Shown piece after piece: positions 1 through 46,771 of a DNA stretch of 46,771 nt (position 1 is its first letter; each line of letters opens with the position of its first letter). Made by a program: the position numbers and the translations under genes. This stretch comes from Thioalkalivibrio sulfidiphilus (GTDB lineage Bacteria; Pseudomonadota; Gammaproteobacteria; Ectothiorhodospirales; Ectothiorhodospiraceae): contig NZ_KB898945.1 in NCBI RefSeq assembly GCF_000377945.1, forward strand, positions 1-46,771, read 5' to 3'. Below the pieces are notes generated by a model. The model was given only the letters and a program-made list of their open reading frames with translations, was not told where the DNA came from and made no database searches.

Positions 1-236
1 ATACCTATCACAGTCATCATCGGTCCTTTCCCATTCGGGGGGTGGTTGAGTCACAATAAGCACCGGTTCCCCGACCTCGCGCTTTTTGCGGCTTCGACCT
101 TGTAATGCAAAGTCCAGCTTGGCTGGCTTTTGGATACTCCACGAAGTCAGCAATGAGGCGGGGAGCCGCTCTACGTACGAGGTCAGACAAACGCTGCCTC
201 CAGGTCGGGACGGCTTACCCGGTGTCCGGCTGATAA
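1..236. other. unassigned left-edge sequence upstream of truncated uvrA-like gene
   Basis: I recognise no gene here. The sequence does not encode any part of UvrA, and the uvrA-like frame meets a TAA stop at 234-236. On the minus strand one frame is open from about 170 to the window edge, encoding a basic then acidic stretch (contains VGEPVLIVTQ and PPPEWERTDDD); I cannot assign it. The abrupt switch from this material into the middle of an ATPase domain suggests a junction of an insertion or rearrangement whose other side lies outside the window. Confidence 0.4.
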
Positions 237-3200
237 CCTATCAAACCAGACCTGCTCAACATACAAGGTCGGGCTTTAGCCCGACAGCAGAGTGTCCCGG
301 AGCCAAATGGGCCTCGGGCTGAAGCCCGACCTACGGGTGAGAGCGGTGGAACCCTGTTCCTGCTGGACGAACCCACCACCGGCCTGCACTTCGAGGACAT
401 CGCCCGGCTGCTCAAGGCCCTGCGGCGCCTGCAGGCGGAGGGTCATTCCCTGATCGTGATCGAGCACAACCTGGACGTGATCCGCGCCGCGGACTGGCTC
501 ATCGACCTCGGCCCCGAGGGCGGCGACGGTGGCGGTGAGATCGTCTGCGAGGGCACGCCGGCGCAGGTGATGAAGCACCCCGGTTCCCATACCGGCGCGG
601 CCCTGCGTGCCAAGGCGGCCGGTCGCATCGCAGAGTCCTCGGCAGCGTCTCATCGCAGAGCAGCGAAGAGGGTCCCCGCCGAGATCCGCATCAGCAATGC
701 CCGGGAGCACAACCTCAAGGGCGTGGACATCCAAGTGCCCCGGGACCGCTTCACGGTGATCACCGGCGTGTCCGGCTCGGGCAAGAGCACCGTGGCCTTC
801 GACATCCTGTTCAACGAGGGCCAGCGTCGCTACCTGGAATCCCTGAACGCCTACGCCCGCTCCCTGGTGCAGCCGGCCTCGCGCCCCGAGGTGGACGCGG
901 TCACCGGCATCCCGCCCACGGTCGCCATCGAGCAGCGCACCAGCCGCGGAGGACACAAGAGCACCGTGGGCACCCTGACCGAGGTGCACCACTTCCTGCG
1001 CCTGCTGTACGTGAAACTGGGCACCCAGTATTGCCCGGACTGCGACGTGCCCATCGAGCCCCAGACCCCGGAGGCGATCCTGGCCGCGTTGCTCAAGCAG
1101 TGGAAGGGCCGGGAGGTGCACTTGCTGGCGCCCCTGGTCTCCGCGCGCAAGGGCTATTACACGGACCTGGCCCGCTGGGCCCGCAACCGGGGTTTCAGCC
1201 ATCTGCGCGTGGACGGCGAGCTGATCCCCACGGACCCCTGGCCGCGCCTGGACCGCTACCGGGAACACGACATCGAACTGCCGGTGGCGAGTCTCAAGGT
1301 GATGCCCAAAGCGGAGGGTGCACTGCGCGAGGCCATCGCCCGGGGCTTGGATCTGGGCAAGGGCATGATCCGCGTCGCACCGATCTCGGGCCGCGCCGAG
1401 AAACTTTACTCCACGGAACGGGCCTGCCCGTCCTGCGCCCGGTCCTTCGACGTGCCGGACCCGCGCCTGTTCTCCTACAACGCCCGCCATGGCTGGTGCC
1501 GCACCTGTTTCGGCACCGGCGTGGTGCTGAAGGGCTTCGACGAGGCCCACAGCGGCGAGGAAGGGGAGTGGCTGGAAGAAGGCGAGTCGCGCCAGACCTG
1601 TCCCGCCTGCCACGGCCAGCGCCTGCGGCCCGAGGCCCTGGCGGTGCGTTTCCGGGAACGCTCCATCGGCGAGCTGTCGGCCCTGCCGGTGAAGGCGGCA
1701 CGCGCCTGGTTCGAGAAACTCAAACCGAAGGCGCGGGAATCCGCCATCGCCCGGGACATCCTGCCCGAGATCCGCGGCCGGCTGGCCTTCCTGGAACAGG
1801 TGGGTCTTGGCTACCTGAGCCTGGACCGGGGCGCACCCACGCTCTCCGGCGGCGAGGCCCAGCGCATCCGCCTGGCGGCGCAGCTCGGCACCAACCTGCA
1901 GGGGGTCTGCTACATCCTGGACGAGCCCACCATCGGCCTGCACCCCCGGGACAACCGCATGCTGCTGGACACCCTGCATCGCCTGCAGGCGAAGGGCAAC
2001 ACCGTGGTGGTGGTGGAGCACGACGAGGACACCATCCGCAGCGCGGAACACGTCATCGATCTGGGCCCCGGCGCCGGGGAACGGGGCGGACGGCTGGTGG
2101 CCCAGGGCAGCGTGAAGCAGGTGATGAAGGCGGCCGAGTCCCTGACCGGCCGCTTCCTGGCCCATCCCCTGAAGCACCCGCTCATGGCGCGTCGGCCCAC
2201 AAAAGCGGGCCAGGAACCGGCCCTGCACATCGAAGGGGCACGGCTCAATAACCTGCGCGGTGTGGATGTCTCCATTCCCCTCAATCGCCTGGTGTGTGTC
2301 ACCGGGGTGTCCGGCTCCGGCAAGTCCACCCTGGTGCGGGAGGTGCTGTACCGGAACCTGGCGGAGCGGGTGGGCAGACGGGGGCGCAAACCGGCGCTCG
2401 AAGGCTGCGCCGCCCTGGAGGGCTGGCAGGACCTGGAGCGGGTGCTGGAGGTGGATCAGACCCCCATCGGGCGCACGCCGCGTTCCTGTCCCGCGACCTA
2501 CGTGGGCGTGTTCGACCGCATCCGCAAGCTGTACGCCGAGACACCCGAGGCGCGCCTCAGGGGCTGGAACGCCTCGCGCTTTTCCTTCAACACACCCGGC
2601 GGACGCTGTGCCGTGTGCGAGGGCCAGGGGGTGCGGCGCATCGAGATGAGCTTCCTGCCCGATGTGGTGGTGCCCTGCGAGGCCTGCGGCGGCGGGCGCT
2701 ACGGCCGGGAGACCCTGGAGGCGCGCTTCAAGGACCGCTCCATCGCCGATGTGCTGAACATGAGCGTGGACGAGGCCGTGCCGTTTTTCACCGCCCACCC
2801 GGCGATCCACCACGCCCTGCAATTGCTCCAGGACGTGGGCCTGGGTTACCTGCGGCTGGGGCAGCCCAGCCCGACCCTCTCCGGTGGCGAGGCCCAGCGC
2901 ATGAAGCTTGTGACGGAGCTTTCAAGAAGCGGTAAGACCTTCGCCAACACCGTAGGTCGGGCTTCAGCCCGACAGCCCGAGGCTTGTTCAGGCATCGCAA
3001 GTCGGGCTGAAGCCCGACCTACGGCACGACCTTCGGGCCAGGCACGCTCACGCGGCAGTCTCTACATCCTGGACGAGCCCACCGTGGGCCTGCACATGGC
3101 CGACGTGGAGAAGCTCATCCGCGTGCTGCACCGGCTGGTGGAGGCGGGGCACTCGGTGATCGTCATCGAGCACAACCTGGACGTGATCGCCGAGGCCGAC

Positions 3201-3341
3201 TGGATCATCGACATGGGGCCCGAGGGGGGCGACGGCGGCGGGCGCGTGGCGGGGCAGGGCACGCCGGAGAGCATGGCGCGCCGCAAATCACATACCGGGC
3301 GTATGCTGGGAGCGTTTCTGGAGGGTCGTAGCGGGGTGTGA
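237..3341 (+). CDS. uvrA: UvrA-type excinuclease ATPase, tandem form, 5'-truncated
   Basis: UvrA is the damage-recognition ATPase of nucleotide excision repair. The frame is open from 237, after a TAA at 234. It begins with the last part of one UvrA copy: Walker [11 protein letters not shown] at about 360 and VIEHNLDVI at about 456. A complete second copy follows from about 680: Walker [10 protein letters not shown] (about 768 and 2307), CxxC zinc modules (about 1032, 1426-1506 and 2620-2690), signatures LSGGEAQR (about 1842 and 2878) and Walker B ILDEPT (about 1915 and 3066). This fits the double-length UvrA proteins known in some proteobacteria, with most of the first copy missing. Candidate internal starts are GTG 456, which falls inside a conserved motif, and ATG 570. 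About 45 extra residues sit between LSGGEAQR and Walker B, encoded by a REP doublet. Whether it is active is unclear; the intact second copy alone could in principle be a working UvrA. Confidence 0.7.
266..334. repeat. REP doublet 1 (inverted pair of palindromes)
   Basis: Two REP-like palindromes in inverted orientation: GTCGGGCT-TT-AGCCCGAC (268-285) and TCGGGCT-GA-AGCCCGA followed by CCTAC (314-334), about 28 bp apart. The uvrA-like frame stays open through both, reading RAEARPT at the second. It lies directly before the Walker B segment of the first UvrA copy. Such palindromes are typical of REP/BIME elements mobilised by RAYT (TnpA-REP) transposases; no RAYT gene is in the window. Confidence 0.8.
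2952..3022. repeat. REP doublet 2 (inverted pair of palindromes inside uvrA frame)
   Basis: GTAGGTCGGGCTTCAGCCC with flanks (2952-2973) and its exact reverse complement (3001-3022), 27 bp apart. It is in frame within the UvrA-type gene, between the signature motif LSGGEAQR and Walker B of the second copy, so it is translated (GRASAR at the first palindrome, RAEARPT at the second). Orientation, spacing and reading frame match doublet 1. Confidence 0.85.
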
Positions 3342-3372
3342 CGCAGGCTGGTGAGCGCTGGCCGGGCGACCT

Positions 3373-4569
3373 TCAGGTCTCCAGCGGGAGCATGCCCTGC
3401 TCCGGCGCCAGGTCGACCCGGCGAATGCCCGGGCAGTCATCCCGGCCCTTGGACTGGTAGAGGGCCGCATCCACCCGGGGCAGGATCTCGTCCAGATTGT
3501 GGCCATGGAGCGGGGCCTCGCCCATGGCAAGGGTGGTGCCGAAATCCAGCCCGTTGTCGCTGGCGTAGGCGCGCACCCGTACCTGGATGCGCTCCGCCAC
3601 CGCATGCGCCTCGTCCAGGGTGGTGTCCGGCAGCAGCATCACGAATTCATCCCCGCCCAGACGCGCCGCTACGTCCGTCGATCGCAGGGACTCGCGGAGG
3701 ATATTGGCGAAATCCTGCAGGACTTCATCGCCACGGGCATGGCCGAGGCTGTCGTTGATGGACTTGAAGCGGTCCAGGTCGGCAAGCATGACCACCACGG
3801 AGCCGCCCTGGCGCTCGATCAGCTCGAACAGGTAATCGGAACACTCGTGCAGTGCACGCCGGTTCATCAGCCCGGTCAGCGTGTCCAGGCGGCTGCGTTC
3901 CTCCAGCTGGGCGCGGCCCTGCTCGATGCGGTTCATGAGCAGGTAGCTGTAGACCAGGATGCTGGCGCCGAACAGGTTCAGGAACAGCAGGCCGGGTGTG
4001 AATTCCTGCACGCTGCCCATGTAGCGCAGGGTGAACACCAGCATGAGTGCTCCGAAGCTGACCGCCAGGGCCTCGGCGAACATGTGCATGCCGTAGCGCA
4101 TGCCGTTGCCCAGCACCACCATGATGTAGACCAGCATGGAGGGGGGCAGGGTGTAGGGATCGTTGAGCACGGCCACGGAGACGATGGTGATGTCCATCCA
4201 CATGGCGATGCGATAGCGCGCCGGGCAATGGTGCTGGCGCCAGGCATGGATGACGACGCCGGCGTGGAGGATGAAATAGAGGGCAAAGGCCGCGTTGAGC
4301 TGCGCCAGGCTCATCCAGGCGGGCTCGATATCCTCCACCAGGTTGAAGAAGGCCAGCCCGAGGAACCAGAACAGGTAGCGGGTAATAAACTGGACCTTCT
4401 GTTCGGCCCAGCTGGGGTTGCCACGGGGTGGCGTGATGGGCTGGACACGGCGGTCCCCGCGCCGGCGATCCGCCGCGCGCAAGTCACTGTTCCCCGCCGA
4501 TTTTGAACCCTTCCCCACCCTGGATAACGTCCTGTGCAAGCCCTGTTTCCGTAGCCCTTGTCCGGCCAA
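3373..4569 (-). CDS. membrane-bound diguanylate cyclase (GGDEF)
   Basis: Predicted to make the second messenger c-di-GMP from two GTP. The N-terminal half has several hydrophobic segments (for example YLFWFLGLAFFNL and LLFLNLFGASILVYSYLL), an integral-membrane sensor of MASE type, although I cannot assign a named domain. The C-terminal half is a GGDEF domain: DTLTGLMNRRAL, DLDRFKSINDSLGHARGDEVL, and an intact catalytic RLGGDEF. An RSTD lies five residues before GGDEF, matching the RxxD inhibitory I-site, so product feedback is likely. There is no EAL domain. It converges on the uvrA-like gene and is divergent from the hemerythrin gene. The start is uncertain: TTG 4569 opens the frame, GTG 4518 is an alternative, and neither has a strong ribosome-binding site. 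Confidence 0.88.
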   Translation of the reverse strand: MAGQGLRKQGLHRTLSRVGKGSKSAGNSDLRAADRRRGDRRVQPITPPRGNPSWAEQKVQFITRYLFWFLGLAFFNLVEDIEPAWMSLAQLNAAFALYFILHAGVVIHAWRQHHCPARYRIAMWMDITIVSVAVLNDPYTLPPSMLVYIMVVLGNGMRYGMHMFAEALAVSFGALMLVFTLRYMGSVQEFTPGLLFLNLFGASILVYSYLLMNRIEQGRAQLEERSRLDTLTGLMNRRALHECSDYLFELIERQGGSVVVMLADLDRFKSINDSLGHARGDEVLQDFANILRESLRSTDVAARLGGDEFVMLLPDTTLDEAHAVAERIQVRVRAYASDNGLDFGTTLAMGEAPLHGHNLDEILPRVDAALYQSKGRDDCPGIRRVDLAPEQGMLPLET

Positions 4570-4679
4570 CGCTCAACACTACCTCTAAACACCCGCCCGG
4601 ACAATCCACCGGGGATCGTCTGGCGGGCCCTGTCGTGCTATGGTTCTGCCCCATGAACCAGGATCAACGGGGACACGCC

Positions 4680-5111
4680 ATGAGCCATGAGGCCGAGCAC
4701 GACAAGACGCCGGAAATGGCGGTCGACTTCATGCAGGACGATCACGAGGAGGCTCATCGCCTGCTGGATCGCATCGTCGAGAGCCTGGCGGCCAGCACCG
4801 GCAATGAAAGCCCGGGCCTGCGCAAGGATCTGAGGAATTTCATCGAGCACACCCGTGCCCACTTCAACCGGGAAGAGTCGCTCATGAAAGAGATCGACTT
4901 CCCGCCGTTCCCCGTGCACAAGCAGGAACACGACCTGCGCCTGGAAGAACTGGTCAGCTGTCTGGATGACCTGGACGCCGGCGCCGTCGGCCTCGATGAC
5001 GTCCGGGAACTGTTCATGGGCCGCTTCCTGCCCTGGTACCGCCGCCACTGCGCCACCATGGACCAGGCCACGGCCAACTTCGCCGAGGCACATCAGAAAG
5101 CCAAGGAGTAG
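4680..5111 (+). CDS. hemerythrin-like protein
   Basis: A four-helix di-iron carboxylate protein of 143 residues that would bind O2, or possibly NO, in the cytoplasm. The hemerythrin ligand pattern is complete: DHEEAH near residue 21, HTRAHFNREE (HxxxE), VHKQEH (HxxxH) and WYRRHCATMD (HxxxxD). There is no signal peptide. ATG 4680 is chosen because CGGGGA lies 7 bp upstream; ATG 4653 is an in-frame alternative. It converges on nsrR with only a short tandem-repeat array near the boundary. Since di-iron hemerythrins (YtfE/Hmp-type stress genes) often belong to NsrR regulons, a role in nitrosative or oxygen sensing is reasonable, but this is inference from position only. Confidence 0.85.
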   Translation: MSHEAEHDKTPEMAVDFMQDDHEEAHRLLDRIVESLAASTGNESPGLRKDLRNFIEHTRAHFNREESLMKEIDFPPFPVHKQEHDLRLEELVSCLDDLDAGAVGLDDVRELFMGRFLPWYRRHCATMDQATANFAEAHQKAKE

Positions 5112-5180
5112 GTGCTGCGCGTGAGGCGATAGGGGTAAGGCGTAAATCCGGTCGACTCTCATTACATAAAAACTGCATCC

Positions 5181-5213
5181 TTGCCACTTGCCACTTGCCA
5201 CTTGCCACTTGCC
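5181..5213. repeat. tandem heptamer array (ACTTGCC)4
   Basis: Four perfect ACTTGCC units (5186-5213) after a partial unit. The array ends at the base next to the nsrR stop codon (5214-5216), so in the nsrR transcript GGCAAGT units follow the stop directly. The same heptamer recurs at 37155-37221, also abutting a minus-strand stop codon. Confidence 0.9.
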
Positions 5214-5645
5214 TCACGCCTCACGAAGCAGCTTCATCGCCAGCGCCTTTTCCTTTTTCACCACCAGTTCCGCGAGTGTCACCCGGTCAAGGGTGGCCAT
5301 GAAGGCATCCCGCGCATCGTTGAGCGCCCCTTTGAGTCTGCAGTCCGGCAGGATCACGCACATGGGCGTGCTGCAGTTGATGATCTCGAGGTTTTCCTCC
5401 ATGTCCCTGACCACGTCACCGATGCGGATCTCCGCAGGCGGACGGGCCAGGCGCATACCGCCGTGCTTGCCCCGGTAGGTCAGGATGTGGCCGTGTCCGG
5501 CCAGTTCGTGGACCACCTTCACCAGGTGATGGCGTGAGATGTCGTAGGCATCGGCGATATCCGTGATGCGGCTCAGGCGGTCGGGATTGACCGCAAGATA
5601 AATGAGCACGCGCAGCGCGTAGTCGGTGTGACGGGTCAGTTGCAT
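5214..5645 (-). CDS. nsrR: Rrf2-family NO-sensing repressor NsrR
   Basis: A 143-residue Rrf2 regulator that represses nitrosative-stress genes until NO damages its Fe-S cluster. The N-terminal winged helix (MQLTRHTDYALRVLIYLAV, then YDISRHHLVKVVHEL and the GKHGGMRLA wing) matches NsrR. The cluster-binding cysteines lie in NCSTPMCVILPDC (C-x4-C-x5-C), the NsrR pattern; IscR has a different ligand spacing. It lies 40 bp downstream of ettA on the same strand, so it is probably co-transcribed. No self-operator is obvious in the gap. It is distinct from iscR at 45.6 kb. The likely target in this window is the convergent hemerythrin gene, but that is unproven. Confidence 0.87.
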   Translation of the reverse strand: MQLTRHTDYALRVLIYLAVNPDRLSRITDIADAYDISRHHLVKVVHELAGHGHILTYRGKHGGMRLARPPAEIRIGDVVRDMEENLEIINCSTPMCVILPDCRLKGALNDARDAFMATLDRVTLAELVVKKEKALAMKLLREA

Positions 5646-5685
5646 GACATTGCCTGCTCAGGCGATGGCCTCGGTCCGCTGCGGG

Positions 5686-7353
<1,668 letters not shown>

Positions 7354-7501
7354 GGATACCTTGAGGAAATCGGGAACGTTTGTGAATTTACGGACTCGTA
7401 ATGGGCGGGCATTATCCGGCAAAGCCCACGATGCTTTCCAGTCGGCGCCTTTTCAAGGGGCCGGCGCACAATAAAAACCGCAATACCAAAGGAGATTCAC
7501 C

Positions 7502-8413
7502 GTGAACACCCAGATGATGCACAAATCCCTCATGACCCTGGCGGGCCTGGCCCTGCTGGCCGCGGGTCCCCTGCAGGCCGCGGAGCGGGTGGAACTGGAG
7601 ATGGGCGGGCTCACCCACATCGCCCACCTGGAGATGGCCCCGGGCAAGTCCCTGGAAGACGGGGTGATCCTGATGCTTCACGGCACCATGGCCCATGGCC
7701 GCATGGAGATCATGGAGGCCCTGCAGAACCAGATGGCCGAGCGGGGCTACAACAGCCTGTCCATCAACCTGAGTCTGGGGATGGACGCGAGGGAGGGCAT
7801 GATGGACTGCGCCGCCCCCCACAAGCATCGTCACGAGGATGCCCTGGCCGAGCTGGATGCCTGGATGGGCTGGCTGAAGGCGCAGGGCGCAGGCCAGGTG
7901 GCCCTGATGGCCCATTCCCGGGGTGCGGCACAGATGGCCTGGTATGCGGCCGAGCACAATCCGGAAGGTGTGGAGAAGATCGTGCTGGTGGCGCCGGCCA
8001 CCTCCGATCATGCCAAGACCGCCCGTGAATACGAGTCCCGCTACGGCGTGCCCCTGGCCCAGGTCTACGAGCAGGCGGTGGAACTGCAGCGCATGGGCCA
8101 GCCTGAGACCCTGATCGAGGGCATCGGCTTTCTGTACTGCGCCGACGCCAGCGCCAGCGCCGCCACCGTGGCCTCCTACTATGCCGACAATCCCAACTTC
8201 GACACCCCGACCCTGCTGCCGAGGCTGAGTCAGCAGGTGCTGGTGATCGCCGGCAGCGAGGACACCGCCGTGCCCGACCTGCCCGAGCGCATGGCGGCCC
8301 TGGAAGGCCAGGCGAACATCCACTTCGGCATGGTGGACGGCGCCGACCACTTCTTCCGGGATTTCTTCGCTGACGACGTGGCCGACAAGGCGGCCGAGTT
8401 CATCGGCTGGTGA
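7502..8413 (+). CDS. secreted alpha/beta-hydrolase
   Basis: A 303-residue alpha/beta-hydrolase fold protein of unknown substrate. An N-terminal signal peptide (SLMTLAGLALLAAGPLQAA) predicts export to the periplasm. Fold landmarks are the oxyanion strand ILMLHGTMAHGRME, a nucleophile elbow MAHSRGAAQ (Ser, with Ala replacing the first Gly of GxSxG), a late acid in AGSEDTAVPD and a His in VDGADHFFRDF. GTG 7502 has AAGGAGA 7 bp upstream. It is divergent from ettA. It resembles the uncharacterised dienelactone-hydrolase/DUF3530-like group; I cannot name a reaction. Confidence 0.8.
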   Translation: MNTQMMHKSLMTLAGLALLAAGPLQAAERVELEMGGLTHIAHLEMAPGKSLEDGVILMLHGTMAHGRMEIMEALQNQMAERGYNSLSINLSLGMDAREGMMDCAAPHKHRHEDALAELDAWMGWLKAQGAGQVALMAHSRGAAQMAWYAAEHNPEGVEKIVLVAPATSDHAKTAREYESRYGVPLAQVYEQAVELQRMGQPETLIEGIGFLYCADASASAATVASYYADNPNFDTPTLLPRLSQQVLVIAGSEDTAVPDLPERMAALEGQANIHFGMVDGADHFFRDFFADDVADKAAEFIGW

Positions 8414-8423
8414 GGAAAGGCCT

Positions 8424-8506
8424 GGTCCGCGAATGAACGCAAAGAACGCAAATGATTCCTGTTGATCAGGTCTTGATTTGCGTTGATTCGCGTTCATTTG
8501 CGGACC
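8424..8506. repeat. long inverted repeat of short tandem units (AACGCAAAK type)
   Basis: The left arm 8424-8453 and right arm 8476-8506 pair over about 30 bp with a few mismatches, starting GGTCCGCGAATGAACG on the left and ending CGTTCATTTGCGGACC on the right. Each arm contains 9-bp AACGCAAA-type units. It starts 11 bp after the hydrolase stop and may act as its terminator. Confidence 0.85.
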
Positions 8507-8571
8507 CCGGCCGTTTCGTTTGATGCGTTGTCGGGAACGGCGGGCGGTGGTATGATGCGCCCTTCCAACGC

Positions 8572-8648
8572 AGGCGCGTAGCTCAGCTGGTTAGAGCACC
8601 ACCTTGACATGGTGGGGGTCGTTGGTTCGAGTCCAATCGCGCCTACCA
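8572..8648 (+). tRNA. tRNA-Val (anticodon GAC)
   Basis: Full cloverleaf: acceptor AGGCGCG/CGCGCCT, D arm GCTC...GAGC, anticodon stem CCACC/GGTGG with loop TTGACAT (GAC), T arm with TTCGAGT loop, and an encoded 3' CCA. It is 77 nt and stands alone between the hydrolase and thrS. Confidence 0.97.
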
Positions 8649-8659
8649 GATGCAGTGCA

Positions 8660-8720
8660 GGCTGCAAGTGACAGTTCTCCGGGATCCCCGGCACGGCTGA
8701 TCCACTTGCAGCCTTTCTTG
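8660..8720 (+). terminator. hairpin with T-rich tail between tRNA-Val and thrS
   Basis: Perfect 11-bp arms GGCTGCAAGTG (8660-8670) and CACTTGCAGCC (8703-8713), followed by TTTCTT. The 32-bp apical part can form a second small hairpin (CCGGGATCCCCGG). It may terminate the tRNA transcript or act as a thrS leader structure; thrS starts 56 bp further on. Confidence 0.6.
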
Positions 8721-8769
8721 ACCACCAACAGCGCACGACCCTTCGTACCGGCCGGCGCAGGAGAAGACC

Positions 8770-10701
8770 ATGCCCCTCATTACCCTCCCCGATGGCAGCG
8801 AACGCCGTTTCGATGCCCCTGTCACCGTGCGCGACGTGGCCGCCGACATCGGCGCCGGTCTCGCCAAGGCCGCCCTGGCGGGCCGGGTCAACGGCAGGCT
8901 GGTGGACACCAGCCACCTGATCGAGGACGACGCGAACCTCGCCATCATCACCGACCGTGACCCGGAAGGCCTGGAGGTCATCCGCCATTCCACCGCCCAC
9001 CTGCTGGCCCAGGCGGTCAAGGACCTGTTCCCCTCCGCCCAGGTGACCATCGGCCCGGTGATCGACAACGGGTTCTATTATGACTTCGCCTTCGAGCGCC
9101 CCTTTCATCCGGACGACCTGGAGAAGATCGAGGCCCGCATGAAGGAGCTGGCCAAGGCGGACCTGCCCGTGTTCCGCTCGGTCATGGACCGGGACGAGGC
9201 GGTGGATTTCTTCCGGAATCAGGGCGAGGAGTACAAGGCGCAGATCATCGCCGACATCCCGGCCGGCGAGACCATCTCCCTGTACAAACAGGGCGAATTC
9301 ATCGACCTGTGCCGCGGTCCCCACGTGCCCAGCACCGGCAAGCTCAAGGCCTTCAAGCTCACCAAGGTGGCCGGCGCCTACTGGCGGGGCGACTCCAGCA
9401 ATGAGATGCTGCAGCGCATCTACGGCACGGCCTGGGCTAACAAGCAGCAGCTGGACGACTATCTGCACCGCCTGGCCGAGGCTGAGCGGAGGGATCACCG
9501 GCGCATCGGCACCGAGCTGAACCTGTTCTCCATCCAGGAGGATGCCGGCGGCGGCCTGGTGTTCTGGCACCCCAAGGGCGCCCGCATCCGCCGCGCCATC
9601 GAGCAGTTCTGGTTCGATATGCACGAGCGGGCCGGCTACCAGTTCCTGTACACCCCGCACATCGCCAACCTGGACCTGTGGAAGACCTCGGGGCACGCGG
9701 ATTTCTACTCGGAATCCATGTACGAGCCCATGGAGGACGACCACCAGGCCTTCCAGCTCAAGCCCATGAACTGCCCGTTCCATGTGCTGGTGTACAAGGA
9801 CCGGCTGCATTCCTACCGGGACCTGCCGCTGCGCTGGGCGGAGATGGGCACCGTGTACCGCCGGGAGATGTCCGGCGCCCTGCATGGCCTGATGCGGGTG
9901 CGCGGTTTCACCCAGGACGACGCCCACATCTTCTGCCGCGAGGATCAGATCGAGGCGGAGATCCTGCGTATTCTCGATCTCACCCTGGAGGTGTTGCAGG
10001 CCTTCGGCTTCGACGACTTCGAGGTCAATCTCTCCACCCGCCCGGACAAGGCGGTGGGCTCCGACCAGATCTGGGAGCACGCCACGGCGGCCCTGAAGGC
10101 GGCCCTGGAGAAGAAGGGTCTGGCCTACTCGGTGGACGAGGGCGGCGGCGCCTTCTACGGCCCCAAGATCGACATCAAGATCCGCGACGCCATCGGCCGG
10201 GAATGGCAGTGCTCCACGGTGCAACTGGACTTCAACCTGCCCGAGCGCTTCGAGATGGAGTACGTGGCGGAGGACAACAGCCGGCGCCGACCGATCATGA
10301 TCCACCGGGCCCTGCTGGGCTCCGTGGAGCGTTTCTTCGGGGTGCTCATCGAGCACTACGCCGGGTCCTTCCCCCTCTGGCTGGCGCCGGTCCAGGTCCA
10401 GGTGCTCACCATCACCGATCGGCAGGACGATTATGCCCGGGAAGTGGCCGACAGGCTGCGAAACCGGGGCATCCGGGCCGACGCGGACTTGAGAAACGAG
10501 AAAATCGGCTTTAAAATCCGCGAGCATACGCTTCAACGCGTCCCTTATCTGCTGGTCCTGGGTGACCGGGAGATGGAGACGAATACCGTGGCCGTGCGCA
10601 CGCGCAGCGGCGAGGACCTCGGCAGCATGGATCTAAACCAGCTGTCCGAACGCCTCGCCGGTGAGATCGCGAGCCGCGGCCGCTCTCATTTGGAGGATTA
10701 A
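8770..10701 (+). CDS. thrS: threonyl-tRNA synthetase
   Basis: Charges tRNA-Thr and hydrolyses Ser-tRNA-Thr in cis. It has 643 residues against 642 in E. coli. Domain order: TGS (about 1-62), editing domain with [11 protein letters not shown] and [12 protein letters not shown], class II catalytic core with the zinc cysteine in [10 protein letters not shown], motif 2 (YRRE...[11 protein letters not shown]), and the C-terminal anticodon-binding domain ending in the [11 protein letters not shown] region. GAAGACC precedes ATG 8770. The stop codon is only 3 bp from the unusual start of infC, in the same frame, so the two are translationally close. It heads the classical thrS-infC-rpmI-rplT-pheST-ihfA order. 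Confidence 0.97.
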
Positions 10702-10704
10702 AGT

Positions 10705-11220
10705 ATCAGCGCTGGAAAAGAGACTCGCCTCAACGAACAGATCGCCGTCCCCAAAGTCCGTCTGATCGACAAGGACGGGGAAAACGTGGGGATCGTGTCC
10801 ATCGACGAGGCACTGCGGATTGCCGAAGAGGCCGAACTCGACCTGGTGGAAATCTCGCCCAATGCGGAGCCACCGGTCTGCCGTGTCATGGACTACGGCA
10901 AGTTCAAGTTCGAGCTGAGCAAGAAGGCCCAGCAGGCGAAGAAGAACCAGAAGCAGATACAAATCAAGGAAGTGAAGTTCCGGCCCGGAACCGACGAGGG
11001 TGATTATCAGGTCAAGCTCCGCAACCTGACCCGATTCATCAACGACGGAGACAAGGCCAAGGTCACCATCCGTTTCCGGGGTCGCGAAATGCGTCACCAG
11101 GAACTGGGCGGCAAGCTCCTGGACCGCATCGAGGCGGACCTGAGCGAAATCGCCACCGTCGAGCAGCGGCCCAAGATGGAAGGCCGTCAGATGGTGATGG
11201 TGTTTACGCCCAAGAAGTAG
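10705..11220 (+). CDS. infC: translation initiation factor IF-3 (non-canonical ATC start)
   Basis: IF-3 prevents premature 50S joining and proofreads the start codon. The sequence carries both domains and the hallmark [20 protein letters not shown] and [18 protein letters not shown]. No ATG, GTG or TTG lies at the expected N-terminus. The first residues [12 protein letters not shown] follow an ATC codon at 10705 with a strong TTTGGAGGA seven bases upstream, giving 171 residues. A start at GTG 10786 would delete about 27 conserved residues. Rare AUU/AUC start codons in infC are known and form the basis of IF-3 autoregulation, because IF-3 rejects them. Confidence 0.93.
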
Positions 11221-11288
11221 GGCGCGTCAGTCAGAATTACACAGCCCGCGATCGGCGCCAGGGCGGCCGACGGGGGATTTCAGCGACC

Positions 11289-11320
11289 CAGGCGGGGCAC
11301 GACCCCAGGCCTGTATTTTT
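11289..11320 (+). terminator. candidate attenuator hairpin upstream of rpmI
   Basis: Stem CAGGCGGGG (11289-11297) pairs with CCCC-AG-GCCTG (11303-11313, two-base bulge) and is followed by TATTTTT. It lies inside the 112-bp infC-rpmI gap, ending 12 bp before the rpmI start, where a terminator would block rpmI-rplT expression. L20 represses its own operon in other bacteria, so a ribosomal-protein-responsive attenuator is possible. Confidence 0.5.
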
Positions 11321-11332
11321 AGGAGAGCAAAC

Positions 11333-11530
11333 ATGCCCAAGATCAAGACCAACCGGGGCGCCGCCAAGCGGTTCAAGCCCACCGGTTCGGGCGGGTTCAA
11401 GCGAGCCCAGTCCCACCGGCGTCACATCCTGACCAAGAAGAGCACCAAGCGTAAGCGCCATCTTCGCTCCACCGGCATGGTTGCCGAGTGTGATGTGGCA
11501 TCCGTACGCCAGATGCTTCCCCACGTTTAA
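11333..11530 (+). CDS. rpmI: 50S ribosomal protein L35
   Basis: A 65-residue basic protein of the large subunit; the N-terminal [18 protein letters not shown] and [15 protein letters not shown] are diagnostic of L35. TAGGAGAG lies just upstream of ATG 11333. It is 12 bp from rplT, the usual pair, and is preceded by a leader containing a terminator-like hairpin. Confidence 0.98.
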
Positions 11531-11542
11531 GGAGACGCCACC

Positions 11543-11902
11543 ATGCCACGAGTCAAGAGAGGCGTTACCGCCCACGCCCGCCACAAGAAGGTCCTGAAGA
11601 AGGCCAAGGGTTATTACGGCGCGCGCAAGAATGTCTACCGCGTTGCGGTCCAGGCCGTCACCAAGGCCGGCCAGTATGCCTACCGTGACCGCCGTCAGCG
11701 CAAGCGTCAGTTCCGCGCCCTGTGGATCGTGCGTATCAATGCCGCGGCCCGTCAGTTCGGTCTGTCCTACAGCCGCATGATGGACGGTCTGCACAAGGCC
11801 AACGTGGAGATCGACCGCAAGGTGCTGGCCGATCTGGCCGTGCACGACATCACCGCTTTTGGGCAGATTGCCGAAAAGGCCAAGGCTGCCCTGGCGGCGT
11901 AA
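11543..11902 (+). CDS. rplT: 50S ribosomal protein L20
   Basis: A 119-residue protein essential for early 23S assembly and, in other species, the translational repressor of its own operon. [19 protein letters not shown] and [16 protein letters not shown] are typical. The AAGGAGACGCC ribosome-binding site lies directly before ATG 11543. It is followed by two strong hairpins and a T-tract that probably end the infC-rpmI-rplT transcript. Confidence 0.98.
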
Positions 11903-13033
<1,131 letters not shown>

Positions 13034-13047
13034 GGGCATAAAGACCT

Positions 13048-13147
13048 TTTTGACAGGATTAACATGATTAACAGGATTATTAAAAACACTTTTCAATTGA
13101 TTGTTTTTCATAATTAATCTTGTAAATCATGTTAATCCTGTCGATTT
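13048..13147. repeat. inverted repeat of 9-bp GATTAACAK units between pheS and pheT
   Basis: The left arm from about 13048 (GACAGGATTAACATGATTAA and on to 13088) pairs with the right arm 13095-13147, the reverse complement with a few mismatches. Units GATTAACAT and GATTAACAG repeat with a 9-bp period. AT-rich, unlike its surroundings. It sits in the gap between two genes that normally lie close together. Confidence 0.85.
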
Positions 13148-13173
13148 TGATTTCCCGGAATGAGCGATAAGGC

Positions 13174-15543
13174 ATGAGAATCAGCAATCAGTGGCTTCTG
13201 GAGTGGGTGGATCATGGGCTGAGCCCCGAGGAGCTGGGTCACCGGCTCACCATGGCCGGTCTGGAACTGGACGCCCTGGAAGCGGCGGCGGGCGAGTTTT
13301 CCGGTGTGGTGGTGGGCCATGTGCTCAAGGTTGAACCCCATCCGGACGCGGACAAGCTGCGGGTCTGCCAAGTGGAGGACGGCTCCGGCTCTCCGGTCCA
13401 GGTGGTCTGTGGTGCCCCCAACGTGGTCGAGGGCATGAAGGTGCCCTTTGCCCGGGTCGGCGCCGTTCTGCCAGGTGAGTTCAAGATCAAGAAGGCCAAG
13501 CTGCGCGGCGTGGAGTCCTTCGGCATGCTCTGCTCCGCCAGGGAACTGGGTCTCGCGGAGACCAGCGAGGGGCTCATGCCGCTGCCCGCGGACCTGGCCG
13601 CCGGGACCGATGTGCGCGAGGCCCTGGGACTGAATGACACGATTCTGGAAGTGGATCTGACCCCCAACCGGGCGGACTGCCTGTGCATGGCCGGTATCGC
13701 CCGGGAAGTGGCGGCGTTGACCGGCAAGCCTCTGTGCATGCCCGAAATTTCGCCGGTGGGCGCCGACGTGGATGAGCGCTTCCCGGTGAGCATCGAGGCC
13801 GCCGCTGATTGCCCCCTGTATCACGGCCGCGTGGTGCGTGGCGTGAATCCGGGCGCTGAAACGCCGCTGTGGATGCGCGAGAAGCTGCGAAGGGCGGGTA
13901 TCCGCAGCCTCGGCCCGCTGGTGGATGTGACCAACTACGTGATGCTGGAACTGGGTCAGCCCATGCATGCCTTTGACCTGGCACGCCTGGAGGGCGGCAT
14001 CGTGGTGCGCCGGGCGCATAAGGGTGAGCAGCTGACCCTGCTGGACGGCCAGGAGATCAGGCTCTCGGAGGCGGACCTGGTGATCGCCGATCAGGCCAAG
14101 GTGCTGGCCCTGGCCGGCATCATGGGCGGGGAGGCCAGCGGCGTGGGGGATGAGACCCGTGACGTGTTCCTGGAAAGTGCCCATTTCGCCCCCATGGCCA
14201 TCGCCGGCCGGGCACGGCACCATGGCCTGCACACCGATTCTTCCCACCGCTTCGAGCGCGGCGTGGATCCGGCCCTGCCGAGCCGTGCCCTGCAGCGGGC
14301 CACGGCCCTGCTGTGCCAGATCGCCGGCGGACAGCCGGGTCCGGTGGTGGAAGCGCGGGGCGCTCCTGTCGAGGAGACCGCACCCATCATGCTGCGTGCC
14401 TCGCGCATCGGCCGGGTGCTGGGCGCCCGGATCGAGGACTCAGAGGTGACCCGTCTGCTTACTGCCCTGGGTTGTCAGGTGGAGCCCATGGCCGGAGTCT
14501 GGCGGGTCACGCCCCCCAGTTTTCGCTTCGACCTGTCCATCGAGGTGGACCTGATCGAGGAGGTGGCCCGGGTGCATGGCTATGACCGGTTGCCCGCAGA
14601 GGTGCCGCCGCTGAGCCCGGAGCTAGGTGGAGTCGATGAGGCGCGCCTGCCCCTGTCCCGGATTCGCCACCTCATGGCGGACCTGGGCTATCAGGAGGCC
14701 ATTACCTACAGCTTTGTGGATCCGCAGCTGGAGGCCCTGTTCTCCCCTGATTCCCGCCCCCTGGCCCTGGCCAACCCGATCTCCTCGGAACTGGCAGTGA
14801 TGCGTTCCACCCTATGGCCCGGCCTGGTGAAGGCCCTCAAGTACAACCTCAATCGCCAACAGGAGCGGGTACGCCTGTTCGAGACCGGCCTGAGCTTTGT
14901 CTCCCAGGGTGATGATCTCAAACAGCATCCCATGATTGCCGCCGTGGCCACCGGGGCCCGCTGGCCGCTGCAGTGGGCCGAGCCTTCCAGGGCCATGGAT
15001 TTCTTCGATCTCAAGGGTGACGTGGAGAGTCTGTTGAGCCTGGCGGGCGGGGACGTGAGCTTTGAATCGGCCCGTCATCCCGCCCTGCACCCGGGCCAGT
15101 CTGCCCGGGTGTGGGTGGGCGGCGAACCCTGTGGCTGGCTGGGTGCCCTGCATCCGTCCCTGGTTTCCCGCCTCGATCTGGACCAGGATGTCTATGTCAT
15201 GGAGCTCAGCCTGGATGCGATCAGGCAGGGTTCTGTGCCTAAATTCACCGAACAGTCCAAATTTCCGGCGATCCGGCGCGATCTTGCCGTGGTGGTTGAT
15301 CAGGGCTGTCCGGTGTCCCGTATCGAGGCGGCGATCCGGGATCTGGCCATTTCATCGCTCAGGGAAGTGGTTGTATTTGACGTATATACGGGCAAAGGCG
15401 TACCCGATGGTCGAAAAAGTCTCGCTTTGGGATTGATTCTACAGGAGTTATCGCGCACTCTTACCGATCAGGAAGTGGATGCCGTGATGCAGGGCATCGT
15501 GAAAAAACTCGAACAGGATGTCGGAGCTACACTAAGGGCTTAA
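13174..15543 (+). CDS. pheT: phenylalanyl-tRNA synthetase beta subunit
   Basis: The tRNA-binding and editing subunit of PheRS, 789 residues. Domain order: N-terminal domain [19 protein letters not shown]-fold ([21 protein letters not shown]), B3/B4 editing domain ([20 protein letters not shown]), B5 (about 400-475), the catalytic-like core, and a C-terminal FDX-ACB anticodon-binding domain ([12 protein letters not shown]). The length is close to the 795 residues of E. coli PheT. ihfA follows 4 bp after the stop. The gap to pheS holds an inverted repeat that might weaken co-expression. Confidence 0.97.
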
Positions 15544-15547
15544 GCAC

Positions 15548-15847
15548 ATGGCGCTGACCAAAGCGGATATGTCGGAACGTCTCTTTGAGGAACTCGGCCT
15601 CAACAAGCGTGAGGCCAAGGAACTGGTGGAGATGTTTTTCGAAGAAGTCAGGATGGCGCTTGAACGTGGGGAACAGGTGAAGCTGTCGGGTTTCGGCAAC
15701 TTCACCCTGCGCGATAAAAATCAGCGGCCTGGCCGCAATCCGAAGACCGGTGAGGAAATCCCCATCTCGGCACGCCGAGTGGTGACCTTCCGTCCGGGAC
15801 AAAAACTCAAGGCGCGGGTTGAAGCATATGTTGGAAGCGGGGAATAA
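15548..15847 (+). CDS. ihfA: integration host factor subunit alpha
   Basis: A DNA-bending nucleoid protein that pairs with IHF-beta. It has 99 residues: [20 protein letters not shown], the [14 protein letters not shown] core, and the intercalating-proline arm [23 protein letters not shown]-alpha is distinguished from HU by KADMSE and by its place immediately after pheT, the conserved gammaproteobacterial order. It overlaps the MerR gene by 20 bp. Confidence 0.96.
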
Positions 15848-16184
15848 CAGCGAATTACCGGTCATTCCAGGTAAGCGCTATTTCACCATCGGGGAGGTCA
15901 GCGAGCTGTGCGGGGTCAAGCCCCACGTGCTTCGCTATTGGGAGCAGGAGTTTCCTTCACTGCGCCCCGTCAAGCGCCGCGGGAATCGCCGCTATTACCA
16001 GCGCCATGACGTCATCCTGATCCGTCAGATCCGCAGCCTGCTCTATGAGCAGGGTTACACCATCGGCGGTGCCCGCCAGAAGCTGGCCGGTCAGGATGCC
16101 CAGGAAGACACCTCCCAGAGCCAGCAGATCATTCGCCAGATGCGCCTGGAGCTGGAAGAGATCCTCAAGCTTCTCAAGCGCTGA
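15828..16184 (+). CDS. MerR-family regulator downstream of ihfA
   Basis: 118 residues. The N-terminal MerR winged helix is [28 protein letters not shown], continuing [12 protein letters not shown]; it is followed by a short coiled-coil dimerisation tail ([19 protein letters not shown]). No cysteine metal-binding loop is present, so it is not a metal sensor of the MerR/CueR type. This short form is conserved after ihfA in many gammaproteobacteria, with unknown targets. ATG 15828 overlaps the ihfA end, indicating translational coupling. Confidence 0.9.
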
Positions 16185-16300
16185 GAGCGCCCGAGCGGCG
16201 CCTGGATATGCCGCTCAGGGATACTCGTCCGTGTTCGCACATTCATAATCCGGAAACACGCTTTCCTTCTGCGAAGGGATCGGCTATTCTTCGCAACCCT

Positions 16301-16379
<79 letters not shown>

Positions 16380-16400
16380 TTGATCTGACCAGTACCGAGC

Positions 16401-16429
16401 AAGGGGCTCCGCGTTGCGGAGCCCCTTTT
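16401..16429 (+). terminator. intrinsic terminator of tRNA-Pro
   Basis: AAGGGGCTCCGC (16401-16412) pairs perfectly with GCGGAGCCCCTT (16416-16427), with a three-base loop and a trailing TTTTCGTTT. Confidence 0.92.
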
Positions 16430-16521
16430 CGTTTGTGTGCGGGCAGGAATCGGGCGGTACAATGCCTCTCACCGCTGAGCCTCTCACTGCCGGCCGGCGC
16501 CCGACAACGGAGACACGATCC

Positions 16522-16968
16522 ATGCCCATGAATCCGAGACGTGCTGGTCTCAGTTCTCTCAAACTGCTGGAGAACCTGGCCCTGGTGATCATCACCGTGG
16601 CCACCACCATCGCCATCTTCCAGGAGGTGATGGTGATGATCGAGCAGCGCGAAGTGCGTCTGGCGGATCTGTTGTTGCTGTTCATCTACCTGGAGGTGCT
16701 CGCGATGGTGGGCATCTACATCAAGTCCGGTCAGTTGCCGGTACGCATGCCCATCTACATCGCCATCGTGGCCCTGGCCCGCTACCTGATACTGGACATG
16801 AAGGAGATGGACTTCTGGCAGATCATGGGTGTCACACTGGGCGTGCTGCTGCTGGCCGCTGCGGTGCTGGTCATCCGCTACGGCCATGTGCGTTTCCCCT
16901 ACGAGAGCTACAGTGGTGACCAGCCGGCCGCTTCGCCGTCCAAGTCCACGAAGCCTCCCGGCTCCTGA
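16522..16968 (+). CDS. PsiE-family membrane protein
   Basis: 148 residues with four predicted transmembrane segments (LALVIITVATTIAIF, LLLLFIYLEVLAMVGIYI, MPIYIAIVALARYLIL, IMGVTLGVLLLAAAVLVI) and a charged tail. The LIYLEV-type motif, the short cytoplasmic loops and ARYLIL match the phosphate-starvation-inducible E (PsiE) family, whose biochemical role is unknown. ATG 16522 is chosen with CGGAGA upstream; ATG 16528 is possible. The RpfE-like gene follows 17 bp later on the same strand. No Pho box was recognised. Confidence 0.8.
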   Translation: MPMNPRRAGLSSLKLLENLALVIITVATTIAIFQEVMVMIEQREVRLADLLLLFIYLEVLAMVGIYIKSGQLPVRMPIYIAIVALARYLILDMKEMDFWQIMGVTLGVLLLAAAVLVIRYGHVRFPYESYSGDQPAASPSKSTKPPGS

Positions 16969-16985
16969 ATCCCGCTGCCGCTTGC

Positions 16986-18041
16986 ATGACTCGTGATGCG
17001 TCGGTCCTGCATCTCCTGGTGCCCGGCCTGCTGGACCGGATAGGGGAGTGGCAGGCGAGTTACGGTGGCGTGGGCCGTTTCCCGGCACTGGAATGGTTGC
17101 TCGCCCGTTCCACGCGCCATTCAGTCCCGCATGCGAGTCTCGGGGATGTTCTCGCCGGGCTGTTCGCCATCGCCGGTCCCATGCCCGCCGGTGCCCTGAC
17201 GCGCCTGGCATTGACCGGCGAGCGGGATGAACAGGCCTGGCTGTGCATGGATCCGGTGCACCTGGAGGCCGGCATCACTGACCTGGTGCTCACCGGCCCG
17301 GATCAGCTGCGTCTCGGCCTGGACGAGGCCCGGGCACTGGCCGCGCGCATCAACGCGCATCTGGCCGAAGACGGCCTGCACATCGAGGTCAACGCGCCGG
17401 GACATTGGCACCTGCGCCTGCCCGCCAACAGGGCCGTGCCCGAGACCCGCAGCCTGGGCGAGGTGCTGGGACGCCCCATCAACGGCCGTCTTCCCGCCGG
17501 TCCGGAGGCGGCCTACTGGCACCGCCTCATCAACGAGTTGCAGATGGTCCTGTTCGATGCCGCCGAGAATCGTGCCCGGGAGACCCGCGGCCTGCCGTCG
17601 GTCAACAGCGTCTGGCCCTGGGGCGGCGGCGTCCTGCCTTCAAGCCTGGTATCACCGGTCTCCCGCCTGTGGGGTGACGATCTGCTGCTCGCGGGGCTCG
17701 CTCGGTGTGCACAGGTGCCTATTGAGCCGCTGCCCGAGACCGCCGAGCCGGTGCTCGCGGCAGGTGGTGCGCGATGCGTGCTGCTCGACACGCTCCAGGC
17801 CGATGCCGCCCTGGATGACCTGGAGGCCTGGCAGGCGGGCATGGGGGGGCTGGAACGGGCCTGGTTCGGACCACTGCGCAAGGCGCTCGGCTCGGCGTCC
17901 CTGAAGCGGCTCGTGATCCACAGCACCTGTGGCGACGTGTTCGAGGTGCCAGCCAGTGCCCGCTGGCGGCTGTGGCGACGCAGCGAGCCGCTAGCCCGCA
18001 TATCTCGCCGGTCGGACACCGGCGGACGCGTAACAGACTGA
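16986..18041 (+). CDS. RpfE-like conserved protein upstream of recJ
   Basis: 351 residues, resembling the family annotated as regulatory protein RpfE or 'phosphoglycerate mutase-like', commonly encoded next to recJ (as in the Xanthomonas rpf region). Recognisable stretches are LHLLVPGLL at the N-terminus, NELQMVLFD, and GLPSVNSVWPWGGG in the centre. There is no signal peptide. Molecular function is unknown. The last 17 codons lie in the left end of a 262-bp inverted-repeat element (from 17991), so the C-terminus (ARISRRSDTGGRVTD) and the stop codon are supplied by the element; relatives should end differently. Confidence 0.75.
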   Translation: MTRDASVLHLLVPGLLDRIGEWQASYGGVGRFPALEWLLARSTRHSVPHASLGDVLAGLFAIAGPMPAGALTRLALTGERDEQAWLCMDPVHLEAGITDLVLTGPDQLRLGLDEARALAARINAHLAEDGLHIEVNAPGHWHLRLPANRAVPETRSLGEVLGRPINGRLPAGPEAAYWHRLINELQMVLFDAAENRARETRGLPSVNSVWPWGGGVLPSSLVSPVSRLWGDDLLLAGLARCAQVPIEPLPETAEPVLAAGGARCVLLDTLQADAALDDLEAWQAGMGGLERAWFGPLRKALGSASLKRLVIHSTCGDVFEVPASARWRLWRRSEPLARISRRSDTGGRVTD

Positions 18042-18252
18042 AACGCAGGTGGAATATACTGAAATGATCGGTGAACTCAGCAGACAGGTCTGTTCCCGCC
18101 GGTGTCCTATCGCGGTTCAGGCTCGTCTTCGCGGACGTCAGCTTGCTCTTCACTCAACCCATAGCTACAGCTATGGGTTTCGCTCCAGAGCGGCGCCTAC
18201 GGGCACGAATCCTTCGCCTGCTCCCGCGATCCCGGTGAGATATGCGGGCTAG
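17991..18252. mobile_element. 262-bp MITE-like element with perfect 16-bp terminal inverted repeats
   Basis: CTAGCCCGCATATCTC at 17991-18006 and its exact reverse complement at 18237-18252. Inside there is a second inverted pair (GGACACCGGCGG near 18014 and CCGCCGGTGTCC near 18096) and a 10-bp hairpin AACCCATAGC / GCTATGGGTT (18156-18179). It has no coding capacity and no obvious target-site duplication. It overlaps the 3' end of the RpfE-like gene and stops 13 bp before recJ, next to its ribosome-binding site. A solo copy of the terminal repeat is at 35787-35805. Confidence 0.7.
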
Positions 18253-18265
18253 GGAGAGTCGTCTC

Positions 18266-19990
18266 ATGAAGGCCCTGCGCACCATCAGACGCCGGCAGCC
18301 GCCTGCGGGCGTGGCCCTGCCCCAAGGCGATGTCCTGGCCCGCGTGCTGGCCCTGCGGGGCGTGCTCGATCCGGCCCAGTGCGATTATGGTCTTAAGGGG
18401 CTTGCCGCCCCGCATCTGCTCTCCGGCATCGAGTCGGCCGTGGAGCGACTCGAACGTGCCCTGCGCAGTGGTGAGCGCATCGTGGTGGTCGGGGACTTCG
18501 ATGCGGACGGCGCCACCAGCACCGCCGTGGCCCTGCGGGCGCTCTCCGCCCTGGGTGCGCGGGATGTGCACTTTCGGGTGCCCAACCGCTTTGAATACGG
18601 CTACGGGCTGACGCCCGAGATCGTGTCGGTGCTGCGCCCGCTGGACGCCGGTCTGCTCATCACCGTGGACAACGGCGTCTCTAGCCTTGACGGTGTGGCT
18701 GCCGCGCGCCATGCGGGCATGTCGGTGCTGGTGACCGATCATCACCTGCCCGGAGCATCGCTGCCCGCAGCCGATGCCCTGGTGAACCCGAATCTTCCCG
18801 ACGACCCCTTCCCCAGCAAGCACCTGGCCGGTGTGGGCGTGATCTTCTACGTCATGCTCGCCCTGCGCGCGCGCCTGCGGGACAGCGGCTGGTTCGACAC
18901 CCGCGGCATCGATGAACCGAACCTGGCGGAATTGCTGGACCTGGTGGCCCTGGGGACCGTGGCCGATGTGGTGCCGCTGGACCAGAACAACCGCATTCTG
19001 GTGGAGCAGGGCCTGCGACGTATCCGCGCCGGTGCAGCGATCCCCGGCATCGGCGCCATCCTGGAGGTGGCCAGGCGGACCCCGGAGCGCAGCGTGGCCA
19101 CGGACCTGGGCTTTGCCGTCGGCCCCCGTCTCAATGCCGCCGGCCGCCTGGACGACATGGCCCTGGGCATTCGCTGTCTGCTCACCGATGACCCGGTCGA
19201 GGCCCGTGCCCTGGCCGCCGCCCTGGACGATCTCAATGCGGATCGTCGCGACATCGAGGCGCAGATGCAGGCGGAGGCCCTGGCAGGCCTCGAGGCCCTG
19301 CCGGTGGACTCCTGGGGGGATCGCTACGGGGTGTGTCTCTACGAACCCCAGTGGCACCAGGGGGTCATCGGCATCCTGGCCGCGCGCATCCGCGAGCGCA
19401 TCCACCGCCCGGTGATCGCCTTCGCCGATGCCGGTGATGGCCAGATCAAGGGTTCCGCACGCTCCATCCCGGGGCTCCATATCCGCGATGCGCTGGATGA
19501 CGTGGCCGCGCGCCATCCCGGCCTGATCAGCAAGTTCGGCGGCCATGCCATGGCCGCGGGACTGAGTCTGCCGCTGGCGCATCTCCAGGCGTTCAGCGAG
19601 GCCTTCGATCAAACCGTCGCCGCGCGCGTCTCACCCGAGGACCTGGAAGGGGTCGTGCACAGCGACGGCGAACTCTCACCGGGCGAGATCAGCCTGGACA
19701 CCGCCGTGCGCCTGCGGGATGCCGGCCCCTGGGGGCAGGGCTTCCCGCCCCCGGTGTTCGACGGGGAATTTGAGATCCTGGATCGACGGGTGCTCAAGGA
19801 ACGCCACCTGCGCCTGCAGTTGCGCGCCGCCCCGGGTGCGCCGCCCATCACCGGCATCGCCTTCAACGTGGACTGGGATGACTGGCCCGAGGGTCTGTGC
19901 CGGGTTCGCCTGGCCTACCGGCTGGAGGTCAACGAATACCAGGGCCTGGTCAGTCCCCAGCTCATGATCGAGCACGTGGAGAGGTGCTGA
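18266..19990 (+). CDS. recJ: single-stranded-DNA-specific exonuclease RecJ
   Basis: A 5'-3' ssDNA exonuclease of recombination and mismatch repair, 574 residues (E. coli 577). DHH phosphoesterase motifs: VVVGDFDADGATSTA, LITVDNGVSS, VTDHHLPG and LGTVADVVPL. The DHHA1 domain holds KGSARSIPGLHI and SKFGGHAMAAGL, with an OB-fold at the end. ATG 18266 has AGGGAGAG 8 bp upstream, adjoining the right end of the inverted-repeat element, so the region upstream of recJ is largely that element. Confidence 0.96.
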   Translation: MKALRTIRRRQPPAGVALPQGDVLARVLALRGVLDPAQCDYGLKGLAAPHLLSGIESAVERLERALRSGERIVVVGDFDADGATSTAVALRALSALGARDVHFRVPNRFEYGYGLTPEIVSVLRPLDAGLLITVDNGVSSLDGVAAARHAGMSVLVTDHHLPGASLPAADALVNPNLPDDPFPSKHLAGVGVIFYVMLALRARLRDSGWFDTRGIDEPNLAELLDLVALGTVADVVPLDQNNRILVEQGLRRIRAGAAIPGIGAILEVARRTPERSVATDLGFAVGPRLNAAGRLDDMALGIRCLLTDDPVEARALAAALDDLNADRRDIEAQMQAEALAGLEALPVDSWGDRYGVCLYEPQWHQGVIGILAARIRERIHRPVIAFADAGDGQIKGSARSIPGLHIRDALDDVAARHPGLISKFGGHAMAAGLSLPLAHLQAFSEAFDQTVAARVSPEDLEGVVHSDGELSPGEISLDTAVRLRDAGPWGQGFPPPVFDGEFEILDRRVLKERHLRLQLRAAPGAPPITGIAFNVDWDDWPEGLCRVRLAYRLEVNEYQGLVSPQLMIEHVERC

Positions 19991-20075
19991 ATTCAATATT
20001 CAAAATTCAAAATTCAAACTGTAGAGGCCATGCGAAGCATTCTTTTTGAATGTTGAACTTTGAATCTTGAATTGC
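19989..20075. repeat. inverted arrays of the heptamer NATTCAA at recJ stop
   Basis: The left arm (19989-20020) is four NATTCAA heptamers beginning within the recJ stop codon. The right arm (20044-20075) is their reverse complement with substitutions. The arms enclose about 23 bp. The same heptamer family recurs at 43137-43252. Confidence 0.9.
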
Positions 20076-20105
20076 CTCCCGCCCTTAATCGCGGGAGGCA
20101 CTTTC
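20074..20105 (+). terminator. hairpin downstream of recJ
   Basis: GCCTCCCGC (20074-20082) and GCGGGAGGC (20091-20099) form a perfect 9-bp stem followed by ACTTTCG, a weak T-tract. It lies between recJ and prfB, beginning at the end of the heptamer array. Confidence 0.55.
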
Positions 20106-20145
20106 GTGTACAATTGCGCGCTTTTCCGACCCGGACAGACCATCC

Positions 20146-21241
20146 ATGGAACTCAATCCGCTTTACACCCAGATCGACGATCTGCAAGGCCGCGTGGACG
20201 CCTTGAGGGGGTATCTTTGACTACGATGCCAAGCGTGAACGCCTGGAGGAAGTGAGTCGGGAACTGGAAGACCCCAACGTCTGGAACAACCCCGAGAGGG
20301 CTCAGGAACTGGGCCGCGAGCGCTCCCGCCTGGAGGAGGTGGTGCTGCTCATCACCCGCATGGACAAGGCCCTGGGCGATGCCCGGGACCTGCTGGACAT
20401 GGCCGCGGAGGAGAATGACGCCGAGACCGTGAGCGCGGTGGAGGCGGATCTCGCGAAATACGAGAACGACGTAGCGCAGCTGGAATTCCGGCGCATGTTC
20501 TCCGGCGAGATGGACGAGAAAAACGCCTACATGGACATCCAGGCCGGCTCCGGCGGCACCGAGGCGCAGGATTGGGCCAACATGCTGTTGCGCATGTACC
20601 TGCGCTGGGGCGAGCGGCGTGGGTTCAAGACCGAACTGATGGAGGTCTCCGAGGGCGAGGTGGCCGGCATCAAGAGCGCCACCATCAAGTTCGAGGGCCC
20701 TTATGCGTATGGCTGGCTGCGCACCGAGACCGGCGTGCACCGCCTGGTGCGCAAGTCCCCCTTCGATTCCGGCAACCGCCGGCACACCTCATTCGCCGCC
20801 GTGTTCGTCTCCCCCGAAGTGGACGACAGCATCGAGATCGACATCAACCCGGCGGACCTGCGAGTGGACACCTACCGGGCCAGCGGCGCGGGCGGTCAGC
20901 ACGTGAACCGGACCGAGTCCGCCATCCGCATCACCCATATTCCCAGCGGCGTGGTGGTGGCCTGCCAGGCGGACCGTTCCCAGCACAAGAACCGGGACAC
21001 GGCCATGAAGCAGCTCAAGGCCAAGCTCTACGAGCTGGAGTTGCAGAAGCAGAATGCCGCCAAGCAGGCCCTGGAGGACACCAAGTCCGACATCGGCTGG
21101 GGCAGCCAGATCCGCTCCTACGTGCTGGACCAGTCGCGTATCAAGGACCTGCGTACCGGTGTGGAAGTGGGTAATACACAGGCGGTGCTGGATGGCGACC
21201 TGGATCAGTTCATCGAGGCCTCGTTGAAGAGCGGACTTTGA
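20146..21241 (+). CDS. prfB: peptide chain release factor 2, with programmed +1 frameshift
   Basis: RF2 reads UAA and UGA. The gene is in two frames: 24 codons from ATG 20146 end at CTT-TGA (TGA 20218-20220), and reading resumes at GAC 20219 after a +1 shift, giving 364 residues. The shift site AGGGGGTATCTTTGAC has the internal Shine-Dalgarno AGGGGG and slippery CTT, as in E. coli; low RF2 activity makes the ribosome pause at UGA and shift, so RF2 regulates itself. The codon-recognition motif (KSPFDSGN region holding SPF) and the catalytic GGQ ([15 protein letters not shown]) are present. It is usually followed by lysS, as here. Confidence 0.97.
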
Positions 21242-21299
21242 GTGAATTGGGAAGGGTGAATTGAGAAGTGGGTAATGAAGGGCGAAAGGCGGAACATCG

Positions 21300-22799
21300 A
21301 TGACTGATCAAGAACAGGGCCAGGAAGAACACAAGCTGATCGCGCAGCGCCGGGAGAAGCTGACCAAACTGCGCGAGCGGGGCGTGGCGTTTCCCAACGA
21401 CTTCCGCCGCAACGTGATGGCCGGCGAGCTGCACGCGGAGTACGACGCCAAGCCCGCCGAGTTCTTCGAGCAGAACACCATTCGGGTGTCGGTGGCCGGG
21501 CGCATGATGGCCAAGCGCATCATGGGCAAGGCGAGCTTCACCCAGATCCTGGACATGTCCGGCCGCATCCAGCTCTTCATCCAGCGGGACAGCCTGCCGG
21601 AAGGCGCCTACTCCGACTTCAAGACCTGGGACGTGGGCGACATTCTGGGCGCCGAGGGGACGCTGTTCAAGACCAAGACCGGCGAACTCACCGTCAACGT
21701 GGACAGCCTGCGCCTGCTCACCAAGTCCCTGCGCCCGCTGCCTGAGAAGTTCCACGGTCTCTCAGATACCGAGACCCGCTACCGGCAGCGTTACGTGGAC
21801 CTGATCATGAACGAGCCGGTGCGCGAGACCTTCCGCACCCGTACCCGGGTGATCCAGTTCATCCGCCAGTTCCTGGATCAGCGTGGCTTCCTGGAGGTGG
21901 AGACCCCCATGATGCAGGCGATCCCCGGCGGCGCCACCGCACGCCCCTTCACCACCCATCATCACGCCCTGGATATGCAGCTGTTTCTGCGCATCGCCCC
22001 GGAGCTCTATCTCAAGCGCCTGGTGGTCGGCGGCTTCGAGCGGGTCTACGAGATCAACCGCAATTTCCGGAACGAGGGCCTCTCCACCCGGCACAACCCC
22101 GAGTTCACCATGGTGGAGTTCTACGAGGCCTACGCCACCTACCACGACCTGATGGATCTGACCGAGGACCTGCTGCGGGATCTGACCCTGGAAATCCTTG
22201 GCAGCACCCAGGTCCACTACCAGGGCGAGACCTACGACTTCGAGCGCCCGTTCACGCGCATGACCGTGAAGGAATCCATCCTGCACCACAACCCGGACGT
22301 GAGCGAGGCGGATCTGGCGGACCTGGAACGGGCCCGGACCGTGGCCCAGAGGCTGGGTATTCCGCTCAAGGACAGCTATGGCCTCGGCAAGGTGTGGATC
22401 GAGATATTCGAGAAGACCGTGGAGGGCAATCTGAAGGACCCCACCTTCATCACCGCCTATCCCACCGAGGTCTCGCCGCTGGCCCGGCGCAACGACGACG
22501 ATCCCTTCGTCACCGACCGCTTCGAGTTCTTCGTCGGCGGGCGCGAGATCGCCAACGGCTTCTCGGAGTTGAACGACTACGAGGACCAGGCCGAGCGTTT
22601 CCGCAAGCAGGTGCAGGAGAAGGAGGCGGGCGACGACGAGGCCATGCACTTCGACGCGGACTACCTGCGCGCCCTGGAACACGGCATGCCCCCCACCGCC
22701 GGCGAGGGCATCGGCATCGACAGGCTGGTCATGCTGCTCACCAATAGCCCGTCCATCCGCGATGTGCTGCTGTTTCCGCACATGCGACCGGAGAGTTGA
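21300..22799 (+). CDS. lysS: lysyl-tRNA synthetase, class II
   Basis: 499 residues. An N-terminal OB-fold anticodon-binding domain ([18 protein letters not shown]) is followed by the class II core: motif 1 [12 protein letters not shown], motif 2 ([20 protein letters not shown]) and motif 3 [15 protein letters not shown] 21300 follows AAAGGCGG. It lies 58 bp after prfB, the common pairing. It converges on ygfZ across a large inverted repeat with a terminator at its centre. Confidence 0.96.
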
Positions 22800-22823
22800 G
22801 CGGTCTGCTGGTTGCTGGTTCTG

Positions 22824-22990
22824 GAAGTCAAAGGCAACCGCGACGCAGAGGCGCGAAGGCGCAGAGGAACGCAAAGAAATATTTTCAGCAATAACGCAAA
22901 AGGCCCGATGATCAGCACTGATCACCGGGCCTTTTTGTTTCACTTCCGAACCCTCTGCGTCTTTGCGCCTCTGCGTCGCGGTTGACTTTC
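22824..22990. repeat. long inverted repeat of 8-bp CGCAGAGG/CGCAAAGR units
   Basis: The left arm 22824-22867 and right arm 22951-22990 share GTCAACCGCGACGCAGAGGC-type sequence and 8-bp units (CGCAGAGG, CGCGAAGG on the left; CGCAAAGA on the right). The arms enclose an intrinsic terminator. It fills the space between convergent lysS and ygfZ-side genes. Confidence 0.9.
22898..22937. terminator. bidirectional terminator between lysS and ygfZ operon
   Basis: AAAAGGCCCGATGATCAG pairs with TGATCACCGGGCCTTTTT with one mismatch. The A-run on one side and T-run on the other allow it to work for both converging transcripts. It sits at the centre of the long inverted repeat. Confidence 0.92.
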
Positions 22991-23009
22991 TATCCGCCGA
23001 TACGCCGGA

Positions 23010-23165
23010 TCAGACCAGCCGCAGGTACCCCGCGATCACCAGCACCGTCATTACCGCGCCGACGATGTAGAGGATGTTAGACAGGCGCTTGTTGTTGGGG
23101 CGGCTGAAAAACGCCGCCCAGAAGGCCAGCAGGATCAGGACGACCAGGAAGAACAGGAAGCGCAT
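23010..23165 (-). CDS. 51-residue membrane protein coupled to ygfZ
   Basis: Begins MRFLFFLVVLILLAFWAAFF, then a basic loop SRPNNKRLSN, and ends with a second hydrophobic segment ILYIVGAVMTVLVIAGYLRLV. Two transmembrane helices in an alpha-helical hairpin are likely. The ATG overlaps the ygfZ stop in TGATG (23163-23167), so it would be translated by coupling. Its codons match the high-GC genome bias. I do not recognise the family; function unknown. Confidence 0.75.
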   Translation of the reverse strand: MRFLFFLVVLILLAFWAAFFSRPNNKRLSNILYIVGAVMTVLVIAGYLRLV

Positions 23166-24229
23166 CAGGAGGCCGCAGCCATTTCGAAGGAGTAGGGCAG
23201 GGTTTCCAGACTCACGGCCGGATGTTTCTCACCAGCCAGGTGCAGACCTCCGGCCTCGGCGGCGGCGATCTGCAGGACCGCGAGGGCCATGACCTTGCCG
23301 TCCGGGTGCAGCTGGGCGTCCACGATCCGGCCCGCGGCCTGATCCTCCTCGGCCTCGCCGCCGCCGGCGCCCAGGATCTCGGTGCCCGGCGCCGGGGGCT
23401 GGTCGGTGTCGATGCTGACCCGATACATGCGCCGTTTGAGCTTGCCCAGGTAGTGCATGCGTGCCACCACCTCCTGACCCGGGTAGCAGCCTTTCTTGAA
23501 GCTCACTCCGCCGATCAGCTGCATGTTGGCCATCTGGGGCACGAAGGCCTCGCTGGTGGCCGGCGTGATGTTGGGAATGCCCGCCAGGATATCCAGCAAG
23601 GCCCAAGGTCCGGCACCCACCGGGGCGCAGCGCACGTTGAGCTTGTTCCAGAGCTGCTTCATGGCCTCCAGCTCCCCATAGAGTTCGAAACGCGGGTGGG
23701 GGCCGGGCACCCGGATGGCGGTGATGTCGTTGTGATGGAGCACGTCGTTGACGGCCGAGGGCGCACCGCCCAGGGCCGTCTGGAGTTCCTCCACGGCCCG
23801 GGGGCCGGACAGGCCGATGCGCACCAGGGCGTCATCCGCATCCTCCAGGGTCACCTTGGATCGGAGCACGAACATGCGCAGGCGCTTCAGGACCGACTCC
23901 ACCATGGCCCGCGGCATGCGCAGGTAGTAGCTCTCGCCCCGCCGGAAGACCCGGAAATTCGCCAGCATGCGGCCCTTGGGGGTGCAGTAACTGTTCAGAT
24001 GGCTGTGGGCGGAGTCCAGACCCAGCACGTCGTTGCTGAACTGCCCCTGGAGGAAACTGCCCGCTTCTTCGCCGTAGGCGACGATCAGGCCCTGGTGGGA
24101 GAGGTCGCAGATGACATCCCCGCTCACCACCACACGGCGCTCACGTTCGGCGTTGCCGAAGTCCGCCACCGAGCCGTTGTCGAATTCGGCGCCCGCATCC
24201 ACGAGGAAGTCTTTCCACTCGGGTTTCAT
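23165..24229 (-). CDS. ygfZ: YgfZ, folate-dependent Fe-S cluster assembly protein
   Basis: A 354-residue GcvT-like protein that supports assembly or repair of some Fe-S enzymes (such as MiaB, and succinate dehydrogenase in related systems) with tetrahydrofolate. The diagnostic motif KGCYPGQEVVARM is present with its conserved cysteine, followed by LGKLKRRMY. It is divergently transcribed from sdhCDA, separated by 189 bp. A small membrane-protein gene overlaps its stop. Its position beside sdh genes fits a role in Fe-S enzyme maturation. Confidence 0.92.
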   Translation of the reverse strand: MKPEWKDFLVDAGAEFDNGSVADFGNAERERRVVVSGDVICDLSHQGLIVAYGEEAGSFLQGQFSNDVLGLDSAHSHLNSYCTPKGRMLANFRVFRRGESYYLRMPRAMVESVLKRLRMFVLRSKVTLEDADDALVRIGLSGPRAVEELQTALGGAPSAVNDVLHHNDITAIRVPGPHPRFELYGELEAMKQLWNKLNVRCAPVGAGPWALLDILAGIPNITPATSEAFVPQMANMQLIGGVSFKKGCYPGQEVVARMHYLGKLKRRMYRVSIDTDQPPAPGTEILGAGGGEAEEDQAAGRIVDAQLHPDGKVMALAVLQIAAAEAGGLHLAGEKHPAVSLETLPYSFEMAAAS

Positions 24230-24284
24230 GGTTTCTCCAGGGTGATTGAACTAAGCTCGGCCATATTAGACCAAACCCAAAAAT

Positions 24285-24332
24285 GCTGTCAGCAGGCTGA
24301 CAGCGTGCAAAAATACAGCTAATCTAGATGAC
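24285..24332. promoter_or_regulatory. candidate operator region of ygfZ-sdhC divergent gap
   Basis: Perfect palindrome GCTGTCAG-N4-CTGACAGC (24285-24304), then ATCTAGATGAC (24322-24332), 87 bp upstream of sdhC. The 11-mer recurs upstream of the TAXI gene (29310-29320) and, with one mismatch, upstream of sdhB (41218-41228). A possible sdhC promoter TTGGGT-N17-TAAAAT lies further down (about 24367-24395). All are predictions. Confidence 0.45.
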
Positions 24333-24418
24333 TGGTGCGTTGCACAATCGTGTCCAGACACGCCGATTGGGTTGACCACCAGACAAGAATAAAATTCATC
24401 GTCCAGAGGAGTCTCCGC

Positions 24419-24799
24419 ATGCGCCGTGAAGGTCGGCCTGTGTTCCTGAATCTCTTCAAGATTCGGCTCCCTGTCCCGGGTGTGGCCTCCATCGCCCACC
24501 GTATCAGCGGTGTGCTGCTGTTCCTAGCCATCCCCCTGTTCCTGTTCATCTTCCAGCGATCCCTGCAGGGCGAGGCGGGCTATGCCGAGGCCCTGGCACT
24601 GCTCAGACACCCGCTGGTGATGCTGATCAGCCTGGTGCTGCTGTGGAGCCTGCTGCACCACTGGCTGGCCGGAATCCGTTACCTGCTGATCGACGTGGAC
24701 GTGGGTGTGGAACGCACTGCGGCTCGCAAGAGCGCCTGGACGGTGCTGGTGCTGGCACCGGTGCTCACGGTCATCATCCTGGGAGTGCTCTGGCTATGA
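24419..24799 (+). CDS. sdhC: succinate dehydrogenase cytochrome b556 subunit
   Basis: The heme b- and quinone-binding membrane anchor of complex II. It has 126 residues and three transmembrane helices. The family motif SIAHRISGVLLF (about residues 28-39) contributes to quinone binding, and LLHHWLAGIRYLLID supplies the heme histidine. ATG 24419 has GAGGAG upstream. The stop overlaps the sdhD start (ATGA). Confidence 0.95.
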   Translation: MRREGRPVFLNLFKIRLPVPGVASIAHRISGVLLFLAIPLFLFIFQRSLQGEAGYAEALALLRHPLVMLISLVLLWSLLHHWLAGIRYLLIDVDVGVERTAARKSAWTVLVLAPVLTVIILGVLWL

Positions 24800-25143
24800 G
24801 GGGCGGCATGAGTGGCATGGGGGCATGGTTGTGGCAGCGCCTGACGGCCCTGTACCTGGGGGCCTACATCCTGGTGCTGCTGCTGGCACTGGTGTTCAGC
24901 GGCGGACCTTCCGCCGGGGCATGGCAGGGCTGGATGACCCATCCCGGGGTGCTGCTGGCCTCGGCCCTGTTCCTGGGCGCCTGGCTCATGCACGCCTGGA
25001 TCGGGCTGCGTGACGTGGTGGTCGATTACGTGCATCCCTTCGGCGCCCGGGTCACGGTCCTGGCGGCAGTGGCACTCTTCCTACTGACCTGCGGCATCTG
25101 GGGCACCTACATACTCATTCAGGCGGCATCCTCATGGGCGTAA
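24796..25143 (+). CDS. sdhD: succinate dehydrogenase membrane anchor subunit
   Basis: 115 residues with three transmembrane helices; [16 protein letters not shown] (about residues 63-78) carries the conserved heme ligand and quinone-site residues. It starts at ATG 24796, overlapping the sdhC stop, with GTG- or ATG-type alternatives a few codons in (ATG 24808). It overlaps sdhA by 10 bp. Confidence 0.93.
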
Positions 25144-26897
25144 CGGTTCGCAAGTTCGACGCACTCATCATCGGCGCTGGCGGCGCCGGCCTGCGCGCGG
25201 CACTGCAGCTGGCCAACGCGGAGGCCAGCGTGGCGGTGGTCTCCAAGGTCTTTCCCACCCGCTCCCACACCGTGGCGGCCCAGGGTGGCGTGAATGCCGC
25301 ACTGGCCAACGTGCTGCCGGACAGCTGGCACTGGCACATGTACGACACGGTCAAGGGCAGCGACTGGCTGGGCGACCAGGACGCCATCGAGTACATGTGC
25401 CGGGCGGCACCCAAGGTGGTCTACGAGCTGGAACACTTCGGCGTGCCGTTCTCGCGCCTGGACAACGGCAATATCTACCAGCGGGCTTTCGGCGGCCAGA
25501 GCCAGCACTTCGGCAAGGAGCAGGCGGCGCGCACCTGCGCGGCGGCGGACCGCACCGGCCACGCCATCCTGCACAGCCTCTACCAGCAGAACATCCGCGC
25601 CAAGACCCACTTCTTCGACGAATACTTCGCCGTGGACCTGCTCAAGGACGAGGAGGGCTATGTGCTCGGCGCGCTGGCCTTCGAGATCCTCACCGGCGAA
25701 CCCATCGTCATCGAGGCCAAGACCACGCTGCTGGCCACCGGCGGCGTGGGCCAGCTGTTCCGCACCTGCACCAACGCCCTGATCAACACCGGCGACGGCA
25801 TGAGCATGGCCCTGCGCGCGGGCATCCCGCTACAAGACATGGAGTTCTTCCAGTTCCACCCCACGGGCATCGCCGGGCGCGGCATGCTCATCACCGAGGG
25901 TGCCCGTGGCGAGGGCGGCTATCTGCTCAACGCCGATGGCGAGCGCTTCATGGAGCGCTATGCGCCCAACGCCAAGGACCTGGCCAGCCGCGACGTGGTG
26001 AGCCGCGCCATCTACACGGAGGTGAAGGAGGGCAGGGGCTGCGGACCGGAGAAGGATTACGTGCTGCTGCAGCTGACCCACCTGGGCCGGGACAAGATCA
26101 TGCAGCGTCTCCCGGGCATCCGGGAGACCTGCATCACCTTCCTGGGACTCGATCCCATCGATCACCCCATTCCGATCTATCCGACCGCCCACTACACCAT
26201 GGGCGGCATTCCCACCAACCGCTTCGGACAGGTGGTGGTGCCGGTCAAGGACACGCCGGAGGATCCGGTGCCGGGTCTGTATGCGGCGGGCGAGGCGGCC
26301 TGTGTCTCGGTGCACGGTGCCAATCGCCTGGGCGGCAACTCCCTGCTGGATATCCTGGTGTTCGGCCGCGCCGCGGCCAATCACATCATCGATGTGCTCG
26401 AGCACAACCGATACCACCGTCCCCTGCATCAGCCGGCCGTGGATGCGGCCCTGGAGCGCTTCCACCGCTGGGATCGCAAGGGCGACGGCGAGCACGTGGA
26501 TCAGCTGCGCCAGGAACTGCGTAAGGTCATGGAGGCCCACTGCGGCGTGTTCCGGACCGAGGAGGTCATGGCCGAGGGCGTGGCCAAGGTCAAGGCCATC
26601 GCCGAGCGGGTCAAGGACGCAGTGCTTCGGGATCACAGCAAGGTCTTCAACACTGCGCGCGTGGAGGCCATGGAGTTGGAAAACCTGGTGGACTGCGCGC
26701 TGGCCACGGTGCAGTCGGCCCTCGGTCGCAAGGAAAGCCGCGGCGCCCACTCGCGCATCGACTATCCCGATCGCGACGACACCCACTGGCTCAAGCACAC
26801 CCTGTACTTCAAGCACAGCGACAGCCTGGATTACAAACCGGTGCGCACCAAGCCCATGACGGTCGAGAGCTTCCCACCCAAGGTTCGGGTGTACTGA
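25134..26897 (+). CDS. sdhA: succinate dehydrogenase flavoprotein subunit
   Basis: The catalytic subunit that oxidises succinate to fumarate, 587 residues. FAD-binding: [15 protein letters not shown] and the covalent-flavin histidine in SHTVAAQGG. Substrate and capping domain: [22 protein letters not shown] and the catalytic Arg in SRAIYTEV. C-terminal [16 protein letters not shown]. In most genomes sdhB follows directly. Here sdhB is about 14.4 kb downstream, and sdhA is followed by a hairpin and an unrelated OmpA-like gene. Covalent flavin attachment would need SdhE, which is encoded beside the distant sdhB. Confidence 0.97.
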
Positions 26898-26909
26898 TTC
26901 ATCATTGGT

Positions 26910-26941
26910 GACCGGGTTTCTGTTCGAACAGGGACCCGGTC
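26910..26941 (+). terminator. hairpin downstream of sdhA
   Basis: GACCGGGT (26910-26917) and ACCCGGTC (26934-26941) pair perfectly around a 16-base loop. The downstream sequence TGTTCC is only weakly T-rich, so termination strength is uncertain. It marks the end of the sdhCDA unit. Confidence 0.5.
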
Positions 26942-27008
26942 TGTTCCTGGCGATTCTGTAAAAAATTCCGTCGTTTCTTCTCCTTGAATTGCCTACGCAT
27001 TTTTGATC

Positions 27009-27032
27009 TGACTCAATGGCATCGTTGAGTCA
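27009..27032. promoter_or_regulatory. palindromic operator upstream of OmpA-like gene
   Basis: Perfect TGACTCAA-N8-TTGAGTCA in an AT-rich 281-bp gap. TTGAGT (27025-27030) could be a -35 box with ATTCAT 17 bp later, so the palindrome may overlap the promoter of the gene at 27179. The regulator is unknown. Confidence 0.45.
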
Positions 27033-27178
27033 TTGATCTATGCTTTAATTCATCGTGCAAGCATTGAACATCTTTGACTCTGTCGTGTCACAGGCAGGGC
27101 AGATGATGTGCACGGAAAGACTCGATTCCCCCGTTATCTCACACCCGCAATGAACACCCATCCCGCAAGGAGACAACA

Positions 27179-27862
27179 ATGAAGAAGAAACTCATCCAAG
27201 TGACTGCAGGTCTGGGCTGCATGCTTGCAGCCGGTCTGCTGGTCCAGGGCCACGCGCATTCCGATCGCGAAGAAATCAAGGGCACGGCCGCCTACGTGCT
27301 CGACGCCCGCGGAAACGTGGTGCGCAACGCCACCGGTGATTGCTGGCGCACCATCCACTGGACCAAGGAACTGGCCGTCAAGGGCTGCGATCCGCACCTG
27401 TTCCCCGAGCGCGCCGAAGCGCCGCCTCCGCCCCCGCCCGCCGCACCGGCCCCGGCACCGGCTCCGCCGCCCCCGCCGCCCCGCCAGGTGCAAGAGACCC
27501 GCACCCTGGGTGCAGCCGCCCTGTTCGCCATCAACAGTGCGGCCATCAGTCCCCAGGGCAGGGCAGAACTGGACCGGCTGGTGAGTGACCTCTCGCGCCT
27601 GGATAACGTCCAGAACATCCACGTGGTGGGCCACACCGACAACACCGGCGCTGCCGACTACAACATGGATCTGTCCAAGCGCCGTGCCGAGAGTGTGAAG
27701 GCCTACCTGGTGGAGAAGGGCATCCGTGCCGACCTGATCACCACCGAGGGCCGGGGTATCACCCAGCCGGTGGCCAGCAACGCCACCACGGAAGGTCGTG
27801 CCCAGAACCGTCGCGTGGAGATCACCATCCGCGGCACCGAGACCGTCACCGTGCCACGCTGA
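27179..27862 (+). CDS. OmpA-family peptidoglycan-binding protein
   Basis: 227 residues. A signal peptide (MKKKLIQVTAGLGCMLAAGL, cleavage near GHAHS) is followed by a small domain with two cysteines (TGDCWRTIHW and VKGCDPH), a long Pro-Ala linker (about 80-105), and a C-terminal OmpA/MotB domain: FAINSAAISPQGRAELD, IHVVGHTDNTGAADYN, LSKRRAESVKAYLV, GRAQNRRVEI. The OmpA_C domain binds diaminopimelate in peptidoglycan. There is no beta-barrel, so it is periplasmic or tethered to the cell wall. AAGGAGA precedes ATG 27179. It is followed by a strong terminator. Confidence 0.9.
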   Translation: MKKKLIQVTAGLGCMLAAGLLVQGHAHSDREEIKGTAAYVLDARGNVVRNATGDCWRTIHWTKELAVKGCDPHLFPERAEAPPPPPPAAPAPAPAPPPPPPRQVQETRTLGAAALFAINSAAISPQGRAELDRLVSDLSRLDNVQNIHVVGHTDNTGAADYNMDLSKRRAESVKAYLVEKGIRADLITTEGRGITQPVASNATTEGRAQNRRVEITIRGTETVTVPR

Positions 27863-27894
27863 GGGATCAGTCAGGCTACTTGGCTGAGCCTGAG

Positions 27895-27936
27895 GGCCGC
27901 TGCCGGAGAAATCATCCTCCGGCAGCGGCCTTCTTC
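27895..27936 (+). terminator. intrinsic terminator of OmpA-like gene
   Basis: Perfect 14-bp arms GGCCGCTGCCGGAG (27895-27908) and CTCCGGCAGCGGCC (27917-27930), with an 8-base loop, followed by TTCTTCATTTC. Confidence 0.9.
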
Positions 27937-28150
27937 ATTTCTGGCTGCTAGATTCATCGGGGCCTTGTGACATCTGCCACAGGATTACGGTCCCACGTGC
28001 CGTGCCCAGGTCTGGCATCAGCGACCCGAGGCTCAGTAAGATGCCAGCCACTGTGTCGTTACGCCGCGTCAATTCAGATCTGACCACCTCCGAGTGGCTC
28101 GGTGTGACCTCAATGCCCACAAGCCTCGGGCCCTTACCCCGGAGAGCGAC

Positions 28151-29284
28151 TTGCCCCTCGGACAATTGCTGATCATCCAGTACTGCACCCTCCTGGTCTT
28201 TTCAGCCCTGTACACCCCTCAGCCCCTGCTGCCTGTACTGGCGGCGCATTTCGGTGTGGGCGAGGCGCGGGCCTCGCTGCTGATCACCGTGACCCTGCTG
28301 CCCCTGGCTGTGGCGCCCATCGCCTACGGCTTCCTGTTACAGAAGATGGCGGCCCGTCGTCTGCTGCGGGTCTCCATCTGGTTGCTGGCCGCCTCCCAGG
28401 TGGTCGTTTATTTCGTGGATCGCTTCGATGTGCTGCTGGGCCTGCGCCTGCTGCAGGGTATGGTGATCCCGGCCATGCTCACCGGCCTCATGACTTACCT
28501 GGGTGCCAGCGCCGGACCCGGTCGCATCGCCCAGGTGATGGCTGTCTACGTGGCATCCACCGTGATGGGTGGTTTTCTGGGGCGCGCCCTGTCGGGGGTG
28601 ATCGCGGCCAACTTCGGCTGGCGCTGGTCCTTCCTGCTGCTGGGCCTGGCCACGGTGCTCGCAGCCCTGTTGCTCACCCGCCTGAAGTCCGATCCGCCGG
28701 TGAGCTTCCAGCGACTGCGCCTGTCCGCCGTGATCGAGATCCTGCGTCAACCCAGTTTCCTCAGGATCTATGGGGTTGTGTTCTGCGCCTTCGGGGCCTT
28801 CGCGTCCCTGCTCAACTTCCTGCCTTTCCGCCTGGTGGAGCTGGGCACGGGCATGAGCGAGAGCGGCATCGGCCTGATGTACTCCGGCTACCTCATGGGG
28901 GTGGTGGTCTCGCTCGTTTCCCTGCGCCTGGCCTCAAGGATCGGGGGCACGGTGAATGCCATGCTGGTGGGCACCCTGATCCTGGTCACGGCCCTGCTGT
29001 TCTTCGCTGCGAGCCCGGTGTGGGTGATGTTCCTGGGCATGTTCGTGCTGTGTTCAGGCATGTTCATGATCCATTCCCTGGCCCCCGGGGTGCTGAACCA
29101 GCAGTCCGGAGAACACCGGGGGGTGGTGAACGGCCTGTACATCGCCTTCTACTACGCCGGTGGCGCAATCGGCTCCTTCCTGCCGGGTTTCCTGTACCAC
29201 GGTTTCGGCTGGTATGTGTATCTGGGGTCCCTGGCCCTGGTGGTGGGCCTGGCGGGTAGCCTGCTTTGGGGGCTCAGGCGGTAA
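28151..29284 (+). CDS. MFS transporter
   Basis: About 378-397 residues with twelve predicted transmembrane helices; loop 2-3 is short and basic (QKMAARRLLRVS). RLLQGMVIPAMLTGLMTYL and GWRWSFLLLGLATVLAALL fit the drug/metabolite efflux branch (YnfM-like, arabinose-efflux type). There is no ATG at the expected N-terminus: TTG 28151 has GGAGAG 4 bp upstream and starts just before helix 1, whereas GTG 28094 opens the frame without a ribosome-binding site. The substrate is unknown. It stands alone between terminators. Confidence 0.8.
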   Translation: MPLGQLLIIQYCTLLVFSALYTPQPLLPVLAAHFGVGEARASLLITVTLLPLAVAPIAYGFLLQKMAARRLLRVSIWLLAASQVVVYFVDRFDVLLGLRLLQGMVIPAMLTGLMTYLGASAGPGRIAQVMAVYVASTVMGGFLGRALSGVIAANFGWRWSFLLLGLATVLAALLLTRLKSDPPVSFQRLRLSAVIEILRQPSFLRIYGVVFCAFGAFASLLNFLPFRLVELGTGMSESGIGLMYSGYLMGVVVSLVSLRLASRIGGTVNAMLVGTLILVTALLFFAASPVWVMFLGMFVLCSGMFMIHSLAPGVLNQQSGEHRGVVNGLYIAFYYAGGAIGSFLPGFLYHGFGWYVYLGSLALVVGLAGSLLWGLRR

Positions 29285-29302
29285 CAATCCCGATTTCCTG
29301 TG

Positions 29303-29475
29303 TATACTTATCTAGATGACATATCTGTGACGCCGAACCATCGGCCAGCAGTCGTGTCATTCATTCTGGTCAGGGAGTTGCACAAGTAAGGGACGCAAGT
29401 CGTTCACGCCGCCAGCCGGACCAAGATGCCTCGCAGGGTGCCCCGGTCCGGATCGGTGATTATTCAAACTGATCC
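29303..29475. promoter_or_regulatory. upstream region of TAXI operon with motif and hairpins
   Basis: TATACT (29303-29308) resembles a -10 box. It is followed by ATCTAGATGAC (29310-29320), the 11-mer also found near sdhC and sdhB. Further down are the hairpin CCGGACC-N22-GGTCCGG (29416-29451) and the inverted repeat GGATCGGT-N10-ACTGATCC (29450-29475). The 217-bp gap holds no gene. Confidence 0.45.
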
Positions 29476-29501
29476 ATAAAATAAGATAGCGGAGGGGTAT
29501 C

Positions 29502-30542
29502 ATGATTTTCTCCAAGACCCGTTTCCTCAGTACCCTGGTGGCCATCGGTGCCACCTTTGCCCTGTCACTGGCGGCCATCCAGCCCGCCGAGGCCCAGCGT
29601 CAGACCATCCGTTTCGCCACATCCAACGTCGGCTCCTACGGCTATGCCGTGGGTAACGTGATCTCCGAGATCCTGCAGCAGAACCTGGGCCGCGGTTATG
29701 CCGTGGTGGTGCAACCCTATCCCTCCACCTCCGGCGCCATGCGCTCGGTTATGGATGGCGACGGCGAGTTCGGCTATACCGCCGACGTGGGCATGCGCAG
29801 CCTGTACGACGGCGAGCGCCCCTACGACAACTACACCCCCCGCCGCGGCATGCTGGTGCACACCCTGTACGTGTATCCCATGGAGACCTTCATGCTGGTG
29901 GCCGACCGCCGCAAGGGTGAGTTCAACTCCTACAAGGACTTCGACGGCAAGCCCGGCTACTACACCCCCGCCGGCTTCATGAACTGGCTCAACATGCGCC
30001 GCGTGTTCGCCGCCCTGGGCTATGAGTTCAACCACGTGGAGATCGACAACACCACCGTGGCGGATGCCTTCGAGGCCAACACCATCGCCGGTTCCGCGGG
30101 CTATACCACCGCCGGTGTCTCCCTGCCCACCTACTGGCGCGAGGCCGAGCTGCGCGCCAACCTGGCCGCGGTGAATCCCTCCGAAGAGGAGATGGCGAAG
30201 CTGCGTGCTGCCGGCCTGAACCCGGTGCAGGTGGATCCCTCCAAGGCCTTCAGCCAGGAACTGGGTGTGGACACGATCTACGCAGTGCCCATCTACTTCG
30301 CCTACAACGTGCGCGCGGACATGGATGCTGACCTGATCAAGAACATCCTGGACATCCTGTACAAGAACAAGGACAAGCTGGTGGAAGGTGACGCAGGCTT
30401 CGGTCCTCTGGCTGACGACTTCGTGGGTACCCAGGCCGCCGGCGTGGCCGCCAACCCCGATATCCCGGTGCATCCCGGCCTGGCCGCGTTCCTGAAGGAA
30501 CACGGCGCCTGGAATGACAGCTGGACCATCGCGGGCCAGTAA
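29502..30542 (+). CDS. TAXI-family TRAP transporter substrate-binding protein
   Basis: 346 residues, periplasmic. A signal peptide ends near IQPAEAQ; the mature N-terminus QTIRFATSNVGSYGYAVGN is typical of TAXI proteins, which capture carboxylates for TRAP permeases. YPSTSGAMRSVMDGDGEFGYT is the second conserved block. CGGAGGGG lies before ATG 29502. A terminator separates it from the permease gene 88 bp downstream, as expected when the binding protein is made in excess. The substrate cannot be read from sequence. Confidence 0.92.
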   Translation: MIFSKTRFLSTLVAIGATFALSLAAIQPAEAQRQTIRFATSNVGSYGYAVGNVISEILQQNLGRGYAVVVQPYPSTSGAMRSVMDGDGEFGYTADVGMRSLYDGERPYDNYTPRRGMLVHTLYVYPMETFMLVADRRKGEFNSYKDFDGKPGYYTPAGFMNWLNMRRVFAALGYEFNHVEIDNTTVADAFEANTIAGSAGYTTAGVSLPTYWREAELRANLAAVNPSEEEMAKLRAAGLNPVQVDPSKAFSQELGVDTIYAVPIYFAYNVRADMDADLIKNILDILYKNKDKLVEGDAGFGPLADDFVGTQAAGVAANPDIPVHPGLAAFLKEHGAWNDSWTIAGQ

Positions 30543-30561
30543 GCTCTCAGCTAACCAAACC

Positions 30562-30602
30562 ACAGGGCGGGTAACGCAAGCAACGTTCCCGCCCTGTTTT
30601 GT
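30562..30602 (+). terminator. intrinsic terminator between TAXI protein and TRAP permease
   Basis: ACAGGGCGGG (30562-30571) pairs with CCCGCCCTGT (30588-30597) and is followed by TTTTGTTGT. Partial read-through would set a high binding-protein to permease ratio. Confidence 0.85.
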
Positions 30603-30629
30603 TGTGACACTGGAAAGCGGGGGCAGACT

Positions 30630-32939
30630 GTGTCCTTACTCAAGAAGACGCTCACCTCGGAAGTGGCGTATGTCCTCATGGGCGCGGCTTTTCTCGTCGC
30701 CCTGTATCAATACCTGTTCAGCGGTGAGACGGCCTACCTCTGGCTGGTAGCGCCGGCACTCGCGCTGCAGATCCTGCATCTGCAACTGCAGGGGCGCTTC
30801 TATCCCGGGTTTTCAGCCGCCGCGCGGCAGGTACTCGCGCTGGTCTACCTGGGCCTCTGTATTTACGCCCTCTATTACCTATGGCCGGGCATGCATGACA
30901 TCGGCACCTGGCGCCAGATCGCCCACACCGATGTGACCTTGTATGTCGGCCTGGCGATGCTTTTGCTGGCTGCGGAGATGCTGCGCCAGGGCGGCGTGCT
31001 CACACTGCGCAACGTCACCTTCATCCTGGGCGCCGTGCTGTTCGTCTCGCTGATGCATTATTTCCTGACCGGTGCCGGCGGGCAGCGCTACCTCGCGGTG
31101 CGCCTGGTGCCCCTGGCGATGATCATCCAGATTCTGTACCTGTATCAGAATCAGTACCTCTACTCCCGTCTGCCCGCAGTGATCAATCACACGGCGGTGA
31201 TCGTCTATATCGGCATCTGCCTGTATACGACCTACTACCTGACGGCCAATTTCGAAGACATCGCCATCTGGCGCCAGGCGGCCTACACCACCCATGACTT
31301 CGTGGTCGGTGTGCTGATCTTCCTGGTGGTGATGGAGCTCTCGCGCATCATCCACCCGGTGCTGTTCTGGGTGAACGTGGTGCTGGTGTTCTACGCCCTC
31401 TGGGGCCATCTCAGCCCCATCGATTTCTTCTGGCATCCCAGCGTCAACCTGGATCGCATCATCACCTCCAGCACGGTGGAATTCTCCACCGGCGTCTACG
31501 GGCGCTATTCGCAGCTGTCGCTCACCCTGATCGCCGCGTTCCTGCTGCTGGCGGCGGTGGCCAGCGGGTTCGGCGCACAGCGCGCCCTGGTGGACGTGAT
31601 GCGAAGGCTCGCCGGTCGCTCGCGCCATACCATTCCCCAGACCGCGGTGCTGGCCTCGGTGTCCGTGGGCATGGTGAGCGGTTCCGGCTCCGCCAACACG
31701 GCGGTGACCGGCAGTTTCACCATCCCGCTGATGAAACGTTATGGCGTACCCGGCACCTTCGCCGGGGCGGTAGAGACGGCCGCCTCCATGGGCGGTCTCA
31801 TCATGCCGCCGTTGATGGCGGTGGCCGGCTTCCTCATGGCCGAGTTCCTGGGCGTGCCCTACTGGGACGTGGTGGTGCGCGGCTTCGCCGTGGCCTTCGT
31901 GTACTTCGTGTCCCTGATCCTGGCGGTCTACCTGCTCAGTGTGAGGCTTCTGCCCAGCACGCCGATCCAGGTACCGACGGTGCCGCTGTATGACTGGATG
32001 CGCACCACCATCTTCTTCTCGGGGATCATCTTCCTGATCCTGCTGATGAGCACCTTTGGCTATGGCGCCCTGCGCGCCGCGCTGTACACGGCGGGTGCGA
32101 TCCTGGCGATGCTGCTGCTCACCTGGCTGTACTTCAAGTACGTGCTCAAGGACCCCAAGCTCCAGGAAGAGACGCTGCTCGGCAACCTGCGCACGGTGAT
32201 CGAGACCCACGCGGAGATGACCGCCTACCTGACCCTGCTCATGGCCACCCTCGGCATCATGATCGGGCTGTTCACGGTCACCGGTTTCATCACCCGCATG
32301 GGCTCCCTGCTGCTGCAGCTGGGTGACTTCCACATCGTCGCCATGATCCTGATGGCCTGGATCTTCGGCTGGCTGGTGGGCACCGGTCTGCCGCCCACGG
32401 CCACCTACATCATCGTCGCGGTGATCATCGTGCCGCCCCTGCGCCAGATGGGCGTCGATCCCTGGGTGGCACATTTCTTCGCCTTCCTGCTGGCCATCTG
32501 GGGCGAGCTCTCGCCGCCCACGTCACTGACTGCAGCGGTGGCGGCCAAGATCGCCGAGGCCTCGTTCATGAAGACCATGTGGGAGGCGCTCAAGATCTGT
32601 CTGCCCATCACCATCATGTCCTTCGCCATCTTCGTGCGCTCCGACATGGTCGTGAACCCGGGCTGGGCCCAGATCACGGATACCCTGCTGGTGGCGGCGG
32701 GTACGGCGGGCGTGACCTTTGCCACCTTCGGCCGCTTCTTCGTCGGTCGACTCAACAACTGGGGCATGCGCATTTTCATGCTGGCCCTGTCCCTGGTGGT
32801 GGTGTTCTACCCGCATGATGGTGTGGCCACCGTGGCCGCCGTCATCGTGGTGCCGCTGATCATCCTTGGTGTGATTCGGCACCGCACGCTGGCGGCGCCG
32901 CCGGAGGTTCCTGCCGCCAGCACCGCCACGGGGAAATAG
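30630..32939 (+). CDS. TRAP transporter fused permease (DctQM type)
   Basis: 769 residues with many transmembrane helices: a small four-helix (DctQ-like) region precedes a large DctM-like domain. Typical fused-permease blocks are VASVSVGMVSGSGSANTAVT-like sequence near residue 345, ETAASMGGLIMPPLMAVAGF, and GTGLPPTATYIIVA near 590. Such permeases pair with TAXI binding proteins and use Na+ or H+ gradients. The N-terminus holds extra helices with internal similarity (ALYYLWPGMHDIGTWRQIAHT near 70 and TYYLTANFEDIAIWRQAAYT near 200). GTG 30630 follows a GCGGGGG stretch. The dehydrogenase gene begins 3 bp after the stop, so it is probably the same transcript. Confidence 0.92.
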   Translation: MSLLKKTLTSEVAYVLMGAAFLVALYQYLFSGETAYLWLVAPALALQILHLQLQGRFYPGFSAAARQVLALVYLGLCIYALYYLWPGMHDIGTWRQIAHTDVTLYVGLAMLLLAAEMLRQGGVLTLRNVTFILGAVLFVSLMHYFLTGAGGQRYLAVRLVPLAMIIQILYLYQNQYLYSRLPAVINHTAVIVYIGICLYTTYYLTANFEDIAIWRQAAYTTHDFVVGVLIFLVVMELSRIIHPVLFWVNVVLVFYALWGHLSPIDFFWHPSVNLDRIITSSTVEFSTGVYGRYSQLSLTLIAAFLLLAAVASGFGAQRALVDVMRRLAGRSRHTIPQTAVLASVSVGMVSGSGSANTAVTGSFTIPLMKRYGVPGTFAGAVETAASMGGLIMPPLMAVAGFLMAEFLGVPYWDVVVRGFAVAFVYFVSLILAVYLLSVRLLPSTPIQVPTVPLYDWMRTTIFFSGIIFLILLMSTFGYGALRAALYTAGAILAMLLLTWLYFKYVLKDPKLQEETLLGNLRTVIETHAEMTAYLTLLMATLGIMIGLFTVTGFITRMGSLLLQLGDFHIVAMILMAWIFGWLVGTGLPPTATYIIVAVIIVPPLRQMGVDPWVAHFFAFLLAIWGELSPPTSLTAAVAAKIAEASFMKTMWEALKICLPITIMSFAIFVRSDMVVNPGWAQITDTLLVAAGTAGVTFATFGRFFVGRLNNWGMRIFMLALSLVVVFYPHDGVATVAAVIVVPLIILGVIRHRTLAAPPEVPAASTATGK

Positions 32940-32942
32940 CCC

Positions 32943-33905
32943 ATGCATATCGTGATCCCTGACGATTACCAGGACTGCGTGCGCGAGCTTGCCTGCTTCC
33001 AGCGGCTCAAGGGCCACCGGGTCACCGTGTACAACGACACGGTGCGCGACCTGGACACCCTGGTGGAGCGCTTCAGTGACGCCGAGGCCCTGGTGCTGAT
33101 CCGGGAGCGTACGCCCATCACCGAGGCCCTGCTGGAGCGTCTACCAAAGCTTCGGCTCATCAGCCAGACCGGCAAGGGCATCGCGCACGTGGACCTGGAC
33201 GCCTGTACCCGACGCGGCGTGGCCGTGGCCACCGGCATCGGTGCCCCGTACGCGGCGGCCGAACTGACTTGGGGCCTGGTGCTCGCCGCCATGCGTCACA
33301 TCCCCGACCAGGTGGCCGCCATGCGGTCGGGCCGCTGGCAGACCCGGCTCGGCACTGGCCTGCGCGGTCGCACCCTGGGTGTCTTCGGCTACGGCAAGGT
33401 CGGCAGCCTGGTGGCCAGCTACGGGCGCGCCTTTGGTATGCACCTGCTGGTCTGGGGCCGGGAAGGCAGCCTGGAACGGGCGGCGGCGGCGGGTATCGAC
33501 ACCGCCGAGAGCCAGGAGGACCTGTTCGCCCGCGCCGATGTGCTGTGTCTACACCTGGGGCTCAATCCGGGCACCCGGGGCATCGTCAGGGCAAAGCATC
33601 TGGCCCTCATGAAACCCACGGCGCTGCTGGTGAATACCGCGCGCGCCGAGTTGATCGAGCCCGATGCCCTGGTGAACGCGCTCAGGGCGGGACGACCCGG
33701 CATGGCCGCCGTGGATGTCTACGAGGACGAACCAGTGCGCGATCACCCGCTGCTGCATCTGGACAACGCCCTCTGCACCCCCCACCTGGGCTACGTGGAG
33801 CGGGACGGCTATGAACTCTACTTCGGGGCAGCCTTCGACAACGTGCTGGCCTTCGCCGAGGGTTCACCGCGCAATCTGTCCAATCCGGAAGTGATGCAGG
33901 CCTGA
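32943..33905 (+). CDS. D-2-hydroxyacid dehydrogenase (NAD-dependent)
   Basis: 320 residues of the D-isomer-specific family that reduces 2-ketoacids to 2-hydroxyacids or the reverse. Rossmann motif GVFGYGKVGSLVA (GxGxxG) near residue 145, catalytic Arg in NTARAELIEP, Glu in DVYEDEPV and His in TPHLGYVE. Specificity is unknown; phosphoglycerate dehydrogenase is unlikely since there is no C-terminal regulatory domain. It lies 3 bp after the TRAP permease stop, so it probably acts on the imported carboxylate. Confidence 0.9.
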   Translation: MHIVIPDDYQDCVRELACFQRLKGHRVTVYNDTVRDLDTLVERFSDAEALVLIRERTPITEALLERLPKLRLISQTGKGIAHVDLDACTRRGVAVATGIGAPYAAAELTWGLVLAAMRHIPDQVAAMRSGRWQTRLGTGLRGRTLGVFGYGKVGSLVASYGRAFGMHLLVWGREGSLERAAAAGIDTAESQEDLFARADVLCLHLGLNPGTRGIVRAKHLALMKPTALLVNTARAELIEPDALVNALRAGRPGMAAVDVYEDEPVRDHPLLHLDNALCTPHLGYVERDGYELYFGAAFDNVLAFAEGSPRNLSNPEVMQA

Positions 33906-33930
33906 GACCTGCATCCCTGTCGAGTCACAC

Positions 33931-34745
<815 letters not shown>

Positions 34746-34821
34746 GATAAAAAACCGTTGCGGGCATGCGCCCGGCGGCACAGTCAAGCGATGCGTGTCA
34801 TCAGGACACAAGGAAGACGTC

Positions 34822-35724
34822 ATGGAAGTCCCATCCCACCCCTTCGTGAACCCGGAGCAGGTCCCTGCGCTGGGATCTTCCCGCCCGGCAGATGCGGCCA
34901 GGCCGCGTCTGCGTGCGGTGCCTGCATCCACGCAGCCGGTGGTGCTGGTTGCCCAGCACAACCGCATCAGTCAGCGCCTGCTGGTCAGCCTGCTTTCCCG
35001 CCGTGGTTATGATCCCTGCCTGAGCATGGGGCCTCATCAGGCCTTCGAGATGATCCAGCGTCATCCCGGGCGCTTCGTCATGGCCATCCTCGACCTGCGT
35101 GACCCCCTGGCGGGCGAGCTCGATGAGCTGCGCGCCTGCAAGGCCCGGATGGGTGAGGCCTGCCCGCCGCTGATCGTGCTGGGTAATAATCCGAGCCCCG
35201 ACGCGCGTGCCGCCTGCCGGGATGCCGGCGCCGACTTCTACCTCACGGACGGCCTGCGCGATGGCCTGCTGAGTCGTGCCGTGGATTTCATTGCCCATTC
35301 GCGCCTGCCCATGGGATACCGCCTGCCGCAGAGCAGCGAGCCAGCCCCATCCTTACTGGATGACGCCACCGTGGAGCGCCTGCTGTCCATGGACGAGGGC
35401 GGCGGTTTCCTGAAGGAAGTCTTCAGGGATCTGCGCGATGACGTGCGAGAACACCTCTGGGTCATGGACCGTGCCCTGAAACGCCAGGACTACGCCCTCT
35501 GGCGCAGTGGTCTGCACGCCCTGAAGGGGGCGGCGCTCAGTGCCGGTGCCGCGGCGCTTACGAAGCTGTGCATCGAGGGTGAAGCCCTGTGCCAGCAGGC
35601 CCTGCAGGCAGGTCTGTGCCTGGAACATCTTGCGCGCATCCGCAGGGCCTGGGAAGACACCCAGACGGTCCTGCAGCAGATCATCGAGGATGCCCGCGCT
35701 CAGCGGGTCTCTGGTGCCGGCTGA
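34822..35724 (+). CDS. degenerate receiver plus Hpt phosphotransfer protein
   Basis: 300 residues. A receiver-like domain (about 38-157) keeps the phosphoacceptor-like Asp 91 (MAILDLRDP), but has AQHN (44-47) in place of the usual acidic DDN pocket and YLTDGL where the conserved Lys is expected, so it is probably not a normal phosphorylation switch. The C-terminal Hpt domain (about 175-290) has an intact HxxKG box, LHALKGAALSAGAAAL, with His 232 as phosphorylatable histidine. The arrangement resembles the C-terminal part of hybrid sensors such as RpfC, without membrane or kinase parts. AAGGA lies upstream of ATG 34822. No partner kinase is nearby. Confidence 0.8.
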   Translation: MEVPSHPFVNPEQVPALGSSRPADAARPRLRAVPASTQPVVLVAQHNRISQRLLVSLLSRRGYDPCLSMGPHQAFEMIQRHPGRFVMAILDLRDPLAGELDELRACKARMGEACPPLIVLGNNPSPDARAACRDAGADFYLTDGLRDGLLSRAVDFIAHSRLPMGYRLPQSSEPAPSLLDDATVERLLSMDEGGGFLKEVFRDLRDDVREHLWVMDRALKRQDYALWRSGLHALKGAALSAGAAALTKLCIEGEALCQQALQAGLCLEHLARIRRAWEDTQTVLQQIIEDARAQRVSGAG

Positions 35725-35786
35725 TCGAACTCCAGAGGATCCAGCTCCTGTTCGCGCCCGGCACCCGGCGGACGCAGTAGAAGGGT

Positions 35787-35805
35787 GGTGAGATATGCGG
35801 GCTAG
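35787..35805. repeat. solo terminal repeat of the 262-bp element
   Basis: GGTGAGATATGCGGGCTAG, identical over 19 bp to the right end at 18234-18252. No partner repeat was found nearby. On the minus strand its CTAG provides the stop codon of the short tail frame at 35802-35886. Confidence 0.7.
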
Positions 35806-35886
35806 CAACCCAGGGCGCGGAAATCGTTGATGCGTGCCGGGGCGGATTCCGCCACCTGCACGAAGTCCGGAAAGTCTTCCAGCGCA
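35802..35886 (-). pseudogene. possible gene remnant after the HlyD-type gene
   Basis: The frame continues in phase past the HlyD-type TGA and reads LNDALEDFPDFV..AESAPARINDFRALGC (start of the tail NDALEDFP, end NDFRALGC) to a TAG inside the terminal repeat. The composition is coding-like, with no resemblance to HlyD proteins. It may be the 3' tail of a lost gene; not identified. Confidence 0.35.
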
Positions 35887-37077
35887 TCATTCAACCCTCA
35901 GGCGCAGCCGTACGCCGTCGCTGATGTCGCGGTCCGGGTGCACCACCACCCGTTCGCCCGCCTCGAGACCGGTGCTGGCCTCGCTGTGGAGGGCGCCACG
36001 GCGCCCGATACCGACCGTGCGCAGTCTGGCCCGGCCATCCTCCAGGACGAACACGGCCCAGTCTCCCTGATGGCGGAACAGCGCGCTGGTGGGCACGCGC
36101 AGGACATCGTCAGACTCCCAGAGCACGAAGCGGGCATTGACCCGGTAGCCGTCGCCCAGCCGCGCCCAGTCCTCGTGCGCCGAGGTGATGTCGGCGATGA
36201 CCCAGACCCGTTGTTCCTCCACCCCCAGGGCGGAGATCTTGGTAAACCCGGTGGGCTCGACACGACGCACGCGGCCCTCCAGTTCCCGGGTCTCGCCCCA
36301 GCGCTCGAAGATCACCCGCATGCCCGGCTCGATGCGCACCGCATCAGCGGAGAGCACGTCCACGGCCACCTCAAGGCGACCGGGGTCACCGATCTCCAGG
36401 ATTGGCTCGCCGGGTTGCACCACCCGGGCGCTCTCGAAATGTCGGCGCAGCACGAGTCCGCTCACCGGGGATCTCAGTTCCAGGACGGCGAAGGCATCGG
36501 GGTCCTGACCATCGGTATGGGCGAGGGCAGCCTGTGCGGCGTCCCGCTGGGCGATGGCGGTCTGCACGCGAAAGCGCGCGGAGCGGGTCAGGGCCTCGGC
36601 CTGGTCCAGTTCTGTGGCGGCCCGGTCCAGGGTGCTGCGGGAGATGAGCTGCTGTTCGGCCAGGCCCTTGAGCCGTTCATATTCCTCCCGGGCGAACAGG
36701 GCCTGGGCCGCCAGGGCGCGCACTTCCGCTCGGGCGGTTTCCAGGGCGGCCTCTGCCGCGGCCAGGCGCGCACGGGCCTCCTGCAGGCTGCGTGCATCGA
36801 GCGCGGGCGAGGCCGGGGCGTCCAGGGTGACCAGTACATCGTCCAGTCGCACCGCGTCACCCACCTGCAGGTGGATGCGCCGGGCCTGGGCAGTCAGCGG
36901 GGCCGAGACCTCGTAGCGGTCGATCACCCGGGTGCGGCCTTCCTCCTCGACGGTGATGGCGAGATGCCCCCGGGTCACGGGCTCCACGTCCACCAGCACC
37001 GGCGTCGGCCTGAAGCCCAGCACGATGAGCCCGGCAATGATCAGCGCCACAACAACGATGAGAATCTTCTTGATCAT
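35887..37077 (-). CDS. HlyD-family periplasmic adaptor of ABC exporter
   Basis: A membrane fusion protein of about 396 residues (from ATG 37077; TTG 37107 is an alternative giving 406). An N-terminal anchor IIKKILIVVVALIIAGLIV-like segment is followed by a lipoyl/barrel-sandwich half (RGHLAITVEEEGRTRVIDRY), a long helical hairpin rich in Ala, Arg and Glu (about 105-200), the second lipoyl half (LRSPVSGLVLRRHFE), and a beta-barrel with the WAVFVLEDGRARLRTVGIG end. It would bridge an inner-membrane transporter and an outer-membrane channel. It is last in the operon zapG-side ATPase/permease/adaptor; no TolC gene is in the window. Confidence 0.88.
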   Translation of the reverse strand: MIKKILIVVVALIIAGLIVLGFRPTPVLVDVEPVTRGHLAITVEEEGRTRVIDRYEVSAPLTAQARRIHLQVGDAVRLDDVLVTLDAPASPALDARSLQEARARLAAAEAALETARAEVRALAAQALFAREEYERLKGLAEQQLISRSTLDRAATELDQAEALTRSARFRVQTAIAQRDAAQAALAHTDGQDPDAFAVLELRSPVSGLVLRRHFESARVVQPGEPILEIGDPGRLEVAVDVLSADAVRIEPGMRVIFERWGETRELEGRVRRVEPTGFTKISALGVEEQRVWVIADITSAHEDWARLGDGYRVNARFVLWESDDVLRVPTSALFRHQGDWAVFVLEDGRARLRTVGIGRRGALHSEASTGLEAGERVVVHPDRDISDGVRLRLRVE

Positions 37078-37154
37078 CCAACGATCCAGGTCCAGTTCAA
37101 AACGCAACGATACAAGAAAAGCCCCTTGCGCATCCCTATCAGCAATTCACACTG

Positions 37155-37221
37155 ACTTGCCACTTGCCACTTGCCACTTGCCACTTGCCACTTGCCACTT
37201 GCCACTTGCCACTTGCCACTT
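37155..37221. repeat. tandem heptamer array (ACTTGCC)9
   Basis: Nine perfect ACTTGCC units (37155-37217) plus ACTT, ending at the base next to the stop codon (TAG, 37222-37224) of the minus-strand permease. On that transcript the units read GGCAAGT directly after the stop. It lies within the permease-adaptor gap. Same heptamer and orientation as 5181-5213. Confidence 0.95.
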
Positions 37222-39581
37222 CTACTCCCTGCTCTTGAGCACTTCCACCAGATCCAGCCGGTTCAGGCGGCGCAGCACCACCAGTGCCGACAGCACAGTG
37301 GCGACCAGGATCACTGCGGCGGCGAAGGCGTAGGCATCGGGGGTGATGATCAGGGGTACCCGGTAGAGATCGGAATCCATGGTGCCCACCAGCAGGTAGA
37401 CCAGGGCCTTGCCGATCAGGAAACCCGGCAGGATGGCCGCGAGGGCGATGAGAAACAGTTCGCCCAGCAGGATATAGCTGATCTCGCCCCGGGTGAGTCC
37501 CAGCACCCGCAGGCTGGCCAGTTCGCGGGCACGTTCCGTGAGCGCGATGCGCGCGCTGTTGTAGACGACGCCGAAGGCGATGCTGCCGGCCAGCAGGGTG
37601 CTGAAGAACGCGAAGGTCAGCACGATCTCGGCCATGGAGTCCATAAAGTTCTGGATGGCCTTGAGCCGGTCGGTGACACCGGCCACCCGGGGAACATCCT
37701 TGAGGACGTCGATAATCACATCGCGGTGCTCATGATCCACCGCGAGCCAGACCCCGGAGATGGCCGTGCCTTCGCGCATGATCCGGTTCAGGGCGTCCAG
37801 GTCCATGTAGGCGGAGGCGCCGGTGAATTCCCGGATCACGCCGGTGACCGGTACCGGCAGCTGTTCACGACGCCCCTCCAGGAATTCTACCCACACCGTG
37901 TCTCCTGGCCGGGCATCCAGGTGATCGGCCAGGAAATCGTTCAGCACCAAGCCTTCCGGGGGAAGAGTGACCACCTGAAGCCGGTCATCCAGAATGCGGT
38001 GCAGGCGGCTGTCCGGCTCTACCCCGTGGATGGCGGTGCGGTAGATGGCCTGTCCCTTGCTCAAGCGCACGGCGGCGCTTCGAAACGGTTCCACGTGATC
38101 CACGCCGGACAGGGCGGCGAGTTCGTACATGGCGCGCCGGGAGGTGGGTTCCGTGAACACCACGGTCAGGTCGTCCCGCTGGGCCTGCCCGTACTGGACC
38201 TTGATGAGATAGGTGATGGCGCCTTCCTGGTAGCCGCCCAGCACCAGGATGCCGCAGGCGAAGGCGATGCCGGTGACGGACAGCAGGGCCTTGAACGGGC
38301 GGCGCTCGATGTTGCGCAGGATCATGCGGCTGGGCTGGGAGAACAGGCGCTGCAGGCCCAGGCGTTCCACGAGCGTTGCGCGAAACACAGGCGCGGGTTC
38401 CGGGCGCATGGCCTCGGCCGGCGGGATGCGCACCGCCCGCACCAGGGCCATCGCGGTGCCCAGCAGGCCCGCGGCCAGGGTGACCAGGGTGCCCAGGGCC
38501 ACGCTGCGGGCCTGCAGCTGCAGTTCCAGGTAGGGGAAGCGGAAGAAGTCCTGGTACAGGGCCGCCATCATCGAGCCGAGCCACAGCCCCACCGCCGTGC
38601 CCAGCATCAGGCCGATGACCAGGATCACCAGCACCATCTGGGCGTAGTGCAGGCCCACGTGGAGATTGCTGTAGCCGAAGGCCTTGAGGATGCCCAGCTG
38701 GTCACGCTGGGTATTGATCAGCCGCGTCAGCACCACGTTGAGCAGAAAGGCCGCCACCGCCAGGAAGATGGCGGGGAACACCGTGGCCATGGTTCGCAGC
38801 TGCCCCAGCTCCACGTCCAGATAGCGGTGGGAGAGCTGATCCTCGCGGCCCACGGCACCCTGGCCGCCGTAGGGGGCGAGCAGGGCATCCAGTCGGTCGA
38901 TCACATCGCCGCTGCGTGCGTCCCGGGTCAGGGTGAGCACCAGGTCGTTGAAGGCGCCGTCCATGTCGAAGGCGGCGGCCAGCTGGCTGCGGTTCATCCA
39001 CAGGATGCCTAAACGGGCGAAATCCGGGAACAGTTCGCCGGGGGCCACGTGGTAGATGTATTCCGGCGAGAGCACGATGCCCACGATCTCGATGTGCTGC
39101 AGGCGGCCGTTGATGATCGCGCCGATGCGGTCACCGGGCACGAAGCCATGGGCCTGGGCAAAGGCCTCGTTGACCACCGCCTCGCCCGAGCGTCCTGCCT
39201 CCGGCAGCCGGCCCGTGCGCAGGAACAGGCGATTGAGTTCCGAGTTGCGGCCGTCGGGCAGGGAGATGAGGATGCCGGTGGCAGGATCGACGAAACCGGG
39301 GATGTCCAGGTTCGCTCCGGAGACCACCCGCGTCTCCACCTGCTGAACCCCGGGGATGTTCTCCACCGCCTCACGCAGGGATTCGGGGGCTCGTTTCACC
39401 GTGACGAAGATGTCCGCGAATCGGTAGTCCCGGTAGTAGGCGTCCCGGGTGAGGGACAGGGCATCCAGGGAGGTGAGCGACATGACCAGGGTGGCCATGC
39501 CGCCAGCGATCACCACGGCAATGGCGAGCACCTGGCCGCGCATGTGCCAGAGCTCCCGCAGCAGCTTGCGATACAGGGCGC

Positions 39582-39585
<4 letters not shown>
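37222..39585 (-). CDS. FtsX-like ABC transporter permease (double-domain)
   Basis: 787 residues. An N-terminal transmembrane segment ([18 protein letters not shown]), a large periplasmic region (MacB-PCD type), then an FtsX domain near residues 270-390 ([35 protein letters not shown]), a second periplasmic region, and a second FtsX domain near 655-780 ([20 protein letters not shown] and [14 protein letters not shown]). It is probably an exporter or extractor of lipids or other envelope substrates with the MacB-like ATPase; the substrate is unknown. The start overlaps the ATPase stop (ATGA), showing coupling. Confidence 0.9.
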
Positions 39586-40304
<719 letters not shown>

Positions 40305-40330
40305 GGCCCCGTGATCATGGTCCCGGTGCT

Positions 40331-40945
40331 TCAGCCACGTGCCTGAACCTTGTCCTCTTTGGACTCGCCGGTATCGGGTTCAGATCTCCCCTCGGTGGGC
40401 CGGTCGGCGTCTTCGGTTGCGGTGGCGCCGTGCTCGTCGCGCCGGGCGGTCACCGGACGCTCAGGTGTCTCCTCCAGCTCCACATGCTCGGGGATGTGGG
40501 GGGCATCGCCCATCATGTGCTCGTCGTCGTCGAGCACGCGCTTGGTGCCTGCGGTGGTTTCCTGCTGCTTATCCTTCTCCTCGGAGGCGCCGCTGGCGGC
40601 TTCCGGGGGCACCGGGCGGGAGCGTCCTTCCAGCAGGGCGCCGGGGTGATCCGGCAGAAGGCGTTGCGCCGGGGCATCGGCCAGGCGGCTGTAGCTCTCG
40701 GAGAGGTGGTCGTAGAGATCCCGGTAGGAACCGGCCATGGAAGTGAACAGGCTGGCGGTCTTCTCGAAGTGCTGGTTCACCGACTGACGGTAGTCGGCCA
40801 TCTCCTGGCGCTGTTTTTCCAGCTCGGCCTTGAGGGCCTGCGCTTCCTGGCGTCCATGGGAGGTCTGACGGCCGAGGAGGAAGCCCGCGACAGCGGCTGC
40901 GATCAGGCCCAGGAGGATGAGGATCCAGGTGGTGGTGGCAGTCAT
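40331..40945 (-). CDS. zapG: ZapG/YhcB family (DUF1043) protein
   Basis: 204 residues. One N-terminal transmembrane helix ([21 protein letters not shown]) is followed by a coiled coil ([20 protein letters not shown]) and the family signature [26 protein letters not shown]. YhcB/ZapG links cell-wall synthesis to division in E. coli. The C-terminal third is acidic and Glu/Thr-rich and looks disordered. ATG 40945 has GGAG 5 bp upstream; ATG 40966 lacks a ribosome-binding site. It precedes the ABC exporter genes by 26 bp. Confidence 0.9.
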
Positions 40946-41159
40946 GGGGGCTCCGGATGATTTCATTAGATCGTTTAATCAGTTTGAACCACCCCTTCGA
41001 CCCGACTCAAGCGCATATGTTGCGCGGCGTGCGACTAAACTGACAGATATCAAATCCCATGCAGACGGCCGAGGCTGATCATGCTGGCTGGGTGCGGGGG
41101 CCGTGGCCGGACCGAGGTGGCATGCTTATGGACCACGGTGCGTTCGTGTCACGGGTCGG

Positions 41160-41228
41160 AGTCAGGTGCAGTGAACCTGACTGTATTCTGTTTGCTCTAA
41201 GGTGCATAATGCCAGTCATATAGATGAC
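41160..41228. promoter_or_regulatory. candidate sdhB regulatory region
   Basis: The 337-bp gap 40946-41282 holds no gene I can support. It contains perfect AGTCAGGT-N7-ACCTGACT (41160-41182), CATAAT (41205-41210, possible -10) and GTCATATAGATGAC (41215-41228), an imperfect palindrome sharing ATNTAGATGAC with the sdhC and TAXI upstream regions. The first palindrome lies where an activator could bind. Confidence 0.45.
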
Positions 41229-41282
41229 CTGAGAGACTGCGGGTCAAGAACAATAACCCCACCAGCGCCGAGGAGTCGTCCG

Positions 41283-41984
41283 ATGCGTTTCTCCATCTAC
41301 CGCTTCAACCCGGAAACCGACACCGAACCCTACATGCAGGATTTCGAACTTCCGGACTCCCAGGTGGAACCGGGCATGATGCTGCTGGAGGCGCTGCTTC
41401 GGCTCAAACGCCAGGACGAGACCCTGAGTTTCCGACGCTCCTGCGGCGAGGGGGTGTGCGGCTCCGATGGCATGAACATCAACGGCACCAACGGACTGGC
41501 CTGCGTCACCCCCTTGGCAAGCCTCAAGCAACCCATCACCCTGCGACCCTTCCCGGGCATGCCGGTGATCCGCGACCTGATCGTGGACATGGGTAACTTT
41601 TACAACCAGTACCGAAAGGCCAAGCCCTACCTGGTGATCAATGATCCGGTGCCGGAGGTGGAGCGCAAGCAGTCTCCGCAGGATCGCGAGAAGCTGGACG
41701 GCCTGTACGAATGCATCCTGTGCGGCTGCTGTTCCGCCTCCTGTCCCTCCTACTGGTGGAACCCGGACAAGTTCCTGGGTCCGGCCGCGTTGCTGCAGTC
41801 GGCCCGGTTCATCCTGGATTCCCGGGACCAGGCCACCAGCGAACGACTGGAGCAGCTGGACGATGCCTACAAGCTCTACCGTTGCCACACCATCATGAAC
41901 TGCGTGCAGGTCTGCCCGAAGGGCCTCAACCCCACCAAGGCCATCGGCGAGATCAAGAAGCAGATGCTCAAGCGCTCCCTGTGA
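41283..41984 (+). CDS. sdhB: succinate dehydrogenase iron-sulfur subunit
   Basis: The electron-transfer subunit of complex II, 233 residues. The [2Fe-2S] cysteines lie in CGEGVCGSDGMNINGTNGLAC (about 59-79; C-G-E-x2-C motif), and the [4Fe-4S] and [3Fe-4S] ligands in CILCGCCSASCP and CHTIMNCVQVCPKG. GAGGAG lies upstream of ATG 41283. It overlaps sdhE by 4 bp. It is separated by 14.4 kb from sdhCDA and has its own putative regulatory region. Confidence 0.97.
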   Translation: MRFSIYRFNPETDTEPYMQDFELPDSQVEPGMMLLEALLRLKRQDETLSFRRSCGEGVCGSDGMNINGTNGLACVTPLASLKQPITLRPFPGMPVIRDLIVDMGNFYNQYRKAKPYLVINDPVPEVERKQSPQDREKLDGLYECILCGCCSASCPSYWWNPDKFLGPAALLQSARFILDSRDQATSERLEQLDDAYKLYRCHTIMNCVQVCPKGLNPTKAIGEIKKQMLKRSL

Positions 41985-42262
41985 CCACGGACGAACAACT
42001 CGCCAGCAGCGACGTGGAGGCCCTGCGCCGCCTGCGCTGGAGTTGCCGGCGCGGCATGCTGGAACTGGACCTGCTGCTGGAGGCCTTCCTCAAGCACGGT
42101 TTTGTGAAACTGGACGCCCGGGGTCGCGAGACCTTCGAGCGTCTGCTGGACTATCCCGATACCACCCTGCTGCAACTGCTCATGGGGCAGATGCAGTCCA
42201 GCGACAGGGACGTCGCCCATGTGGTCGAATTCATCCGCCAGACCGCTCGTCATCCATCCTGA
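41981..42262 (+). CDS. sdhE: FAD assembly factor SdhE
   Basis: 93 residues. SdhE attaches FAD covalently to SdhA; the RGxxE motif is present (SCRRGMLELD). The small helical fold, the LLEAF and FERLLDYPDTTLLQLL parts, and the position between sdhB and ygfX are typical. GTG 41981 overlaps the sdhB stop (GTGA), with AAGCGCTC upstream but no clear ribosome-binding site, so it is probably coupled to sdhB translation. It overlaps the next gene by 44 bp. Confidence 0.94.
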   Translation: MTTDEQLASSDVEALRRLRWSCRRGMLELDLLLEAFLKHGFVKLDARGRETFERLLDYPDTTLLQLLMGQMQSSDRDVAHVVEFIRQTARHPS

Positions 42263-43136
42263 GCCATCCCGCTACCTGGCCGCATGGCTGGTGCTCGTGC
42301 ACGGCCTGGCCGGGGCAGGGCTGATCGCTGCCGCGATGCCCCTGGTCGCTGCCGTCGGCGTCGGTGTTCTGCTGTTTTCCTTGAGGCTTCATCTGATGCG
42401 CCTGGGATTCCTCGCCGGGCGTCCCGTGATCCAGGGCCTGCGCCTGGAGGTGGATGGCCGGTGTCGCGTGCAAACCGCCGACGGGCGCTGGCGCCCGGCG
42501 GTCATCCTGCCCGGCAGTTTCTGCGCCCCGTGGCTGTGCGTGCTGCAGCTGCGGGTGGAGGGGCGCTGGCAGAGCCTCAGCCTGGCGCCGGACAGCCTAC
42601 CAGCGGATCAGCTGCGGCGGCTGCGTATGGGCCTGCTGGCCCTGCGCGCGAATTCGCCTGAGCACGCCCGGGGTATTCGGGCCGGCCTGGTGCGCCTTGG
42701 TATACTGCGCGGCAAACACCCTGTGGAGACACTGCCCATGCCCACCGATCAGGAGCGGCTGGAAGCCCTGCTCAGTGACGATCCGGACCACGTCTACAGC
42801 GACGAGGAACTGGACGCCATCGAGGCCATCGATCCCGAGATGGCCCTGCGCATCGACCGCGTGCAGACCCAGGCCCGTCGCCAGGGCGGAAACGTGGTGG
42901 CCGAGGGTCCCATCGACGAGGCCGTGGTACGGGAGGCGGTAGAAGAGGCGCGCAAGATCCTCATGCAGGACGGCGGCGACATCGAGTTCGTCGCCATCGA
43001 GGACCGCACCGTGCGCGTGCGCCTCAAGGGCGCCTGCGTGGGCTGCCCCCGTTCCACCCTCGATCTCCGAAACGTGGTGGAGCGCCTGGTGCGATCCAGG
43101 GCGCCGGGGGTGGCTAGGGTGGTGAATGAATTTTAA
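42219..43136 (+). CDS. YgfX-like membrane domain fused in frame to NifU-type Fe-S scaffold
   Basis: 305 residues in one open frame with no stop. Residues about 15-150 resemble YgfX (two helices YLAAWLVLVHGLAGAGLIAA and PLVAAVGVGVLLFSL, then a soluble domain with LEVDGRCRVQTADGRWRPAV), the usual partner encoded after sdhE. Residues about 173-305 form a NifU C-terminal-type scaffold: DGGDIEFVAIEDRTVRV and the CxxC in GACVGCPRSTLDL. ATG 42219 has AGGGA upstream. Internal ATG 42738 (GGAG 9 bp upstream, extended -10 TGGTATACT at 42698) could express the NifU part alone. Either a true fusion or two genes in phase with a lost ygfX stop. Confidence 0.75.
   Translation: MWSNSSARPLVIHPEPSRYLAAWLVLVHGLAGAGLIAAAMPLVAAVGVGVLLFSLRLHLMRLGFLAGRPVIQGLRLEVDGRCRVQTADGRWRPAVILPGSFCAPWLCVLQLRVEGRWQSLSLAPDSLPADQLRRLRMGLLALRANSPEHARGIRAGLVRLGILRGKHPVETLPMPTDQERLEALLSDDPDHVYSDEELDAIEAIDPEMALRIDRVQTQARRQGGNVVAEGPIDEAVVREAVEEARKILMQDGGDIEFVAIEDRTVRVRLKGACVGCPRSTLDLRNVVERLVRSRAPGVARVVNEF
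42698..42706 (+). promoter_or_regulatory. extended -10 box before the NifU-type part
   Basis: TGGTATACT, an extended -10 motif inside the joint between the YgfX-like and NifU-type parts, 32 bp before ATG 42738. No convincing -35. It supports separate expression of the NifU-type domain. Confidence 0.35.
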
Positions 43137-43252
43137 GGTGCAATTCAAAATTCAAGATTCAAGATTCAAAGGTGCATGCCTCGATCTGATGCATCTTGAT
43201 TTGACGGGAGCATTTCCCCTTTGAATCTTGAATCTTAAATTTTGAATTCACC
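43137..43252. repeat. inverted arrays of heptamer NATTCAA filling a convergent gap
   Basis: The left arm 43137-43175 holds four NATTCAA units starting at the base after the NifU-type stop. The right arm 43216-43252 is nearly its perfect reverse complement and ends one base before the pgm stop codon. The spacer is about 40 bp. It occupies the whole 117-bp gap between convergent genes and can form a very long hairpin in either transcript. Confidence 0.93.
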
Positions 43253-43253
43253 A

Positions 43254-44927
<1,674 letters not shown>

Positions 44928-44962
44928 TTAGCAAAGACGGCGCCCGATGTCGCTGTGCTACC

Positions 44963-45472
44963 ATGCCTCTCATGTTGATCCAGGACATCAAACCCGCTTA
45001 TCTCGAACCGGTGCCGCAGAGCTTCGCGGCGCTGATGGATCTCTATGAGGCCAACTACATCAGGCTGCGCCAACTGTGTCCGGAACTGGGTGATCTGCAG
45101 GGTGAGTACGTGTCCCGGGTCGCCGGGGCCATGGACCTGCATCTGGAGGTCCTGGAACACACCCCCTACACCAGCACCGCCCGCCTGACCTATCTGTTCG
45201 CGGAGCCGGAGGGCACCCGCCGCAGCCCCGATCTGCTGGTGCGCATGTTCCACGATGCCCGCCAGGTGGAGGTGCTCGGTCGCCACTGCCGGCCCCTGGA
45301 TGTGAACATCACCGTGGAAGACCTGCCCCGGCAGCGCTCCCTGGCCTGCAAGTGGCGCCTAAACCGCTTCCTGTTCAAGTGGCTGGGCTACAGCCTGCGC
45401 CAGGGCCACCGCTTCCATCTGCCCGAGACCGATACCCCCGCCACCGGTCTGCCTTTGGAAATCGCCCCCTGA
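44963..45472 (+). CDS. DUF1249 (YqiB-like) protein
   Basis: 169 residues, cytoplasmic. FAALMDLYEANYIRLRQL and RMFHDARQVEVLG align with E. coli YqiB-type proteins, as does the LNRFLFKWLGYSLRQGHRF end. The function is unknown. ATG 44963 or 44972 may be used. A GC stem, GCCCCC-TGA-GGGGGC, holds the stop codon in its loop (45464-45478). Confidence 0.85.
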   Translation: MPLMLIQDIKPAYLEPVPQSFAALMDLYEANYIRLRQLCPELGDLQGEYVSRVAGAMDLHLEVLEHTPYTSTARLTYLFAEPEGTRRSPDLLVRMFHDARQVEVLGRHCRPLDVNITVEDLPRQRSLACKWRLNRFLFKWLGYSLRQGHRFHLPETDTPATGLPLEIAP

Positions 45473-45538
45473 GGGGGCCTCTCCCGCCTGAAATCCCCTA
45501 TTACCGACAGAACCACTCGGATTTTTTGTGGTCGTATT

Positions 45539-45568
45539 GTTGACTGTGTCGGTCAACTATTGTATCAA
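45539..45568 (+). promoter_or_regulatory. iscR promoter with palindromic operator
   Basis: TTGACT (45540-45545), 17 bp spacer, TATCAA (45563-45568). The palindrome GTTGAC-N7-GTCAAC (45539-45557) covers the -35 region; IscR autoregulates its promoter through sites of this kind in other bacteria. A second partial repeat GACC-N6-GGTC follows near 45583-45596. Predicted only. Confidence 0.55.
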
Positions 45569-45637
45569 TACACCAATTCCTGACCATCCAGGTCGGAAAT
45601 TCACATTCTGCCAACCCAACCTGAAAGGGGTGGATCT

Positions 45638-46114
45638 ATGAAGCTCTCAACCAAAGGTCGCTACGCCGTCACCGCCATGATGGATCTGGCCATCCACGAC
45701 AGGATCGGTCCGGTGACCCTCGCCGACATCTCCCAGTGCCAGGGCATCTCCCTGTCCTACCTGGAGCAGCTGTTCGCCAAGCTGCGCAAGCACGGCCTGG
45801 TGGAAGGCGTGCGTGGCCCCGGTGGTGGTTACCGCCTCGCCAAGCCCGCAGACCGCATCACCGTGGCCAATATCATCACCGCCGTGGACGAGAACGTGGA
45901 CGTGACCCGCTGCCAGGGCAATGAAGACTGCCAGCAGGGGGATCGCTGCCTGACCCACGAGCTGTGGAAGGATCTGAGCCAGCAGCTCTACAGCTTCCTG
46001 GACGGCATCACCCTGGCCCAGTTCGCCAACCGTCCCGAAGTCCAGGCCGTGGCCCGCCGTCAGGACCGCGAGATCAACCGTCACCACTTCATCTTCAGTC
46101 GCACCGCCGCATAA
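45638..46114 (+). CDS. iscR: Fe-S cluster regulator IscR
   Basis: A 158-residue Rrf2 regulator that binds a [2Fe-2S] cluster made by the isc machinery and represses that operon. The winged helix is [20 protein letters not shown], with wing [10 protein letters not shown]; the cluster ligands lie in [19 protein letters not shown] (C-x5-C-x5-C-x2-H), as in IscR. GAAAGGGGTGG precedes ATG 45638. iscS follows 13 bp downstream. Confidence 0.96.
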
Positions 46115-46127
46115 GGAGGTCGCTGTG

Positions 46128-46771
46128 ATGGCTAACAAGACCCCCATCTACCTGGACTATTCCGCGACCACGCCGGTGGACGAGCGCGTGGCCGAGGAGA
46201 TGGCCAAGTACCTGACCCGCGGCGGTATCTTCGGCAACCCGGCGTCGCGTTCCCACGTATTCGGCTGGGACGCGGAGAAGGCGGTGGAGCGAGCCCGTGA
46301 GCAGGTGGCCGAGCTGGTGGGCGCCGACCCCCGGGAGATCGTCTGGACCAGCGGCGCCACCGAGGCCAACAACCTGGCCATCAAGGGCGCGGCGCACTTC
46401 TACCAGAAGAAGGGCCGGCACCTGATCACCGTCAAGACCGAGCACAAGGCGGTGCTGGACACCTGCCGGCAGCTGGAGCGCGAGGGTTTCGAGGTCACCT
46501 ACCTGGACGTGCAGGCCAATGGCCTGGTGGACCTGGAGGTGCTGAAAGCGGCCCTGCGCGAGGACACGGTGCTGGTGTCGGTGATGCACGTGAACAACGA
46601 GATCGGCGTGATCCAGGACATCGAGGCGATCGGCAACCTGACCCGGGAGCGGGGTGTGCTGCTGCACGTGGACGCGGCGCAGTCCACCGGCAAGGTGGCC
46701 ATCGACCTGTCGAGGCTGCCGGTGGACCTGATGAGCTTCTCGGCCCACAAGACCTATGGTCCCAAGGGCAT
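46128..46771 (+). CDS. iscS: cysteine desulfurase IscS (5' part)
   Basis: A PLP enzyme that supplies sulfur for Fe-S assembly and tRNA thiolation. It starts [19 protein letters not shown] with a strong AAGGAGGT (46113-46120) 7 bp upstream, and continues to the window edge. Visible motifs are [40 protein letters not shown] and the PLP lysine in [10 protein letters not shown]. The catalytic cysteine loop lies beyond the window. It follows iscR as in classical isc operons; iscU and later genes would lie downstream. Confidence 0.97.

Follow-up and report, generated by a model that had tools for sequence, protein, structure and literature searches.

Introduction

The gene described here joins two protein families, of which the Nfu-type Fe-S carriers are represented in E. 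coli by NfuA, a protein with an N-terminal domain of its own. The second family, YgfX or CptA, was reportedly described by McNeil in 2013 as a membrane protein that binds SdhE. To our knowledge, the route by which clusters reach SdhB in bacteria is not settled.

In PMC8621075 the proposed type IV toxin-antitoxin activity of CptAB is disputed, and a two-hybrid assay of YgfX and YgfY in Shewanella gave no interaction. The biology of YgfX is therefore disputed, which weighs against the explanation preferred here. In yeast, loss of Nfu1 leaves both SDH activity and Sdh2 at low levels (PMC5014551). None of the papers searched contains both 'YgfX' and 'NifU', and no such fusion is mentioned in the opening lines of the abstracts listed.

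Here we present a ygfX::nfu fusion from Thioalkalivibrio sulfidiphilus, which is a real and conserved joining of these two known families. Taken as a whole, the gene is rather likely to be a nested one that would give both a membrane-anchored YgfX-Nfu and a free Nfu, with the tethered form acting on SdhB. The locus was compared in an order sample of 47 genomes, comprising five of the window's genus (g1), one of g2, 30 of g3, one of g4 and ten of g5, and in a class sample of 369 genomes.

Organization of the locus

The window (the whole stretch of DNA that was analysed, 46,771 nt) contains at 42219-43136 on the forward strand a single stop-free frame of 305 aa, read from ATG 42219. That YgfX and NifU parts share one frame had been stated in the preliminary description and is confirmed, the same frame recurring in 31 of 31 fused genomes. 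Because these 31 genomes agree, an assembly artefact is ruled out.

Directly upstream on the same strand lie sdhB (41283-41984), encoding the iron-sulfur subunit of succinate dehydrogenase (Pfam Fer2_3 and 4Fe-4S dicluster domains; NCBIfam NF004616 with 354.7 bits, cut-off 228), and sdhE (ygfY/cptB; 41981-42262), encoding the FAD assembly factor (Pfam Sdh5 PF03937, E 1.8e-21). The GTG start of sdhE overlaps the sdhB stop, and its 3' end extends 44 nt into ygfX. In the window sdhA is located at 25149-26894, 14.4 kb from sdhB; the stretch between them (26898-41282) holds OmpA-like, MFS, NMT1-like, DctM transporter, 2-hydroxyacid dehydrogenase, CMD, HlyD and ABC genes among others. The 1.1-2.1 kb upstream of sdhB in three other g1 loci (L078, L031, L032) yielded no sdhA, and the separation of sdhA from sdhB may be common to the window's genus. 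All g3 loci that reach far enough upstream have sdhA immediately 5' of sdhB, which strengthens the operon link. An AT-rich inverted repeat seen by eye right after the fused gene (43140-43255; ATTCAAGATTCAAGATTCAAAGG ... CCTTTGAATCTTGAATCTTAAATTTT) is perhaps a terminator or a small mobile repeat.

The YgfX part (42219-42653, forward strand; residues 1-145) matches the Pfam family Cpta_toxin/YgfX, PF07254, over residues 15-140 (E 8.4e-10, 39.3 bits against a cut-off of 27.3), and an NCBIfam search with this part alone gave no matches. AlphaFold2 predicts a helix hairpin (residues 18-30 and 39-61), a small beta domain and a C-terminal helix (residues 129-145). By PF07254 the part is assigned to YgfX/CptA, with a predicted membrane location and a putative interaction with SdhE; a membrane tethering of Nfu would follow from the predicted two-helix N-terminus.

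The linker (42654-42737, forward strand; residues 146-173) takes the place of the DNA between ygfX and nfu, since unfused relatives have their intergenic region at this position. Block means of pLDDT over residues 141-180 are 71, 52, 42 and 78, a low confidence over much of the linker.

Translation from the internal ATG 42738 would give an Nfu protein of 132 aa (42738-43136, forward strand; PF01106 with E 7.9e-22), composed of a helical N-terminal region and the NifU domain, and the separate nfu genes of relatives have an ATG that matches this internal one. The NifU domain (42927-43124, forward strand), supported by PF01106 and by Foldseek, covers residues 237-302 of the 305-aa frame (E 1.1e-20, 74 bits against a cut-off of 27) and includes a CxxC motif whose cysteines C273 and C276 are invariant in the nine-row alignment A1. 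It is the only PF01106 domain found in the genome by profile search; two A-type carriers are encoded elsewhere in the same genome. On the basis of PF01106 and CxxC the part is classified as a NifU-domain Fe-S carrier, with 4Fe-4S binding and transfer as predicted functions. Assignments to full-length NfuA (TIGR03341; 19.7 bits, cut-off 269.35) and to NifU proper (TIGR02000; 40.1 bits, cut-off 273.3; no NifU_N domain at E 0.01) were tried and rejected.

The AlphaFold2 model of the 305-aa protein (30-row alignment) has a mean pLDDT of 81.7 with residues 163-171 below 50, and its pTM of 0.45 is low, so that the model does not give the placement of the YgfX and NifU modules relative to each other. 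Foldseek delivered three matches at E <= 0.001, including CnfU of Arabidopsis (2z51, E 2.4e-05) and the C-terminal domain of human NFU1 (2m5o, E 1.4e-04). As all three are NifU domains, the YgfX part is without a structural match at this threshold.

Distribution and origin of the fusion

In the order sample this Nfu part is fused in each of the 31 genomes of g1 and g3 that retain it (three of g1 and 28 of g3). In the two remaining g1 genomes, G001 and G002, YgfX is retained and Nfu is reduced to a short remnant of its start, the inner -10 and ATG having likewise disappeared; no NifU domain was found in either of them (G001 is 82% complete), so that a tethered Nfu is dispensable in some genomes. 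The remainder of g3 consists of two incomplete genomes (66% and 80%) without a match. Among the ten genomes of g5 (Ectothiorhodospira-type), six have ygfX and nfu as separate neighbours and four gave no NifU domain; in the g5 loci examined sdhB and sdhA are encoded on the other strand and run towards ygfX-nfu. The sole g2 genome (G005) has a true NifU instead, and no NifU domain was found in the sole g4 genome.

In the class sample this type of Nfu was detected at E 1e-12 in 21 genomes, three within the family and 18 outside. Six of these 18, belonging to families f127 and f151, have the order sdhB-sdhE-ygfX-nfu with the genes separate. In the other 12 the YgfX profile found no ygfX beside nfu on the fetched stretch, which counts against the explanation by a tethered and a free product. 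No fusion outside g1 and g3 was observed among the sorted loci. At L115:280-1890 a 537-aa open frame runs over a separate nfu, with no Pfam domain except NifU; it is probably a chance opening in GC-rich DNA.

The preliminary description had held relatives with two separate genes and a stop before the NifU part to speak against a fusion. Such a stop is present in relatives outside the two genera and in none of the 31 fused genomes, and being confined to the former it indicates the probable source of the fusion and does not refute it. In f127 the ygfX stop follows closely on the last conserved part of the gene, and a TATAAT is present between this stop and the nfu ATG, preceded by the extended TG in L110 and L109 and not in L112. 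In L110 both genes are in one frame with a single TAA between them. G008 has the two genes in different frames, with the end of ygfX 4 nt and TATACT 29 nt upstream of the nfu ATG; in L025, L027 and L028, also with differing frames, ygfX runs past the start of nfu. In further unfused loci where ygfX adjoins nfu (L025, L026, L028, L111, L113, L096 and L114) a pattern search found no such -10 box, so that not every nfu of this kind has the promoter. The probable origin of the fusion is the loss of the stop, or a frame shift, between ygfX and an adjacent nfu that already had its own promoter, the intergenic DNA thereby becoming a flexible linker.

A tree of YgfX plus Nfu places two unfused f127 genomes beside g3. 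The SdhB plus Nfu tree (25 rows) needs two changes, and a single clade of fused genomes is not rejected (p-AU 0.142); the fusion may have one origin or two.

Start signals within the fused frame

An extended -10 box, a ribosome-binding site and ATG 42738 had been noted at the joint before, and all of them are present. The extended -10, TTGGTATACT, lies at 42697-42706 and a Shine-Dalgarno GGAG for the internal start at 42725-42728, both on the forward strand; the spacing from the -10 to ATG 42738 is 31 nt. A clear -35 was not seen by eye. TGnTATACT occurs in 29 of the 31 fused genomes, 28 of them with TTGn; G029 has TACACT and G019 no box. Wherever the box is present (29 genomes) it lies exactly 31 nt before the ATG, as against 29, 32, 33 and 35 nt in four unfused loci with TATAAT or TATACT. 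GGAG or GAGG precedes the ATG in 30/31 genomes, and the nfu ATG itself is likewise kept in 30/31. In G019 the inner -10, the Shine-Dalgarno and the ATG are lost together.

The codon before GnT ends in T in 30 of the 31 genomes, while encoding variously Val, Ile, Leu and, in one case, Ala; in g3, T is the most frequent third base of just 4 of 175 other four-fold columns. ATA is used at the joint in 29/31 fused genomes, as against 2 of 241 other Ile codons in the same genes. Since the amino acid varies with the third base fixed, and ATA is otherwise rare, the inner signals are conserved as DNA and not as protein.

Selection on the linker and alternative explanations

Pooled over 321 of the 465 pairs of fused genomes, which are non-independent, dN/dS amounts to 0.53 in YgfX, and to 0.16 and 0.08 in the N-terminus of Nfu and the NifU domain, respectively. 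The linker reaches 0.96, or 0.91 once the codons of the -10 and the Shine-Dalgarno are excluded. With a value of about 0.9, the residues of the linker are almost free to change. Still, no in-frame stop occurs in the linker of any of the 31 genomes, despite length changes (31, 36 and 37 codons). Stops appear in 9/31 genomes in the +1 frame, in 4/31 in the +2 frame and in 6, 10 and 24 of 31 in the frames of the opposite strand; as the low +2 value indicates that few stops are possible without such selection, this control is a modest one.

Neutral evolution of 27-28 free linker codons was simulated on a third-position tree with 600 runs per setting at rate scales of 0.3, 0.5, 0.7 and 1.0. The probability of no stop anywhere was, in the order of these scales, 0.0067, 0.0017, 0.0017 and 0 with root L006, 0.042, 0, 0.0033 and 0 with root L005, and 0.0083, 0, 0 and 0 with root L016. 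On average 7.5-12.7 of the 31 simulated leaves (about 10/31) carried a stop, as against none observed. The simulation, which presumes a neutral rate and a gene tree, supports selection that keeps the frame open with a flexible linker. A chance open frame as the whole story is not accepted in view of the missing stops and the simulation, although openness alone is not proof, as the +2 frame and L115 demonstrate.

These values bear on the strongest alternative, that the shared frame is incidental: Nfu would work only as the free protein made from the inner promoter, ygfX would be poorly translated and the read-through protein would be a tolerated by-product. The nearly unconstrained amino acids of the linker and the conservation of the inner signals as DNA agree with it, as does GC-rich DNA that can stay open (a +2 stop in only 4/31 genomes; the 537-aa frame of L115). 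The stops expected under neutrality in about ten of the 31 genomes, the survival of the frame through the changes in linker length, and a YgfX half that is under selection and has no other stop argue against it, and overall we regard an incidental frame as unlikely.

G019 speaks on the same side as the linker residues. Its frame is still open and its CxxC intact despite the loss of the three inner signals, and its Nfu part has 15 private changes as against 5 in the sister genome G031, with 8 and 9, respectively, in YgfX. As the Nfu part changed faster once the inner signals were lost, free Nfu may matter most, which would also suit an incidental frame. In G019 it looks as though free Nfu had borne much of the constraint, or as though decay had set in, and selection on Nfu may be weaker where only the fused form exists. 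With its faster evolving Nfu part, G019 was rejected as a clean proof of a fusion-only product.

Retention of frame and CxxC in G019 could otherwise be taken to mean that only the fusion matters, with the inner promoter surviving as a relic. Such a relic should decay, as it did in G001 and G002, but the -10 is kept in 29/31 genomes, the preceding codon ends in T in 30/31 though its amino acid varies, and the Nfu part of G019 changes faster; a mere relic is thus very improbable. A toxin-antitoxin fusion, with YgfX as the CptA toxin and Nfu as its modulator, is scarcely credible: Pfam calls PF07254 a membrane-bound toxin component and, in PMC8621075, overexpression of YgfX or YgfY gives a growth defect in E. 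coli, but there the Shewanella pair fails the criteria for such a system, which could not be confirmed in Serratia either, and in the present locus YgfX is encoded next to sdhB-sdhE and an Fe-S carrier.

Two probable products and a possible role in complex II assembly

Under the preferred explanation of a nested gene with two products, ribosomes starting at ygfX on the sdhB-sdhE transcript would synthesize YgfX-Nfu, predicted to be membrane-anchored; because no stop follows the ygfX start, any ribosome initiating there must make the fusion. The extended -10, Shine-Dalgarno and ATG in the linker would, judging from their conservation, direct a second, soluble Nfu of 132 aa. This free Nfu, left open by the preliminary description, is probably produced as well, and of the two products it may be under the stronger constraint.

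The hairpin would anchor the fusion in the inner membrane, leaving Nfu on the cytosolic side, and the tethered Nfu would most likely deliver 4Fe-4S clusters to SdhB at the membrane, next to SdhE. SdhB, whose gene is the second one upstream, would be the nearest client, and free Nfu would serve others. An SDH-dedicated cluster donor, the guess of the preliminary description, is plausible from the gene order and by analogy with the dependence of yeast SDH and Sdh2 on Nfu1 (PMC5014551). The more specific proposal that selection keeps both a tethered SDH-dedicated donor, YgfX-Nfu, and a free general carrier from the inner promoter is put forward tentatively, as a possibility that we would not yet favour.

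If true, this would be a bacterial Fe-S carrier physically tied to an assembly factor of a respiratory complex. The conserved YgfX-Nfu fusion behind sdhB-sdhE suggests that YgfX functions in the assembly of Fe-S clusters or complex II and not as a toxin. Natural variants for comparison are available as fused genes with the inner signals, a fused gene without them (G019) and genomes in which Nfu was lost (G001, G002).

Comparison with known systems

In common with E. coli NfuA, human and yeast NFU1 and plant CnfU (PF01106), the Nfu part has a NifU domain with CxxC; in contrast to NfuA, a short helical N-terminus stands in place of the N-terminal domain and a membrane YgfX lies in front. YgfX/CptA of the sdhE-ygfX pair resembles the YgfX part in its two predicted N-terminal helices, its small C-terminal domain and its position right after sdhE, whereas YgfX of the fused gene is without its own stop and carries an Fe-S carrier at its C-terminus. 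The separate-gene cluster of f127 and f151 has the same gene order, in f127 with a -10 before nfu at nearly the same distance, but there ygfX is closed by a stop of its own, whether or not it shares a frame with nfu, unlike in the fused gene described here.
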